64,000 bases of DNA from Burkholderia sp. Bp8992 (GTDB lineage Bacteria > Pseudomonadota > Gammaproteobacteria > Burkholderiales > Burkholderiaceae): positions 33,875 to 97,874 of the forward strand of contig NZ_QTQI01000029.1 of assembly GCF_003853705.1 (NCBI RefSeq), read 5' to 3'. Of the stretch, positions 1-64,000 are shown piece after piece. A program made the translations under genes and the position numbers. Each line of letters begins with the position of its first letter. The stretch's first letter is position 1. The notes beneath the pieces are model-generated. The model had not been told where the DNA came from, made no database searches, and worked only from the letters and a program-made list of their open reading frames with translations.

Positions 1-328
1 GGAACGTGATGCCGGGCACCGAGCGCAGCGCGTCCGCGAACGACGTGACGTTCTTTTCCTTGATCAACTGCTCGGGAATCACGGTAACCGAGCGCGGCGT
101 GTCGAGCAGCGGCGCGGTGAACTTGTACGACGGCGAGCGCTTCACCTGCATGTCCGACAGCGCCGACGACTGGACCTCGATCGTCGGCAGCGCCGCCGGG
201 ACGTCGGCGGCAGGGGCGGGAACGGTAGCGGGAGCGGTTGCGGCGGAAGCGAGCAGCGGCGTCAGGAAAACGGAGCAGGTCAGCGCCGACACGAGGGCGC
301 GAGGCCTCGTCTTGAACTGGGCAGGCAT
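1..328 (-). CDS. TonB-dependent siderophore receptor, N-terminal part (runs off left edge)
   Basis: About 109 N-terminal codons are present; the rest lies beyond base 1. The protein opens with a signal peptide (a basic MPAQFKTRPRA start, a hydrophobic stretch, then small residues around 25-32). An Ala/Pro-rich segment and a TonB-box-like stretch (TIEVQSS) follow. The plug-domain entry shows LLDTPRSVTVIPEQLIKE and FADALRSVPGITF, which are hallmark plug motifs of outer-membrane ferric-siderophore receptors, especially the catecholate type. The role would be TonB/ExbBD-driven uptake of a ferric siderophore across the outer membrane; the ligand cannot be read from this fragment. The Fur-like palindrome about 84 bases upstream fits iron repression. 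Confidence 0.85.
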   Translation of the reverse strand, partial: MPAQFKTRPRALVSALTCSVFLTPLLASAATAPATVPAPAADVPAALPTIEVQSSALSDMQVKRSPSYKFTAPLLDTPRSVTVIPEQLIKEKNVTSFADALRSVPGITF

Positions 329-411
329 ATCGGGAAGCAGCGGAGGATTCGGTGATCGGGTGCGTTTTCGCGATGCGGGCAGCACTGCCCGAAACATCGG
401 AGAACGTCAAT

Positions 412-436
412 GCAAATGCGTATGATTCGCGTTTGC
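412..436. promoter_or_regulatory. Candidate Fur box
   Basis: Two arms, GCAAATGCG (412-420) and CGCGTTTGC (428-436), form an imperfect inverted repeat around the centre TATGATT. On the minus strand the core reads AATCATACGCATTT, close to the AATGATTCGCATT-type Fur sites of Burkholderia. It sits 84 bases upstream of the receptor start at 328. The assignment rests on motif resemblance and gene context. Confidence 0.55.
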
Positions 437-649
437 GGTCGCAATTGTACGGATTGGTATTGAATATGTAAACGATTGAATGGTTTTTGTACTAATCCGG
501 TCAGGCTTTCGTGGGCGCGATTGCCTTTGCGTCGTGTGCAACACCGCTTTCCATCGCCTGGCCGGCGCGCGGCGGCGGCGACTCGCTACACTGCCGTACC
601 GGTTGGACGGGCCCCGGCAGTCAGGCCCCGAGCAAGGAGACAAAACACG

Positions 650-1711
650 ATGGACATCCAACGCGCAGCGGTCGTCACGTACCGTGGCAACGCGATCGAG
701 AACACGCACGTCGCCCATGTGGCGGTGGTCGATGCACGCGGCAGGTTGCTGGCCCGGTTCGGCGATCCGTTCCGGATGACGCTGGCGCGGTCGGCGGCCA
801 AGCCGGCGCAGGCGCTGTCGGTGATCGAGACGGGCGCGCCCGAGCGCTTCGGCTTCGACGATGCGGACATCGCGCTGATGTGCGCGTCGCACAGCAGCGA
901 GGACCGCCACATCGAACGCACGCGGGCGATGCTCGCGAAGGTCGCCGCACACGAATCGGACCTGCGTTGCGGCGGCCATCCGCCGCTGTCCGATGCGGTG
1001 TACCGGTCGTGGATCAAGCGCGACTACACGCCGACCGGCGTGTGCAGCAACTGTTCGGGCAAGCATGTGGGGATGCTGGCCGGCGCGCAGGCGATCGGCG
1101 CGGCGATCGCCGACTACCATCTGCCCGACCATCCGATGCAGGTGCGCGTGAAGCATGTGGTGGCCGATGCATGCGGGTTGCGCGACGACGAAGTCGACTG
1201 GGGCATCGACGGGTGCAACCTGCCGACGCCGGCGTTTTCGCTGGATCGCCTCGCGCGTCTTTACGCGTCGCTGGCCGACGGTGCCGATGCGGTGGAGGCA
1301 GGCGGTGCGATCACTGATCGCGTCCGTGCACTGGCGCGCATTCATCGTGCGATGACGGCCCATCCGGAACTCGTCGCCGGCGACGGACGCTACTGCACCG
1401 TGCTGATGAACGCGTTCGACGGGCAGGTGGTCGGCAAGCTCGGCGCCGATGCGTGCTACGGGATCGGCGTGCGCGCGTCGGAACGCACGCGGCAGCTCGG
1501 TGCGGACGGCGCGCTCGGCATCTCGGTGAAGATCGAGGACGGCAATCTCGACGTGCTCTACATGGTCGTCAGCGAAGTCCTCGAGCGGCTGCAGATCGGC
1601 ACGGCCGCGCAGCGCGCGCAACTGGCCGGCTTCCACCGGCCGCGGATGCTCAACACGCAGGGCGTCGAGTTCGGGCACGCCACGTTCCCGTTCGAATTGC
1701 AGGCGGCCTGA
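650..1711 (+). CDS. L-asparaginase (bacterial asparaginase II family)
   Basis: This 353-residue protein belongs to the PF06089-type asparaginases, which hydrolyse L-asparagine to L-aspartate and ammonia. Family features visible are the N-terminal SAAKPAQAL stretch, the CASHSSEDRH block, the GVCSNCSGKH block in the centre and GIDGCNLPTPAF further on. There is no signal peptide, so it is probably cytoplasmic. ATG 650 is chosen because AAGGAGA lies just upstream; the reading frame is open further 5' without a better start. It stands next to a LysR regulator, aspartase and an asparagine permease. Together these would import asparagine and convert it through aspartate to fumarate and two ammonia. 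Confidence 0.85.
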   Translation: MDIQRAAVVTYRGNAIENTHVAHVAVVDARGRLLARFGDPFRMTLARSAAKPAQALSVIETGAPERFGFDDADIALMCASHSSEDRHIERTRAMLAKVAAHESDLRCGGHPPLSDAVYRSWIKRDYTPTGVCSNCSGKHVGMLAGAQAIGAAIADYHLPDHPMQVRVKHVVADACGLRDDEVDWGIDGCNLPTPAFSLDRLARLYASLADGADAVEAGGAITDRVRALARIHRAMTAHPELVAGDGRYCTVLMNAFDGQVVGKLGADACYGIGVRASERTRQLGADGALGISVKIEDGNLDVLYMVVSEVLERLQIGTAAQRAQLAGFHRPRMLNTQGVEFGHATFPFELQAA

Positions 1712-1756
1712 GCGCCATCGCCGCACCGGCGCGCGGCCCGCGATCCGGGCCGCGCG

Positions 1757-2731
1757 CTACGTGCGTGCGCCGCGGATCTTCGCGAGTTCGAGTTCCGACA
1801 GCTCGCCGATATGGGCGAGGTGCTCCGCGAGAAAATCCTTCAGCACGCGCAGCTTTGCCGAGCTGCGCCGGTTCGCCAGATATGCGATGTAGATGTAGTC
1901 GCCCGTCAGCCGGTTCTGCAGCCGGTAGCGCGGCAACACGGCTTCGAGCCGGCCGCTCGCGAGCAGGTCGCGCACCAGCCAGATCTCGAACTCCGCGATG
2001 CCGAGCCCCGCGCAGGTCGCTTCGAGCAGCAGCTCCGAATGATCGGTGACGAGATTGCCGGCCGGCAGCACGCTGTGCCGCGCGTCGCCGTTCACGAATT
2101 CCCAGCGCGGATCGCCTTCCGGGTGCACGTAGCGCAGGCAGTTGTGGTGCTTCAGGTCGTCGGGTGACGCCGGGCGCCCGCAGCGGTCGAGATAGCCGGG
2201 CGTCGCGCACAGGATGCTGTCGTTGCGCGACAGCCGGTGGACGACCAGGTTGTCCAGGTAGTTCTCGCCTTCGTGGATGTCGAGGTCGAAGCCGCCGGCC
2301 ACGAGGTCGTTGTGGTTGTCGGTGAGCCGCACGTCGAGCTGGATCGTCGGGTAGCGCGCGAGAAACGGCGGGACCAGCGGCGCGAGATGACGGCGGCCGA
2401 ACGCGACCGGCGCGGTGAGCTTCAGCGGGCCGCTCGGTTGCGCATTCAGCTCGGCGACGACGCGCAGCGTGTCGTCGAGATCGGCGATCAGCGTGACCGC
2501 TCGCTCCAGGTAGATGTGACCGGCTTCGGTGAGCGTCACGCTGTGCGTCGACCGGTGCAGCAGCGCGACGCCCAGGGCCTCCTCGATTGCCGTGACCTTG
2601 CGCGCGACGGTCGACGTCGACACGTGCATCTCCTTCGCGACTGCCGAAAAACTCCCCGTTTCGACCACTCTCACGAACGCACGCATCGCGCCCAGGTGAT
2701 CGACGCCGGTTTCTCTCGCGCCTTTTTTCAT
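1757..2731 (-). CDS. LysR-family regulator, probably of asparagine/aspartate use
   Basis: This 324-residue LysR-type regulator has its winged helix-turn-helix at about residues 12-70 (LGAMRAFVRVVETGSFSAVA, then STSTVARKVTAIEEAL). An effector-binding domain follows, of the CrgA-like kind with a conserved APVAFGRRHLAP stretch. Start 2731 (MKKGARETG) places the helix-turn-helix at the usual distance from the N terminus; longer forms would add unlike residues and run across the intergenic dyad. It is divergent from aspA and lies between the asparaginase and aspartase genes, so control of this block is a reasonable inference. The effector is unknown. Confidence 0.85.
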   Translation of the reverse strand: MKKGARETGVDHLGAMRAFVRVVETGSFSAVAKEMHVSTSTVARKVTAIEEALGVALLHRSTHSVTLTEAGHIYLERAVTLIADLDDTLRVVAELNAQPSGPLKLTAPVAFGRRHLAPLVPPFLARYPTIQLDVRLTDNHNDLVAGGFDLDIHEGENYLDNLVVHRLSRNDSILCATPGYLDRCGRPASPDDLKHHNCLRYVHPEGDPRWEFVNGDARHSVLPAGNLVTDHSELLLEATCAGLGIAEFEIWLVRDLLASGRLEAVLPRYRLQNRLTGDYIYIAYLANRRSSAKLRVLKDFLAEHLAHIGELSELELAKIRGART

Positions 2732-2745
2732 TTTGATTCTCGCTG

Positions 2746-2760
2746 TTGCGTCCCACGCAA
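2746..2760. promoter_or_regulatory. LysR-type operator candidate between lysR and aspA
   Basis: TTGCGT-CCC-ACGCAA is a perfect 6-bp inverted repeat, and its inner part fits the T-N11-A pattern of LysR-type binding sites. It lies 15 bases upstream of the lysR start and 114 bases upstream of aspA, where an autoregulatory recognition site would be expected. A GATAAT element at 2771-2776 could be a -10 box toward aspA, although no well-spaced -35 was found. Confidence 0.5.
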
Positions 2761-2873
2761 AACCGCTTTCGATAATACAGAAGCAAGCTTGTTTTTGCAA
2801 AGGCATAGAATGCGAACCCGTTGCGTCGGGAAGCGGTGGACGACGGGCGGCACGAGACATTCAGGAGGGCACG

Positions 2874-4280
2874 ATGACAGAACACGGCTTCCGCGTCGAA
2901 GCGGATCTTTTAGGTAAGCGAAGTATTCCGGCGGACGCCTATTACGGCGTCCATACGCAGCGTGCGAAAGAGAATTTCGACATCACGGGCCGCACCATTG
3001 CGTCGCTGCCGTACCTCGTGATGGCGCTCGCGGCCGTGAAGGAAGCGGCGGCCGACGCCAACTGCGAGCTCGGGCTGCTGCCGCGGCCGTATCGCGATGC
3101 GATCGCCGCCGCGTGCGTCGAGATCCGCGAAGGGCGCCTGCACGACCAGTTCGTCGTCGACATCATCCAGGGCGGCGCCGGCACGTCGACCAACATGAAC
3201 GCGAACGAGGTGATCTGCAACCGCGCACTCGAGATCATGGGGCATGCGCGCGGGCAGTACGAATACCTGCACCCGAACGAGCACGTCAATCTCGCGCAGA
3301 GCACCAACGACGTCTATCCGACCGCGATCCGCGTCGCGACGTGCTTCGCGGTCGAGCACCTGCTCGAAGCGATGGCGCGGCTGCGCGATGCATTCGCCGA
3401 ACGGGCCGACGCGTTCGCCGGCCTGCTGAAGCTCGGCCGCACGCAGTTGCAGGACGCGGTGCCGATGACGCTCGGCCAGGAATTCTCGACCTACGCGGTG
3501 ATGCTGACGGAAGACATTGCGCGGCTTCAGGAAGCCGGCTGGCTGATTCGCGAGATCAATCTCGGGGCGACCGCGATCGGCACGGGGATCACCGCGCATC
3601 CGGAGTACGCGGAGAAGGCGCTGGCCGCGCTGCGGCGCATCACCGGGCTCGACCTGAGCACCGCGCCGAACCTGATCGAGGCGACGCAGGATTGCGGCGC
3701 GTTCGTGCAGGTGTCGGGCGTGCTCAAGCGGATCGCCGTCAAGCTGTCGAAGATCTGCAACGACCTGCGGCTGCTGTCGAGCGGCCCGCGCGCCGGGTTC
3801 GGCGAGATCAACCTGCCGCCCGTGCAGGCCGGCTCGTCGATCATGCCCGGCAAGGTGAATCCGGTGATTCCTGAAGTCGTCAACCAGGTCGCGTTCGAGG
3901 TGTTCGGCAACGACCTGACCGTGACCTTCGCGGCCGAGGCCGGCCAGCTTCAGCTCAACGCGTTCGAGCCGGTGATCGCCAGCGCGCTGTTCCGCAGCTT
4001 CAGCCACCTGACGGCCGCCTGCACGACGCTTGCGCAGCGCTGCGTGAGCGGCATCACCGCGAATCCCGAGCGGCTGCGCGAAACGATGGAGCGCTCGGTT
4101 GCGCTCGCCACCGCATTGAATCCGTACATCGGCTACAAGCGTGCGACCGACGTCGCCGCCGAAGCGCACGCAACCGGCAAGTCGATCCGCGAGGTCGTGC
4201 TGGAACGCGAACTGATGACCGCCGCGCAACTCGACGAAGCGCTGCAGCCCGAAGCGCTGATCCGCCCGCGCGTGTTCTGA
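2874..4280 (+). CDS. aspA: Aspartate ammonia-lyase (aspartase)
   Basis: This 468-residue cytoplasmic enzyme of the aspartase/fumarase superfamily converts L-aspartate to fumarate and ammonia. Evidence includes the N-terminal [20 protein letters not shown] block, the [15 protein letters not shown] motif, [31 protein letters not shown], and the signature loop [14 protein letters not shown] with its catalytic serine. Aspartases typically have an alanine or glycine in the MPxK position. Length matches the family. Start ATG 2874 follows an AGGAGGG ribosome site. It is divergent from the LysR gene and followed 77 bases later by the asparagine permease. Confidence 0.93.
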
Positions 4281-4284
4281 CACC

Positions 4285-4327
4285 GGCCGCGCTCGCGGCC
4301 GTACCGAAAGCGCCCCCCAGCGGGGCG
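4285..4327 (+). terminator. Two tandem hairpins between aspA and the permease
   Basis: GGCCGCG-CT-CGCGGCC (4285-4300) and CGCCCC-CCAG-CGGGGCG (about 4311-4327) are two perfect inverted repeats in the 77-base gap. Neither is followed by a clear U-run. They may attenuate or stabilise the aspA transcript rather than end it. Confidence 0.35.
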
Positions 4328-4357
4328 CGACATATCGACAAACAACGGAGACTCACG

Positions 4358-5863
4358 ATGAAACACCCCAGCGAGCGCCCGGCCGGTCCGGCCGGCGGCG
4401 CGGATTCCCGCCATGCCGATCCCGATGCGATGTTCGCGTCGCACGAAGCCGGTTATGCGAAACAGTTGAAGCCGCGGCACGTGCAGATGATCGCCATGGG
4501 CGGCGCGATCGGCACGGGCCTCTTTCTCGGCGCGGGCGGGCGCCTGCAAAGCGCGGGGCCCGCGCTGGCGCTGGTGTATCTCGTGTGCGGCGTGTTCGCG
4601 TTCCTGATCATGCGCGCGCTCGGCGAACTCGTGATGCACCGGCCGACCAGCGGCAGCTTCGTGTCGTATGCACGCGAGTTCATGGGCGAGCGCGCATCGT
4701 TCGTCGCCGGCTGGATGTACTACCTGAACTGGGCGACGACCGGCATCGTCGACATTACCGCGGTCGCGATCTACATGAAGTACTGGGCCGTGTTCACCGA
4801 CGTGCCGCAATGGGTGTTCGCGCTCGGCGCACTCGGGATCGTGTCGGTCATGAACATGATCGGCGTGAAGGTATTCGGCGAGATGGAGTTCTGGTTCTCG
4901 CTCGTCAAGGTCGGCACGCTCGCGGTGTTCCTCGCGGTCGGCGCCGTGTTTCTCGCGAGCGGCCATCCGGTCGCCGGCCAGATGCCGGGGCTGCATCTCG
5001 TTGCGGATCACGGCGGGATCTTTCCGCACGGTATCCTGCCGGCCGTGCTGATCGTGCAGGGCGTCGTGTTCGCGTACGCGAGCATCGAGCTCGTCGGCGT
5101 CGCGGCGGGCGAGACCGCCGATGCGCGCAAGGTGCTGCCGAAGGCGATCAACAGCGTGATGTGGCGCATCGCGCTGTTCTACGTCGGCTCGGTCGTGCTG
5201 TTGACGATGCTGCTGCCGTGGACCGCGTACAGCTCGCACGAAAGCCCGTTCGTCACGTTCTTCAGCAAGCTCGGCGTGCCGTACGTCGGTACCGTGATGA
5301 ACGTCGTGGTGCTGACGGCCGCGCTGTCGAGCCTGAATTCCGGCCTCTATTCGACCGGCCGCGTGCTGCGTTCGCTCGCGATGGGCGGCTCGGCGCCGCG
5401 CTTCGTGTCGCGGATGAATGCGCGCGGCGTGCCGTATGGCGGGATCCTGATCACGGTCGCGATCAATGCGATCGGCGTGCCGCTGAACTACATCGTCCCG
5501 GCGCAGGCGTTCGAGATCGTGCTGAACATGGCGTCGCTCGGGATCATCACGACGTGGGGCTTCATCGTGATGTGCCAGATCCTGTTCCGCCGCAAGGTCA
5601 ATCGCGGCGAGCTGAAGGACGTGTCGTTCCGGATGCCCGGCGCGCCGTTCACGTCGTGGCTCACGCTCGCGTTCCTCGTCGGCGTGCTGGTGCTGATGGC
5701 GTTCGACTATCCGGGCGGCACGTGGACGATCGCGATGATTCCGGTGGTCGTGCTCGCGCTGGTGGTCGGCTGGAAGCTCGCGAAGCGCGGTGCCGAGCGC
5801 GAGCGGGCGGTTGCCGCGCCTGTCTCCGCGCACGCCGTTGCGGATCCCGCACGCAACGCGTGA
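4358..5863 (+). CDS. ansP: L-asparagine permease (amino-acid/polyamine/organocation superfamily)
   Basis: This is a 501-residue inner-membrane transporter of the AAT family with about 12 hydrophobic segments. The first segment carries [21 protein letters not shown]. It is followed by [15 protein letters not shown] and [18 protein letters not shown]; this last stretch resembles AnsP more than the proline, lysine or aromatic permeases. It should import L-asparagine by proton symport. Substrate choice rests on that similarity and on the neighbouring asparaginase and aspartase. Start ATG 4358 follows AACGGAGA. Related GABA permeases remain an alternative. Confidence 0.8.
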
Positions 5864-5877
5864 CGGCATGCGCCGGG

Positions 5878-5905
5878 GGCGCCGGTCCGTTCTCGGGCCG
5901 GCGCC
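5878..5905. terminator. Hairpin between convergent ansP and esterase genes
   Basis: GGCGCCGG (5878-5885) and CCGGCGCC (5898-5905) pair across a 12-base loop between two genes that converge. No T-run follows on either side. It probably serves as a shared terminator. Confidence 0.45.
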
Positions 5906-5915
5906 TCCGGCGCGG

Positions 5916-6599
5916 TCAGTTCAGCCCGGTGCGCTCGCCGACCCAGCGGGCGAAATCGCCGGCCATTTCCGCAGTCAGTTCGTGCCCGGCCGCGTACAGC
6001 CGCGTATCGTGCGCGACGCCGAGCGCCGTGAGCTTCGCGTCGGCCGTGTCGGCCCAGGCGACGGGCAGCTTGTCGTCGAAGCGGCCGTGGACGATCAGCG
6101 CATGGAGCGGACGAAGCGCATCGCGCGGCGCGATCAGCGGATCGATTTCCGGCAGGATGCGCCCGCACAGCACGGCGAACGCGCTCACGTCTTCCGGTGA
6201 CGTGAGGCCGACGCCGGCGCTCATGATGCCGCCCTGGCTGAAGCCGGCGATCACGGTCGGCAACGCGGAATCCGCGCCGTCCTGCGCACGGAACGCGCGC
6301 AGCAGCGCGATCAGCTGCACGCGGCTGGCGTCCGCGCGGGCCGCATCGATTTCGGGGCCGTTCGGGCCGAAGCGCACCGGAAACCACGCATGCTGATTGG
6401 GCCCGAACGTGAGCGGCCCGCGCAGGAACGCGATTTCGATGCGCGGATCGATCGCGTCGGCCACGTTCAGCAGGTTGGTTTCGTTGCCGCCGACGCCGTG
6501 CAGCAGCAACAGGCGTGCGGCGGGGCGGCCGGCAGCCGGGCGCAGCCGGTACTGGAGGCCCGAATCGGGATCGGTGGTCAGCGGCAGGACGTCGGTCAT
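5916..6599 (-). CDS. Alpha/beta-hydrolase, carboxylesterase/phospholipase family
   Basis: This 227-residue small serine esterase is related to the YpfH/Est family. The oxyanion-hole motif LLLHGVGGNE lies at about residues 32-40. The nucleophile elbow is GFSQGG with Ser121. A candidate acid residue lies in GRFDDKLPV (around 177) and the histidine in AAGHELT (around 207). There is no signal peptide, so it should be cytoplasmic. It would cleave short acyl esters or lysophospholipids; the physiological substrate is unknown. It is transcribed alone, convergent with ansP. Confidence 0.8.
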   Translation of the reverse strand: MTDVLPLTTDPDSGLQYRLRPAAGRPAARLLLLHGVGGNETNLLNVADAIDPRIEIAFLRGPLTFGPNQHAWFPVRFGPNGPEIDAARADASRVQLIALLRAFRAQDGADSALPTVIAGFSQGGIMSAGVGLTSPEDVSAFAVLCGRILPEIDPLIAPRDALRPLHALIVHGRFDDKLPVAWADTADAKLTALGVAHDTRLYAAGHELTAEMAGDFARWVGERTGLN

Positions 6600-6762
6600 C
6601 GCGTGGGTCCGGAAAGGGGAACGATGCGACAGTCTAGAGCGTGCGGACGGGGAGGTGAATCGCCGGATGGCGATTGATTGTTTCCTGGTCGGAATGAATC
6701 GGGCTGCGGTTCCTGCCGGGGACAGATCGCCGATATCGCGAAGGACGGCGCAGGCCTGCGGA

Positions 6763-7047
6763 CGCCATTACGGCGCATACAAGAGCCAGCGAGCCGCCGC
6801 GAACGTGGCGCGCGTCGAGGCACTGCAGTTCGAGGTCGTCACGTTCGATGTCGAGGATGCGCAGCATGCCGGCGAAATCCGTGCGTATCTGACTGCCGCT
6901 GGTACGCCGATAGGCCCTTACGACGCGTTGATTGCAGGGCAGGCACGTGCCCGGCAGCTGGTGCTTGTCACGCACAATGTCCGTGAGTTCGAACGTGTCC
7001 CGCGGCTGCAAGTCGAAGACTGGCTCGTCGAGCCGAACGAAGGCTGA
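6763..7047 (+). pseudogene. 5'-truncated vapC-like PIN toxin remnant
   Basis: Reading in frame to the TGA at 7045-7047, the translation matches the C-terminal two thirds of VapC (PIN-domain) toxins: RHYGAYKSQRAAANVARVEAL, then EIRAYLTAAGTPIGPYDALI, then LVLVTHNVREFERVP and LQVEDWL. The central and C-terminal acidic residues are kept. The first 40-odd residues, including the start and the first active-site Asp (LDTN), are absent from all frames upstream, and no VapB partner is seen. It is interpreted as a decayed toxin-antitoxin locus. Confidence 0.7.
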
Positions 7048-7449
7048 ACGGCCGATCATGCCGGTTCGACCTTGACGAACCCGCAGGGTGTACGCCGCAC
7101 CAATTATAAAAATGATGCCAAAACAAACGGGCTCGCCGATAATGCGCAAACGTTTTACCGGCATTGAATAAAACCGGTTTTGCGGATCATGAATAAACCA
7201 ATGAATATCCGCTGTTTCGCCGATCCTGCAATCTCCGCAGCCGCGCCAGCCCTGGAAGCCAGGAGTTAACGGCCAATCCGCGAAAAACTTTAGAGTTTTT
7301 CCACCGCAATTATTCATTTCATTTTTGTCAATGACCGATTGATTTTCGGTCATCGGACAGTCATACACCATCCCCGATAATTCGGCGCTCACATTCTTTC
7401 AATAGACCAAAGGGCGATCGAAGCCGGATCGCTGCGGGGAGCTGTACTC
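7048..7449. other. AT-rich intergenic stretch with two hairpins
   Basis: About 400 bases without a credible gene, visibly AT-richer than the flanks. It holds GAAAAACT-TTAG-AGTTTTTC (7282-7301) and ATGACCGA-TTGATTT-TCGGTCAT (7331-7353), both perfect dyads. It also has a GCCGATAA octamer (7135-7142) and CCCGATAA (7373-7380) that recall the -10 of flagellar sigma-28 promoters, but without a matching -35 at the right distance. It must contain the promoter of the chemosensory-like operon that begins at 7450. Confidence 0.45.
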
Positions 7450-9837
7450 ATGACCATCCGTCATCGCATTACGCTGCTAGTCGTCCTGACGTTCTTCGCG
7501 CTGTCCGCGATCGGCATCTATGCCGTGTACCAGACACGCAAGAGCGCGTCCGAGGTGCGTCAGGTCACCCAGGGCATCGTGCCGAGCGCGCTCGCGTCGG
7601 CCGACCTCGTCGCCGATGTGAAGAACATCCAGATCGCGACGATGACGCTCGTCTATGCGCCCGACGCGAACACCGCCGCGCAGGCGCGCGACGAGCTGAA
7701 GGCGAAGCAGGCCGCGCTGCGCGCCGCACTCGACGTGCAGGCGAAATCGGCGGTCGGCCGCGCGCAGGAAGGCCTCGTCGCGCAGGCGAAGGACAGCGTC
7801 GCGAACTATTTCGCGGCGATCGACGACACCGTGAAGATGAAGGCGGACGGCAAGGCCGAGATGGCGCAGGCCTACCTGTTCGCGAACGTCGCGCAGTATC
7901 GCGACGAACTCGAGAGCATCGTCGACACGCTGCGCGTCGAGAAGAACCGCCAGAAGGACGACGCGATCAGCGCGCTGAACGGGATGCTCGCCACGACGGC
8001 GACCGCGATCGCGGGTGTCGCCGGCACGGTGATCGTGCTGCTGACCGCCCTCGGCTTCGTGTTGTATCGCCAGATCACGCGCCCGCTGATCGGGATGCAG
8101 ACGGCGATGAGCGAGATCGCGACGAGCCAGGATTTCACGCGCCGCGTGCCGGTGGGCCGGATGGACGAAATCGGCCATTCGATCGTCGCGTTCAACGGGA
8201 TGATCGAGAAGATCCAGGAGAACGCCGCGCAGCTCAAGCAGAAGACGGCCGACATCCAGGCGATGCTGCAGAACATGCAGCAGGGCATCCTGACCGTCGT
8301 CGAGGGCGGTGTCGTGCATGCGGAATATTCGGCGTACCTCGAAACCATCTTCGAGACGAACGACATCGCCGGCCGCGACCTGATGGCGCTCGTGTTCGAC
8401 GATTCGGCGATCGGCGCCGACGCGCGTTCGCAGGTCGATGCGGCCGTGCACGCGTGTCTCGGCGAAGACAGCATGAACTTCGAATTCAACGAGCACCTGC
8501 TCGTCAACGAAGTCGCGAAGCGGATGCCGGACGGCCGCGAGAAGTGGCTCGACCTGAGCTGGTCGGCGATCACCGACGAGACCGACACGGTCGTGCGCCT
8601 GATGCTGTGCGTGCGCGACGTGACCGAGATCCGCGAGCTGACCGCGCAGGCCGGCGAGCAGCAGCGCCGCCTCGAGATGATCGGCGAGATCCTGTCGATC
8701 AGCCAGGACAAGTTCCACGACTTCGTGCACAGCGCGAAGGGCTTCCTCAGCGAGAACGAGCGGATGATCCGCCAGCACGAACGCGCCGATCACTCGATCG
8801 TCGCGGCGCTGTTCCGCAACATGCACACGATCAAGGGCAATGCACGCACGTACAGCCTGCAGCACCTGACGAACATCGTCCACGAAGCGGAGCAGGCGTA
8901 CGAATCGCTGCGTCGTGCGGACGGCGGCCCCGAGTGGAACCGCGACGCGCTGATGGACGACCTGGCGCGCGTGCGCGACGCCGTCGAACACTACGCGACG
9001 ATCAATGCGGTCACGCTCGGTCGCAGCGGCGAAGCGGCGCAGGGCGGCGCCGACTTCCTGATGGTCGAACGTGCGCATATCAGCGAAAGCCTGCGCGTGC
9101 TCGACGGCGCCGATCCGGCGAACGTGTCCGACTGGCACGCGGCCCGCGATGCCGTGCGCCGCATGCTGAGCCAGCTCGGCACGCAGGGCATCGGCGATGC
9201 GCTCGGCGGCGTGATCGAGTCGCTGCCGTCGCTCGCGGCCGAACTCGGCAAGCCGGCGCCCGTCGTGCATATCGACAGCCACGGCCATCGCGTGCGCAGC
9301 GAGATCGTCGCGACGCTGAAGAACGTGTTCATGCACCTGCTGCGCAATGCGATCGACCATGGCATCGAATCGTCGGAAGAGCGGCGCGCGGCCGGCAAGG
9401 CGGCGTCCGGCACGATCGACATCGCGGTCGGCGTGGGCGGCGGCGAGCTGTGGTTCGTGCTCGGCGACGACGGCCGCGGCCTGGCGCTCGACCGGATTCG
9501 CCGCATCGCGCGCGAGCGCGGCTGGATCGAGGCGGGCAACGAAGCGGCGCTGTCCGACGAGGATGTCGCCGAGCTGATTTTCCGGCCGGGCTTCTCGACC
9601 GCGCAAGCGGTGACCGAAGTGTCGGGCCGCGGCGTCGGCATGGACGCGGTGCGCAACTTCCTGAAACGCGACGGCGGCAATATCGCGCTGCGTTTCACCG
9701 ACGATCGCGCCGGCGCACCGTATCGCACGTTCGAGACGATCGTGTCGCTGCCGGCGCGCTTCGCGGCGGACGCTGCCGTCGACGGCGCCGGGCATGAGCA
9801 GCGTGCGCGCATCGCGGATATCGGCGCAGCGGAGTGA
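7450..9837 (+). CDS. Membrane-bound CheA-like histidine kinase (HAMP, HPt, ATPase; no CheW domain)
   Basis: This 795-residue protein has two membrane segments (about 7-27 and 184-206) flanking a helical periplasmic sensor of about 150 residues, resembling four-helix-bundle receptor sensors. A HAMP domain follows (about 208-262), then a coiled coil and a PAS-like region (about 270-400). An HPt-like helix bundle carries His459 in MHTIKGNAR. A CheA-type ATPase has the N box LLRNAIDHG (Asn633), GDDGRGL and GRGVGMDAVR. It ends shortly after the ATPase, so the CheW-like P5 domain of true CheA is missing, and no obvious P2 domain is present. It would phosphorylate the CheY encoded at 12175. It heads a five-gene run with overlaps or short gaps. 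Confidence 0.85.
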   Translation: MTIRHRITLLVVLTFFALSAIGIYAVYQTRKSASEVRQVTQGIVPSALASADLVADVKNIQIATMTLVYAPDANTAAQARDELKAKQAALRAALDVQAKSAVGRAQEGLVAQAKDSVANYFAAIDDTVKMKADGKAEMAQAYLFANVAQYRDELESIVDTLRVEKNRQKDDAISALNGMLATTATAIAGVAGTVIVLLTALGFVLYRQITRPLIGMQTAMSEIATSQDFTRRVPVGRMDEIGHSIVAFNGMIEKIQENAAQLKQKTADIQAMLQNMQQGILTVVEGGVVHAEYSAYLETIFETNDIAGRDLMALVFDDSAIGADARSQVDAAVHACLGEDSMNFEFNEHLLVNEVAKRMPDGREKWLDLSWSAITDETDTVVRLMLCVRDVTEIRELTAQAGEQQRRLEMIGEILSISQDKFHDFVHSAKGFLSENERMIRQHERADHSIVAALFRNMHTIKGNARTYSLQHLTNIVHEAEQAYESLRRADGGPEWNRDALMDDLARVRDAVEHYATINAVTLGRSGEAAQGGADFLMVERAHISESLRVLDGADPANVSDWHAARDAVRRMLSQLGTQGIGDALGGVIESLPSLAAELGKPAPVVHIDSHGHRVRSEIVATLKNVFMHLLRNAIDHGIESSEERRAAGKAASGTIDIAVGVGGGELWFVLGDDGRGLALDRIRRIARERGWIEAGNEAALSDEDVAELIFRPGFSTAQAVTEVSGRGVGMDAVRNFLKRDGGNIALRFTDDRAGAPYRTFETIVSLPARFAADAAVDGAGHEQRARIADIGAAE

Positions 9838-9841
9838 CGAA

Positions 9842-10585
9842 GTGATCGTGCAGGCGTGGATGATTCAGGTGGCCGCCGCGCTGGCGGGCGGTGCGGTCGT
9901 CGCGGTGGCGGCGGTCGTGTTTCGCGTGACGCGCCGGCGGCGCGTCGCGGCGATGGCGCACGACGCGGATACGTTGCGCGGCGCGCTCGCCGCGGCCGAC
10001 GCACGCGCGAAAGAGGCGGCGTCCGCGCATGCGGCGGCGGCCGACGCCTGGGCGCAACGCGAGGCGCAGCTCGAGGAGGCGCTGGCGCGCGAGGCGTCCG
10101 CGGCCGGCACGCAGCGCGATGCGCTGCAGGCGCTGTCGGCCGACCGCGCGGCGCTCGCGCAGCATGCGATGAAGATCGCCGACGAAGCGGCGCGCCTGCG
10201 CGGCCTCGCCGGCACGTTCGAGCGCTGGCACGAGCAGATGATCTCGCTGACCACGCAGAACCAGGACATGCGCGTGAAGAACCAGGAGCTGTCGGCGATC
10301 GTCGCGCACGTGTCGATCGTGTCGCTGAACGCGTCGATCGAAGCCGCCCGCGCGGGGTCGGCCGGGCGCGGCTTCTCGATCGTCGCGAGCGAGGTGCGCG
10401 GGCTGGCCGCGCGCTCGCAGCAATTGTCGAATAGCTATCGCGACAGCCTGAACCGCAACGATCTCGTGACGGCCGCCACGTTCCAGGACATCCAGGCCGG
10501 CGGCAAGATGATCACGGCCGCGCTCGCGACCGTCGAGACGCTGGCCGGGCAGCTGCACGCACGCATCGAAGGAGAGGCGGCGTGA
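9842..10585 (+). CDS. Chemoreceptor-like signalling protein with one membrane segment and no sensor domain
   Basis: This 247-residue protein starts with one membrane helix (about residues 5-28). A long Ala-rich coiled coil follows (about 30-150), then the conserved hairpin tip of methyl-accepting chemotaxis proteins (about 155-195: SLNASIEAARAG, GFSIVASEVRGLA). It has no periplasmic ligand domain, and the cytoplasmic helices are too short for normal methylation sites. GTG 9842 is preferred because it lies 4 bases after the kinase stop and behind GGAGTGA; an ATG at 9794 would overlap the kinase by 44 bases. It may be the adaptor that couples to the upstream kinase in place of CheW. Confidence 0.75.
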   Translation: MIVQAWMIQVAAALAGGAVVAVAAVVFRVTRRRRVAAMAHDADTLRGALAAADARAKEAASAHAAAADAWAQREAQLEEALAREASAAGTQRDALQALSADRAALAQHAMKIADEAARLRGLAGTFERWHEQMISLTTQNQDMRVKNQELSAIVAHVSIVSLNASIEAARAGSAGRGFSIVASEVRGLAARSQQLSNSYRDSLNRNDLVTAATFQDIQAGGKMITAALATVETLAGQLHARIEGEAA

Positions 10586-11163
10586 TCAGCGCGCAGGCGA
10601 AGGCCGGCTTCGAGCGGATCTTCTTCGACGCGGCGCGCACGCGGCTCGCGTCCGGCGGCGCGTGCGACATCCGGCCGTCCGCCGGCCACGAGCATGGCGG
10701 GCACGATCGCTCGCATGCGCGGTCGCGGTCGATGCCGAAGGTGCCCGAGCATGTCGCGGTGCTGACGATCTCGGCGCTGCATTTCCGCCTGCTGCTCGCG
10801 CTGCGCTTCAGCGACGACGACGCGACGCGCCGCCGTTTCGCCGGCGCGAGTGCCGGCACCAGCAGCCAGCGGCCGCTGCCCGAGGCATTCATGGAAGTCG
10901 CGAACCTGTGCTGCGGCGCGATCAACCAGGCGCTGACCGTGCCGTTTCCCGATCTCGGGATGTCGACGCCGACCCTGCTGAGCGGCGCGAGCATCGACTA
11001 CCTGCCGGCGCTCGCACCCGATCACGTGGCCGCGTACGACCTGACGCTCGACGGCGACGTGCGGGTCGGCGCGACGCTGTGCGTGTGCGCGAACGCGCCG
11101 GTCGATTTCCATGTGCCGGAAACGGCCGCCGTGGATACCGGCGGCGAGCTCGAACTGTTCTGA
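10582..11163 (+). CDS. CheX-like chemotaxis phosphatase
   Basis: This 193-residue protein contains the ExxN signature of the CheC/CheX/FliY phosphatases in MEVANLCCGAINQAL (about residues 104-118). The motif supplies the Glu and Asn that position water for dephosphorylating CheY. The predicted role is to dephosphorylate the neighbouring CheY. Its GTG start overlaps the upstream stop by 4 bases, indicating translational coupling. The C terminus GELELF is identical to that of the next gene product, which suggests duplication or a shared docking tail. A His-rich stretch (HEHGGHDRSHARSRS, about 35-50) is unusual. Confidence 0.7.
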   Translation: MISAQAKAGFERIFFDAARTRLASGGACDIRPSAGHEHGGHDRSHARSRSMPKVPEHVAVLTISALHFRLLLALRFSDDDATRRRFAGASAGTSSQRPLPEAFMEVANLCCGAINQALTVPFPDLGMSTPTLLSGASIDYLPALAPDHVAAYDLTLDGDVRVGATLCVCANAPVDFHVPETAAVDTGGELELF

Positions 11164-11185
11164 CCGACCATCAGGAATCCATGAG

Positions 11186-12145
11186 ATGACCGAAGACCAA
11201 CCCGTCAGCAAGGTGCTCGTCCTCGACGACAGCCGCGCACACGCCGATGCGATCAAGCGCTTCTGCGACGAGCACAACCTGGTCGGCCTGACCGTGCGGC
11301 GCAGCCGGCTGCTGAAGGTGCTGCGCTCGAACATCGACCTCGGCGCGATCCTGCTGGCCGAGGATTACGGCGGCTCGCCGGCCGAGAGCGCGATCATCGC
11401 GACGCAGATCGATGCGCTGCGCCCCGAGCTGCCGATCATCCTGCGCCGCGAATCGCTCGCGTCGCGCGACGGGCTGCCCGATGCGCTCGCGCGCGTCGCG
11501 TGCGCGGCCTACGTCGCGGACGACATGACGCCGCTCGCGCGTGCGATCGACGAATACCTGTTCGGCCGCGACTATCCGAACGCGCTCGTGCGCGGCATCT
11601 CGGAGATCACCGAGGCGCGCATCGACAGCCTGTTCCCGGGCATGGCGATCGAGCACGAGACGCCGTGCATCGTCCGCGACCAGATCATCTTCGGCGAAGT
11701 GTTCAGCCTGATCGCGCTTGAAAGCGCGTGGTGCCGCGGCTACATGCTGCTGCAGACGAGCGAGCAGCCGCTGCTCGACATGATCGGCGGCACGCGCGAG
11801 GGCGGCCGCGCGCCGGATTTCCGCGACGTGAACAGTGTGCTCGGCGAACTGACGAACCTCGTGTGGGGCGCGTTCAAGAACCGCTATCTCGGCGATGCGG
11901 AGGCACTGGCGCGCCATCCGGTGCAGGTGCCGCTCGTCGTCAATCACAAGCAGAAGTTCATCTCGTTCGGCGGCGACTGTCCGCAGCTCTGCTTCAAGTA
12001 CCGGATGACCGACCCGGCTTCGGGACGCTCGGTCCGTCTCGACCAGCGTTTCGTGTTCAGCCTGAGCTGGTCGCCGGAGGATTTCCGCGAATCGGTGCAG
12101 GACGTCGGGCCGATGGTCGAATCGGGCGAACTCGAACTGTTTTGA
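11186..12145 (+). CDS. Receiver-CheX fusion protein with degenerate receiver
   Basis: In this 319-residue protein, residues 5-120 fold as a receiver domain (VSKVLVLDDSRAHADAI). The third-strand acidic site reads LLAEDYGG, and the conserved Lys of the KPF motif is replaced (AAYVADDM), so it may not be a normal phospho-acceptor. Residues about 125-319 are CheX-like with an ExxN motif in LGELTNLVWGAFKNRY. It ends in GELELF like the preceding protein. Start ATG 11186 is 23 bases after the previous stop. It is likely a second phosphatase or a regulatory sink in the same relay; the exact role is not established. Confidence 0.7.
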   Translation: MTEDQPVSKVLVLDDSRAHADAIKRFCDEHNLVGLTVRRSRLLKVLRSNIDLGAILLAEDYGGSPAESAIIATQIDALRPELPIILRRESLASRDGLPDALARVACAAYVADDMTPLARAIDEYLFGRDYPNALVRGISEITEARIDSLFPGMAIEHETPCIVRDQIIFGEVFSLIALESAWCRGYMLLQTSEQPLLDMIGGTREGGRAPDFRDVNSVLGELTNLVWGAFKNRYLGDAEALARHPVQVPLVVNHKQKFISFGGDCPQLCFKYRMTDPASGRSVRLDQRFVFSLSWSPEDFRESVQDVGPMVESGELELF

Positions 12146-12174
12146 AGTCAGCAACAAGGAAAGGGGAATACGAC

Positions 12175-12540
12175 ATGGCAAAGATTCTGGTGGTCGACGA
12201 TTCGGGCACGGTGCGCGACGAAGTCGCGGGCTTCCTGCGCAACAACGGGCTCGACGTCGCGACGGCCGTCGACGGCAAGGACGGGCTCGCGAAGCTCAAG
12301 GCGACGCCCGGCGTGCGCCTCGTGATCAGCGACGTGAACATGCCGAACATGGACGGCCTGACGATGGTCGAGAAGATCCGCGGCGAACTGGCGAACACGG
12401 CGGTCAACGTCGTGATGCTGACGACGGAAAGCAGCCCGGCGATGAAGGAGCGCGGCAAGGCGGCCGGCGTGAAGGGCTGGATCGTGAAGCCGTTCAAGGG
12501 CGACGCGGTGCTCGACGCGCTGAAGAAGCTCGCGGGCTGA
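12175..12540 (+). CDS. CheY-like single-domain response regulator
   Basis: This 121-residue stand-alone receiver has all active-site elements: the acidic pair in LVVDDS, the phospho-acceptor Asp in ISDVNMPNMDG, the Thr in MLTTES, and the Lys in IVKPFK. There is no output domain, so it would act by protein-protein contact, as CheY does at the flagellar switch or at another target. ATG 12175 follows AAGGAAAGGGG. It is the last gene of the chemosensory-like run and the expected substrate of the kinase at 7450 and the phosphatases at 10582 and 11186. Confidence 0.88.
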   Translation: MAKILVVDDSGTVRDEVAGFLRNNGLDVATAVDGKDGLAKLKATPGVRLVISDVNMPNMDGLTMVEKIRGELANTAVNVVMLTTESSPAMKERGKAAGVKGWIVKPFKGDAVLDALKKLAG

Positions 12541-12726
12541 CGCGCAGCGGACCATGGCGGGCCCGTCGATCGCGCGCGTCGCGAGCGGCGGGTGGCGACA
12601 TGGCGTGGCTGACAGCGCGCGCAATTTACAGCGCGCGGCGATGTCCGTATCCTGCCCGATGCCGAGGGCGGCGTGCCTGCGTGTCACGCCCGGCATCCAC
12701 AACAATCAGGAACGGGACACCTCCCC

Positions 12727-12936
12727 ATGAAAATCACAATCGACCGGGCCGCGCTCGCGCGCATTCCGGTGCTGGTCCGGCCGACGGACGGCAAGCGCAT
12801 TCCGTTCGCGCAATACAAGGTCACGGGCTGCCACGGCTCGTACGAAGGCGTGACCGAAGAAACGGGCCGCGGCGTGATGTATCGCTGCAAGACACAGTCG
12901 AGGATCGACGTGTCGTTCCATCAGTCGCGTCCCTGA
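12727..12936 (+). CDS. Small protein of unknown function
   Basis: This 69-residue protein begins at ATG 12727, preceded by AGGAACGGG. It contains two cysteines (VTGCHGSYEG and MYRCKTQ) within a probable small beta fold, has no membrane helix and no signal peptide. I do not recognise the family. Its stop is one base before the next start, so it is likely co-transcribed with the DUF3592-like membrane gene. Codon use matches the neighbours, which supports it being real. Confidence 0.55.
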   Translation: MKITIDRAALARIPVLVRPTDGKRIPFAQYKVTGCHGSYEGVTEETGRGVMYRCKTQSRIDVSFHQSRP

Positions 12937-12937
12937 C

Positions 12938-13405
12938 ATGAGCGGGAGCGTGCCCGAATCCGGCCGCGCGGCGGCGCGGCGCATGGAGATGCTGTTCGCG
13001 AAAGGCATCTTTTTCACCTTGGTCGGCGCGGGTTTGCTGACCGGCGTCGCGCTGTATGCGCAGTCGACGCGCGAATTCCTGCGGACGTCGGTCGTCGTGC
13101 CGGGCCGCGTCGTCAAGCTCAATGCCGGCCCGCATCACCCTGAGATCGCGTTCACGACGCTCGCGGGCGAGCATGTCGAGTACCCGCAGGGCGGTGCGGT
13201 CAGCGAGCCGGACGGCGCGACGGTCGAGGTCCGCTATGCGCCGGACGCGCCTGAGATGACCGCGCGGCTGAATACGTTCGGTGCGATCTGGGGCGACGTG
13301 CTGAGCTTCGGTGTGATGGGCACCTTTTTCTTCGGCGCGGGCGTCGGGCACCTGTGGATCGGCGTGCGCACGTGGCGCAGCGGGCGCCGGCCGGCCGCGC
13401 GCTGA
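12938..13405 (+). CDS. DUF3592-like membrane protein
   Basis: This 155-residue protein has two hydrophobic segments (about 22-42 and 110-135) flanking a beta-rich extracytoplasmic domain of roughly 65 residues (VVPGRVVKLNAG, HPEIAFTTLAGE, VEVRYAPDAPEMTARLN). That arrangement and the RYAPDAP stretch are typical of the DUF3592 family, whose function is unknown. It starts one base after the preceding stop codon. Confidence 0.65.
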   Translation: MSGSVPESGRAAARRMEMLFAKGIFFTLVGAGLLTGVALYAQSTREFLRTSVVVPGRVVKLNAGPHHPEIAFTTLAGEHVEYPQGGAVSEPDGATVEVRYAPDAPEMTARLNTFGAIWGDVLSFGVMGTFFFGAGVGHLWIGVRTWRSGRRPAAR

Positions 13406-13414
13406 CACACCGCG

Positions 13415-14308
13415 TTAGCTGGCCGCCGCCGTCGCGAATTCGTCGACGACGGCTTCGATCACGGCCTGCACGCGCGCGGTCTTGTAGAGATCGGCATGGG
13501 CGACGAGCCACACGTCGAAATGATTGCAGCGCTGCGGCATGAGTCGCACCAGTTCCGGCTCGGTATCTGCGCGGAAGCACGGCAGCTCCGCGACGCCCAG
13601 CCCCGCCAGCGCGGCTTCCACCAGCATCATCGTCGACGAGGTCTGGAACATCACGCGGCCGCGCGACGTCGGCTCGCCGCACAGCGCGTCCCACATCGAG
13701 GGCACCACCGGCTGCTGGTACATCACCAGATCGTGCCCGTCGAACGCGCTGCCCGCGACCGGTTCGCCCCGTTCGGCCAGGTAGCGGCGCGACGCATAGA
13801 TGCCCGTTTCGAGATGCCCGAGCCGCCTGGCGATCAGGTCCGGCGATTCCGGCCGCAACGTGCGAATCGCGAGATCCGCTTCGCGGCGCGTGAGGTTGGT
13901 GATTTGCGCTGACGTCACGCACACGACGTCGATGCCGGCATGCCTGCGCCGCAAGTTGGCGATCGCGGGCACCACGAAGCGCTTGCCGAGCGTGTCGGTC
14001 GTCGCGATGCGCACGGACCCGGCCAGTTGCTCGTCGAGCCCCATCACGCGGCGCTCGATCGTGAGCGACGCGCGCTCCATCGTTTCGGCCGGTTCGAGCA
14101 GTGCTTCGCCCGCGGTCGTCAGCACATAGAGGGACGGGGTGCGGAGAAACAGCCGGGCCGATAGCTCGTCCTCGAGCGCGGCGATCCGGCGTCCGACCGT
14201 CGCCTGGTCGACATTCAGCTGCGCCGCGGCGCCGCGCAGCGTGCCGGTGCGCGCCAGCGCAAGGAAGAAGCGGGCGTTGTCCCAGTTCATGCGGATTGAT
14301 TGTGTCAT
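13415..14308 (-). CDS. LysR-family regulator, divergent from an MFS exporter
   Basis: This LysR regulator of about 297 residues has its helix-turn-helix in DNARFFLALARTGTLRGAAA and QATVGRRIAALEDEL. The C-terminal half is the periplasmic-binding-like effector domain. ATG 14308 (MTQSIRMNW) or ATG 14290 (MNWDNARFF) are both possible; neither has a clear Shine-Dalgarno. The frame also has an ATG at 14353, but that would place an operator-like dyad inside the gene. It is divergent from the MFS exporter at 14428 and likely controls it. Confidence 0.8.
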   Translation of the reverse strand: MTQSIRMNWDNARFFLALARTGTLRGAAAQLNVDQATVGRRIAALEDELSARLFLRTPSLYVLTTAGEALLEPAETMERASLTIERRVMGLDEQLAGSVRIATTDTLGKRFVVPAIANLRRRHAGIDVVCVTSAQITNLTRREADLAIRTLRPESPDLIARRLGHLETGIYASRRYLAERGEPVAGSAFDGHDLVMYQQPVVPSMWDALCGEPTSRGRVMFQTSSTMMLVEAALAGLGVAELPCFRADTEPELVRLMPQRCNHFDVWLVAHADLYKTARVQAVIEAVVDEFATAAAS

Positions 14309-14337
14309 CGGGCGGGCGGCGACGGGCGGGAAAGGGG

Positions 14338-14355
14338 TGATGCAAATCTGCATCA
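14338..14355. promoter_or_regulatory. LysR-type operator candidate
   Basis: TGATGCA-AATC-TGCATCA is a perfect 7-bp dyad between the divergent LysR and MFS genes and fits the T-N11-A layout. It lies 30 bases upstream of the chosen regulator start and 73 bases upstream of the exporter start. Confidence 0.5.
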
Positions 14356-14427
14356 GATGGATGCGAAATTACCACTTTTCTGCATTGCGTACCGTTCCTA
14401 GACTTCCGGCATCTGCCTGGAGGTGTC

Positions 14428-15858
14428 ATGTCCGATTGCCAATCTGTCTCCGCCCACGTTTCCCCCGTCGCGCTGGCGGCCCCGAGCCGCGCGACGGCGC
14501 GCGAGCAGCGTCTGACGCTGGCGCTCGTCGCGATCGGGATGTTCATGGCCGTCCTCGATTCGACGATCGTCAACGTGGCGCTGCCCGCGATGCGCACGAG
14601 CCTCGGCGCGACGGTTGCCGAGCTCGCGTGGATCGTCGACGCCTACACGCTCAGCTTCGCCGCGCTGATCCTCGCGGGCGGCGCGTTGTCCGACCGGTTC
14701 GGCGCGAAGCACGTGTACCTCGCCGGGTTGGCGCTGTTCGTCGGCGCATCGGCCGCGTGCGGCGTCGCGTCATCGGTGGCGATCCTCGTGGTCGCGCGCT
14801 TCGTGCAGGGCATGGGCGCCGCGCTCTTCTTGCCCGCATCGCTCGCGGTCGTGCGCAGTACCTTCGACGTGCCCGCCGAGCGCGCGCGGGCGATTGCGGT
14901 CTGGGCCGGCATCGCGTCGGTCGCGGTTGCCGTCGGACCGGTGCTGGGCGGCATCCTGGTCGACGATTTCGGCTGGCGCAGCGCGTTCCTGATCAACGTG
15001 CCGACCGGCGCGGTCGCCTTTGCCGGCGCGGCCGCGCTCGTTCGGGCATCGATCGCGCGCGACGTGCGCCACTTCGACTGGGCCGGCCAGTGCGTCGGGG
15101 CGGCGGCGCTCGGCGCGCTGTGTTTCGCGGTGATCGAATTGCCGACGCGCGGTGCAGGCGCCACGGAGGTCCGTGCCGCGTTGCTGGTTGCCGCGCTCGC
15201 CGCCGCCGTGCTGGTCGTCGTCGAGCGGCGTGCCCGCCATCCGATGGTGCCGCTCGCGTGGTTTCGCAACCGCGTGTTCGTCGCGATGAACCTGATGGGG
15301 AGCCTCGTCTATGTCGGCTACTTCGGGCTGCTGTTCGTGCTGAGCCTGTACCTGCACGGGCGCTTCGGCATGAGCGCGCGGCAGATCGGGCTGACGCTGT
15401 TGCCGTTCGCGCTGAGCCTGTCGCTCGGCAATCTGTTGTCGGGGAAACTGCATGGACGCGTTCGTCCGGTCACACTGATGGCGAACGGCCTCGCGATGGC
15501 CGCGCTGGCCATTCCGGCGATCGCGGTCGCGCTCACGCTGCGTGCACCGTGGCCGGTGGTCTGGGCCGCCATGGCCGCATTCGGCACCGGGACCGCGTTG
15601 TCGGTCGCGCCGATGATCGCGACCGTGCTCGAACAGGTGCCTGCGGATGCGGCGGGCGTGGCGTCCGGATTCCTCAACGCGGCGCGGCAGGCCGGCAGCC
15701 TGCTTGGCGTGGCCATCGCAGGCGCGGCGACGATACTGTTGCCGGACCTGACCGACGCGCTGTGGGCGGTCGCGGCGCTCGGGTGTGCCGCCTACGCGAT
15801 TGCCGCGCTGGCCGCGAGGACGGCAGGCCGCGCGGAGGCCGCACGAGGGCGCCGTTGA
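14428..15858 (+). CDS. MFS drug exporter, DHA2 (EmrB/QacA) type
   Basis: This 476-residue inner-membrane protein has about 14 hydrophobic segments. Diagnostic motifs are MAVLDSTIVNVALP in the first segment (DHA2 motif) and LSDRFGAKHVYLAG in the loop between segments 2 and 3 (motif A). Motif C-like PVLGGILVDDFGWRSAFLINVP also appears. It should expel toxic compounds or dyes by proton antiport; the substrate is not predictable. The gene is divergent from a LysR regulator with an operator-like dyad between them. Confidence 0.88.
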   Translation: MSDCQSVSAHVSPVALAAPSRATAREQRLTLALVAIGMFMAVLDSTIVNVALPAMRTSLGATVAELAWIVDAYTLSFAALILAGGALSDRFGAKHVYLAGLALFVGASAACGVASSVAILVVARFVQGMGAALFLPASLAVVRSTFDVPAERARAIAVWAGIASVAVAVGPVLGGILVDDFGWRSAFLINVPTGAVAFAGAAALVRASIARDVRHFDWAGQCVGAAALGALCFAVIELPTRGAGATEVRAALLVAALAAAVLVVVERRARHPMVPLAWFRNRVFVAMNLMGSLVYVGYFGLLFVLSLYLHGRFGMSARQIGLTLLPFALSLSLGNLLSGKLHGRVRPVTLMANGLAMAALAIPAIAVALTLRAPWPVVWAAMAAFGTGTALSVAPMIATVLEQVPADAAGVASGFLNAARQAGSLLGVAIAGAATILLPDLTDALWAVAALGCAAYAIAALAARTAGRAEAARGRR

Positions 15859-16054
15859 CGCGCGACCGGCAGGGTCGTTGCGCAGTGGCCGGCAGGCCGC
15901 CGCACGCGTGCATGCGCGTGCGCGTGCGTCGCCGCGGCTGGACGTGGTGCGGAATGCGGAGGACCATTTAGCCACGATGCCGCGCACGGACGGACATGAT
16001 TTTCGTCCGGTCGCGCCGCATCGAATCCCGCCGAACCCCGTCGAGCGAAACACC

Positions 16055-16849
16055 ATGGAACCCGATCAAGAGACCGCCGAGCCCATCCTGCTGCGCGACG
16101 CGCACGACGGTGTCGTCACGCTGAGGTTGAACCGCCCGCAGCAGTTCAACGCGTTGTCCGAAGCGATGCTCACGAGCCTGCACGACGCGTTCGATACGCT
16201 GGCGGCCGATCCGCACGTGCGCTGCGTTGTGCTGGCCGCCGAAGGCCGGGCGTTCTGCGCGGGCCACGACCTGCGGCAGATGCGCAGCAAGCCCGAACTC
16301 GACTACTACCGCACGCTGTTCGCGCAGTGCAGCCGCGTGATGCTCGCGATGCGCGCGTTGCCGGTGCCGGTGATCGCGCGCGTGCACGGCATCGCGACAG
16401 CGGCCGGCTGCCAGCTCGTCGCCGCATGCGACCTCGCGATCGCCGCCGATACCGCGCGCTTCGCGGTATCGGGCATCAACGTCGGGCTGTTCTGCTCGAC
16501 GCCGGCCGTCGCGCTGAGCCGCAACGTCGCCGCGAAGCGCGCGTTCGACATGCTCGTGACCGGACGATTCGTCGATGCGGCGACGGCCGCCGCGTGGGGG
16601 CTCGTCAACGAGGCCGTGCCCGAGGACGCGCTCGATGCGGCCGTCGCGCGCAAGGTCGCGGAGATCGTCGCGAAGAGCCCTGCCGCGGTGCGGTATGGCA
16701 AGCAGATGTTCTATCGGCAGCGCGAGTTGCCGCTCGACGAAGCCTATGCGTATGCGGGCGACGTGATGGCGCGCAACATGATGGAGGAGGATGCGGGCGA
16801 GGGGATCGACGCGTTTCTCGAGAAGCGCAAGCCGACGTGGCGTTCGTAG
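16055..16849 (+). CDS. Enoyl-CoA hydratase/isomerase family protein
   Basis: This 264-residue crotonase-fold protein has the two oxyanion-hole regions: FCAGHDLRQM (about 69-78) and HGIATAAGCQLVAACDLAIAA (about 115-135). The usual catalytic glutamate of hydratases in the second region appears replaced in GCQLVAACD, and a Cys-containing FCSTPAVALSRN follows. It may therefore act as an isomerase, or be of the ECHDC3-like subgroup, rather than a classical hydratase. ATG 16055 gives the expected N terminus, although no strong ribosome site is seen. There are about 200 untranslated bases after the MFS gene. Confidence 0.8.
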   Translation: MEPDQETAEPILLRDAHDGVVTLRLNRPQQFNALSEAMLTSLHDAFDTLAADPHVRCVVLAAEGRAFCAGHDLRQMRSKPELDYYRTLFAQCSRVMLAMRALPVPVIARVHGIATAAGCQLVAACDLAIAADTARFAVSGINVGLFCSTPAVALSRNVAAKRAFDMLVTGRFVDAATAAAWGLVNEAVPEDALDAAVARKVAEIVAKSPAAVRYGKQMFYRQRELPLDEAYAYAGDVMARNMMEEDAGEGIDAFLEKRKPTWRS

Positions 16850-16892
16850 CGCGTTCCCGTCGACTCACGCTCCGGTTCGCCGGACAGCAAAC

Positions 16893-16911
16893 GGGCCGCC
16901 CGAGGCGGCCC
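16893..16911 (-). terminator. Rho-independent terminator of alr
   Basis: GGGCCGCC-CGA-GGCGGCCC is a perfect 8-bp stem with a 3-base loop. On the minus strand it is followed by GTTTGCTG, a common Burkholderia terminator layout. It lies 32 bases beyond the alr stop and also faces the end of the enoyl-CoA hydratase gene. Confidence 0.65.
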
Positions 16912-16942
16912 GCAACCAAAACGGCATGTGCAGCGACGCCGG

Positions 16943-18064
16943 TCAGCGCCCGTAGCTGCCCGTGCGCAGCGCCGGCTGCACGGTCGACGCGCCCGGCGGC
17001 ACGATGACGACCGGCACGCGCGGCGCGAGCGCGCACATCAGCTCGTAGCCGATCGTGCCGCTGGCTTGCGCGACATCGTCCACCTTCACCTGGTCGCCCC
17101 ACAGCTCGACGCGCGATCCGATACCCGCGTTCGGGCACGGCGTCAGGTCGACGGTCAGCATGTCCATCGACACGCGGCCGACGATGCGCGTCATCACGCC
17201 GTCCACCGCGATCGGCGTGCCGGTCGGCGCGTGGCGCGGATAGCCGTCCGCATAGCCGCACGCGACGACGCCGATCCGCATCGGCTGGTCGGCCGTGAAG
17301 CGACGGCCGTAGCCGACGGTTTCTTCCGGCGACAGCGTCTGCACGCCGATGAGCTTGCTCGTCAGCGTCATCGCGGCCGTGAGCGGCGTGTCGGCGATAT
17401 GGCGTGACGCGCCCGTCGGCGACGCACCGTACAGGATCGTGCCGGGCCGCACCCAGTCGCGGTGCGCACGCGGGTGCCACAGCACGGCTGCCGAATTCGA
17501 CACCGAGCGCTCGCCCGGAATCCCGGCCGTGGTCGCGTCGAACTGGTCGAGCTGCCAGTCGACTTCACCTTCGTCGGCGTTCGCGAAATGCATCATCAGC
17601 GTGATCTTGCCGATCGACGGCGCGCTCGCCGCGCGCTCCCATGCCGCACGGAACACGGCGGGGCGATAGCCGAGCCGGTTCATCCCGGAATTCATCTTGA
17701 GCTGGATGTCGATCGGCTGTTGCGGCTTCGCGGCGATCAGCAGGTCGAGCTGTTCGTCGCAATGGACGCTCACCGTCAGCCGATGGCGATCGGCCAGTTC
17801 GACGTCGGCCGGCTCGAAGATCCCTTCGAGCAGCAGCACGGGCTTGTCCCAGCCGAGTTCGCGCACGCGCACGGCTTCGTCGAGATCGAGCAGCGCGATG
17901 CCGTCGGCGGCCGCGAGACCGGGGTAGATCCTGTCGATGCCGTGGCCGTACGCGTTGGCCTTGATCACGGCCCACACGCGCGATTGCGCGGCGGTGCGGC
18001 GAATGAAGTCGAGGTTGTGGCGGACGGCGTCAGGGCGGATATGGGCGACGATGGGACGGGGCAT
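16943..18064 (-). CDS. alr: Alanine racemase
   Basis: This 373-residue PLP enzyme interconverts L- and D-alanine for peptidoglycan synthesis or alanine catabolism. The PLP lysine is Lys35 in [11 protein letters not shown]. The opposite catalytic tyrosine is Tyr252 in ETVGYGRRF. The conserved [11 protein letters not shown] block, the HFANADE block and the [12 protein letters not shown] stretch are all present. Length fits the family (about 360). Whether it is the anabolic Alr or the catabolic DadX paralogue cannot be told, since no dadA is adjacent. Confidence 0.92.
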
Positions 18065-18369
18065 GGTGATGGCTCGGGTCGGATGTCGTGCGGCGCGCGG
18101 CGGCGCGGATCGAAACGGCGGTCTGGCGCGATAGTGCGTCAGGCCAGTGTTGAGCGCTATCTTATTGGTGTTCGACCAGTTTTAATTAACGTATTTATCG
18201 ACGATTTGGTGGAAATTTTGGCGATCAAGCGTGCCGCCCGCAACTGCCCATGGCCTGTGCGGCGGCCGAGTCTCCCGTCTAGAAAACCGGTGCGCGAACA
18301 GCGCGGCGCAATGCTAAGCTCTCGGCGATCTTGCCATTGATCAATGTAATCATAACGGAGGAGACTTGG
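18065..18369. other. Divergent intergenic region between alr and MAPEG gene
   Basis: About 300 bases with a short AT-rich patch (18155-18215). It must hold promoters for alr and for the MAPEG gene, but no well-spaced -35/-10 pair was convincing. No small gene was found. Confidence 0.4.
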
Positions 18370-18741
18370 ATGACGACGTCCCAGCTGTGCTTGTTCATCG
18401 TGGCGCTGTTGCCGTTCCCGATGACGTTTCTTGCCAAGGCCCGCAAGGGCTACGACAACCGTACGCCGCGCGATTATCTGGCGAAGCTCGACGGCTGGCG
18501 CGCCCGCGCGCAGGCCGTGCATCAGAATTCATGGGAAGCGTTCGCGCTGTTCACGGCCGCGCTGGTGGTGGCGTGGCACAACGGCGCGAACGTGCATCGC
18601 GTCGACCAGCTCGCGATGGCGTTCGTCGCCATCCGTGTCGTCTATGCGTTGATGTACCTGCTGAACTGGGCGTCGCTGCGTTCGCTCGTGTGGACTGGCG
18701 GGATGGCGTGCGTCGTCGCGCTGTTCTTCGCCGCGCCGTAA
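18370..18741 (+). CDS. MAPEG-family membrane protein
   Basis: This 123-residue protein has four hydrophobic segments, of the kind called MAPEG (membrane-associated proteins in eicosanoid and glutathione metabolism). Typical features are the loop after the first segment (AKARKGYDNRTPR), then AVHQNSWEAFALF and AIRVVYALMYLLNW. Bacterial members are usually of unknown function, some with glutathione-transferase activity. ATG 18370 follows CGGAGGAGA. It is a single gene convergent with the next LysR gene. Confidence 0.8.
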   Translation: MTTSQLCLFIVALLPFPMTFLAKARKGYDNRTPRDYLAKLDGWRARAQAVHQNSWEAFALFTAALVVAWHNGANVHRVDQLAMAFVAIRVVYALMYLLNWASLRSLVWTGGMACVVALFFAAP

Positions 18742-18769
18742 GCGGCCGGTGAGCCGGGGCGCCGGCCGC
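18742..18769. terminator. Hairpin between convergent MAPEG and LysR genes
   Basis: GCGGCCGG (18742-18749) pairs with CCGGCCGC (18762-18769) over a 12-base loop, directly after the MAPEG stop. No T-run follows. Confidence 0.4.
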
Positions 18770-18780
18770 GAATGCCGGCG

Positions 18781-19731
18781 CTACGACGCGCCGCCCGCGC
18801 CCCGTGCGTGACTGTCGTTGGATGCGGGCGCAACCCGCTTGGCGACGAACGGCGGTGCTTCCGCTTCGCTGCGCAGGAACGCGATCAACGGATCGAGCAG
18901 CCGGTGCCGCGTCGACGGATGGCGGCGCAGCACGAAACGCCACGACGCATCGCGTGCGAGGCCCGGCACCAGCGGCACCAGGCGCCCGCTGCGCAGTTCG
19001 GGTTCGATCAGCGGCACGCGGCCGAGCGCGATGCCCGCACCGCCGAGCGCCGCACCGATCACCTGGCTGAAGCTGCTGTAACGCACGATCTTCGTCTCGA
19101 AGTCGTCCGGCAAGCCGAAGTGCACCGCCCAGTTGCGCCAGTCGATCTCGGGGCTGTCCTCGTGCATCTCCTGCAGCAGCCGCGAGCGGCACACGTACCC
19201 CGATGCGTACGGAAACAGTTCGGGGCTGCACACCGGGAACACGGTCTCCCGCATCAGTACGTCGTCGTCTGCGCGCAGCCGGTGCGCGGGCACGTGCACG
19301 ATCGCGAGGTCGACGCCGCTGCGCGCGAAATCCGGCTCGTCGTCGAGCACGATCGCATGCAGCGGGGTGTCGGGATGCAGTGAAGAGAATTCCGCAAGAC
19401 GGCGCGCGAGCCACATCGACGAAAACGGTGCGTTGGCGGACACGGTCAGCCGTTGCGCGGTGCCGCGAATCTCGGCACAGGCGTCGGTCAGGCGCGATAG
19501 TGCGTCGCTGACGGCCGGCAGCAGGCGTGTACCGGCCGGTGTGAGGCTGATGCCGCCGAGCCCCGTGCTGCGTTCGAGCAGCCTTGCGCCCAGCGATTCC
19601 TCGAGCGAGCGGATCTGGTGACTGACCGCGCTGGTCGACACGTTCAGCTCGACCGCCGCGCGCGCGAACCCGCCGAGGCGGACGGCCGCCTCGAAAGCAC
19701 GCAGCGCGCTAAGGGGAGGAAGGTGCGACAT
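18781..19731 (-). CDS. LysR-family regulator, GcvA-like
   Basis: This 316-residue regulator has an N terminus typical of the GcvA branch: LPPLSALRAFEAAVRLGGFARAA and STSAVSHQIRSLEESLGARLLER. The effector domain carries the GcvA-like DLAIVHVP and PVCSPELFP stretches and ends in a low-complexity tail. It faces the fused ABC exporter gene divergently with 119 bases between starts, so that exporter is the most likely target. The effector is unknown. Confidence 0.85.
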   Translation of the reverse strand: MSHLPPLSALRAFEAAVRLGGFARAAVELNVSTSAVSHQIRSLEESLGARLLERSTGLGGISLTPAGTRLLPAVSDALSRLTDACAEIRGTAQRLTVSANAPFSSMWLARRLAEFSSLHPDTPLHAIVLDDEPDFARSGVDLAIVHVPAHRLRADDDVLMRETVFPVCSPELFPYASGYVCRSRLLQEMHEDSPEIDWRNWAVHFGLPDDFETKIVRYSSFSQVIGAALGGAGIALGRVPLIEPELRSGRLVPLVPGLARDASWRFVLRRHPSTRHRLLDPLIAFLRSEAEAPPFVAKRVAPASNDSHARGAGGAS

Positions 19732-19850
19732 GGCGGGTATTGTAGTTGACTCAACACCCGTTGAAAAATCATCTTTTGCCGCGCGCGGGCGGTGCGGGTA
19801 GCCTCGATCCGGTCAAGAAAAAAGCAACGAATCACCGACCGGAGGGCTTC

Positions 19851-22800
19851 ATGTATTTCGACCGACGACTATGGGCAATGATGGCGGGACTGCGCTGGCG
19901 CGTGGCGGCAGCCGTCGCGCTCGGGCTGCTCGCGATGGGTGTCGGCATCCTGCGTTTCGTCTTTCTCGGCCGCGTGCTGGCGCTGGTTTTTGCCGGTGCG
20001 CCCGCACGCAGCATCGGCGAAGCCGTCGCTGCAACGGCCGCTTGCGTGCTGCTGCGCGCATGGCTCGACCATCGCCGCACGGTGCTCGCGCAACACACGG
20101 CCGGACGCGTGCAGGCCACGCTGCGCGCGCGGCTGTTCGACCGGATCGCGGCGCTCGGCCCCGCGTGGTTCAGCGGCGAGCGCACGGGCGGCGTGATGCT
20201 GGCCGTCGTCGACGGCGTCGAGCAGTTGCAGACCTTCTTCGGCGTCTACCTGCCGCAGCTCGTGATCGCCGCGTGCGCGCCGGTGATGATCTTCGCGGTG
20301 CTTGCATGGTGGGACGTGCCGACGGCCGCGATCCTGCTGGTCGCGGCGCTCGTCACGCTCGCGCTGCCGCAGCTCGTGCATCGCGCCGACAAGCGTGCGG
20401 CGCTCGCACGTTCGGCCGCGTTCAAGGCGTTCGGCGAGGAGTTTCTCGACGCGGTGCAGGGCCTGCCGACGCTGAAGGCGTTCGGGCAGGGCACCGCGTT
20501 CGGCGCGAAGCTCGCCGCGAAGGCGCGCGCGCTGTCGGACAGCACGTTCTGGGTGCTCGCGCTCGGCCTGCTGACGCGGTTCTTCACCGATCTCGGCACG
20601 GGCCTCGGCGCGGCCGCGGCGATCGTGGTGGGTGCGTGGCGCGTGCGGCACGGCGACATGAGCCTCGAGGCATTGCTGATCGTGCTGATGGCCGGCAGCG
20701 AAATCTTCCGGCCGCTGCGCGACCTGCGGGCGGTGTTGCACCAGGGGATGATCGGCCAGTCGGCGGCGAATGCGATCCATGCGCTGCTCGACGCGGGCAG
20801 CCACGCGCCTTCCGCCGACGCGCCGCGCGTAGCGGGCCTGCGGCCGGAGATTGCGTTCGACGACGTCAGTTTCGCGTATCCGGGGCGCCGCGCGGATGCG
20901 CACGCCGCGTTGAGCTTTACGGTTCGCGAAGGCGAAACGGTCGCCATCGTCGGGCCGAGCGGCGCGGGCAAGTCGACGATCGTGCGCCTGTTGCTGCGCC
21001 AGCACGATGCGCAGGGCGGTGCGGTACGCATCGGCGGCCACGACGTGCGCGCGCTCGACGCCGACCAGGTACGCGGCATGATCGCGGTGGTCGCGCAGGA
21101 TGCGACGCTGTTCGACGGCAGCGTGGCCGACAACCTGCGGCTCGGCCGCCCCGATGCGAGCGACGCCGAGATGATCGCGGCCGCGCGCGCCGCCAACGCG
21201 CACGATTTCATCTCGGCGCTGCCGGACGGCTATGCGACGCGCATCGGCGAACGCGGCCTCACGCTGTCGGGCGGCCAGCGCCAGCGCATCGCGATTGCCC
21301 GCGCGCTGCTGCGCGATGCGCCGATCCTGCTGCTCGACGAGGCGCTGTCGTCGGTCGACGCGGAGAACGAAGCGCTGATCCAGCAGGCGCTCGACCGGCT
21401 CACGCGCGGGCGGACGACGCTCGTGCTCGCACACCGGCTGTCCAGCGTGATCGGGGCCGATCGCATTCTCGTGCTCGACCAGGGGCGGGTGGTCGACGAA
21501 GGCACGCACGCGGCGCTGATCGCGCGCGACGGCCCGTATCGCCGGCTGATGGGGCCGCAGCTGGAGGCCGTCGCCGAATCCGTCGGCACGGCGGCGACGG
21601 CCGGCGCGACCGCGCGTGCGTCGTCGGGCCCGCAGGTGCGGCCGCTGAACGACGATGCAGCGACCATCGGCTGGCCGGAGACATGGCAGACGCTGCTGCG
21701 CTTCGTGCAGCCGTGGAAGGGCAAGGTCGTGCTGACCGTGCTGTTCGGGATCGGCCGCGTGCTCGCGTTCATCGGCGTCGGCGTGATCGGCGCGCTGGTG
21801 GTCGGCGCGGTGTCCTCCGGCCGCGTGAGCACCGCGCTCGTCGTCGCGCTGCTCGTGATCGCGCCGGTGGCGGCCGTGCTGCACTGGCTCGAATCGTGGC
21901 TCGCGCACGACATGGCGTACCGGCTGCTCGCGGAAATGCGCATCGCGCTGTTCGCGACGCTCGAACGCCTCGCGCCGGCCGGGCTGCTGCGCCGCCGTTC
22001 CGGCGATCTCGTATCGCTCGCGACGCAGGACGTCGAGACCGTCGAATATTTCTACGCGCACACGCTGGCGCCCGCGTTCGTCGCGGTATTGGTGCCGGCC
22101 GGCGTGCTGGTGTTGCTTGCTTCGATCGCGTGGCCGCTCGCGCTCGTGCTGCTGCCGTTCCTGCTGTGGGCCGGACTGGCGCCCGTGCTCGCGCGGCGCG
22201 ACGTCGACCGGCTCGGCACCGGCGCGCGCGAAGCGCTCGGCCAGCTCGGCGCGCACCTGACCGAAACGATCCAGGGGCTCGCGGAACTGACCGCGTTCCA
22301 GGCGATCGTGCGCCGTCGCGCGGCGTTCGTGGCCGAGGTCGACGCGTACCGCCGGCAGCGCGCGAAACTGCTCGACGACCTGTCGGCGCAAAGCGCCGCG
22401 CTGGAAGTCGCGAGCGGGCTCGGCGGGCTGGCGGTCGCGGCGCTCGGCGCGCTGTTGTGCGCACGCGGCTGGTTCCCGCATGAGTCGTTGCCGCTGCTGG
22501 TGCTGGTTGCCGTGGCCGCGTTCATGCCGGTGGCCGAAATCGGCCAGGTCGCGCGCCAGCTTGCCGACACGATCGCGTCGACGCGCCGCTTGCGTGCACT
22601 GGAGAAGGAGCCCGTGCCAGTGACGGACGGCACGCATGCGATGCCCGGCAATCCGGCCGTGCGTTTCGAAACCGCGTCGTTCACGTATCCGGGCCGCAGC
22701 GTGCCCGCGATCGACCGCGTGAGCTTCGACGTGCCGCCGGGCAGCACGGTCGCGCTGGTCGGCGCATCGGGCGCCGGCAAGTCGACGGTCGCGAGCCTGC

Positions 22801-23390
22801 TGCTGCGCTTCTGGGATCCGCAGCAGGGCCGCGTGACGCTCGGCGGCGTCGATCTGCGCGACCTGCGGCTCGACGACCTGCGACAGCACATCGCGCTGGT
22901 TGCGCAGGATACCTACCTGTTCAACGACACGCTCGAAGCGAACATCCGGCTTGCCGCGAACGACGCGTCCGACGCGGACGTGCAGCGCGCGATCGACCAT
23001 GCGGCGCTCGGCGACTTCGTCGCGCGGCTGCCGGACGGGCTCGCGACGCGCGTCGGCGAGCGCGGCGTGCAGCTGTCGGGCGGCCAGCGCCAGCGGGTCG
23101 CGATCGCGCGCGCCTTCCTGAAGGACGCGCCGGTGCTGATCCTCGACGAGGCGACGTCCCATCTGGATACGATCAGCGAGCAGCAGATCCGCGCGGCGCT
23201 GGAAGACCTGATGACGCAGCGCACGTCGATCATCATCGCGCACCGGCTGTCGACCGTGCGCAATGCCGACCTGATCCTCGTGATCGAACGGGGCAGCGTG
23301 ATCGAGGCGGGAAGCCACGTGGACCTGATGGCGCGACAGGGCGCGTATGCGCGGCTCGTGTCGCATCAGGCGAGCGGGGTGGCGGCGTGA
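19851..23390 (+). CDS. Single-chain fused ABC exporter, CydDC-like
   Basis: In this 1179-residue protein two complete exporter halves are joined. Half one has membrane segments in about residues 8-300 and a nucleotide-binding domain with Walker A GPSGAGKST (around 367), LSGGQRQR and a Walker B LLLDEA. Half two has membrane segments at about 620-910 and Walker A GASGAGKST (around 970), LSGGQRQR and LILDEA. The arrangement and the VDGVEQLQTFFGVYLPQ stretch resemble the CydD half of the CydDC thiol exporter, which carries cysteine/glutathione to the periplasm for cytochrome bd assembly. No cydAB genes are nearby, so substrate assignment is inference. ATG 19851 follows CGGAGGGC. Confidence 0.75.
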   Translation: MYFDRRLWAMMAGLRWRVAAAVALGLLAMGVGILRFVFLGRVLALVFAGAPARSIGEAVAATAACVLLRAWLDHRRTVLAQHTAGRVQATLRARLFDRIAALGPAWFSGERTGGVMLAVVDGVEQLQTFFGVYLPQLVIAACAPVMIFAVLAWWDVPTAAILLVAALVTLALPQLVHRADKRAALARSAAFKAFGEEFLDAVQGLPTLKAFGQGTAFGAKLAAKARALSDSTFWVLALGLLTRFFTDLGTGLGAAAAIVVGAWRVRHGDMSLEALLIVLMAGSEIFRPLRDLRAVLHQGMIGQSAANAIHALLDAGSHAPSADAPRVAGLRPEIAFDDVSFAYPGRRADAHAALSFTVREGETVAIVGPSGAGKSTIVRLLLRQHDAQGGAVRIGGHDVRALDADQVRGMIAVVAQDATLFDGSVADNLRLGRPDASDAEMIAAARAANAHDFISALPDGYATRIGERGLTLSGGQRQRIAIARALLRDAPILLLDEALSSVDAENEALIQQALDRLTRGRTTLVLAHRLSSVIGADRILVLDQGRVVDEGTHAALIARDGPYRRLMGPQLEAVAESVGTAATAGATARASSGPQVRPLNDDAATIGWPETWQTLLRFVQPWKGKVVLTVLFGIGRVLAFIGVGVIGALVVGAVSSGRVSTALVVALLVIAPVAAVLHWLESWLAHDMAYRLLAEMRIALFATLERLAPAGLLRRRSGDLVSLATQDVETVEYFYAHTLAPAFVAVLVPAGVLVLLASIAWPLALVLLPFLLWAGLAPVLARRDVDRLGTGAREALGQLGAHLTETIQGLAELTAFQAIVRRRAAFVAEVDAYRRQRAKLLDDLSAQSAALEVASGLGGLAVAALGALLCARGWFPHESLPLLVLVAVAAFMPVAEIGQVARQLADTIASTRRLRALEKEPVPVTDGTHAMPGNPAVRFETASFTYPGRSVPAIDRVSFDVPPGSTVALVGASGAGKSTVASLLLRFWDPQQGRVTLGGVDLRDLRLDDLRQHIALVAQDTYLFNDTLEANIRLAANDASDADVQRAIDHAALGDFVARLPDGLATRVGERGVQLSGGQRQRVAIARAFLKDAPVLILDEATSHLDTISEQQIRAALEDLMTQRTSIIIAHRLSTVRNADLILVIERGSVIEAGSHVDLMARQGAYARLVSHQASGVAA

Positions 23391-23750
23391 TTGATACGAC
23401 ATCGGCGCGTCGCCGGTAAACACATTCCGCAACATCCGTCGAATCGCGCTGACGGTTGGCGGCACGCGCGTGGTTGAACCGCTGACCGTCCGCGCGGACG
23501 AACGCGCGGGCGGCGCATGGCGCGCCGCCTTCCGTTGGCGGTTGGCGCCCGCCGTTGTCCGCAACCCGCGCCCGCCGCCACGCCCCTTTCTGCACGCGCC
23601 CGTCTTCCGCATACCCGCAAGCCGTGCGCCGGTCTGCCTGCCTCGCCGGACCCTTTCCCCGTTTCCTCCGATCAATCCGGCCCCGCGCGGCTCGGGTTTG
23701 TCTCGATGAATTTACCCGTTGCGGACTTTTTTGTTGTCGTAGTATCGCGA

Positions 23751-23780
23751 TTGACAACACTTGTTGCACTAATGTCTAAT
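23751..23780 (+). promoter_or_regulatory. Sigma-70 promoter of the amino-acid importer operon
   Basis: TTGACA (23751-23756), an 18-base spacer, then TCTAAT (23775-23780) match the consensus at 6/6 and 5/6 positions. The predicted transcript starts near 23787, giving a leader of about 80 bases before the ATG at 23869. The remaining upstream part of the 478-base gap (from 23391) shows no gene. Confidence 0.6.
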
Positions 23781-23796
23781 TCAACATCGCATGTTG
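23755..23796. promoter_or_regulatory. Two operator-like dyads overlapping the promoter
   Basis: CAACA-CT-TGTTG (23755-23766) overlaps the -35 box, and CAACAT-CGC-ATGTTG (23782-23796) covers the predicted start site. Their starts are 27 bases apart. The shared CAACA/TGTTG half-sites suggest one repressor bound at both. The regulator is not identified. Confidence 0.45.
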
Positions 23797-23868
23797 CGGT
23801 GCGGCTTGATGTCGTCGTTCCGCCGGCCCGTTGGCCGGTTACATCGCTCAATCATGCGGAGAGAAACC

Positions 23869-24621
23869 ATGAGTCGCCGTTCCTTCCTGAAAGTCATCGC
23901 GGTCGTCGCCGCGCTCGGCGCCAGCCTCGCACACGCGGATACCAAGACGCTCGTCGTCGGCACCGATACGTCGTTCATGCCGTTCGAGTTCAAGCAGGGC
24001 GACAAGTACGTCGGCTTCGATCTCGACCTGTGGGCCGAGATCGCGAAGGACCAGGGCTGGAAATACACGATCCAGCCGATGGATTTCGCGGGCCTGATCC
24101 CGGCGCTGCAGACGCAGAACATCGACGTCGCGCTGTCGGGGATGACGATCAAGGAGGAGCGCAAGAAGGCGATCGACTTCTCCGCGCCGTATTACGACAG
24201 CGGCCTCGCGGCGATGGTGCAGGCGGGCAACACGTCGATCAAGTCGATCGACGACCTGAACGGCAAGGTGATCGCCGCGAAGACGGGCACCGCGACGATC
24301 GACTGGATCAAGGCGCACCTGAAGCCGAAGGAGATCCGCCAGTTCCCGAACATCGACCAGGCCTACCTCGCGCTCGAAGCCGGCCGCGTCGACGCGGCGA
24401 TGCACGACACGCCGAACGTGCTGTTCTTCGTGAACAACGAAGGCAAGGGCAAGGTGCAGGTCGCGGGCCAGCCGGTCAGCGGCGACAAGTATGGAATCGG
24501 CTTCCCGAAGGGCAGCGCGCTCGTGCCGAAGGTAAATGCGTCGCTCGTGAAGATCAAGGCCGACGGCCGCTACGCGCAGATCTACAAGAAGTGGTTCGGC
24601 GCCGAGCCGCCGAAGATGTGA
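23869..24621 (+). CDS. Polar amino-acid ABC transporter, periplasmic binding protein
   Basis: This 250-residue GlnH/ArtJ-type binding protein has a signal peptide at about 1-22 (MSRRSFLKVIAVVAALGASLAHA split across the cleavage region). Mature motifs are TLVVGTDTSFMPFEF, VGFDLDLWAEIAK, VALSGMTIKEERKKAIDFS and GTATIDWIK. It binds a polar amino acid in the periplasm and delivers it to the permease encoded next. It resembles GlnH, but the ligand cannot be proven from sequence. ATG 23869 lies 7 bases after CGGAGAGA. It is the first gene of an apparent operon to 29069. Confidence 0.85.
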   Translation: MSRRSFLKVIAVVAALGASLAHADTKTLVVGTDTSFMPFEFKQGDKYVGFDLDLWAEIAKDQGWKYTIQPMDFAGLIPALQTQNIDVALSGMTIKEERKKAIDFSAPYYDSGLAAMVQAGNTSIKSIDDLNGKVIAAKTGTATIDWIKAHLKPKEIRQFPNIDQAYLALEAGRVDAAMHDTPNVLFFVNNEGKGKVQVAGQPVSGDKYGIGFPKGSALVPKVNASLVKIKADGRYAQIYKKWFGAEPPKM

Positions 24622-24687
24622 GCGTGACCGCGCGCCATGGCGCGGCCGGGTGGCCGCGCCGGTCTTGAATCGAACGGGGAGCAACAA

Positions 24688-25344
24688 GTGAATTTCGATT
24701 GGTCGGCGATATGGGCGGCGTTGCCGGACCTGATGGACGGGGTCCGGTTGACGGTGTTCATCGCATTTTTCGGGCTGGTGGGCGGGTTCATCGTCGGGAT
24801 GGTCGCGGGGATGTTCCGCGCGTACGGACCGAAGGCGATGAACGTGCTCGCACAGGTTTATATTGAACTGATCCGCGGCACGCCGATCGTCGTGCAGGTG
24901 ATGTTCCTGTATTTCGCGCTGCCGCTGCTCGCGCATATCCGCATCGACGGCCTGACGGCCGCGATCATCGCGATCACGGTGAATTCGGGCGCGTATCTGG
25001 CGGAAGTCGTGCGCGGCGCGCTGCTGTCGATCCCGAAGGGGCTGACGGAAGCGGGGCTCGCGATGGGGCTGTCGATGCCGCGCGTGCTGCTGAAGATCGT
25101 CGGGCCGCTGGCGTTCCGGCGGCTGATTCCGCCGCTCGGCAACCAGTGCATCGTGAGCCTGAAGGACACGTCGCTGTTCATCGTGATCGGCGTCGGCGAA
25201 CTGACGCGCAAGGGGCAGGAAATCATCGCGGGCAATTTCCAGGCGGTCGAGATCTGGAGTGCGGTGGCCGTCATTTACCTGATATTGACCGGCGTGATGA
25301 CGCTGACGCTTCGGCTCGTCGAAAAGCGGATGAGAATCTTATGA
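24688..25344 (+). CDS. Polar amino-acid ABC transporter, permease
   Basis: This 218-residue inner-membrane permease of the HisMQ/GlnP type has about five hydrophobic segments. The EAA loop reads [26 protein letters not shown] (split in two conserved parts), where the ATPase contacts it. The conserved [12 protein letters not shown] block in the N-terminal half is typical. It starts at GTG 24688 behind GGGAGCAAC. Its stop overlaps the start of the ATPase gene by 4 bases. One permease gene is present, so the transporter would use a homodimer. Confidence 0.9.
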
Positions 25345-26069
25345 GCATGATCGAATTCCAGAACGTGTCGAAGAGCTTCGGCCACGTACCGGTGCTGAAG
25401 CATATCGACCTGAAGATCGACGCGGGCGAGGTGGTCGTCGTGATCGGTCCGTCGGGCTCGGGCAAGTCGACGATGTTGCGCTGTATCAACGCGCTCGAGA
25501 AAATCACGGGCGGCGAGCTGCTCGTCGACGGCCAGAGCGTGCGCGGCAACGCGACGACGATCCGCAACATCCGGCTCGAGGCCGGCATGGTGTTCCAGCA
25601 ATTCAACCTGTTTCCGCAAATGACCGCGCTCGAGAACGTGATGTTCGGGCCGATGCAGGTGCGCGGTGCGTCGCGCGCCGAAGCACGCGACCAGGCGATG
25701 GCGCTGCTCGACAAGGTCGGCCTCGAATCGCGCGCGAATCATTATCCGTCGGAGCTGTCGGGCGGCCAGCAGCAGCGCGTCGCGATCGCGCGAGCGCTCG
25801 CGATCCGGCCGCGGCTGATGCTGTTCGACGAGCCGACGTCGGCACTCGATCCGGAGTTGCGTCACGAAGTGCTGAAAGTGATGCAGGATCTCGCGACCGA
25901 AGGCATGACGATGATCGTCGTCACGCACGAGATCGGCTTCGCGAAACGGGTCGGTACGCGGCTGCTGTTCATGGATCAGGGCGGCATTGCCGAGGACGGC
26001 CATCCGGTCGACCTGATCGACCGGCCGCCGACGCCGCGCCTGAAGGAATTCCTGAAACACGTCTCCTGA
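25341..26069 (+). CDS. Polar amino-acid ABC transporter, ATPase
   Basis: This 242-residue ABC ATPase of the GlnQ/HisP type has Walker [10 protein letters not shown] (about 33-41), the Q loop VFQQFNLFP, signature LSGGQQQR, Walker [14 protein letters not shown] and the switch His in VTHE. It powers the importer with the binding protein and permease encoded just upstream. It is translationally coupled to the permease by an ATGA overlap. The next gene begins 20 bases downstream. Confidence 0.92.
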
Positions 26070-26089
26070 ACGGAACCGAACCCGCCGAC

Positions 26090-27139
26090 ATGCCGCTTTC
26101 CCTTTCTCCCGTCATCGCCGGTGCGCCGTTCGACATCGGCGTGCGCCTCGGCGAGCTTGCCCGCCCCGTATTCGACGCGTACATGCAGCAGAGCAGCGCA
26201 TGGCAGGCCGTGCGCCGCTGGCGCGGCCATCCGTTCGTCGCCGCGCTGCGGCAGGCCGCGCTGGCCGCGTACCCCGATCTCGTCGCGGAACTGGACGGAA
26301 TCGCGGCGGGCGTCGGCTGGCCGGCCGAGGACATCTTTTTGTGGAACTGCCGCGGCGAGTTGATCCACAACGCGCCGGACGGCTGCACGACGCTTGCCGC
26401 GCGCGATGCGAACGGCACGCGCTGGATCGCGCACAACGAGGACGGCGATCCGTTCCTGCGCGAGCGTTGCCTGCTCGTCGACGTGCAGCCGGCGGGCAAG
26501 CCGGGCTTCATCAGTTTCTATTACCCCGGTTCGCTGCCGGGCCATACGTTCGCCGCGAATCACGCGGGCATCGCGCAGGCGATCAACAACCTGCGGATCC
26601 GTACGCCGGCGCCGGGCGTGCCGCGCATGATCCTCGCGCGTGCGGTGCTCGACGCGACGTCGCTCGACGCGGCCGCCGACGTGCTGCGCGTGCATGCGCG
26701 AGCGAGCGGTTTTCATCACACGCTCGGCGCGACCGGCGATGAGCGCTTGCTGAGCATCGAGGCGAGCGTCGCGCGCTGTTCGGTCGTCGACGTCGCGCAC
26801 CTCAGCGGGCACGCGAATCATCTCGTGCATCCCGGTTGCGAGGCGGAAGCGCAGATCGTCACGCAATCGTCGGCCGACCGCCAGCGCCGCGTCGACGCGT
26901 TGACGCCCGGCATCGACACGGTCGACGCAGCCGCGCTGCTGCGCGTGCTCGGCGATCGCGCGCCCGAAGGGCTGCCGATCTATCGCGACGATCCGGCCGA
27001 TCCCGACGACGAGAACACGCTCGCGACCGCGGTGTTCGAGATTCATGACACCGCGATCGATTTCACCGTCCATCAACACGGCACGCAGCGTTTCGCGACG
27101 CGCATCGTGCCGACCGGACGCGCGCACGACGCGTCCTGA
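26090..27139 (+). CDS. C45-family acyltransferase/amidohydrolase (penicillin-acyltransferase-like)
   Basis: This 349-residue Ntn-hydrolase of peptidase family C45 has the likely autocatalytic site at Gly98-Cys99 in DGCTTLAARD, where cleavage would free Cys99 as nucleophile. The pro-segment motifs FVAALRQAALAAYPDLVAELDG and EDIFLWNCRGE and the later WIAHNEDGDPF match the family. Members transfer or remove acyl groups from amines, amino acids or beta-lactam nuclei. It sits in an operon with an amino-acid importer and an aminotransferase, which suggests hydrolysis of an imported N-acyl amino acid or amide. The substrate is unknown. Confidence 0.75.
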   Translation: MPLSLSPVIAGAPFDIGVRLGELARPVFDAYMQQSSAWQAVRRWRGHPFVAALRQAALAAYPDLVAELDGIAAGVGWPAEDIFLWNCRGELIHNAPDGCTTLAARDANGTRWIAHNEDGDPFLRERCLLVDVQPAGKPGFISFYYPGSLPGHTFAANHAGIAQAINNLRIRTPAPGVPRMILARAVLDATSLDAAADVLRVHARASGFHHTLGATGDERLLSIEASVARCSVVDVAHLSGHANHLVHPGCEAEAQIVTQSSADRQRRVDALTPGIDTVDAAALLRVLGDRAPEGLPIYRDDPADPDDENTLATAVFEIHDTAIDFTVHQHGTQRFATRIVPTGRAHDAS

Positions 27140-27154
27140 TCCATGAGGCAACGC

Positions 27155-28489
27155 ATGACGACCGTTTTCCATCGCGCCCCGCGCGCCACCTTGCCCGTCG
27201 CCGTCGCAGGCGACGGCATCGAGATCGTCGATTCGACCGGCAAACGCTATATCGACGCGTGCGGCGGTGCGGCCGTGTCGTGTCTCGGCCACAGCAACCA
27301 GCGCGTGATCGATGCGATCAAGCGGCAGGCGCAGCAACTGGCGTATGCACATACGTCGTTCTTCACGACCGACGTGGCCGAGGAACTGGCCGACCGGCTC
27401 GTCGACGCCGCGCCGGCCGGCCTCGAGCACGTGTACTTCGTGTCGGGCGGCTCCGAGGCGATCGAGGCCGCGCTGAAGCTCGCGCGCCAGTATTTCGTCG
27501 AGAAGGGCGAGCCGCAGCGCCGGCATTTCATCGCGCGGCGGCAGAGCTATCATGGCAACACGCTCGGCGCACTTGCGATCGGCGGCAATGCCTGGCGGCG
27601 CGAGCCGTTCCTGCCGCTGCTGATCGAAGCGCACCACGTGAGCCCGTGCTATGCGTATCGCGACCAGCAGGCGGGCGAAACCGACGAGGCGTATGCGCAG
27701 CGCCTCGCGGACGAGCTCGAACGGAAGATCGTCGAACTCGGCGCGGAAAGCGTCGCGGCGTTCGTCGCGGAGACGGTTGTGGGCGCAACGGCCGGCGCGG
27801 TGCCGCCGGTGCGCACGTACCTGAAGAAGATTCGCGCGGTGTGCGACAAGTACGGCGTGCTGCTGATCCTCGACGAGATCATGTCAGGGATGGGGCGTAC
27901 GGGTTATCTGTACGCGTGCGAAGAAGACGACGTCGCGCCCGACCTGCTGACGATCGCGAAAGGCCTCGGCGCAGGCTACCAGCCGATCGGCGCGACGCTC
28001 GTCAGCGACCGCATCTACCGGACGATCGTCGACGGCTCGGGTTTCTTCCAGCATGGCCATACGTATCTTGGCCATGCGACTGCGTGTGCGGCCGCGCTGG
28101 AAGTACAGCGCGTGATCGCCGAAGAGAAGCTGCTCGACAACGTGAAGGCGCGCGGCGAGCAACTGCGTGCATCGTTGCGCGAGCACTACGGCGCGCATCC
28201 GCATGTCGGCGATGTGCGCGGCCGCGGGCTGTTCGTCGGCGTCGAACTCGTGCGCGATCGCGAGACCAAGGCGACGTTCGATCCCGCGCTGAAGCTGCAT
28301 GCAGCGGTCAAGCGCGAAGCGATGCAGCGCGGGCTGATGGTGTATCCGATGGGCGGCACGATCGACGGCGTCCACGGCGATCACATCCTGATTGCGCCGC
28401 CGTTCATCAGCACCGCGCAGCAGATCGACACGATCGTCGAGCGGCTGTCCGGCGCGATCGGCGCGGCGCTCGCGTCGGCCGGCGCGTGA
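27155..28489 (+). CDS. Class III PLP aminotransferase
   Basis: This 444-residue aminotransferase belongs to the omega-amino acid/4-aminobutyrate type. PLP sites visible are SGGSEAIEAALKLARQYF, ILDEIMSGMGRTGYL and the Schiff-base lysine in TIAKGLGAGYQPIGA. C-terminal VRGRGLFVGVELV and APPFISTAQQID are typical. It transfers a terminal amino group to pyruvate or 2-oxoglutarate. ATG 27155 is preferred over ATG 27143 because GAGG lies 8 bases before it. Genes on both sides belong to the same presumed catabolic operon; the amine substrate is unknown. Confidence 0.85.
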   Translation: MTTVFHRAPRATLPVAVAGDGIEIVDSTGKRYIDACGGAAVSCLGHSNQRVIDAIKRQAQQLAYAHTSFFTTDVAEELADRLVDAAPAGLEHVYFVSGGSEAIEAALKLARQYFVEKGEPQRRHFIARRQSYHGNTLGALAIGGNAWRREPFLPLLIEAHHVSPCYAYRDQQAGETDEAYAQRLADELERKIVELGAESVAAFVAETVVGATAGAVPPVRTYLKKIRAVCDKYGVLLILDEIMSGMGRTGYLYACEEDDVAPDLLTIAKGLGAGYQPIGATLVSDRIYRTIVDGSGFFQHGHTYLGHATACAAALEVQRVIAEEKLLDNVKARGEQLRASLREHYGAHPHVGDVRGRGLFVGVELVRDRETKATFDPALKLHAAVKREAMQRGLMVYPMGGTIDGVHGDHILIAPPFISTAQQIDTIVERLSGAIGAALASAGA

Positions 28490-28505
28490 ACCCCGACCTC
28501 ACTGC

Positions 28506-29069
28506 ATGCTCACCATGACAAACAGACTGCCACCGTTCGATCCCGCATCGGCCACCGATGAACAGAAGGCCGTGCTGGCCGACATCCTCAGCGGCCCGCG
28601 CGGCAACCTGAACGGGCCGTTTCTCGGCTGGATCGCGAGCCCCGAGCTGGCCCAGCACGCGCAGAAGCTCGGCGCGTTCTGCCGCTATCGCACGGGCCTG
28701 CCGCTGCGGCTGTCGGAGCTCGCGATCCTCGTGACGGCCGCGCGCTGGCGCTCACAGGCCGAGTGGCACATCCATCATCCGATCGCGCTCGACGCAGGCG
28801 TGCCGGCCGCGACGGCCGACGCGATCCGGCTCGGCGTCGCGCCCGCATTCGAATCGGACGACGATGCGCTGATCCATGCGTTCGCGAGCGAGTTGTACGA
28901 CACGCGCCGCGTGAGCGATGCGACGTTCGCGCGTGCGCAGGCACGCTTCGGCCACGAGACCGTCGTGAACCTCGTTGCGCTGCTCGGCTATTACGCGCTC
29001 GTCGCGATGACGCTGAACACGTTCGGCATGCGTGCGGACGGACAAACTGATTTGCCGTTTCCGGAGTGA
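28506..29069 (+). CDS. Carboxymuconolactone-decarboxylase-like protein
   Basis: This 187-residue all-helical protein shows the CMD-family core LRLSELAILVTAARWRSQ, AEWHIHHPIALDAGV and ALLGYYALVAMTLNTFG. The AhpD-type CxxC is absent, so a peroxidase-reductase role is unlikely. It is closer to the gamma-carboxymuconolactone decarboxylase branch, in which a histidine of the EWHIHH stretch would be important. Its function in an amino-acid operon is unclear. ATG 28506 or ATG 28515 are both possible; it starts 16 bases after the aminotransferase stop and is probably the last gene. Confidence 0.75.
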   Translation: MLTMTNRLPPFDPASATDEQKAVLADILSGPRGNLNGPFLGWIASPELAQHAQKLGAFCRYRTGLPLRLSELAILVTAARWRSQAEWHIHHPIALDAGVPAATADAIRLGVAPAFESDDDALIHAFASELYDTRRVSDATFARAQARFGHETVVNLVALLGYYALVAMTLNTFGMRADGQTDLPFPE

Positions 29070-29229
29070 CGATTGTGCGTTGATCGTGCCGGAACCGGGG
29101 TGGCGAACCGTCCGACGAATGCCCGCCGACGTGTTGCCGTCAGCAATGCAACCAAATGTATTCGTACGAGATCAACGCGCATTGGCCGCGTATGATGGCT
29201 TGTTCACATCGATAGGTCGGTGAGCAAGC

Positions 29230-30012
29230 ATGACGAGTACCCGTAAAACCATGATGATTGCCGGCGGGCTCCTGGTAGCCGCGGCCGGCACTGCCTACGT
29301 GATGCTTCTGCGCGCGGACCACCGTGCGATCGAAGACGCCGGTATCGGCGATTCGGCCGCACCGGTTGCCGCGGCGCCCGCGAGCAACGATCACGCGGTG
29401 CAGGGCGCAATCGCGCCGCCGGCACCGGCCGCCGCGACGGCGCCGAAGCAGGCGGCTGCCGCGCCGCCTCCCGCACCAACCGCACCCACGCCCGCGCCGG
29501 CCGCAACCGCGCGCGTCGACGCCGCGCCTGCGCCGGTTCCGGTCGTCAGCGACAAGCCGCAACCGGTGACGAAGCCGGCCGCGCCGCCGCCGAAGGTCAA
29601 CGTCGTGACGGTGGAGGCGCAGGATTCGACCCCACCAGCGCCCGCTCCGGCACCGGCTGCCAAATCCGCTCAATCGACTGCGCCCGCGCAGGTCACGCAA
29701 CGGGCGCCGCGCAAGCGCGATGGCCTCGAACGCCACGCAGCCGCCGCGCCGCCGACTGCGACGAAATCCGAAACGCCGGAGACGGCCGCGCTCGTCAGGG
29801 AATCGGCGAAGCTCGATCCGTCGTTGCCGCCCCCGTCGATGTCATCGGTGTCGTCGATGCCGACGAGCACCGGTTCGTATCGGCAGGGCGGTTCGTCGTC
29901 CGGCGCGAATCCGGTGGCGGCCGCGATGACCGAGCAACTGGTCAGGCAGTCGAGCAGTTTCAAGTCGACGGCGCCCGCGCCGGCGGACGGCGGCCCGAGC
30001 GCGACCAAGTAA
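29230..30012 (+). CDS. Pro/Ala-rich membrane-anchored protein, unknown
   Basis: This 260-residue protein has an N-terminal membrane helix (about 9-27) followed by a long disordered stretch rich in Ala and Pro (about 40-160) and a Ser-rich C-terminal part. No catalytic motif is recognisable. It looks like a single-pass inner-membrane protein with a periplasmic extension of low complexity, similar in composition to TonB-like linkers but without the TonB C-terminal fold. The 160 bases before it hold its promoter. The terminator of ahpF lies just beyond its stop. Confidence 0.6.
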   Translation: MTSTRKTMMIAGGLLVAAAGTAYVMLLRADHRAIEDAGIGDSAAPVAAAPASNDHAVQGAIAPPAPAAATAPKQAAAAPPPAPTAPTPAPAATARVDAAPAPVPVVSDKPQPVTKPAAPPPKVNVVTVEAQDSTPPAPAPAPAAKSAQSTAPAQVTQRAPRKRDGLERHAAAAPPTATKSETPETAALVRESAKLDPSLPPPSMSSVSSMPTSTGSYRQGGSSSGANPVAAAMTEQLVRQSSSFKSTAPAPADGGPSATK

Positions 30013-30030
30013 CCGCGCACGCCTTCGGCA

Positions 30031-30069
30031 TAAAAAGGGCCCCGCATGCCGACCAAAGCATGCGGGGCC
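30031..30069 (-). terminator. Strong rho-independent terminator of ahpF
   Basis: GGCCCCGCATGC (30038-30049) pairs perfectly with GCATGCGGGGCC (30058-30069) over an 8-base loop. On the minus strand the stem is followed by CTTTTTA, a U-run. It ends ahpF and may also stop transcription from the other side. Confidence 0.85.
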
Positions 30070-30107
30070 AAGAGAGACAAACTTTGATGTCTGCGGGCTG
30101 ACGTCCG

Positions 30108-31706
30108 TTATGCGGCAACCGCTTCTTCGGCCTGCGGTTGCGCCGCGGCGACCGGCGCCACGTCCTGACGGATCAGGTGGTCGAACGCGCCGAGCGATGC
30201 CTTCGCGCCTTCACCCACGGCGATCACGATCTGCTTGAACGGCACCGTCGTCACGTCGCCGGCGGCAAACACGCCCGGCACCGACGTCGCGCCGCGCGCA
30301 TCGACGACGATCTCGCCGTGCTTCGACAGTTCGATCGTGCCTTTCAACCATTCGGTGTTCGGCACGAGCCCGATCTGCACGAACACGCCTTCGAGGTCGA
30401 TGCGCTGCGTGTCGCCCGAGCGCAGATCCTTGTAGACGAGCCCGTTCAGCTTGCTGCCGTCGCCGGTCAGCTCGGTCGTCTGCGCCTGCGTCACGATCGT
30501 CACGTTCGGCAGGCTGCGCAGCTTGCGCTGCAGCACTTCGTCCGCGCGCAGCTGCGCGCCGTATTCGATCAGCGTGACGGCCTTCACGATGCCGGCGAGG
30601 TCGATCGCGGCCTCGACGCCCGAGTTGCCGCCGCCGACCACCGCCACCCGCTTGCCCTTGAACAGCGGGCCGTCGCAGTGCGGGCAGTACGCGACCCCGC
30701 GGTTGCGGTATTCGCGCTCGCCCGGCACGTTGATTTCGCGCCAGCGCGCGCCGGTCGCGAGCACGATCGTCTTCGCCTTCAGCACCGCGCCGTTTGCGAG
30801 GCGGATCTGGTGCACGTCGCCCGGAATCAGCGCATCGGCGCGCTGCACGTCCATGATGTCGACGTCGTACTGCTTCACGTGCTGCTCGAGTGCCGTCGCG
30901 AACTTCGGCCCTTCGGTTTCCTGCACCGAGACGAAGTTCTCGATTGCCATCGTGTCGAGCACCTGGCCGCCGAAACGCTCGGCGACGACGCCCGTCGCGA
31001 TGCCCTTGCGGGCCGAGTAGATGGCGGCTGCCGCGCCTGCCGGGCCGCCGCCGACGATCAGCGTGTCGAACACCGGCTTGTTTTCGAGCGATTTCGCCGC
31101 GCGTTCGCCGGCGCCCGTGTCGAGCTTCGCGAGGATTTCCTTCACGCTGCTGCGGCCCTGGCCGAACGAGGCGCCGTTCAGGAACATCGTCGGCACGGCC
31201 ATGATCTGGCGCGACTCGACTTCATCCTGGAACAGCGCGCCGTCGATCGCGACGTGGCGGATGCGCGGGTTGATCAGCGACATCACGTTCAGCGCCTGCA
31301 CGACTTCCGGGCAGTTCTGGCACGACAGCGAGAAGAACGTCTCGAACGCGTAGTCGCCGTCGAGCGCGCGGATCTGTTCGATCACGTCGTCGTCGAGCTT
31401 GATCGGGTGGCCGCCCGTCTGCAGCAATGCGAGCACGAGCGACGTGAATTCATGGCCCATCGGGATGCCGGCGAAGCGGATGCCGGCCGGCTTGCCGGGC
31501 TCGCCGATCGAGAATGACGGCTTGCGCTCGGCGTCGTCGCGGCGTTCGGTCACGGTCACGCGATCCGTCAGCGACGCAATCTCGTTCAGCAGCGCCAGCA
31601 GTTCCTGCGATTTCGCGCTGTCGTCGAGCGAGGCGACGAGTTCGATCGGGCGCGTGATTTTTTCGAGGTACGCTTTGAGTTGGTTCTTGAGATTGGCGTC
31701 GAGCAT
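30108..31706 (-). CDS. ahpF: Alkyl hydroperoxide reductase subunit F
   Basis: This 532-residue flavoprotein passes electrons from NADH to AhpC. The N-terminal double thioredoxin fold holds Cys129 and Cys132 (SCQNCPE), the same positions as in E. coli. The FAD site is [17 protein letters not shown]. The second redox pair is in [11 protein letters not shown], and the NADH site is in [20 protein letters not shown] 31706 (MLDANLKNQ) is the family-like start; an upstream ATG would add 13 unlike residues. It lies 117 bases downstream of ahpC on the same strand. Confidence 0.95.
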
Positions 31707-31823
31707 GGCGTTTCGGATTCCGTATTGATTATGCTGGTCGGGCACGTCGTGCCGGAGGAGGGTGCGGGCCGCGCTGCAGCGGCCCGCCGTCGCGCGCCTC
31801 GTGCGAGGCGCGCGGCGCGATCG

Positions 31824-32387
31824 TCAGATCTTGCCGATCAGGTCGAGCGACGGGGTAAGAGTTTCCGCACCCGGCGTCCACTTGGCCGGGCACACTTCAC
31901 CCGGGTGTGCCGCAATGTATTGCGCAGCCTGCACCTTGCGCAGCAGTTCGCCAGCGTCGCGGCCTATGCCGTTGTCGTGGATTTCGCACAGCTTGATCTC
32001 GCCTTCCGGGTTGATCACGAACGTGCCGCGCAGGGCCATCCCTTCTTCCTCGATCAGCACGTCGAAGTTGCGCGACAGCGTGAGCGTCGGGTCGCCGACC
32101 AGCGGGTACTTGATCTTGGCGATCGTGTCCGACGTGTCGTGCCATGCCTTGTGCGTGAAGTGCGTGTCGGTCGACACGCCGTAGATTTCGACACCCAGCT
32201 TCTGGAATTCCGCGTAACGGTCGGCGAGGTCGCCCAGCTCGGTCGGGCAGACGAACGTGAAGTCGGCCGGGTAGAACACGACGACGGACCACTTGCCCTT
32301 GAAGTTCTCTTCCGAGACGGGCACGAATTCGCCGTTGTGGTAAGCGGTTGCCTTGAACGGCTTGATTTGGGTGTTGATGATCGGCAT
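31824..32387 (-). CDS. ahpC: Alkyl hydroperoxide reductase subunit C (2-Cys peroxiredoxin)
   Basis: This 187-residue peroxiredoxin reduces organic and hydrogen peroxides. The peroxidatic Cys47 is in FTFVCPTEL and the resolving Cys166 in GEVCPAKW, as in typical 2-Cys AhpC. AhpF (encoded next on the same strand) reduces its disulfide. Length equals the E. coli enzyme. An OxyR site would be expected upstream; only partial ATAG/CTAT-like elements are seen near 32490, so regulation is not shown. Confidence 0.97.
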   Translation of the reverse strand: MPIINTQIKPFKATAYHNGEFVPVSEENFKGKWSVVVFYPADFTFVCPTELGDLADRYAEFQKLGVEIYGVSTDTHFTHKAWHDTSDTIAKIKYPLVGDPTLTLSRNFDVLIEEEGMALRGTFVINPEGEIKLCEIHDNGIGRDAGELLRKVQAAQYIAAHPGEVCPAKWTPGAETLTPSLDLIGKI

Positions 32388-32701
32388 CTGGAGAATTCCT
32401 TGTCTTCAGTGGTGAGTGGAGTGTTGTCAGTATCCGGGTTCACCCTGAATTTGGGAAATTGCTTGTTTCAATCCGGGGCATCAGGATTTTCTATCTGCTT
32501 CCGGCCCTTGATTGGGTGGGGCTTGGGAGGCGTTGATTGGGTAGCCGATGAATGCGGGTGAGAGCGGGGCAGTTTGGCGTGATGTGCCGGCGCGAATAGC
32601 TGGCACATTGCGTGCGCAGGATGGTCGTCTCGCGCGTTCGTATCAGGTGCTGCGGGAGGGCCGAGTTCCGCCGCATACAACGGCTCGGACTTAGAGCTGA
32701 C
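32388..32701. other. Intergenic region upstream of ahpC, downstream of vapC
   Basis: About 310 bases that contain the ahpC promoter. Open frames here lack family similarity and natural composition, and I do not accept them as genes. No clear promoter or OxyR operator could be fixed. Confidence 0.4.
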
Positions 32702-33067
32702 TCAGAGCTTGTAGGGCACGCGAACGCCGGGTTCGGTGGCAGGGAAGTCCTTCGTGTTGCGCGACACGAGCAGCAGACCGTTCACTTGTGCCGATGCCCA
32801 GACGATTGCATCGGGTAGGCGTATGCGCCGTTCCTTGCGGATTGTCACGGCGCGATTCGCAACCGAGCTGTCGAGTGCGATGACATCGAACGACGAGAGC
32901 CACGCGCGGATGGGTGCCTCGTCCTGTGCGGACGTGCCAACCAGGACCTCCATCCACGAGATCGTACTGATCGCCCGATAGTCGTAGCGGCCCAGTTCCG
33001 CACGAGCGGATTCCACACCGCCCAGATAGTCGATCAGGATGTTGGTGTCGAAGAGAGCTTTTACCAT
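32702..33067 (-). CDS. vapC: VapC-type PIN-domain toxin (putative ribonuclease)
   Basis: This 121-residue PIN-domain protein has the acidic active-site residues in LFDTNILIDYL (Asp7), SWMEVLVG (Glu around 40) and RLPDAIVWASAQ (Asp around 86), then the family ending SRNTKDFPA. VapC toxins cut tRNA or rRNA. Its start overlaps the end of the antitoxin gene by 7 bases, the usual coupling. It is full length for the family (about 120-140), unlike the truncated copy at 6763. Confidence 0.88.
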   Translation of the reverse strand: MVKALFDTNILIDYLGGVESARAELGRYDYRAISTISWMEVLVGTSAQDEAPIRAWLSSFDVIALDSSVANRAVTIRKERRIRLPDAIVWASAQVNGLLLVSRNTKDFPATEPGVRVPYKL

Positions 33068-33279
33068 TCCGAGCGCAGTTCTTCCTGATAGGTGAGCCCG
33101 TCGACCTTGCGATCTTTCCAGAGACCGAAGACGTCGTCGGCGAGCCGGTGCTTGTGCAGGGCAATATAGGCATCGATCGCGTCGCGGATGATTGCGGCGC
33201 GAGGACGGTGTTGAGTCTCAACGATGACGGCCAACTCGTCGAGTTGGCCGTCCGACAGATCGACCAGAATTCGGCTCAT
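33061..33279 (-). CDS. vapB: VapB-type antitoxin, ribbon-helix-helix
   Basis: This 72-residue protein begins with a ribbon-helix-helix DNA-binding domain (MSRILVDLSDGQLDELAVI, then RPRAAIIRDAIDAYIAL). A C-terminal toxin-binding tail ending WKDRKVDGLTYQEELRSEW follows. It should neutralise the VapC at 32702 and repress the operon. GGAGG lies 6 bases before its ATG. A 24-bp palindrome begins 11 bases upstream. Confidence 0.82.
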   Translation of the reverse strand: MSRILVDLSDGQLDELAVIVETQHRPRAAIIRDAIDAYIALHKHRLADDVFGLWKDRKVDGLTYQEELRSEW

Positions 33280-33290
33280 GATAGCCTCCG

Positions 33291-33314
33291 ATATATGATA
33301 TGCATATCATATAT
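33291..33314. promoter_or_regulatory. Perfect 24-bp palindrome, operator of vapBC
   Basis: Both arms of 12 bases (33291-33302, ATATATGATATG, and its exact complement to 33314) match without a mismatch or spacer. It is just upstream of the vapB start and AT-rich, which fits autorepression by the VapBC complex. It probably overlaps the promoter. Confidence 0.7.
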
Positions 33315-33369
33315 ACCTGATCATCTGCCCGCAAGGCGGTAGCAAGCTAATCGGCGCCGCGCACCGCGT

Positions 33370-34266
33370 TCAAATCCCCGCCATCTTCCGCAACCACGCC
33401 GCGAGCCGCCGCGCGCCGTCCGGCATGTCCGCGTCCTCGCGCGTGCACAGATAGTAATCGCGCCCGTCGTCGAGCGCATGATCGAAGAGCTTCACCAGTT
33501 CGCCGTTCGCCAGCTCGCGCTCGACCAGCGGCGCGCGCAGCAGCGCCGCGCCGAGATCCGCGCGCGCGGCGCTCAGTGTGAGCTGGCCATCCTCGAACAT
33601 CGGCCCCACCGCGTGCGACACGTGCCGCACGCCCGCGCCCTGCAGCCAGTTGACCCATGTGCTGCGGTCCTCGTCGTGCACGAGCGGCGCCCGCGCGAGG
33701 TCGGCCGGCGTGCGGAACGGCCCGTGGCGCTTCAGGAACGACGGACTGCACATCGGCACCATCGCGCCCGGCAGCAGCCGCTCGCAGCGGTAGCCCGGCC
33801 AGTCGCCGGTGCCGAAGCGGATCGACAGGTCCGACGCATCGCTCCGATAGTTGCGGTGATGCGCGTACAGCACCGTGACGTCGACGTCCGTGTTGTCGGC
33901 GAGGAACGCGTGGAGCCGCGGAATGAACCAGCCGATGCCGAGCAACGGGATCAGGCTGACGGTGATCTGCCGCAGCGACGAGCGATCGCGCACGAAGCGC
34001 GTCGCGCTGCGCAGCACCGAGAACGCCGCGCTGATCGAGCGGTAGTAGTCGCGCCCTTCGTCGGTGAGCGCGAGCAGCCGGCCCTCGCGTACCGTCAGCG
34101 GCGTCTGGATGAACGCTTCGAGCAGTTGCAGCTGATGGCTGACCGCCGACGGCGTGATGTCGAGTTCGCCCGCCGCCGCGGTGACCGACCCGAGACGCGC
34201 GAACGCTTCGAATGCACGCACCGCGCGCAGCGGCGGATCGTGCGGCAATTGTTCGATATTTTTCAT
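33370..34266 (-). CDS. LysR-family regulator, GcvA-like
   Basis: This 298-residue protein has its helix-turn-helix in LRAVRAFEAFARLGSVTAAA and PSAVSHQLQLLEAFIQ. The effector domain has DLSIRFGTGDWPGY and VPMCSPSFLKRHGP, typical of the GcvA subgroup. It is divergent from a group encoding a periplasmic binding protein, an ATC hydrolase and an N-carbamoyl amidohydrolase, so control of that group is likely. The ligand is unknown. Confidence 0.85.
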   Translation of the reverse strand: MKNIEQLPHDPPLRAVRAFEAFARLGSVTAAAGELDITPSAVSHQLQLLEAFIQTPLTVREGRLLALTDEGRDYYRSISAAFSVLRSATRFVRDRSSLRQITVSLIPLLGIGWFIPRLHAFLADNTDVDVTVLYAHHRNYRSDASDLSIRFGTGDWPGYRCERLLPGAMVPMCSPSFLKRHGPFRTPADLARAPLVHDEDRSTWVNWLQGAGVRHVSHAVGPMFEDGQLTLSAARADLGAALLRAPLVERELANGELVKLFDHALDDGRDYYLCTREDADMPDGARRLAAWLRKMAGI

Positions 34267-34444
34267 GTATCGAATTTTATAGAAAAGTCAGGGTAAGCGA
34301 CAACATCAAAATATGCTTTGTTTACAGGGTTGTGCGTTAATGTGTCGAGAACGGCATAAGCATCCAACAATTGGGTATTTGGGGTTTGGGTGCTGAATAT
34401 TTAATATTTTTCATGTTTGAATCCGATTCACCGATCTCTCGCAC
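34267..34444. promoter_or_regulatory. Divergent promoter region with AT dyad
   Basis: This AT-rich 178-base gap separates the LysR gene from the binding-protein gene. AATATT-T-AATATT (34396-34408) is a perfect 6-bp dyad 37 bases before the ATG at 34445 and could be an operator or overlap a -10 (TTTAATATT). Confidence 0.35.
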
Positions 34445-35611
34445 ATGAAAATCGCCTTCCTCCACGCCAGCCTCGCATTCTCGGCCGCCGCCCTGGTCGC
34501 CTCCGTTCCCGCGTTCGCGCAATCCGCGCCGCAGACGATCCTGATCGGTCTCGCCGCGCCGCTCACCGGCCCGTCCGCGCGGATCGGCAAGGATCTGCAG
34601 AACGGCGCGCAACTCGCGATCGACGACGCGAACGCGAAGCATCCGACCATCGGCGGCAAGCCGGTCGCCTACAAGCTCGTCGCGGCCGACGACCAGTCCG
34701 ATCCGCGCACGGCTGTCGCGGTCGCGCAGCAACTCGTCGACCAGCACGTGATCGGTGTCGTCGGTCACTGGAACACGGGCTGCAGCGTGCCAGCGTCGCG
34801 CGTGTACCGCGATGCCGGCATCCCGCAGATCGCGCCGGCCTCCACCGGCCATCAATACACGCAGCAGGGTTACGCGACGGCGTTTCGCATCATGGGTCAC
34901 GACGATGCGGGCGGCAATTTCACCGGCGCGTACGCGGTGAAGACGCTGAAGGCGAAGCGCATCGCGGTGATCGACGATCGCACGTCGTTCGGCGCGGGGC
35001 TGGCCGACCAGTTCATCAAGGGCGTGCAGGCGAACGGCGGCGCGATCGTCGATCGCCAGTACGTGAACGACAAGACGACCGACTTCAGCGGCGTGCTGAC
35101 CGCGATCAAGGGCAAGCGCGCGGATCTCGTGTTCTTCGGCGGCCTCGATGCACAGGCTGCGCCGATCTCCCGCCGGATGCGCCAGCTCGGCGTGAACGCG
35201 CCGCTGCTCGGCGCGGGCGGTTTCGTGAGCCAGACCTTCCTGTCGCTCGCGGGCAAGGACGGCGACGGCGTGACGGCGCTCGAACCGGGCCTGTCGCTCG
35301 ACCGGATGCCGGGCGGCAAGGCGTTCGACACGCAATACCAGGCGCGCTTCCGTGCTCCGATCGAACTGCATGCGCCGTTCGCGTACGACGCGGCCGCCAC
35401 GCTGATCGCGGCCGCGCAGAAGGCCGGCACGACGCAGCCGGCGAAGCTCGTCGCGGCGGTGCGCGCGATCGACCGGCCGGGCGTGACGGGGCGTATCGCG
35501 TTCGACGGCGAAGGCAACCTGAAGGACCCGGCCTTCACGATCTACCAGGTGCGCGGCGGCAAGTGGACCGTCGTCGACGTGCTCGGCGGCGCGCGCACCG
35601 CGGCCAAGTAA
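34445..35611 (+). CDS. Branched-chain-type ABC transporter binding protein
   Basis: This 388-residue periplasmic binding protein is of the LivK type. The signal peptide is at about 1-25, ending AFAQS. The mature part shows IGLAAPLTGPSARIGKDLQNGAQLAID, then VVGHWNTGCSVPAS, VIDDRTSFGAGLADQF and LVFFGGLDAQAAPI. Related proteins bind branched-chain or other small amino-acid-like ligands. No permease or ATPase genes are next to it, so it must use a transporter encoded elsewhere. Its neighbours suggest a thiazoline or cysteine-related ligand, but that is inference. Confidence 0.82.
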   Translation: MKIAFLHASLAFSAAALVASVPAFAQSAPQTILIGLAAPLTGPSARIGKDLQNGAQLAIDDANAKHPTIGGKPVAYKLVAADDQSDPRTAVAVAQQLVDQHVIGVVGHWNTGCSVPASRVYRDAGIPQIAPASTGHQYTQQGYATAFRIMGHDDAGGNFTGAYAVKTLKAKRIAVIDDRTSFGAGLADQFIKGVQANGGAIVDRQYVNDKTTDFSGVLTAIKGKRADLVFFGGLDAQAAPISRRMRQLGVNAPLLGAGGFVSQTFLSLAGKDGDGVTALEPGLSLDRMPGGKAFDTQYQARFRAPIELHAPFAYDAAATLIAAAQKAGTTQPAKLVAAVRAIDRPGVTGRIAFDGEGNLKDPAFTIYQVRGGKWTVVDVLGGARTAAK

Positions 35612-35637
35612 GCAACCCGACAATCAAGACGATCCCC

Positions 35638-36162
35638 ATGACCGAAACAACCCGGACATCCGCCGCCGCACCCGAGGACACGCGCCTCGGGATCCTCGCG
35701 CGGCGCCGCATCGAAGCGGAAATCATCAAGCCGATCTACGAGATCATGAAGCGCGAGTTCGGCACCGAGCGCGCGCAGGCCGTGATCGCGGAAGCCGTGC
35801 GCGGCGCGGCCGTCGACGCGGGCCGCACGTTCGCGGCGCAGGAGCCTGGCGGCACGAGCGTGAAGTCGTTCATCGCGCTGCAGGTGCTGTGGGAGAAGGA
35901 CGATGCGCTCGACGTCGAGGTGCGGCGCGCGGACGATGCGCACTACGACTACGACGTGCATCGCTGCAGCTATGCGGAGATGTATCACGCGATGGGGCTC
36001 GGCGAGATCGGGCACCTGCTGAGCTGCGCGCGCGACAGCTATTTCATCCAGGGCTACGCGCCGGACGTCGCGCTCACGCGCACGAGCACGATCATGCAGG
36101 GCGGCAAGCGTTGCGATTTCCGCTACGCATTGCAGCGCGCGCCGGAGAACGGCGATGCGTGA
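35638..36162 (+). CDS. L-2-amino-thiazoline-4-carboxylate hydrolase family protein
   Basis: This 174-residue protein resembles the ATC hydrolase family. Visible are IEAEIIKPIYEIMKREFG at the N terminus, VRRADDAHYDYDVHRCSYAEMYHAMGLGEIG with a conserved cysteine, and a C-terminal TSTIMQGGKRCDFRY. In Pseudomonas the ATC hydrolase opens the ring of L-2-amino-delta2-thiazoline-4-carboxylate to N-carbamoyl-L-cysteine. The next gene encodes an N-carbamoyl amino-acid amidohydrolase overlapping by 8 bases, which would finish the path to cysteine. Other amidase roles remain possible. Confidence 0.72.
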   Translation: MTETTRTSAAAPEDTRLGILARRRIEAEIIKPIYEIMKREFGTERAQAVIAEAVRGAAVDAGRTFAAQEPGGTSVKSFIALQVLWEKDDALDVEVRRADDAHYDYDVHRCSYAEMYHAMGLGEIGHLLSCARDSYFIQGYAPDVALTRTSTIMQGGKRCDFRYALQRAPENGDA

Positions 36163-37405
36163 CGGCACCGTGAACGCACCGCGCATCGACGGCGATCGCC
36201 TGTGGGCATCGCTCGAGCGGATGGCGCAGATCGGCGCGACGCCGAAGGGCGGCGTCTGCCGCCTCGCGCTGACCGATCTCGATCGCGAATCGCGCGACCT
36301 GTTCGTGCAGTGGGCGCGCGACGCCGGCTGCACGGTGCGCGTGGACCGGATGGGCAACGTGTTCGCGCGCCGCGCGGGCCGCAACCGCGATGCCGCGCCG
36401 GTGATGACGGGCTCGCATGCCGATTCGCAGCCGACCGGCGGCCGGTACGACGGTATCTACGGCGTGCTCGGCGGCCTGGAGGTCGTGCGCGCGCTGAACG
36501 ACGCGGGCATCGAGACCGAGCGTCCGGTCGACGTCGTGATCTGGACCAACGAGGAAGGCTCCCGTTTCGCGCCGGCGATGGTGTCGGCCGGCGTGTTCTC
36601 GGGCGTCTACACGCTCGAATACGGGCTGTCGCGCACCGATGGCGCGGGCAGGACGATCGGCGAGGAACTGGAGCGGATCGGCTACGCGGGCGCCGAACCC
36701 GTCGGCGGCTACCCGGTGCACGCGGCGTACGAACTGCATATCGAGCAGGGCCCGATTCTGGAACGGGCCGGCAAGACGATCGGCGTCGTGACGGCCGGGC
36801 AGGGGCAGCGCTGGTACGAAGTGACGCTGACCGGCGTCGACGCGCACGCGGGCACGACGCCGATGGAGGTCCGTCGCGATGCGCTGGTCGGCGCCGCGCG
36901 GATGATCTCGTTCGTCGAGGTGCTCGGCCGTCGTTACGCGCCGTACGCGCGCGCAACGGTCGGGATGATCGAGGCGCGGCCGAATTCGCGCAACACGGTG
37001 CCAGGCGGCTGCTTTTTCACGGTCGAGTTCCGGCATCCCGACGATGCGGTGCTCGACGAACTGGACGCGGTGCTGCGCGCGGAGCTCGCGCGCGTGGAGG
37101 AGGAATCCGGCCTCGGTGCGCAGATCGAGCAGATCTTCACGTATGCGCCGGTCCCGTTCGCGCCGCGCTGCATCGACACGGTACGCGACGCGGCCCGGGC
37201 GCTCGGGCTGTCGCACATGGATATCGTGTCCGGCGCGGGCCATGACGCGTGCTATGTCGCGCGGGTCGCGCCGACCGGGATGATCTTCGTGCCGTGCGTC
37301 GACGGGCTGAGCCACAACGAGGCCGAAGCGATTACGCCCGAATGGGCGGCGGCGGGCGCCGACGTGCTGTTGCGTGCGGTGCTGCAGAGCGCGCAGGAGG
37401 CCTGA
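36155..37405 (+). CDS. N-carbamoyl-L-amino-acid amidohydrolase (M20 family)
   Basis: This 416-residue zinc-dependent enzyme of the M20/AmaB-HyuC group has metal-site motifs GSHADSQPTGGRYDGIYGV (His and Asp), WTNEEGSRFAP (Glu) and ELHIEQGPILE (His), with SHNEAEAI near the C terminus. It should hydrolyse N-carbamoyl amino acids to the free amino acid, CO2 and ammonia. The 8-base overlap with the preceding ATC hydrolase gene suggests N-carbamoyl-L-cysteine as substrate. Allantoate amidohydrolase and ureidoglycolate-type activities are alternatives in this family. Confidence 0.85.
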   Translation: MRDGTVNAPRIDGDRLWASLERMAQIGATPKGGVCRLALTDLDRESRDLFVQWARDAGCTVRVDRMGNVFARRAGRNRDAAPVMTGSHADSQPTGGRYDGIYGVLGGLEVVRALNDAGIETERPVDVVIWTNEEGSRFAPAMVSAGVFSGVYTLEYGLSRTDGAGRTIGEELERIGYAGAEPVGGYPVHAAYELHIEQGPILERAGKTIGVVTAGQGQRWYEVTLTGVDAHAGTTPMEVRRDALVGAARMISFVEVLGRRYAPYARATVGMIEARPNSRNTVPGGCFFTVEFRHPDDAVLDELDAVLRAELARVEEESGLGAQIEQIFTYAPVPFAPRCIDTVRDAARALGLSHMDIVSGAGHDACYVARVAPTGMIFVPCVDGLSHNEAEAITPEWAAAGADVLLRAVLQSAQEA

Positions 37406-37490
37406 GCGCGATGCGCACGGCCCGGCGGGAGGTGTTCGCCCGGGGGCCGTGCCTGCCTCCGTCCGGCGCGGTGCTGGTGCGCGCGTTGCG

Positions 37491-37973
37491 TCAGGCTGAC
37501 CGCGAACGTCGATCGATGTATCGGCGCATCACGTAGAACGCCGTATCGGTGCGACCCGGCATCGTCACCAACGCACCGTCGGCCGCGAACCCGAGCTTTT
37601 CATAGAACCGGTACGCCGCTTCGCGTGCCGTACACCATACGAGCGCGGCGCCGCGTGCTTCCGCGTGCCGTACGCAAACCTGCACCAATTCTCTCCCGAA
37701 GCCCATGCCGCGCACGGTCGGATGGACGGCCATCCCGCGCAGCCGCCACGCCGGCCGGGCAGGATCGTCGTCGCGCGGCTCCTCGCACAGCGAGGCGACC
37801 GCCACGATGTTCGACCGGCCGTCGCGCACGCCGACGTGCAGCGTCGTCGGCGCATGGTCGCCGGTCAGTTCGCACGCGTTCAGGTCGCCATTCAGCAGGA
37901 TCGCCGCCCTGAGCGGGTGCGTCTGCACGGCGTCGATCGGTGCGATGGTGAAGCGGGTGTCGCGTGACGTCAT
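37491..37973 (-). CDS. GNAT-family N-acetyltransferase
   Basis: This 160-residue protein has the acetyl-CoA binding motif in LRGMAVHPTVRGMGFGRELVQV (motif A, split in the R-GMGFG-R stretch) and AAYRFYEKLGFAADG (motif B) at the expected distance. The acyl acceptor is not predictable. ATG 37973 is chosen; a TTG at 37976 is also in frame. It is followed upstream on the same strand by a cytochrome c gene with a gap of 30 bases. Confidence 0.8.
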   Translation of the reverse strand: MTSRDTRFTIAPIDAVQTHPLRAAILLNGDLNACELTGDHAPTTLHVGVRDGRSNIVAVASLCEEPRDDDPARPAWRLRGMAVHPTVRGMGFGRELVQVCVRHAEARGAALVWCTAREAAYRFYEKLGFAADGALVTMPGRTDTAFYVMRRYIDRRSRSA

Positions 37974-38003
37974 CAACGTTCCCTGGATGGTCCTGGCGGC
38001 GCG

Positions 38004-38840
38004 TTACTTGCCGGCCTTGCGCGTTGCCATATACGCGAGATACGCGACGATCTGGTCGAGTTCGCGGTCGCTCAGCTGGTCGGGCGGAAACGCCGGCATG
38101 CTGCGGCCCGGCCAGTCGCGTACCGACGCAGGATTGCGGATATAGCGGCGCAGCGCGGCCGGCTGGAAGTAGTCGACCGGATTCATCGGCGTGTTCAGGT
38201 CGGGGCCGGCGTGGCTGCTGCCCGCGCCGTCGAGGCGGTGGCATGCGAGGCACTGCGTGACGAACAGGCGCTGGCCCGCGCGGGCCGGCGCGTCGGCGGG
38301 CAACGCGGCATCGACGGCGAGCGACGGCCAGCGCGCGAGCGGCGACGATTCGATCGTGACACGCACGATCTGGTACGGCCACTGCTCGCCGCGCACCGAT
38401 GCGGCGTCCGGCCCGAGCCACACGAGGTAGAACGGCCCGGCGCTGACGGGCTTGCCGGGCAGCTTCGGCCACGGATGGGCCGGATCCTCGATCGCGAGCC
38501 ACGGCACCGCGCGAGCCGGTGCATGACGGCGCACGAGATCCATCGGCAGTTGCGCGGCGAAGCCGTCGGCCGCGCGCGTTTCGAGCACGCCGTCGGCCGG
38601 CAGCGGCGTGTCGCCGAGCAGCGCGGCGAACGGCACCGCGCGGAACGTCATCGGCCGGCCGTACGCGATGTCGCGCGGCACGTGGATGTCCGCCGCATCG
38701 GGGCGCGCGAGCAGCGTCTGCCGGGTGAGCGCGCGGGCCGTGCCGTCGGTGTCGAGTTCGAGCGAGGACTGCGCCGACGCACGTTGTGCGAGCAGGCACA
38801 CCGTCAGCAGCACGAGCGAAAACCACTGGCGCTTCAGCAT
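38004..38840 (-). CDS. Periplasmic c-type cytochrome with molybdopterin-oxidoreductase-like N-terminal domain
   Basis: This 278-residue protein has a signal peptide (1-23, ending ASAQS). Residues about 30-170 resemble the substrate domain of sulfite-oxidase-type molybdoproteins (VPRDIAYGRPMTFRAVPFAALLG, PWPKLPGKP, GPFYLVWLG). A single cytochrome c domain carries CLACH (Cys197, Cys200, His201) and a likely sixth ligand Met248 in RSMPAFPPDQL. It would carry electrons in the periplasm; the molybdenum-binding partner is not nearby, so the donor is unknown. Confidence 0.75.
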   Translation of the reverse strand: MLKRQWFSLVLLTVCLLAQRASAQSSLELDTDGTARALTRQTLLARPDAADIHVPRDIAYGRPMTFRAVPFAALLGDTPLPADGVLETRAADGFAAQLPMDLVRRHAPARAVPWLAIEDPAHPWPKLPGKPVSAGPFYLVWLGPDAASVRGEQWPYQIVRVTIESSPLARWPSLAVDAALPADAPARAGQRLFVTQCLACHRLDGAGSSHAGPDLNTPMNPVDYFQPAALRRYIRNPASVRDWPGRSMPAFPPDQLSDRELDQIVAYLAYMATRKAGK

Positions 38841-39008
38841 TCGTTCTCCAGGAAAGGGCGTTCCGGCGGCAGCAGGAGGCAGGCGCCGCGGTCGATGGGA
38901 AAGACTCGGGCGACAGTCTATCCGCTACGCGCGGCGCTGGCGAATTCGGCTGAGGAAAGGGGGCGAGGCCGGCCCGCGTTCACGACGTGGCCGATGGCCA
39001 GGCCGTCG

Positions 39009-40259
39009 TCAATGACTCGAACAAGGCGCTTCGCCTTTCGGCAACGGTGTATCGCGCTCCGCTTCGAAATCGGCTTCGCGCGTGCCCGCCGGCGTCAGCG
39101 ACACGAAATGCATCGCCGTGCCGCGCGCCGGGAACCCGGCGATACCGGTCGAGCCCCACGGAATCGGCGAACGTTGCACACCGCTCACCGAGATGTCCGA
39201 GGCCCCGAGCGCCAGCGTCAGCAGCCGCCCGTCGCGGGTCGGGACGTACGCATGCGAGCCGGAGACGCCGATGCCGGATTCGCGCACCGACGCGGGCAGG
39301 CAGTCGAGCGTCGCGGTGCGGCGGCCGTCCGGGGCGATCAGCATCGCGACGCCGCGATCGTCTGCCGTCGTCGTGACGACGATGAAACGGTCGATCTCCG
39401 GCACATAGGCCGACGAGTACACGTAGTAACGGATCCTGCCGTTCAGCGTCCCGAGCAGATCCAGCTTCGCCGTGACGGGATCGAACGTTGCGTATTCGAG
39501 CGTCGCGTCGGTGCTGCCTTCGATGAATTTCTGCCAGACGAGCAGCGCGGTGCGCGGCGAGCCCGCGATCACGGGCCACCATTCGCGGCGGTGCGGCGCG
39601 ACCGCGACGTGGTTCAGCACGCGTCCGGCCGCGTCGTAGGTCTTCAGGTACACGCCGTTGCCGGTGCCGAGGTTGTCGACGCCGCCGCCGTCGACCCAGT
39701 CGGCCGAATAGAACACGACGTAGCGCTCGCCGACCGTCGCGACGTGCCCCGAATGGCCGCCCGCCTCGACCTCGTTCGGGTAAGGCTTGATCGGCTTCAG
39801 GTCGCGGCGGTAGACGCCGTAGCGCTGGCTGACTTCCTGCGGCGCGTTCCAGCCGTCCTCGAACGTGACGAAGATGTCGCCGCGCGCGTTTTGCGCGATC
39901 GACACCGGTTCCTGTGCTTCGGGGCGGCTGATGAACGTGCGGACATGCAGCAGGCGCGGATTGCCGGGCTGCCATTCGCCGACGTACACGTCATGCGGCC
40001 AGTTGCCGCTGCGCAGCGCGCCGCGCGGCACGATGCCCGAGCTGCTGAAGAACACCCAGCGCTTGCCGTTGCCGGCGTCGGCCACGCCGATGCCGTGCAT
40101 GAAGCGACGCGGGTCGCCGCTGTCCTGCGACGATGCCGAGGCCGGCACGGTTACCGTATGCACGGCCGGTGCGGCGGCGAGGGCGGACAGCGGCAACGCG
40201 CCGATGCAGCACGCGCCGCAGAGCGCGGCCGCCAATGCCGGCCGTATTCGCCGCGTCAT
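39009..40259 (-). CDS. Exported protein, possibly beta-propeller, unknown
   Basis: This 416-residue protein has a signal peptide (about 1-27, [20 protein letters not shown] then LSALAAAP). The mature part is beta-rich with recurring aromatic and Gly-Asp turns ([39 protein letters not shown]), which suggests a propeller-like fold. The start ATG overlaps the glmS stop by 4 bases (ATGA), so it is translationally coupled to glmS and is the last gene of the extended pga locus. A role in polysaccharide handling is only an inference. I do not recognise the family. Confidence 0.65.
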
Positions 40260-42079
40260 TCGACCGTCACCGATTTCGCGAGGTTGCGCGGCTTGTCGAC
40301 GTCGGCGCCGCGCGCACAGCCGACGTGATATGCGAGCAGTTGCAGCGGGATCACGTTGACGATCGGCGACAGCAGGTCGCCCGATTCGCGCACGCGGATC
40401 AGGTGCGTGTCGCGGTCGGCATCGATTTCGAGCTGGCTGCCGGCCAGCACGTAGAGCCGCCCGCCGCGCGCACGCACCTCGGCCATGTTGGATTTCAGCT
40501 TCTGGAACAGGCGGTCGTCCGGCGCGATCGTGACGACCGGCATCGCGCTCGTGACGAGCGCGAGCGGACCGTGCTTCAGCTCGCCGGCCGCATAGCCTTC
40601 CGCGTGGATGTACGACACTTCCTTGAGCTTCAGCGCGCCTTCCAGCGCGATCGGGAAATGGATGCCGCGCCCGAGGAACAGCGCGTTCTCGGTGCGCGCG
40701 AACTTCGTGGCCCAGCCCATGATCTGCGTTTCCAGCGCGAGTGCGTGGCTGATGCGGCCGGACAGCGCGCGCAGCTGCTTCAAATGCATCGCTACTTGCG
40801 CGGCGTCGAGCCGGCCGCGCTGCTGCGCGAGCGTGAGCGTCAGCACGAACAGCGCGACAAGTTGCGTCGTGAACGCCTTGGTCGACGCGACGCCGAGCTC
40901 GATGCCGGCGCGCGTGAGAAACCGCAGCGGCGCGTTGCGCGCGATCGTGCTGGTCGCGACGTTGCAGATCGCCATCGACAGTTCCTGGCCCATCGCGCGT
41001 GCCTGCTCGATCGCGCCGATCGTGTCGGCCGTCTCGCCCGACTGCGAGATGCCGACGACGAGCGTGCGCGGATCGGCCACCGTGTCGCGGTAGCGGAATT
41101 CGCTGGCGATCTCGACCTGCGCGGGGATGCCGGCGATGCTTTCCAGCCAGTATTTCGCGGTCAGGCCCGCGTAGTAGCTGGTGCCGCAGCCGAGCAGCAG
41201 CACGCTCCTGACTTTCGACAGGAGGGCACGGGTGCCGTCGGTCGCGTCGAACAGCGCCGGCGAGATCGTGTCGATGCCGTCGAGCGTGCTGTCGATTGCT
41301 TTCGGCTGCTCGAAGATCTCTTTCTGCATGAAGTGCTGGTACGGGCCGAGCGCGGCGTCGCCTTCGCGCGCCTTCACCTGACACAGCGGGCGCTGGGCTT
41401 CCTGGCCGCCCGAGTCGACCACGGCGATGCGCTCCGGCGTGATCAGCGCGACATCGCCGTCTTCCAGGTAGACGAAGCGGTCGGTCAGGTCGCCGAGCGC
41501 CGCGCAGTCCGACGCGAGGTAGTTCTGCTCGGCGCCGATGCCGATCACGAGCGGCGAGCCCGCGCGCGCGGCGACGAGGCGCTGCGGCTCGCGCGCGCTG
41601 AGCACCGCGATCGCGTACGCGCCGTGCAGCCGCTTGACGGCGCGCACGACCGCGTCGAACAGGTCGTCGCGATAGACGCTGTGGATCAGGTGCGCGATCA
41701 CCTCGGTGTCGGTCTGGCCGCGAAACGTGTAGCCGCGCTCGCGCAACTCCACGCGCAGCGCGTCGTGGTTCTCGATGATCCCGTTGTGCACGACCGCGAT
41801 CGTGTCGCCGGACATGATCGGATGCGCATTCATTTCCGACGGCGCGCCGTGCGTCGCCCAGCGTGTATGTGCGATGCAGGTCTGCGCTTCGAGGCCGAGC
41901 GTCAGCACGCGCGCCTGCAGGTCCGTCACGCGCCGCAACGTGCGTTCGCTGCGCAGGCGGCCGTCGTCCTGCACGGCGATGCCGCATGAATCGTAGCCGC
42001 GATACTCGAGCCGGCTCAATGCATTGACCAGTTGCGGCACCTGATTGTTCAGGCCGCTTGCTCCGACGATTCCGCACAT
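40256..42079 (-). CDS. glmS: Glutamine-fructose-6-phosphate aminotransferase (glucosamine-6-phosphate synthase)
   Basis: This 607-residue enzyme makes glucosamine-6-phosphate from fructose-6-phosphate and glutamine. The N-terminal amidotransferase starts MCGIVGASG with Cys2 as nucleophile, then [14 protein letters not shown] and [12 protein letters not shown]. Two SIS domains follow ([17 protein letters not shown] and [12 protein letters not shown]), then [20 protein letters not shown] and the C-terminal KSVTVE. GAGAGG precedes ATG 42079. Its place directly after pgaD suggests a dedicated source of amino sugar for poly-N-acetylglucosamine. Confidence 0.95.
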
Positions 42080-42195
42080 GATTCACCTCTCTACGGTAGG
42101 TTGGCGGCTGGCGCGCGGCGCGCGGCAGCACGATTTCAGGAGCGGTGCGCGTCGCGCGGCATGCGTCGCGCCCGGCGCGGCACGTCTCCGGCGAT

Positions 42196-42684
42196 CTATT
42201 CGCGGGGCTGAGGCCCGGCATGCGCGACCCATTCGATACCCGAGATCGATCCGTTCGCATCGTGCGACGCGACGAGAATGCGCGTCGTGCGCCGCGCACC
42301 GCGCCGGCGGGCGCCGGCCAGTGCGGTGGTCGGCACCGAGCGCACCTTCACGCTGGCCGAGCGCCGCAGCATCTTCGACACGCGCAACCGGTAGGCGAGC
42401 GGATGCATGACGCGCCCCGCGATCAGCCACATGACGATCGTGCCGGCGATCAGCGCGATGCTCGTGACGTAGAACACGATCTGCTCGATCGGCATCTCGG
42501 CCTGGTTGAACGGCAGCAGGTAGCGGTACGTATAGATGCAGATCGAGGCCCACACGGCGCCGACCAGCGCCGGCCGCACGAGGCGGAACCAGACGACCAG
42601 CACGGAGCCGACGATGCGGCCGCGTTCGGCGATCATTTCGCGCGGCGTGCGCAGGGAAAGGTCAAGAATCGGCGCGTTCTTCAT
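42196..42684 (-). CDS. pgaD: PNAG synthase accessory subunit PgaD
   Basis: This 162-residue inner-membrane protein has two hydrophobic segments (about 28-52 and 68-92), the usual form of PgaD, which assists the glycosyltransferase PgaC and binds c-di-GMP together with it. Identification rests on size, topology and position after pgaC, since PgaD sequences vary. The Arg-rich C-terminal tail is longer than in enterobacterial PgaD. The start overlaps the pgaC end by 23 bases. Confidence 0.82.
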   Translation of the reverse strand: MKNAPILDLSLRTPREMIAERGRIVGSVLVVWFRLVRPALVGAVWASICIYTYRYLLPFNQAEMPIEQIVFYVTSIALIAGTIVMWLIAGRVMHPLAYRLRVSKMLRRSASVKVRSVPTTALAGARRRGARRTTRILVASHDANGSISGIEWVAHAGPQPRE

Positions 42685-43933
42685 GTTGAATGCCTCGGTC
42701 GGGGCTGACCCACACGGCTCGCTTGCCGCGGCCCCGCAGCACGACGGCGGGCAGGGCGACGACGGTAGTGATCATGCTGATCAGCCAGAAAGCAACGGGA
42801 TACCAGATGGTGTCCAGGAAATACATCAGGAGTTTTTCGTCATACTGACGATCGATCATGCTGCCGATGATCAGCTGCAGGATGCAGGTGGCGACCAGCA
42901 GCATCCCGTGCCAGTGCGGCACGACCGATACATGCCAGCTCGGCGGCAACGGGTAGACGACGTCCACCAGCGCGAGCAGCAGGATGAACGACATCGAATA
43001 GGCCCATGCGATGCCGATCAGGTATTCGACGAACAGCGGCCACATCATCATCTGCGTCGGCCGCATCAGCGTGCCCGCATATTTCATGAGCACCTGGATG
43101 CCGCCTTTCGACCAGCGCAGCCGTTGCCGGTAGAGCCCCTTCAGCGTCTCGGGCATCAGGATCCAGCTCAGCGCATGCGGCTCGTACACGACGCGCCAGT
43201 CGCGGCACTGCAGCTTCCAGCTGATGTCGATGTCCTCGGTCAGCATGTCCGAGCTCCAGTAGCCGACGTCGGCAAGCGCGGTCTTGCGGAACATCGTGAT
43301 CACGCCGGACACCGTGAAGATGCGGCCGTACACCTGCTGCGTACGCTTGATCAGCCCGACGATCGACGAGAATTCGCCGACCTGCATGCGGCCGAGCAGC
43401 GACGTGCGCGTGCGGATCCGCGGGTTGCCGGTTACCGCGCCGACACCCGGGTCGGTCAGGAAGTGCTCGAGCATCCAGCCGATCGCGTCGTGCGCGAGCA
43501 GCGCGTCGCCGTCGATGCAGAGCAGGTATTCCGCGTTCGACACGGCCGCGGCGGTCGTCAGCCCGACCGCCTTGCCTTCGTTGCGCGCGTGATGGATCAC
43601 GAGCAGCCGCGGGATCTCGACAGCCAGTGCGTTGAGAATCTCGCCGGTGCGGTCCTTGCTGCCGTCGTTGACCGCGATGATGTCGTAGTTCGGATACTGC
43701 ATCTCGTTCAGGTGGCTGATCACGCTGCGCGCGTTCGCGGCTTCGTTGAAGCAGGGCACGACGATCGAGATCTTCGGGATGCCGCTCGACGCGATCGTCC
43801 GATTCGACAGCACGCGGCCTTCTTCCAGCAGGAAGTAGTGCACGACGCCGCCGATCATCCACAGATACGACATGAAGAACGGGTAGTAGAAGACGAAATC
43901 CTGCAGGCGCTGGATGATGCCGTGGTTGCTCAT
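42662..43933 (-). CDS. pgaC: Poly-beta-1,6-N-acetylglucosamine synthase PgaC
   Basis: This 423-residue family 2 glycosyltransferase has two N-terminal hydrophobic segments and three or more C-terminal ones. Catalytic motifs are the acidic VNDGSKD (Asp90), CIDGDALL (Asp141/143), TED (Asp234) and QRLRW (270-274). It polymerises UDP-GlcNAc at the inner membrane. The ATG overlaps the pgaB stop by 4 bases. PgaC family activity depends on c-di-GMP through PgaD. Confidence 0.95.
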   Translation of the reverse strand: MSNHGIIQRLQDFVFYYPFFMSYLWMIGGVVHYFLLEEGRVLSNRTIASSGIPKISIVVPCFNEAANARSVISHLNEMQYPNYDIIAVNDGSKDRTGEILNALAVEIPRLLVIHHARNEGKAVGLTTAAAVSNAEYLLCIDGDALLAHDAIGWMLEHFLTDPGVGAVTGNPRIRTRTSLLGRMQVGEFSSIVGLIKRTQQVYGRIFTVSGVITMFRKTALADVGYWSSDMLTEDIDISWKLQCRDWRVVYEPHALSWILMPETLKGLYRQRLRWSKGGIQVLMKYAGTLMRPTQMMMWPLFVEYLIGIAWAYSMSFILLLALVDVVYPLPPSWHVSVVPHWHGMLLVATCILQLIIGSMIDRQYDEKLLMYFLDTIWYPVAFWLISMITTVVALPAVVLRGRGKRAVWVSPDRGIQHEERADS

Positions 43934-46023
43934 GGCGTCTTCGCCCCCTGCGATTGCTGCAGCTGCATCAGCGCGTTGATCGACGTCGGGTCGAGGCGCG
44001 ACTTCAGCGACATCACGTCGCGCATCGCATCGAGCTCCGGCTGGCCGTTCAGGAAGTTGTCCGGGTAGTAGCCGAAGTTCACGGCGCCCTCGCTGCGCAG
44101 CCGGCGCATCTGCGCGAGCAGCGTGCTGGCCGGTACCGCCTTTTGCCCGTGCCAGTCGTACGCCTGCAGTTCGAACACGGTGCGCTGCAGCCCGCGCTGC
44201 TTCGTGCGCACGGCCTTCACGAGCTGGTCCAGCCAGCCTTCGGGGTCCTTCGCCTGCTCCATGTACGGCATCGCCATCAGCGCGACGTAGTCGTAGGTTG
44301 CGAGGAAATCGTCGTAGTTCTGCGCATACCACGCTTCCGACTCGGGCTTGAGTACCGGCAGCGCGAAGATGTTGCGCGCGGTCAGCACGTCGCCGACGTT
44401 CTGGTGCGCCAGCACGATCTGCTGGAGCTGCCGCGTCAGGTCGATCAGGTAGCGCGACTTCTGGCGCGTCCAGCGCTTCATCAGGTCGGGGTTCTCGCGG
44501 ATCTTGCCGACGTCGGCCGGCAGCCCCCATTGCGAATAGGTCTGCAGCGCGTGCCGGCCCGCATCTTCGTAGTCGTCGAGCACGGCGTCGTCGCTGAACA
44601 GGATGCCGCTGAACGACGCGTGCTTGCTGAGATCCTCGTAGATCTGCTGGATCATCAGCCGCGCACCCGGATCGAACGGGCTCAGCCGGAACACGCGCGT
44701 ACCGTTCTCGCGGGCCGGCGCGCCGCCGTATGCGGTGACGGCCTCGAGCCCGCCCTGCTTGTCGCCCGGCGGCCGGAACGCGAGCACCGGCATCCACGCG
44801 TACACCTGCACGTTGGCACGCGTATTGAGCTGCCACGCGGCACGCGAGAACAGGTCGGCGCGCATCGGCAGGTGCCGGTTCGGGAAGTACACCGATTCGG
44901 CCACGCCGGTGCCTTTCGGGTCCGCATAGGCCTGCAGGTACACCGATTTCGGCTGCATCCGGTAGATGCGCTCGATCAGCTTGCCGAGATTCGCTTCCTG
45001 CCGCGCCGGATCGGGATCGTAGACCTGGTCGAGATCGACCTGCACGGTGCGCTCCGGCACGTCGACGTCGCCGCGGTTGGATGCCGGCTCGCGCATCGAG
45101 CGCTCGAACCCGCCGATATCCACGTCGTACATCATCAGGATCCGTCTCAGCCGGTCCAGCGGTACGTCCGGCGTATTCGGGCCGGCATCGAGGCTGAACT
45201 GGATGTCCATGCCGAGCGACGTCGATATCTGGCGCACGGGCTGGTTTTCCGCGCCGTACGGCCACACCATCGAGCGTGCGACGATGCCCGTACGTTCGCG
45301 GATCTGCCGCACGCAGGTCTGCAGGTCGTCGTGCACACGTGCGTGGAATTCGGCGTCGGTTTCATAGCGCTTCTGATCCTGAAGGTAGAGATGCGACGTG
45401 GTCGCGGGCAATTCGTTGCCTTGCGGATTCGCGACCGCGCCATGATGGAGATTGTGGGTGTGGCAGCCGAGCTCGACGAATTCCGACTGCCCGAGCTTCT
45501 TCACCTCGTCCCACGACAGGAAGTAGTCGCGCGGCACCTGCACCTTGTCGCTGATGCGGATCGGCGTATCCGGTGGCGTATCGATCCACGCGGTGACGAG
45601 GCCCATCACGGCCGGATACTTGAAGCGCTCGAGCAGCGGCAGCACCTTCGTGTAGTGGCTGCGGAAACCGTCGTCGAACGTGAGCAGCACCGCGCGCGGC
45701 GGCAGCGGCTTGCCGCCGTGCCGCGACGCCTCGATCTGCTTGACCGTGATGGTGTGGTAGTTGTTGGTCTGCAGCCACGAGAAGATCGCGGTCAGCGTGC
45801 CGGTATCGACCGCGAACGCGTCGACCAGCGCCGAGCGCGACGAAAACGACGCCATCAGGTTGTCGCGCACGTCGTGCATGCAGATCACGCGAAACGTCTT
45901 GCCGTCGGCCGGATCGGACGGCGGCAGCAGGTCGATCATCTTGGCGTTGGTCACGCCCGGGAACAGCGAACAGGCGGCAAACGTGCCAAAGCATCCGCAC
46001 ATGAAGGTCCGTCTGGTTTGCAT
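43930..46023 (-). CDS. pgaB: Poly-N-acetylglucosamine deacetylase PgaB
   Basis: This 697-residue two-domain outer-membrane lipoprotein or periplasmic enzyme partly de-N-acetylates PNAG for export. The N-terminal signal ends in a lipobox-like FAAC (Cys18). The polysaccharide deacetylase domain has the TFDDG motif (residues 115-119; Asp117 and Asp118) and metal histidines in CHTHNLHHG (around 188-193). The C-terminal half is the hydrolase-like domain with the SGILFSDDAVLDDYED acidic site. Length fits the family (about 670). Confidence 0.95.
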   Translation of the reverse strand: MQTRRTFMCGCFGTFAACSLFPGVTNAKMIDLLPPSDPADGKTFRVICMHDVRDNLMASFSSRSALVDAFAVDTGTLTAIFSWLQTNNYHTITVKQIEASRHGGKPLPPRAVLLTFDDGFRSHYTKVLPLLERFKYPAVMGLVTAWIDTPPDTPIRISDKVQVPRDYFLSWDEVKKLGQSEFVELGCHTHNLHHGAVANPQGNELPATTSHLYLQDQKRYETDAEFHARVHDDLQTCVRQIRERTGIVARSMVWPYGAENQPVRQISTSLGMDIQFSLDAGPNTPDVPLDRLRRILMMYDVDIGGFERSMREPASNRGDVDVPERTVQVDLDQVYDPDPARQEANLGKLIERIYRMQPKSVYLQAYADPKGTGVAESVYFPNRHLPMRADLFSRAAWQLNTRANVQVYAWMPVLAFRPPGDKQGGLEAVTAYGGAPARENGTRVFRLSPFDPGARLMIQQIYEDLSKHASFSGILFSDDAVLDDYEDAGRHALQTYSQWGLPADVGKIRENPDLMKRWTRQKSRYLIDLTRQLQQIVLAHQNVGDVLTARNIFALPVLKPESEAWYAQNYDDFLATYDYVALMAMPYMEQAKDPEGWLDQLVKAVRTKQRGLQRTVFELQAYDWHGQKAVPASTLLAQMRRLRSEGAVNFGYYPDNFLNGQPELDAMRDVMSLKSRLDPTSINALMQLQQSQGAKTP

Positions 46024-46038
46024 TGCACGATCTCCTTG

Positions 46039-48669
46039 CTAGAACGGCAGGTTGAGCGACAGGAAGCCGGTTTCGGAGCGCTCGCGCTGGCCGTCGTACG
46101 CATGGCTGCTGACTTCGACGCCGTAGGACAGCGTGATGTCGTGCTTGAACGTCCATGCATGCTCGAGGCGTGCGCTCCACAGCGGGCTGGTGCCGAAGCC
46201 GCGCTCGTTGTACACGCCGCCCGACGCGGACACGCGCTGCTGCAGGCTCATGTCACCCTTCTTCCACAGCGTCAGCTGGTGCATGACGGTTGCCGCGGCT
46301 GCGTAGTCGCGGCCCGGGCTGAAGTAGGGTGCGTCCTTGCGGGTGTTGCTGTCCGTGCCGAGATTCAGCGAGACATTGACGAGCTGTTTCGCGGACGTGT
46401 ACACACGCTGCGTGGCGGTCGCCGTGATCTCCTGGTGCAGGTTCGAATCGCTGTAGCGGCTGACGCCGTAGCTCAGCCTGACCTCGCGGCGGTCGTTCTG
46501 GCGATACACGACCTCCGCGTTCGCGGAGCGGCCCCAGATGTGCGCGGCGTATGCCTTCCACGGCAACGAGTTGTCGTTGGTGTCGAGCCCGGCGCTGACC
46601 GTCCAGTAGTCGTTGAGCGCGTACGCGATCGTCCCGCGACCGCCGGTTCGGCCGTCCGCGCCGATCGAGCGTGTGACTTCGCCCAGCACGGTGAGCGGGC
46701 CGCGCCGGTAGTCGCCGCCCACGCCGGTGCGCGTGCGGCTGACGTGGCCGCCGTCGGTCTGCGCGAAGCCGTAGAACGTGTGCGAAAACACGCGCCAGTT
46801 GTCGCCGAACGGTGGCGAATACACATAGCTGTCCGATGTGAAGCTGTTGTCGGCCAGCGCGCTGTTGCCGTGCTCGAAGCTCAGGTCGGTCGTGAACACC
46901 GGGCTGCGGTATGCGTTGTAGTCGCGCTTGAAGCCGCGCACGGCGCCGCTGTCGGGGAACGTGTTGCCGAGGGTCTGGTCGACGGTCTTCGCGGTCGCGT
47001 AGTCGTCTGCCGTGAGCGACGCGCGGCCGAGGCCCGCGAGCATCTCGACGCTGTCCGGGTGATCGGTCAGCGACGCGCGATACATCGAGATCGCCTGGCG
47101 CGGATGCGCTTGCCCCGACACGGCGTCGGCGTGGGCGGCGCGGACCTCCGCGTTGAACGGCACCTGTTGTTCCAGCTGTTCGAGCGCGGCGATCCCTTCG
47201 TTCACGTGACCCGTGAAGATCAGGTATTGAGCGCGCAGCCGGTAGTAGCGCAGATAGTCGCCTTCTCCCGGGCCGACGCTGGTCACTTCCTTGGCCGGCG
47301 GCAGCGACTTGCCCATCTCGTCGAGCACCTGCTTCGCTTCCGGCGCACGTCCCTGGTCGACGTACGACCAGAACAGTCCTTCCTGCAGTTCGATCGGACG
47401 CGTGCGCGAGCCGTACTGGAAGCCGCGGGTCGCGCGATCCGTCGGCGACGCGGTGGCCTGCTTCAGCGCGCGCGCATACACGGCGTTCGCCTTGCCCGGC
47501 TCGCTCAGGTACAGGTAGGCGTCGCCGACCGCCGCCAGCGCATCGATCGAGATTTCCGCGTTGGACGGAATCGTCTCGAACGTCGCGACGGCCGGCTTCA
47601 TGTCGCCGCGTGCCGCAAGCGCGACGACCCGGTCGCCCGCGAGTGCGGTGCGCACCGGCGTGTACTCGGGTGTGGCAGGCATCCGCTTGTCGAGGTCGTC
47701 CGCCGCGCGCAGTGCGTTGTCGATTCCGTCGAAGCGGTCCGAACTCGTCATCGAACGCGACTTGTCGCGTCCGCCGCGCACTTGCTGGCGAATCGACAGT
47801 TCTTCCAGCTGCGCGATGTCGACCGCGGAGAATGCATCGGGCCGCGCCTTCGCCTCGTCGAGCGCCTTGACCGCGCCGCCGCTCGCCGCGAGGCCGAACA
47901 CGTCATTACGCACCGTCTCGACATCGGCGGTACGGAGATTCGGCGCCTGCGCATTCGGCGCTTCGACGTCGGGCCCTTGGGATCGCTGGATCGCCTCGCC
48001 GGGGAGCTGGGCGCCGGGGGTCTGTGAGCTCGGCGTCTGGGACGACGGCGGTTGCGGGCCGGGGGACGCGGTGACGGGCGCGGGCGAGTTCGGCATCGGG
48101 GTGCCGGATGCCTGCGCGGTCTGTGTCGGCGGAGTGGGCGGGGCGCCCGACGCGGGCGCGGACGGTGCCGGCGCATTCGGCTGCGCGGTGCCGGATGCCT
48201 GGGCAAGCTGCAGCGGGACATTCGACGTGGACGCGCGTGATGCCGACGGCGTCGGAGGCGCGGTGTCGAACGCCTGGGCAAGCAGCATCGGCGAGGCCGC
48301 GCCCGGCCCAGGATCGCCCGGCTGCGATACGACCGGGTCCACCACGACCGTGGTCGGCATGGTCGGGTTCGGCGCCTGCGCGATCTGCAGCGACGCGTCC
48401 GAAGCCCGCGCGATCGGCGTCGTTGCATGAGGAGGCAGCGTGCCGGCATCCTGTGCGATCTCTATCGATGTCACTGTCGGGTGCAGGCCGCGAGGAAGCG
48501 CATCCGGTGCGGACCCGGCGATGGCTCCCGCGCCGCCCGGTTTCGCGTCGCCTTCGGCGGAGAAGCAGGGGCTGGACGCGACGAGCAGCAATACCAGCGG
48601 CGCATGCAGGAGGATCCGTCGGTTGGACGGAGCGGCGGTGGTGCATTGTTGTTGACGATTGTTAGCCAC
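46039..48669 (-). CDS. pgaA: PNAG outer-membrane export porin PgaA, with long Pro/Ala-rich N-terminal insert
   Basis: This 876-residue protein has a signal peptide at about 1-38. A low-complexity stretch (about 45-240) repeats short blocks such as LQLAQASGT, PPTQTAQASGT and SQTPSSQTPG. TPR-like helices cover about 250-580, and a C-terminal beta barrel begins near 590 (VFTTDLSFEHGN) and ends in FLSLNLPF with a terminal Phe. It exports partly deacetylated PNAG. The insert is not part of usual PgaA proteins, which go from signal peptide directly to TPR. It lies 15 bases ahead of pgaB. Confidence 0.9.
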   Translation of the reverse strand: MANNRQQQCTTAAPSNRRILLHAPLVLLLVASSPCFSAEGDAKPGGAGAIAGSAPDALPRGLHPTVTSIEIAQDAGTLPPHATTPIARASDASLQIAQAPNPTMPTTVVVDPVVSQPGDPGPGAASPMLLAQAFDTAPPTPSASRASTSNVPLQLAQASGTAQPNAPAPSAPASGAPPTPPTQTAQASGTPMPNSPAPVTASPGPQPPSSQTPSSQTPGAQLPGEAIQRSQGPDVEAPNAQAPNLRTADVETVRNDVFGLAASGGAVKALDEAKARPDAFSAVDIAQLEELSIRQQVRGGRDKSRSMTSSDRFDGIDNALRAADDLDKRMPATPEYTPVRTALAGDRVVALAARGDMKPAVATFETIPSNAEISIDALAAVGDAYLYLSEPGKANAVYARALKQATASPTDRATRGFQYGSRTRPIELQEGLFWSYVDQGRAPEAKQVLDEMGKSLPPAKEVTSVGPGEGDYLRYYRLRAQYLIFTGHVNEGIAALEQLEQQVPFNAEVRAAHADAVSGQAHPRQAISMYRASLTDHPDSVEMLAGLGRASLTADDYATAKTVDQTLGNTFPDSGAVRGFKRDYNAYRSPVFTTDLSFEHGNSALADNSFTSDSYVYSPPFGDNWRVFSHTFYGFAQTDGGHVSRTRTGVGGDYRRGPLTVLGEVTRSIGADGRTGGRGTIAYALNDYWTVSAGLDTNDNSLPWKAYAAHIWGRSANAEVVYRQNDRREVRLSYGVSRYSDSNLHQEITATATQRVYTSAKQLVNVSLNLGTDSNTRKDAPYFSPGRDYAAAATVMHQLTLWKKGDMSLQQRVSASGGVYNERGFGTSPLWSARLEHAWTFKHDITLSYGVEVSSHAYDGQRERSETGFLSLNLPF

Positions 48670-48793
48670 GATGTCTCCTCATTTTGAAACCATCACATCT
48701 CACTCTGAAACGATCACATCGGTTGCACGCCCGGCGACACGCGTCGCCGGCCGCGCACCGCCGGGCGGCGAGGCCCGGCGGCGTTCGACGGAT

Positions 48794-49594
48794 TCACAGG
48801 CGATTGCGGATCGCTTGCCCAAGCAGCGCGCGCGATTCGCTGTTCTTCGGGTCGATCGCGAGCGCTCGGCTCGCGTTCTGCTCCACACAGTCCCACTCGT
48901 CGATCTGCGCGCACGAGCGCGCTTTTGCCAGTGCACGCGCGCTTTCCAGTTCCGCGTGCGTGACGCTTGCCGTCTGCATGCGCGCCGTGTCGCTGCCGTA
49001 CGAGCGCGGCTTCGGCGTGTAGTCCAGGCGCTTTCTCGTGCCCGCCAGCGTTTCGGTTCGCGGCGCGCGATGCGTCGCGCTACGCCGTTCGGCGGCGCGT
49101 CCGTTGGCCGACGCGGCATGCGAATTGGCCGCGAGTGCCGCCGGTGCCGCGTGCGACTGCGGCCGGTGTTTCGTGGCGGCGCGTGGCGTTGCGCGCGGTG
49201 CCGCTTCCGGATCGACCGCGAGCGTGACGGGCGGCACGGTCGACACTTCGTGCGGCGCCGAAGCGGCCGGCTCCGGCAGCGGGGCTGCAGGTGACGTGGT
49301 CGGTCGTGCAATCGTCTGCGCAGGCGCGGTGGCGGCCGTCGTGCCGGACGCACCGGTTGCGCGGGACGTCGCGGCCACGATCGCCTGGCGGTATTTCCCG
49401 ACGGCGGACGAGATCACGCCGGAGATGTCGTGCGCGACGCTCGCATGGCCGACGGTCCTGTCCCGCTCGACGTATGCGAAGAGGCCGAAGATCGCGGCGA
49501 ACGCGACAACGCTGAGCGCCGCGTTCTTTCCCGGACCCCAGGAGGGTTTCGGCTGACGGGCGGGCGAGCCGTCCGGTCGTTCTGCACGAGTCAT
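48794..49594 (-). CDS. Membrane-anchored protein with Ala-rich linker and TPR-like C terminus
   Basis: This 266-residue protein has one membrane helix (about 25-42), a long disordered Ala/Pro/Thr-rich stretch (about 60-195) and a helical C terminus of TPR type (ESARALAKARSCAQIDEWDCVEQNASRALAIDPKNSESRALLGQAI). Two cysteines occur in that domain. It is the second gene of the run leading into pgaA (124 bases between), so a role in PNAG secretion is possible. ATG 49594 follows GAGGAG. The family is unknown to me. Confidence 0.65.
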   Translation of the reverse strand: MTRAERPDGSPARQPKPSWGPGKNAALSVVAFAAIFGLFAYVERDRTVGHASVAHDISGVISSAVGKYRQAIVAATSRATGASGTTAATAPAQTIARPTTSPAAPLPEPAASAPHEVSTVPPVTLAVDPEAAPRATPRAATKHRPQSHAAPAALAANSHAASANGRAAERRSATHRAPRTETLAGTRKRLDYTPKPRSYGSDTARMQTASVTHAELESARALAKARSCAQIDEWDCVEQNASRALAIDPKNSESRALLGQAIRNRL

Positions 49595-49657
49595 TCAATA
49601 CTCCTCGATTCGATGCGTTGCGGTGAATGACACGATCGGGGCGGGGTCGGACGGCAT

Positions 49658-50068
49658 TCACCATCGCAACTGCGTGGTGAGCGTGCCCGTTTCGACGATC
49701 GCGAACTGGGTGGCGCCTTGATAGGTCCCTTCGACCCGGTAGCTCGCATCCGGCACGCTGAACAGGCAGCGCGACCCCGATGCGTTGAATTCGACGAGCA
49801 CGCGGCCGTGCCGTCTCAGGCGTACCTGCACGTTGGCCAGCGGTTGCCCGGTACTCGCGGAAGCAAACGACACGCCCAGGTTGTATGGCCGGCCGTCGGG
49901 GGGAAGCGGTGCGCTCCCGTCGATCCGGGCGTCGCCGCAGATATACGAAATCACGTAGCGGTCGGCACCCGGACCGGACGCGGGGGCCTGGGCCATGGCG
50001 TTCATGCAGAGCGCATAGATGAAAACGCTCAGGAAAGGGCGAGCATGCTGTCGAAACGAGGAAGACAT
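49658..50068 (-). CDS. Secreted protein of unknown function, first gene of pga locus
   Basis: This 136-residue protein has a signal peptide (1-29, ending AMAQA). The mature part is beta-rich with two cysteines (YICGDARIDG and GSRCLFSVPD) and a QPLANVQVRLRRHG stretch like carboxypeptidase-regulatory or transthyretin-like folds. It ends TTQLRW. GGGAG lies 7 bases before ATG 50068. It stands 63 bases ahead of the next gene of the same strand. No function can be named. Confidence 0.6.
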   Translation of the reverse strand: MSSSFRQHARPFLSVFIYALCMNAMAQAPASGPGADRYVISYICGDARIDGSAPLPPDGRPYNLGVSFASASTGQPLANVQVRLRRHGRVLVEFNASGSRCLFSVPDASYRVEGTYQGATQFAIVETGTLTTQLRW

Positions 50069-50238
50069 TGCAATCTCCCGCCCGGAATCAATGACATGCA
50101 TTCATTCCGGATCAGATTTGCCAGCGTTCTTTTTGCGACACGCTATTGATACACGATGGTCTTTGAACCAACAACCTCGTGTGGCCGGAATGGAACGGGT
50201 TGAAATATCTTATTTAAATAGGATTCCGACGGATTCGC

Positions 50239-50358
50239 ATGATTCACTTAACACTGAAGAAAGTCGATATTGCCGAATATGATTATTGCTCGCCGGTAGC
50301 GATGATCGAGCACGCATTGAATCACGTCGGAGGTATCGACTTTCCTGCCGAAAAATAA
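50239..50358 (+). CDS. Possible small protein of 39 residues
   Basis: ATG at 50239 opens a frame encoding MIHLTLKKVDIAEYDYCSPV and 19 more residues to TAA. It has protein-like composition and a mix of charged and hydrophobic residues. There is no good ribosome site: AGGA lies about 14 bases upstream. The AT-rich setting makes chance open frames common. I record it as doubtful. Confidence 0.2.
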   Translation: MIHLTLKKVDIAEYDYCSPVAMIEHALNHVGGIDFPAEK

Positions 50359-50579
50359 CGACTGATAAAAGAAATTTTTGCAGCTGTGTTCATGGCGAAT
50401 CGACGGAGATCCGGATACAGATCGCACATAGTGAAAAGAAAGTATGACGTCTTTGTTATTTTAGTTCGTCATAGTCAAATAGAAACTTTTGATTTGTTCT
50501 GTAACAGGGTATTTCCGTCATAAAAATGAGGTCGAATATTCGGACTTAATGCACTGGCAGTAAAAAATACGATGTCATT

Positions 50580-50593
50580 CGCAAACGTTTGCG
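50580..50593. promoter_or_regulatory. LacI/PurR-like operator
   Basis: CGCAAACGTTTGCG is a perfect 14-bp palindrome. Extended by one base on each side it differs from the E. coli PurR consensus ACGCAAACGTTTGCGT only at the first base. It therefore looks like a site for a LacI-family repressor. It lies 512 bases upstream of the 50068 start and 136 bases beyond the LysR stop. Confidence 0.5.
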
Positions 50594-50728
50594 TTTTCGT
50601 CTGATATCGAATAAAGGGTTGGCACAGGGATTTCACCGACTTCGGTGGGATTGCCGATTGCTGTATTTAATATTGATATTGAGAAAACGGGATTCGCGCC
50701 GTGAACCTGCACGGCGCGAATGCAAACG

Positions 50729-51724
50729 TCAGCGGCTGCCGCCGGAGATTCGCCGTGCGGTGCGCATGGCCGGCGCGGCTGCCTGCTCGGCGCCGGCCGC
50801 CCCTTCGGCCGCCGCGCGCGGCCGGTTCATGATGTAGGCCCACAGCTGCTCGGCCGCGAGCCCGCGCTTGCGCGCCGAGCGATACAGGCGGACTTCCAGT
50901 TCGGTGATCCAGTCGCCGGTGCCTGCGCACACGAGCGTGCCGTCCGCGAGCTCCTTCGCGACGCAACTCTCCGGCAGCCAGCCGATCCCGTGCCCGGCCA
51001 CGACCATGCCCTTCAACGCCTCGGACATGTGCGTCTCGAAGCAGCGGTGCAGCACATACGGCTCGGTCGCATTCAGCAGCAGCATCTCGACGATGTTGCC
51101 GAGGAACGCGCCCGACGAATACGCGAGCAGCGGCAGCGGGGCGTCGGGCGTGCCCGGCAGCTGGAACACGGGCTTGCCGCGCGCGTCGGGTGTCGACACG
51201 GGCAGGATCCGCTCGACGCCGAGGCTGACGAACGGGAAGTGGTTCGGGTCGAGCACGATCGGCAGTTGCGGATGGTGATAGCCGAGCAGCAGGTCGCATT
51301 CGCCTTCGACGAGCTGCTGCACGCCTTCCGGCACGTTCACCGCGTTCACGCGTGCGGTCACGTGGCCGACCTCGCCGTTGAGCTGCTTGAGCCATTCGGG
51401 AAACAGCGTGAAGACGAGCGTATGCGCGACGGCGAAACGCACGACCTGGTCGCTTGCCGCGAACTGGTCGTAGCCGTTCACGAGATTACGCGCCGCATAC
51501 ATGCTGCGCAGGATGTCCGCGGCGAGCCCGCGGAACATCTGGCCGGCCGGCGTCAGCGTGATCGGGTTGATGCTGCGGTCGACCAGCTTCGCATCCATCC
51601 AGGTTTCGAGCGCGGCAATTCGTCTGCTGAATGCCGACTGCGTGAGGTGCCGATGACGCGCGGCCCGGGAAAAGCTCTTGGTATCCGCAAGGCTCAGGAA
51701 ATCTTCCAGCCACTTTGCTTCCAT
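50729..51724 (-). CDS. LysR-family regulator, HypT/YjiE-like
   Basis: This 331-residue LysR regulator has an N terminus EAKWLEDFLSLADTKSFSRAARHRHLTQSAFSRRI like HypT, the hypochlorite-responsive regulator of E. coli. The effector domain has DLLLGYHHPQLPIVLDPNHFPF and GHGIGWLPE. It carries a low-complexity Ala-rich C-terminal tail. It is not divergent from an obvious target: the 584 bases beyond its start lead to the ATP-grasp cluster. Whether it responds to hypochlorite is unknown. Confidence 0.8.
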   Translation of the reverse strand: MEAKWLEDFLSLADTKSFSRAARHRHLTQSAFSRRIAALETWMDAKLVDRSINPITLTPAGQMFRGLAADILRSMYAARNLVNGYDQFAASDQVVRFAVAHTLVFTLFPEWLKQLNGEVGHVTARVNAVNVPEGVQQLVEGECDLLLGYHHPQLPIVLDPNHFPFVSLGVERILPVSTPDARGKPVFQLPGTPDAPLPLLAYSSGAFLGNIVEMLLLNATEPYVLHRCFETHMSEALKGMVVAGHGIGWLPESCVAKELADGTLVCAGTGDWITELEVRLYRSARKRGLAAEQLWAYIMNRPRAAAEGAAGAEQAAAPAMRTARRISGGSR

Positions 51725-52148
51725 GTCGATCTTCGCTGTTTATTGTCGGCGCCGGAGGGGCGGCGCCATTTCACTGAACCGGTTTGGTAGCGTACCGCGC
51801 CTCGCGCATGGGGGCCGATGTTTTTTTTCGATCGGTGTCAGTCGAAATATGCATGGGCGTTGTCGGCGGGATTACGGCTGCATAGCGTTGAGGGGCCGGA
51901 CCGGACTAACCGAACAGTTCACAGCGTCGAACTGGCGGGTCGCCGCGGACGGTACTTCCCCCAGGGCCGGTTGCGCCGTGTGCGTGCCGGCCCGCCTTCA
52001 TGGCGATGGTCCAGTGCCCGGACGCGCCGTTTTTTTGTGCAGTGCAGATTGCACATTCGTGACACGCGGGGGAACTATGTTTGAAAGACGCGGCGCAGCA
52101 TCGGCCGTGCGCGCTCGCGGCGCATGCGGGCGCACGTCGCGTCGGGTG

Positions 52149-52169
52149 TTGCACCACTGTGGTGCGCAA
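52149..52169. promoter_or_regulatory. NtrC-type enhancer site
   Basis: TGCACCA-CTG-TGGTGC (52150-52165) matches the NtrC consensus TGCACCA-N3-TGGTGC, with GCACCAC/GTGGTGC as a perfect inverted repeat. Its centre is about 96 bases upstream of the start predicted from the sigma-54 promoter, a normal enhancer distance. Confidence 0.6.
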
Positions 52170-52228
52170 TGCCGCGCGGGCGTGCCGGTGCGGCGCAAAA
52201 ACGGGGGGATATCGAGAAGATTGTGCAA

Positions 52229-52243
52229 GGCACGTTCCTTGCA
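52229..52243 (+). promoter_or_regulatory. Sigma-54 promoter of the ATP-grasp/transglutaminase cluster
   Basis: GGCACG-TTCC-TTGCA has the invariant GG (-24) and GC (-12) exactly 10 bases apart, matching the strong consensus TGGCACG-N4-TTGCA at all but the first base. Transcription would begin near 52254, 55 bases before the first gene. Confidence 0.75.
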
Positions 52244-52308
52244 AAGCATTGATTACGCCGGTCCGGCATGCGCAATGCCGGGGAAAACGATCGATGGAGA
52301 AAAGATCG

Positions 52309-53724
52309 ATGAAGCCATTCGATGAAATGCTGCAATCCGGCGACATGGTAAGGGCGCCCTACGCGCGCCTGAAGCAATGGCTCGACACGCAGAATCCCGC
52401 GAGCCTCGCCCAGAAAGCCTACGACGCGGAAGGCGTGTTCCGCAAGACGGGCATCACGTTCGCCGTCTACGGCGACGCAGAGGCCGCCGAGCGGCTGATT
52501 CCGTTCGACATCGTCCCGCGCATCATCTCGGGCGCGGAATGGAGCCGGCTGTCGCTCGGCATCGAGCAGCGCGTGATGGCGCTCAATGCGTTCCTCGACG
52601 ACATCTACCACCGGCAGGAAATCGTGCGCGCGGGCATCGTGCCGAAGCACCTGATCGCGCACAACGAAGCGTTCATCCCGGAGATGATCGACTTCCGGCC
52701 GCCCGGCAACGTTTACACGCACATCATCGGCGTCGACATCGTGCGTACCGGCGAGAACGAGTTCTACGTGCTGGAGGACAACGCGCGTACGCCGTCCGGC
52801 GTGTCGTACATGCTGGAAAACCGCGAGACGATGATGCAGCTCTTCCCCGAGCTGTTCCAGCAGGTGAAGGTGCGCCCGGTCGAAACCTATCCGCAGATGC
52901 TGCGCCAGTCGCTCGCGGCCGTGTGCCCGCCAGGTGGCAACGCCGACAACCCGACCGTCGCGGTGCTCACGCCCGGCATCCACAATTCCGCGTACTACGA
53001 ACATTCGTTCCTCGCCGACCAGATGGGCGTGCACCTCGTCGAGGGCAGCGACCTGCAGGTGGTCGACGGCCGCGTCGCGATGCGCACGACCGAAGGCTTC
53101 CAGCCGATCGACGTGCTGTACCGCCGCGTCGACGATGCGTTCCTCGATCCGCTCACGTTCCGCCCCGATTCGGTGCTCGGCGTGGCGGGCATCATGGACG
53201 TGTACCGCGCCGGCAACATCACGATCGCGAATGCGCCCGGCACGGGCATCGCCGACGACAAGGCGATCTACTCGTACATGCCGGAGATCGTCGAGTTCTA
53301 CACGGGCCGCAAGGCGCTGCTGGAGAACGTGCCGACCTGGCGCTGCGGCGAGGCCGACAGCCTGAAGTACGTGCTCGAGCATCTCGACGAACTGGTCGTG
53401 AAGGAAGTGCACGGCTCGGGCGGCTACGGGATGCTGGTCGGGCCGTGCGCGTCGAAGGCCGAGCTCGAGGCGTTTTCCGCCAAGCTGCGCGCGCGCCCCG
53501 CGAACTACATCGCGCAACCGACGCTCGCGCTGTCCACGACGCCGATCCTGACCGACGCCGGCCTCGCGCCGCGCCACGTCGACCTGCGACCGTTCGTGCT
53601 GGTGTCGGACCGGATCCGCATCACGCCGGGTGGGCTCACGCGCGTCGCGCTGAAGGAGGGATCGCTCGTCGTCAACTCGAGCCAGGGCGGCGGCACCAAG
53701 GACACCTGGGTGCTGGCCGACTGA
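52309..53724 (+). CDS. Circularly permuted ATP-grasp protein (DUF404/407)
   Basis: This 471-residue protein of the circularly permuted ATP-grasp type shows FRKTGITFAVYGDAEAAER, RIISGAEWSRLSLGIEQRV, the YVLEDNARTPSGVSYMLENRE ligand stretch and VVKEVHGSGGYGMLVGP. It also has QPTLALSTTPILT and the C-terminal KDTWVLAD. Family members are thought to form amide bonds onto peptides or proteins using ATP; no substrate is proven. ATG 52309 has GGAGA 8 bases before it; ATG 52294 is an alternative. It is the first gene after the sigma-54 promoter. Confidence 0.82.
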   Translation: MKPFDEMLQSGDMVRAPYARLKQWLDTQNPASLAQKAYDAEGVFRKTGITFAVYGDAEAAERLIPFDIVPRIISGAEWSRLSLGIEQRVMALNAFLDDIYHRQEIVRAGIVPKHLIAHNEAFIPEMIDFRPPGNVYTHIIGVDIVRTGENEFYVLEDNARTPSGVSYMLENRETMMQLFPELFQQVKVRPVETYPQMLRQSLAAVCPPGGNADNPTVAVLTPGIHNSAYYEHSFLADQMGVHLVEGSDLQVVDGRVAMRTTEGFQPIDVLYRRVDDAFLDPLTFRPDSVLGVAGIMDVYRAGNITIANAPGTGIADDKAIYSYMPEIVEFYTGRKALLENVPTWRCGEADSLKYVLEHLDELVVKEVHGSGGYGMLVGPCASKAELEAFSAKLRARPANYIAQPTLALSTTPILTDAGLAPRHVDLRPFVLVSDRIRITPGGLTRVALKEGSLVVNSSQGGGTKDTWVLAD

Positions 53725-53788
53725 GCCGGACGCGACCGCGCGCGCCGGAACCGGCGCGCCAACCGAACGAAGACGGAGTGGACACGAG

Positions 53789-54730
53789 ATGCTTCTGGGA
53801 CGTACTGCAAGCGGCCTCTACTGGATGTACCGCTATATCGAGCGCGCGGAGAACATCGCGCGCATCGTCGATGCCGGACTGCGGATGGCGCTCACGCGCA
53901 CGTCCGACGCGCCGGCCGAATGGTCGTCGGTGCTCGTCAGCTCGGGCACGGACGAAGGCTACCGGCAGAAATACGACGCGTATGCGGCCGATACCGTGAC
54001 CGACTACCTGTTGCGCGACCGCGATAACCCGTCGAGCGTGCTGTCGTGCATCGAGGCCGCGCGCTCGAACGCGCGGATGGTGCGCACGGCGCTGACGCGC
54101 GAGGCGTGGGAAAGCGTGAACGGCGCGTGGCTTGCGCTGCGTCGCGCGCTGGCGCAGCCGGTGCCGGAGAGCGAGTTGCCGAACGTGCTCGACCAGGTGA
54201 AGCGCGAAACCGCACTGATCCTCGGCAGCTTTTACAGCACGATGCTGCGCAACGAGATCTTCGATTTCGCGCAGATCGGCGCATTCATCGAGCGTGCCGA
54301 CAACACCGCGCGGATCATCGACGTGAAATACCACCTGCTGCTGCCGTCGGTGTCGCACGTCGGCACGATCCTCGACAACTACCAGTGGGAGACGATCCTG
54401 CGCTGCGTCGCCGCGCACCGCTCGTACCGCTGGGTGTACGACGTGCAGTACAAGCCGGTGAACATCGCCGATTACCTGATCCTGAACGGCCGCATGCCGC
54501 GTTCGCTGCGCTATTGCTACGGGCGCGTCGTGTCGAGCCTGAACCTGCTCGCGAAGGATTACGGCGTGACACACCCGTGTCACGACACGGCCACGAAGAT
54601 CCTGCAGATGCTGTCCGATACCTCGGTCGAGCGGGTCTTCAAGAGCGGCCTGCACGAGTTCCTGACCGACTTCATCGGCCGCAACAACAGCCTCGGGCTC
54701 GAAATCGCCCAGGCTTACAACTTCGACTGA
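53789..54730 (+). CDS. Alpha-E domain protein (DUF403)
   Basis: This 313-residue, almost wholly helical protein begins LLGRTASGLYWMYRYIERAENIARIVDAGLRMA, the hallmark of alpha-E proteins. Repeated DNTARIIDVKYHLLLP and DYLILNGRMPRSLRYCY motifs follow. Alpha-E proteins are always found with circularly permuted ATP-grasp and transglutaminase genes and are believed to act with them in peptide modification. It lies 64 bases after the ATP-grasp gene and 9 bases ahead of the transglutaminase. Confidence 0.85.
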   Translation: MLLGRTASGLYWMYRYIERAENIARIVDAGLRMALTRTSDAPAEWSSVLVSSGTDEGYRQKYDAYAADTVTDYLLRDRDNPSSVLSCIEAARSNARMVRTALTREAWESVNGAWLALRRALAQPVPESELPNVLDQVKRETALILGSFYSTMLRNEIFDFAQIGAFIERADNTARIIDVKYHLLLPSVSHVGTILDNYQWETILRCVAAHRSYRWVYDVQYKPVNIADYLILNGRMPRSLRYCYGRVVSSLNLLAKDYGVTHPCHDTATKILQMLSDTSVERVFKSGLHEFLTDFIGRNNSLGLEIAQAYNFD

Positions 54731-54739
54731 GAACTTGCC

Positions 54740-55717
54740 ATGCGACTCGCCATTCGACACATCTCGCGTTATCAGTTCGACGACCAAGCCACCCATGCGC
54801 TGCAACGGCTGCGGCTGCGCCCGCAGTCGGGCCCCGGGCAGACGGTGCGCGCGTGGCAGGTCACGATCGACGGCGTCGAGCCGTCGCTGTCGTACGCCGA
54901 CGGGCTCGGCAACCGGATCGACCTCGTGCGTCACGATCGCGGCGCGAAGGCCGAGATCGTGGTCGTCGCGGCCGGCGTCGTCGAGACGCAGGATCGTGCG
55001 GGCATTCTCGGGCATCCCGAAGGCTATGCGCCGCCCTGGATCTTCGAGCGCGAGACCGCCCTCACGAAGGCCGGCGACACCGTGCGCGAGCTCGCGGAAG
55101 CGCTGCCGATCGATCCGCAGGGCCTCGACGCACTGCACTGGCTGATGACGGAAGTGCACGGCCGCATCGCGTATGCGCCGAACCTGGCCGCCGACGCGCC
55201 CGTCGACGCGGAAACCGCGCTGCAAAACGGCCAGGGCACGAGCCGCGACCACGCGCATGCATTCATCTCGGCCGCGCGCGTGCTGAAGATTCCCGCGCGT
55301 TACATCTCGGGCTACGTGCTCGCCGACAGCGCGATGCAGCGCATCGCCGATGCGAAGCAGAACGCGGGCGACGTCGAGGAGGAGGAAGCGCTCGCGCTGC
55401 AGAGCGGCGAGGGCATGCAGCAGGTGCTCGGCGCGTCGCATGCCGCACAATCGCAAGGGCTGCCGCAACCGGCGCTCGGCGCCCAGCCGCAGGCCGCCGC
55501 GCTGATGCAGCAGCCGGCCGGTCATGCGTGGGCCGAGGCCTATGTGGAAGGGCTCGGCTGGGTCGGGTTCGACCCGTTCATGAACCGCTGCCCGGACGAG
55601 CGCTACGTGCGCATCGCGGTCGGCCTCGATTATCGCGACGCGCAGCCGGTGACGGGGCTCGGCGCCACGGCCGTCGGCGTCGAGATCAGCGTCGTGCAGA
55701 CGCCCGAGCTCGTCTGA
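54740..55717 (+). CDS. Transglutaminase-like protein with Ser in place of catalytic Cys
   Basis: This 325-residue protein has an N-terminal beta domain of the bacterial transglutaminase kind (RLAIRHISRYQFDDQA, about 1-90) and a cysteine-protease-like core. In the core the expected GxCxD motif reads GTSRDHAHAF: codon AGC at 55241 encodes Ser168 where Cys is usual. The histidine (His262 in GHAWAEAYVEG) and the acidic GFDPFMNR site are present. It may be inactive or may use serine. An insertion rich in Glu/Gln (about 205-245) lies between motif and histidine. Confidence 0.82.
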   Translation: MRLAIRHISRYQFDDQATHALQRLRLRPQSGPGQTVRAWQVTIDGVEPSLSYADGLGNRIDLVRHDRGAKAEIVVVAAGVVETQDRAGILGHPEGYAPPWIFERETALTKAGDTVRELAEALPIDPQGLDALHWLMTEVHGRIAYAPNLAADAPVDAETALQNGQGTSRDHAHAFISAARVLKIPARYISGYVLADSAMQRIADAKQNAGDVEEEEALALQSGEGMQQVLGASHAAQSQGLPQPALGAQPQAAALMQQPAGHAWAEAYVEGLGWVGFDPFMNRCPDERYVRIAVGLDYRDAQPVTGLGATAVGVEISVVQTPELV

Positions 55718-55809
55718 CCCGACGCGCGCTTTCGCCGAATCCGCCATGCCGGGCCGCCGCGTCGAGTGCGACGCGGCGGCCCGGCCGGCCCAACCCGAAC
55801 CGAGCTCCC

Positions 55810-58800
55810 ATGTCCATCCACGTCGCGCTGCATCACACCACCCGCTATCGCTACGACCGGCTCGTCAACCTCGGCCCGCAGGTCGTGCGGCTGCGGCCCG
55901 CGCCGCATTGCCGGACACCGATCCTCGCGTATTCGATGACGGTCGAGCCCGCGCAGCACTTCATCAACTGGCAGCAGGACCCGTTCTCGAACTATCTCGC
56001 GCGGCTCGTGTTTCCGGAGCGTACCGAGCACTTCGAGATCACGATCGATCTCGTCGCCGAGATGTCGGTATACAACCCGTTCGACTTCTTCCTCGAAGCG
56101 AGCGCCGAGCAATACCCGTTCAGCTATGACGACGCGCTGAAGACCGAGCTCGCGCCGTATCTCGTCTGCGATCCGCAGACGAGCGCATCGAAACTGTTCC
56201 GCACGTATCTCGACGGCGTCGATCTCACGCCGGCCGGCACCGTGAACTTCCTCGTCGCGCTGAACCAGCAGCTTCAGCGCGACATCGGCTATCTCGTGCG
56301 GATGGAACCCGGCGTGCAAACGCCCGAGCAGACGCTCGAGCTCGCGTCCGGCTCGTGCCGCGACAGCGCCTGGCTGCTCGTGCAGCTGTGCCGCCATCTC
56401 GGCATCGCCGCGCGTTTCGTGTCGGGCTACCTGATCCAGCTCACGCCCGACGTGAAGTCGCTCGACGGCCCGAGCGGCACGTCGGTCGACTTCACCGACC
56501 TGCACGCGTGGTGCGAGGTCTACCTGCCGGGCGCCGGCTGGATCGGCTTCGACCCGACGTCGGGCCTGCTCGCCGGCGAAGGGCATATTCCGCTCGCATG
56601 CACGCCGCAGCCGACGAGCGCCGCGCCGGTCGAAGGGCTGATCGACGAGTGCGAGGTGTCGTTCGAGCACGAGATGACCGTGACGCGCGTGTACGAATCG
56701 CCGCGCGTGACGAAACCGTATACGGAATCGCAGTGGGACGCCGTGCTGACGCTCGGCACACAGGTCGACGGCGCGCTGGCGGCCGGCGACGTGCGGCTCA
56801 CGCAGGGCGGCGAGCCGACCTTCGTGTCGATCGACGATCGCGACGGCGCCGAGTGGAACACCGATGCGCTCGGCCCGACCAAGCGCGGCTATGCGACCGA
56901 ACTCGTGCAGCGACTGCGCGCCGAGTACGGCGACGGCGGTTTCCTGCACTTCGGGCAGGGCAAGTGGTATCCGGGCGAGCAATTGCCGCGCTGGGCGCTG
57001 TCGATCTTCTGGCGCGCGGACGGCCAGCCCGTATGGCACGATCCGTCGCTGTTCGCCGACGAGCGCGAGCCGTCCGCATATACGACCGACGACGCGAAGC
57101 GCTTCATCGATGCGCTCGCCGCGCGGCTGAACCTGACCGATGAATTCATCCGGCCCGGCTACGAGGATGTCTGGTACTACCTGTGGCGCGAGCGCCGGCT
57201 GCCCGTCAACGTCGATCCGTTCGACTCGCGGCTCGACGACGAGCTCGAGCGCGCGCGGTTGCGCAAGGTGTTCGATCAGCAGCTCGACAGCGTCGTAGGC
57301 TACGTGCTGCCGGTCAAGCGCACGGACGACACGCCAGGCCTCGACGGGCCGCGCTGGCAGACCGGCCCGTGGTTCTTCCGCGACGAGCGGATGTATCTCG
57401 TGCCGGGCGATTCGCCGATGGGCTATCGGCTGCCGCTCGATTCGCTGCCGTGGGCCACCCGCTCCGACCACCCGTACCTGGTCGAACGCGATCCGTTCGC
57501 GCCGCGCACCGCGCTGCCGGACGCCGCCGCGATCCGCGCACGCTACGCGGGCCCGGCCGACGCGCCGCGCTACCTGGCCGGCGTGCATCGCGAAGCGTCC
57601 GCGCAGACCGTGATGCAGTGGCGCGACGATGGCACGGCCGCGAGCGGCCGACCGGGCGCCGCGGACCCGCAGCGCCGGCCCGAGCGCTTCGAATCGGCCG
57701 CGTGGATCACGCGCACCGCGCTGTGCGTCGAAGTGCGCAACGGCATCCTGTACCTGTTCATGCCGCCGCTTGCCGCGCTCGAGGATTATCTCGAGCTGCT
57801 CGGCGCGATCGAGCTGACCGCGCACGCGCTCGGCGTGAAACTGGTGCTCGAAGGCTATCCGCCGCCGCGCGATGCGCGGCTGAAGATGCTGCAGGTGACG
57901 CCCGATCCCGGCGTGATCGAGGTGAACATCCATCCGGCCGCGAGCTTCGACGAGCTCGTCGACCACACCGAATTCCTGTACGACGCCGCGTGGCAGTCGC
58001 GGCTGTGCAGCGAGAAGTTCATGGTCGACGGCCGCCACGTCGGCACCGGCGGCGGCAACCACTTCGTGCTCGGCGGTGCGACGCCGGCCGACAGCCCGTT
58101 CCTGCGCCGCCCGGACCTGCTCGCGAGCCTGATCGCGTACTGGCACAACCATCCGTCGCTGTCCTACCTGTTCTCCGGGCTGTTCATCGGGCCGACGAGC
58201 CAGGCACCGCGCGTCGACGAGGCGCGCAACGACCAGCTCTACGAACTCGACATCGCGTTCGCCGAGATCCAGCGCAACAAGCTGCTGTTCGGTCAGGACA
58301 TGCCGCCGTGGCTCGTCGACCGCGTGCTGCGCAACCTGCTGATCGACGTGACGGGCAACACGCACCGCAGCGAGTTCTGCATCGACAAGCTGTACTCGCC
58401 CGATTCGTCGACCGGCCGGCTCGGCCTGCTCGAACTGCGCGCGTTCGAAATGCCGCCGCATGCGCGAATGAGCATCGTGCAGCAACTGCTGCTGCGTGCA
58501 CTGGTCGCGCGTTTCTGGGCCGCGCCGTACACGACGCCGCTCACGCGCTGGGGCACCGCGCTGCACGACCGCTTCATGCTGCCCGAGTTTCTTCAGATGG
58601 ATTTCGACGATGTGCTCGCCGAACTGCGCGATGCCGGTTTCGCGTTCGATCCGGCGTGGTTCGCGCCGCACTTCGAATTCCGCTTCCCGCTGTTCGGCCA
58701 GATCGCGGTGAACGGCATGCAGCTGTCGCTGCGCGGCGCGCTGGAGCCGTGGCACGTGATGGGCGAGGAGGGCGCGCCCGGCGGCACGGTGCGCTACGTC

Positions 58801-59223
58801 GATTCGTCGGTCGAACGGCTCGAAGTGCGCGTGACGGGGCTGAACGACAACCGCCACGTCGTGACCGTCAACGGCCGCGCGCTGCCGCTGCAGCCGACCG
58901 GCACCGTCGGCGAGTACGTCGCGGGCGTGCGCTACAAGGCGTGGTCGCCGCCGTCGGCGCTGCATCCGACCATTGGCGTGCACGCGCCGCTCACGTTCGA
59001 CATCGTCGATACGTGGCTGCAGCGTTCGCTCGGCGGCTGCCGCTATCACGTCGCGCATCCGGGCGGGCGCAACTACGCGACCTTCCCGGTCAATGCGTAC
59101 GAGGCCGAGAGCCGCCGGCTCGCGCGCTTCGTCGAGATGGGGCATACGCCGGGACGGATGGATGTCGCGGCTGCCGCGCCGAGCCGCGAATTCCCGTTCA
59201 CGCTCGACTTGCGGCGGCCGTGA
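55810..59223 (+). CDS. Transglutaminase-DUF2126 fusion protein
   Basis: In this 1137-residue protein, residues about 1-290 are a transglutaminase-like domain with Cys183 (GSCRDSAWLL), His232 (DLHAWCEVYLPG) and Asp248 (GFDPTSG), so the triad is complete. The rest is DUF2126 with QGGEPTFVSIDDRDGAEW, FGQGKWYPGEQLPRWA, HPAASFDELVDHTEFLYD and GGGNHFVLGG. The last regions are homologous to glutamine-synthetase-like and carboxylate-amine ligases. It is likely a bifunctional peptide-modifying enzyme. Length fits the family (about 1100). ATG 55810 matches the transglutaminase N terminus. Confidence 0.85.
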   Translation: MSIHVALHHTTRYRYDRLVNLGPQVVRLRPAPHCRTPILAYSMTVEPAQHFINWQQDPFSNYLARLVFPERTEHFEITIDLVAEMSVYNPFDFFLEASAEQYPFSYDDALKTELAPYLVCDPQTSASKLFRTYLDGVDLTPAGTVNFLVALNQQLQRDIGYLVRMEPGVQTPEQTLELASGSCRDSAWLLVQLCRHLGIAARFVSGYLIQLTPDVKSLDGPSGTSVDFTDLHAWCEVYLPGAGWIGFDPTSGLLAGEGHIPLACTPQPTSAAPVEGLIDECEVSFEHEMTVTRVYESPRVTKPYTESQWDAVLTLGTQVDGALAAGDVRLTQGGEPTFVSIDDRDGAEWNTDALGPTKRGYATELVQRLRAEYGDGGFLHFGQGKWYPGEQLPRWALSIFWRADGQPVWHDPSLFADEREPSAYTTDDAKRFIDALAARLNLTDEFIRPGYEDVWYYLWRERRLPVNVDPFDSRLDDELERARLRKVFDQQLDSVVGYVLPVKRTDDTPGLDGPRWQTGPWFFRDERMYLVPGDSPMGYRLPLDSLPWATRSDHPYLVERDPFAPRTALPDAAAIRARYAGPADAPRYLAGVHREASAQTVMQWRDDGTAASGRPGAADPQRRPERFESAAWITRTALCVEVRNGILYLFMPPLAALEDYLELLGAIELTAHALGVKLVLEGYPPPRDARLKMLQVTPDPGVIEVNIHPAASFDELVDHTEFLYDAAWQSRLCSEKFMVDGRHVGTGGGNHFVLGGATPADSPFLRRPDLLASLIAYWHNHPSLSYLFSGLFIGPTSQAPRVDEARNDQLYELDIAFAEIQRNKLLFGQDMPPWLVDRVLRNLLIDVTGNTHRSEFCIDKLYSPDSSTGRLGLLELRAFEMPPHARMSIVQQLLLRALVARFWAAPYTTPLTRWGTALHDRFMLPEFLQMDFDDVLAELRDAGFAFDPAWFAPHFEFRFPLFGQIAVNGMQLSLRGALEPWHVMGEEGAPGGTVRYVDSSVERLEVRVTGLNDNRHVVTVNGRALPLQPTGTVGEYVAGVRYKAWSPPSALHPTIGVHAPLTFDIVDTWLQRSLGGCRYHVAHPGGRNYATFPVNAYEAESRRLARFVEMGHTPGRMDVAAAAPSREFPFTLDLRRP

Positions 59224-59386
59224 TCCAGCGATGACGGGGCGGAGGACGACGATGCGCGGCTCGCAACCTCCCGGCGGCCGCGCCGGAATGCTAGGATGCG
59301 GGCAGATTGCGGCCGCGCGCCGCAGCAGCTTGCCGCCGGTGCGGCGGCGCGCATGCGCCGTTGCACCCTGAAGACGGAACGACATC

Positions 59387-62035
59387 GTGCCGCCCATTGA
59401 CACCGATCATCTCGCCGCCCTCGACGCGATGCCCACGCTTTTCGATTCCGGCGCGCAGCCGGATGCCGCCGAACTGGCTGCCGCGCTCGCGGCGCCGGCG
59501 GCCGCCGGCCGCTACGACGAACTGCGCGGCAGCGCGGCCGGCCTGAACGCGCCTGCGCTTGCGCCCGCCTGGCGCAGTTTCTTCACATCGATCGGCAGCG
59601 ACGGCGTGGCCGACCTCGATCGCCGCGCCGACGCGCTGCACCGGCGCATGCGCGAGAACGGCCTGTTCTATCAGCTGCACGAGCAGCGCGCCGGCGACGG
59701 CGCGGCCGGCCCGTGGTCGCTCGACCTGCTGCCGCTGATCGTCACGCCCGAGGACTGGGTCGGAATCGAGCGCGGGGTGCTGCAGCGCGTGCGGCTGCTC
59801 AACGCGACGCTGGCCGACCTCTACGGGCCGCAGACGATCCTGCAGCGCGGGCTGTTGCCGCCTGCGCTCGTCACCGGTCATCCCGGCTACCTGCGCGCGA
59901 TGCGCGGCGCACGCGTGCCGGGCGACACGTGGCTGCACGTCGTCGCGTTCGATCTCGCGCGCGGCCCCGACGGGCAGTGGCGGATCGTCGCGCAGCACAC
60001 GCAGGGCGCGGCCGGGCTCGGCTACCTGCTCGAAAACCGCCTGATCGTGTCGCGGCTCTTTCCGCGCGGGTTTCGCGGGCTGCGCGTGCAGCGGCTCGCG
60101 TCCGCGTACCGCGCGCTGCTGCAGAGCATGCAGTCGCTCAGCCCGGCCCGCAAGAATTCGCGGATCGTGCTGCTGACGCCGGGGCCGCACAGCGCGACGT
60201 ATTTCGAGCACGCGTATCTCGCGCGCTACCTCGGCCTCACGCTCGTCGAAGGCGGCGACCTGACCGCGCGCGACAACCGCGTGTTCCTGAAGACGCTGAG
60301 CGGGCTCGAACCGGTGCACGGCATCCTGCGGCGCGTCGACGATGCGTGGCTCGATCCGCTCGAACTGCGGACCGACTCGATGCTCGGCGTGCCGGGGCTG
60401 CTGCAGGCTGTGCGTGCGGGCAACGTGCTGCTCGCGAATGCGCCGGGCTCGGGCTTCCTCGAATCGCCGGCGATGCTCGGCTTCATGCCGCGCCTCGCCG
60501 AAGGGCTGCTCGGCGAAACGCTGACGCTGCCGGCCGTGCATTCGTGGTGGTGCGGCGAGGCGGCCGCCTGCGACGACGCGTTGCCGCAGCTCGCGCGCGG
60601 CATCATCAAGGCCTCCTATCCACCCGAGGTGCAGGCCGGCGGCGGGTTCGAGCCGGTGATCGGCGCACGGCTCACGCAGCCGCAGCTGGCCGAATGGCGC
60701 GCGCGGATCCTCGCGCAGCCCGAACACTACACGGTGCAGGCCGACCTGCCGCTGTCGCAGGCGCCGACCTGGCCGCGGTCCGACGAGCCCGACGGCAACG
60801 GCGGCGCACGCATCGTGCCGAAGCCGCTGCTGCTGCGCGTCTTCGCGCTCGCCGACGGCGCGCAGCGCTGGCGGCTCCTGCCGGGCGGGCTGTCGCGGGT
60901 CGGCACACGCGACACGCTGTTCAACGCGCCCATGCCGCGCGGCGGCAGCACCGTCGATACATGGGTGATGACCGAGGGCATCGTCGATTCGACGACGCTG
61001 CTGCAGACACACCTCGGCCCCGACGACCTCGTCGAACGGCCCCGCGCGATCGCGAGCCGTGCGGCGGAGAACCTGTTCTGGCTCGGCCGTTACACCGAGC
61101 GCGCGACCAACCTGATGCGGCTGGCCCGCGCCGCGCTCGAACGGCTGCGCGGCGAAGACGATGTCGACAGCCCCGCGCATCTGGAACTGATCGATACGCT
61201 GTGCCGCGACACGGGCCTGATCGCGGCCGACGCACCGAATGCCGTCGATGCGCCGCGCGCGTTCCAGCACGCGCTCGCGACATCGCTGACGCGCGGCGCC
61301 GATCGCACGTCGGGCATCGCGTCGTGCCTGTTCGGGATGCGCGGCGCGGCGGCCGCGATCCGCGAACGGCTGTCGAGCGATCAGTGGCGGCTGATCGACG
61401 ACGCGACGCAACTGTTCGCGGACAGCGCCGGCCTGCCGGAAGCCGAGGAGCAGATCGGCAACGAGGCACTGCAGCTGCTGGAGCGCCTGGGCCTGCTGCT
61501 CGGCGCGATCACCGGCGCGCAGACCGACAACATGACCCGCGACGACGGCTGGCGCTTGCTGTCGATCGGCCGGCAGATCGACCGGCTGGATTTCCTATGC
61601 AGCGTGCTGAAGTTCGCGTTCGACGAAGGCGCGGTGCATCGGCAGGACGGCTTCGAACTCGTGCTGGAGCTGTTCGACAGCACGATCACGTTCCGCTCGC
61701 GATTCCAGCGCGGCTTCGATGTCGCGCCGCTGCTGTCGCTCGTCGTGCTCGATACCGACAACCCGCGCTCGCTCGGCTGGGTCGTGCAGGCGCTGCGCGG
61801 CCGGCTGACGAAAGTCGAGCGCAGCGAAGGCTATGCGCTGTCCGAGCTGGCCGAGACGGTTCCGGACGTTCCCGCGTGGTCGCTGCATGAGCTGTGCGAG
61901 ACCGCCGAAGGCGGCCGGCACGACAAGCTGCTCGCCGCGCTCGACACGACGGTGAAGGCGGTGTGGGAGCTGTCGAACCGGATCGGCGAGCGCTATTTCA
62001 GCCACGTGCGCGAGGCGGGCAGGACGCTATGGTGA
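59387..62035 (+). CDS. Fused circularly permuted ATP-grasp and alpha-E protein
   Basis: This 882-residue protein has an N-terminal half (about 90-540) equal to the ATP-grasp protein encoded at 52309. It shares RVLLNATLADLYGPQ-like, YLLENRLIVSRLF and DDAWLDPLELRTDSMLGVPG stretches and ends with RGGSTVDTWVMT. From about residue 552 an alpha-E domain begins (AAENLFWLGRYTERATNLMRLA). Both modules are separate genes upstream in the same cluster. It starts at GTG 59387. The stop overlaps the next start by 7 bases. Confidence 0.85.
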   Translation: MPPIDTDHLAALDAMPTLFDSGAQPDAAELAAALAAPAAAGRYDELRGSAAGLNAPALAPAWRSFFTSIGSDGVADLDRRADALHRRMRENGLFYQLHEQRAGDGAAGPWSLDLLPLIVTPEDWVGIERGVLQRVRLLNATLADLYGPQTILQRGLLPPALVTGHPGYLRAMRGARVPGDTWLHVVAFDLARGPDGQWRIVAQHTQGAAGLGYLLENRLIVSRLFPRGFRGLRVQRLASAYRALLQSMQSLSPARKNSRIVLLTPGPHSATYFEHAYLARYLGLTLVEGGDLTARDNRVFLKTLSGLEPVHGILRRVDDAWLDPLELRTDSMLGVPGLLQAVRAGNVLLANAPGSGFLESPAMLGFMPRLAEGLLGETLTLPAVHSWWCGEAAACDDALPQLARGIIKASYPPEVQAGGGFEPVIGARLTQPQLAEWRARILAQPEHYTVQADLPLSQAPTWPRSDEPDGNGGARIVPKPLLLRVFALADGAQRWRLLPGGLSRVGTRDTLFNAPMPRGGSTVDTWVMTEGIVDSTTLLQTHLGPDDLVERPRAIASRAAENLFWLGRYTERATNLMRLARAALERLRGEDDVDSPAHLELIDTLCRDTGLIAADAPNAVDAPRAFQHALATSLTRGADRTSGIASCLFGMRGAAAAIRERLSSDQWRLIDDATQLFADSAGLPEAEEQIGNEALQLLERLGLLLGAITGAQTDNMTRDDGWRLLSIGRQIDRLDFLCSVLKFAFDEGAVHRQDGFELVLELFDSTITFRSRFQRGFDVAPLLSLVVLDTDNPRSLGWVVQALRGRLTKVERSEGYALSELAETVPDVPAWSLHELCETAEGGRHDKLLAALDTTVKAVWELSNRIGERYFSHVREAGRTLW

Positions 62036-63063
62036 CGACGAAAGGCGCGGTAAAAGCGCCGTCTGGCGCCAACCATGCACGACCGGCAGCGGCACCGGCC
62101 GCTCCGGCCGCCGTTGCACCGGGCCGGTTGCTGCGCGTCACGCACGACACCGAATACCGCTACGCGGCGCGTGTCGAATCCGCGCAGCACCAGGCGCGCC
62201 TGCAACCGCTCGTCACGCCGCGCCAGCAGGTGCTGTCGTTCTCGCTCGACATCGAGCCGGCACCGGAGTCGGTCAGCACGGAGATCGACGCGTTCGGCAA
62301 CGCGCGTGCGTCGTTCGCGCTGAACCAGCCGCATGACGCGCTGCTCGTGCGCAGCCGCAGCACGGTGCGCGTGACGCCGCCCGTATGGTCGCGCGGCGCG
62401 CGCGGCGAACCGCCGCCCGCGATCGCGAATCCCGATGCAAAGCAGGCGACCGAATGGGAAGCCGTGCGCGACCGGTTGCGGTTCCGCGCGGGTCAGCCTT
62501 ACGACGCGGCGAGCGAATTCGTGTTCGCGTCGCCGCATGTTGCTTGCGATCCCGAACTCGCCGCGTATGCGGCCGCGAGCTTCACGCCGCAGCGGCCGCT
62601 CGTGCAGGCCGCCTGGGACCTGATGCGGCGCGTGCATGCCGATTTCGCGTACACGCCGAACAGCACCGACATCACGACGTCGGCGCTCGATGCGCTACGG
62701 TTGCGCAAGGGCGTCTGCCAGGACTTCGCGCACGTGATGATCGGCGCGTTGCGCTCGCTCGGGCTGGCCGCGCGTTACGTGAGCGGCTACCTGCTCACGC
62801 AGCCGCCGCCCGGTCAGCCTCGGCTGATCGGCGCCGATGCGTCGCATGCCTGGGTCGAGGTGTACGACCCGGCGTGGCCCGAGGACAACGGCTGGCTGCA
62901 GCTCGATCCGACCAATGATCGCGCGCCGGGCGACGACTACGTGATGCTGTCGATCGGCCGCGACTATGCCGATGTGACGCCGTTGCGCGGCGTGATCCGC
63001 GGTGGTGGCGCGGATCAGGAGCTGAAGGTCGGCGTGACGGTCGAGCCGCTCGATGCCGATTGA
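62029..63063 (+). CDS. Transglutaminase-like protein, complete triad
   Basis: This 344-residue protein has an N-terminal beta domain (LLRVTHDTEYRYAARVESAQHQARLQP) and a core with Cys230 (GVCQDFAH), His273 (DASHAWVEVYDP) and Asp293 (LDPTND). Unlike the copy at 54740, all three catalytic residues are present. It may cross-link, hydrolyse or transfer at glutamine side chains or act as peptidase; the substrate is unknown. It starts at ATG 62029, overlapping the preceding stop, and is the last gene of the cluster. Confidence 0.88.
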   Translation: MVTTKGAVKAPSGANHARPAAAPAAPAAVAPGRLLRVTHDTEYRYAARVESAQHQARLQPLVTPRQQVLSFSLDIEPAPESVSTEIDAFGNARASFALNQPHDALLVRSRSTVRVTPPVWSRGARGEPPPAIANPDAKQATEWEAVRDRLRFRAGQPYDAASEFVFASPHVACDPELAAYAAASFTPQRPLVQAAWDLMRRVHADFAYTPNSTDITTSALDALRLRKGVCQDFAHVMIGALRSLGLAARYVSGYLLTQPPPGQPRLIGADASHAWVEVYDPAWPEDNGWLQLDPTNDRAPGDDYVMLSIGRDYADVTPLRGVIRGGGADQELKVGVTVEPLDAD

Positions 63064-63380
63064 TGCGGGTTCGCCGATCGGAGCGGTCGTTTGTTGATCG
63101 CGTGTCTGCAGGCGCGTACGTTCGTGATGGCTGCGAACCGGACGGTCCATGCGCGCGGCTCGGAAGACACTTCGTACTCGACCGTGAGACATGACCGGAA
63201 AGTCACGTGTCATTCCGTTCGATTGAATCGGACGAGTTCAATTCTGTAGGAAAAGAGAAAACTGCACTTGTGCGCTGGTGCCCGGATTTCCGATGATCCG
63301 GATCTGCGTTCACGTCGCGTCAGCCTGAACGGCTGGCGGCGGAACGGCAGAAAAACACCAAACCGCGCGCAGGAGCCAGG
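63064..63380. other. Intergenic region before the Tle3-like gene
   Basis: About 315 bases without a credible gene. No clear promoter, terminator or repeat was found. AGGAGCC (63371-63377) is the ribosome site for the next gene. Confidence 0.4.
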
Positions 63381-64000
63381 GTGACGCAGCTTTATTCCGA
63401 TTCTCGATCGGCGACGGACGAACCCGTCGCACGGTCGATCGATGCCACCGAGTCGGACAGCACCGGAACGCCACGCGAGCCTCCACCGATCGTCGTCGGC
63501 CGAGGCGACGGGGTGTCGATGTGGACGAAAGACACCCGGCTGATCTGCATCAAGCAAATGCCGTTGCCCGGTATCGTCATCTTCGTCCATGGCGTGAACT
63601 CAGAAGGTGAATGGTTCGAGGCCGCCGAGCGGGGGCTGTGCGACGGTCTGAACCGACGGCTCGGGCGGCTGGACGATCAGTTGCAATATCACGGCATCGA
63701 TGCCGGGCAATTGGTGCCGGCGAAGTACACGGAAAGCGTGACGCCGGATGGGTTCCTGAATCCGACGCTGCTTGCGGACAACTACGTCAAGCCTGATCCG
63801 TCGTTCTCGCCGGTCATACATTTCCGGTGGGGCTATCGGGCAACCGCCGCAGAGTTGAAAGAGTATGGCGACAAGATCTTCCTGAACGAGAAGGACTATT
63901 GGGGCGGCGGTCCGTTCACGAACGGCTGCGCGAGCCTGCCCGATCTCTGGCACGGCGGCCTCGACGACCGCGCGGCCGGATGGGTGACCGTCCAGGGGAT
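63381..64000 (+). CDS. Tle3-like type VI secretion lipase effector, N-terminal part (runs off right edge)
   Basis: GTG 63381, preceded by AGGAGCC, opens a frame that stays open to the window end (about 206 residues). It shows an alpha/beta-hydrolase start (LPGIVIFVHGVNSEGEWFEAAERGL) with the oxyanion HG motif. The following IHFRWGYRA, INEKDYWGGGPF-like and LPDLWHGGL stretches are typical of Tle3 (DUF3274-type) antibacterial phospholipases delivered by the type VI system. The nucleophile elbow would lie beyond the edge. No immunity gene is visible within the window. Another lipase of this fold is possible. Confidence 0.7.
   Translation, partial: MTQLYSDSRSATDEPVARSIDATESDSTGTPREPPPIVVGRGDGVSMWTKDTRLICIKQMPLPGIVIFVHGVNSEGEWFEAAERGLCDGLNRRLGRLDDQLQYHGIDAGQLVPAKYTESVTPDGFLNPTLLADNYVKPDPSFSPVIHFRWGYRATAAELKEYGDKIFLNEKDYWGGGPFTNGCASLPDLWHGGLDDRAAGWVTVQG

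Follow-up and report, generated by a model that had tools for sequence, protein, structure and literature searches.

Five signalling genes made up of chemotaxis components lie at positions 7450..12540 of the window (the whole stretch of 64,000 nt from Burkholderia sp. Bp8992 that was analysed), all on the + strand and in the order K-H-X1-X2-Y. Four of them, encoding a sensor kinase (K), a receptor-hairpin protein (H), a CheX-fold protein (X1) and a CheY (Y), form a unit that travels together in rearranged orders, and X1 shares with the optional second CheX protein (X2) a C-terminal GELELF tail that was confined to the vicinity of K in the genomes scored. On balance, we favour the reading that these genes encode a self-contained phosphorelay assembled from chemosensory parts, in which K would phosphorylate Y, X1 and X2 would remove the phosphoryl group, and H would organise or control K.

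Organization of the locus

The gene for K (7450..9837, + strand) encodes a membrane sensor kinase of 795 aa with matches in Pfam, NCBIfam and PDB. Its Pfam domains are a 4HB_MCP sensor (residues 1-161), HAMP (205-257), a sub-threshold PAS (268-391), an Hpt domain (447-510) with the sequence MHTIKGNART including His459, and a CheA-type HATPase (622-747). H follows at 9842..10585 and comprises one transmembrane helix, a coiled coil and a truncated chemoreceptor hairpin tip (MCPsignal, E=1e-14); GTG at 9842 is the likely start, giving 247 aa, and the open frame can be read from 9794. X1 (10582..11163), the start of which overlaps the end of H, is a CheX-fold protein of 193 aa with E105xxN108 and the GELELF tail at 11143..11160. 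X2 (11186..12145; 319 aa) consists of a degenerate receiver-like N-domain and a CheX domain, and its tail lies at 12125..12142. The last gene, Y (12175..12540), encodes a stand-alone CheY of 121 aa (Response_reg, E=2e-23) with the predicted phospho-acceptor D53. No Pfam match to CheW, CheR or CheB was obtained in any of the five genes, as the first-pass annotation had stated.

A promoter and terminator scan gave 3 promoter-like sites versus 0.8 expected and 5 terminator-like sites versus 2.9 expected. A defence-system reading was rejected, PADLOC giving a single weak match in each of K and Y.

Conservation and synteny

In a sample of 150 Burkholderiaceae genomes, K was present in 67 (E<=1.9e-250; in one of them, G014, the match spans residues 148-776), and H, X1 and Y were present on the same strand at all 67 loci. 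When 76 regions were compared, 75 carried K, H, X1 and Y, on which ground chance adjacency was rejected, and the remaining one (L054) carried X2 alone. The order was K-H-X1-X2-Y at 40 of these 75 loci, K-H-X1-Y at 30, K-X2-Y-H-X1 at 2 and H-X1-X2-Y-K at 1, L063 and L065 being sorted differently solely through the use of long open frames; an additional locus, L193, had the order K-Y-H-X1. X2 was found at 45 of the 75 loci and was missing from 30, so that it is optional and the core consists of four genes. The gene set proposed in the first-pass annotation is therefore real, compact and kept as a unit, and the synteny across relatives on which that proposal was to be judged holds in the family and in sporadic distant loci; of its five members, four were always together at the 75 loci, X2 being the exception.

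All five genes were found in L077-L081 and L099, which include Burkholderia, Trinickia, Methylobacter, Ferrovaceae, Pseudomonadales and others, as well as on replicons of B. cenocepacia and Caballeronia (L075 and L076). K shared 97.6% identity with its homologue on a Burkholderia arboris replicon and 95.6% with that on a B. cenocepacia replicon, and the module was missing from 2 of the 15 genomes (G084 and G135) of the nearest genome's genus in the family sample. Outside Burkholderiaceae its occurrence is sporadic. With Y as the query, and the best 14-17 candidates per genome scored, it was found in 9 of 250 genomes of the order and 3 of 299 of the phylum, G001 being counted in both; with X2 as the query the numbers were 9 of 250 (G001 and one weak partial match counted) and 3 of 299. 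The remaining K-like matches, among the best 80 of 592, had no adjoining X1 or X2 match. No conserved sixth gene was observed among flanking ORFs of at least 100 aa, non-module neighbours being common to at most 4 of 22 loci; by eye, the most widespread of these neighbours (4/22 loci) look generic, e.g. LysR-like regulators.

Kinase K

The CheA catalytic region of K was matched in both NCBIfam and PDB, and the Hpt motif MHT[IV]KGN[AG]RT and the N-box motif were each conserved in 75 of 75 K proteins. K thus possesses the P1/Hpt and the CheA-type P4/HATPase_c domains that characterise CheA. As had been noted from the sequence at first reading, the CheW-binding domain is absent: P5/CheW (PF01584) had no match in K or in 9 other module K proteins, and merely 43-96 residues follow GRGVGM in all 75, as compared with the 138 positions of the P5/CheW domain. 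The P3 dimerisation domain (PF02895) likewise had no match in K or the nine others, a domain often missed by HMMER according to a passage of a CheA survey (PMC10782961), and two PDB CheA matches to K begin at residue 594, ahead of P4. The same survey gives a CheW domain in 100% of the CheA proteins surveyed, a figure that may be partly by construction because the data set was taken through MiST 3.0. K is not a CheA by that definition, but it may function as one does.

Among nine distant module K proteins the sensor was 4HB-like (two below the cut-off), of no recognised type, or 4HB plus GAF. That the kinase carries its own sensor, as first proposed, is supported, and the variation of this part among orthologues suggests that K is the component that senses. 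In a quick tree of the ATPase domain (101 rows, 22 of them module K), all 22 fell on one side of a branch with an SH-aLRT of 84 (unstarred), and the nearest row outside them was the long-branched L096, not a CheA class. Derivation of K from one CheA class was set aside.

Hairpin protein H and the cellular CheW

H has a chemoreceptor signalling hairpin tip (PF00015, E=1e-14), the core of which is retained in all 75 H proteins, and in 73 of 75 homologues a hydrophobic N-terminal stretch exceeded the threshold. By eye, the hairpin does not seem long enough to hold a full adaptation region. The motif TFQDxQA, located 47 residues past the tip, was invariant in the 75 H proteins and absent from the 37 other receptor rows listed. 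The CheZ motif is DFQDLTGQ. TFQDxQA recalls it, but CheZ-like catalysis in H was rejected because the position four residues past the D is not Q in H.

In the tip, the numbering of which we take to follow that of E. coli Tsr, residues L380, N381, E385, R388, R394 and F396 were retained in all 75 H proteins. The T375 position, on the other hand, was V in 72 of the 75 and T in 1, as against T in 38 of 38 ordinary receptor tips from loci picked by likeness to K (38 of 43 MCP matches, the 5 with no findable tip being left out); in the same set, N at position 376 occurred in 95% of the tips versus none of the 75 H proteins, and an acidic residue at position 391 in 97% versus 8 of 75. H has thus lost T375 and N376, which are near-invariant in the receptors compared. 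This altered tip is compatible with a partner other than the ordinary CheW without proving one; that the hairpin protein takes the place of CheW, as suggested in the first-pass annotation, is a hypothesis. Retention of most of the canonical tip counts against the self-contained relay that we favour.

It is possible, if rather doubtful, that H works with the ordinary CheW and CheA of the cell, joining or competing for the main array, the module then being an accessory chemotaxis arm. The conserved tip residues are compatible with such a role, and CheW was encoded in each of the 36 module genomes searched and in every one of the 67 K-bearing Burkholderiaceae. This co-occurrence is weak evidence since CheW was present in 108 of the 150 family genomes overall, and the departures at T375, N376 and position 391 argue against the ordinary partner. 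CheW genes thus lie elsewhere in the genome, not with the kinase as in a canonical system; the earlier description of the cluster as being without CheW applies to its five genes, none of which matches CheW, and not to the cell. Within the self-contained relay that we favour, H is the part assigned with least certainty: it may act on K as a tip in trans, or it may be an adaptor to the main array.

Receiver Y and the flagellar motor

The motifs VDDS, DVNMPNMDG, KPF and MLTTE were each conserved in 75 of 75 Y proteins, which thus have the phospho-acceptor Asp and active-site residues of a CheY. Identity to the Y of the window was 71-99% across 39 loci and 64% in L099, far above the values for H or X1. 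The nearest solved relative was 4h60/4hnr (E=1.7e-25), which has the stretch SP..K..GKA.G..GW.VKPF in common with Y; going by the order of a table in PMC3774744, these entries are Vibrio cholerae CheY4 (VcCheY4), and Y has the alpha4-beta5 type of that protein.

Another reading, which we regard as unlikely, is that phosphorylated Y binds FliM and delivers a non-adapting motor signal, or that Y serves as a phosphoryl sink for the main CheY. FliM was found in all 67 K-bearing family genomes, and in 9 of the 13 genomes of genus g24 that bear K, the two genes are on one contig, separated by about 65-145 kb. However, FliM was also present in 42 of 83 family genomes without full-length K, and 20 of the 41 FliM-less family genomes (those listed) were all <=2.8 Mb, so that genome size confounds the co-occurrence of K with FliM, and likewise that with CheW. 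Furthermore, VcCheY4 is reported not to have pulled down FliM (PMC3774744). No module genome lacking CheW (36 module genomes searched) and no K-bearing family genome lacking CheW or FliM (67 genomes) was found, and the module may therefore be coupled to the main array or to the motor.

X1, X2 and the GELELF tail

Both X1 and X2 have the CheX fold. The CheX match of X2 was above the Pfam cut-off, with CheX/CheC-like PDB matches to 3iic, 6vpw and 3h2d, and its N-domain resembled receiver Y with 82% local probability. That of X1 was sub-threshold in Pfam, and its best CheX match among PDB sequences had an E value of merely 0.24. The direct X1-X2 profile match was weak (probability 11%), and mean pLDDT was below 60 in three of five X1 models. 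The E-x-x-N motif was conserved in 46 of 46 X2 proteins, and E..N[LMI] in 73 of 75 X1 proteins (72 by a stricter pattern), with L051 and L052 having the aligned E..N followed by a different residue.

The C-terminus of X1 fitted G....F in 75 of 75 proteins, 69 of them having exact GELELF, and that of X2 in 46 of 46, 25 of them exact. When 100 Burkholderiaceae genomes were scanned with a degenerate DNA pattern for GELELF followed by a stop codon, 45 sites were observed in 37 genomes, all within 5 kb of K, and the reversed control gave one match. The pattern was present in 37 of 38 K-bearing genomes and absent from the other 62, G093 being the sole K-bearing genome without an exact site. The weak X1-X2 match, the low pLDDT of X1 and G093 without the exact tail count against the explanation that we consider best.

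The tail with which CheZ docks on CheY is C-terminal and ends in Phe. By analogy, the GELELF tail may dock X1 and X2 to one partner within the module, most likely Y: the CheZ tail likewise reaches CheY, CheZ and FliM share one CheY face as stated in a passage of PMC3774744, and Y is of the VcCheY4 alpha4-beta5 type.

Proposed mechanism

In the self-contained relay, sensing would be done by the periplasmic and cytoplasmic domains of K itself, and its CheA-type catalytic domain would phosphorylate His459 of its Hpt domain, from which the phosphoryl group would pass to D53 of Y. X1, together with X2 where present, would dephosphorylate Y by the CheX mechanism; catalysis at each of these steps is predicted from the conserved motifs. 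As a membrane-anchored minimal receptor hairpin, H may organise K or couple in trans to its kinase core, and would then fill the job done by P5 and CheW in ordinary arrays. The target of phosphorylated Y is presumably encoded elsewhere and is probably not FliM. It is very improbable that K is an ordinary two-component kinase whose chemotaxis-like neighbours are there by chance. L082 does encode a HAMP-Hpt-HATPase kinase with no CheW match and none of the other genes on its 6.1-kb contig, and the kinases of L088 and L096 resemble it, their Hpt matches falling below the cut-off; against this, co-occurrence is kept across rearranged orders, X1 and X2 have common tails, and H has an invariant motif of its own.

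Comparison with known systems

No published description of the gene set was found in the open-licence literature, in agreement with the first-pass annotation, which knew of no described system of this kind. One paper followed up, PMC5789663, proved unrelated, its CheX belonging to a Rhizobium operon. The kinase type alone is not new, since the kinase of L082 (a Deltaproteobacteria MAG), and less clearly those of L088 and L096, resemble K in having Hpt and a CheA-like ATPase with no CheW match; unlike K, they have no H, X1, X2 or Y on the stretch examined. It is the gene set for which no such report was found. Borrelia burgdorferi CheA1, described as a chemosensory-like histidine kinase, is comparable as a chemosensory-type kinase that is dispensable for chemotaxis in vitro according to the title of PMC10703414; it differs in being named a chemotaxis histidine kinase in the abstract. 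VcCheY4, the nearest solved relative of Y, belongs to chemosensory cluster III (PMC3774744), whereas Y adjoins K with no CheW gene in the module. Compared with the CheX phosphatases of Thermotoga maritima (1squ and 1xko) and the Borrelia CheX-CheY complex (3hzh), X1 and X2 carry the GELELF tail, the exclusivity of which was scored in 100 Burkholderiaceae genomes; moreover, X2 is fused to a degenerate receiver and X1 is divergent.

In the study of chemosensory arrays, the control of CheA by receptor tips via P5 and CheW is a central problem, and a natural system with the tip and the catalytic core but without P5 would reveal the capability of the tip by itself. The conserved tail, in turn, offers a small, testable addressing signal. 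Like canonical Che systems (CheA, CheW, MCP and CheY), the module has a CheA-type catalytic domain, Hpt, a receptor tip, CheY and a CheX-type phosphatase. It differs in that the sensor and the membrane anchor are part of K and P5 is missing from it, that the five genes include no CheW, CheR or CheB, that the receptor H is reduced to one transmembrane helix, a coiled coil and a truncated hairpin, and that two CheX proteins have a common tail. Tentatively, the module may represent a third wiring of chemosensory parts, in which a sensor-fused CheA-type kinase would be controlled by a detached tip acting in trans without CheW or P5, and two CheX phosphatases would be directed to the module by a private C-terminal tail.

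Variants of the module and neighbouring genes

At locus L080 (7293-12481), one module carried two non-identical genes for the membrane sensor kinase K, adjacent to each other. On an Ideonella dechloratans plasmid (L074:11692-16712), the match to the stand-alone CheY, Y, was confined to approximately the first 56 residues and was followed by genes for an integrase and a diversity-generating retroelement; hence, this module seems to have been ended by an insertion. X2, the degenerate receiver-CheX fusion, was apparently frame-broken at L065:8973-9927 and interrupted by a stop at L049:1772-2722, consistent with X2 being dispensable, with sequencing error as a possible alternative. Genome G209 had a second, solitary X2 homologue (L054:7174-8238; 33% identical) ending in GELEFF at the C-terminus, and none of K, H, X1, and Y adjoined it. 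In the window, an open frame 5' of K (nt 6397–7044) had a PIN-domain match in its C-terminal part (E=4e-8) and is perhaps a VapC remnant.

Short MCP-signalling proteins with the motif FQD(R/L)xxQ, located 109 residues C-terminal of the chemoreceptor hairpin tip, were encoded close to cheY and cheA at L097:5876-7096, L106:4957-6162, and L152:4207-5442; the motif has a CheZ-like D-x-x-x-Q spacing.
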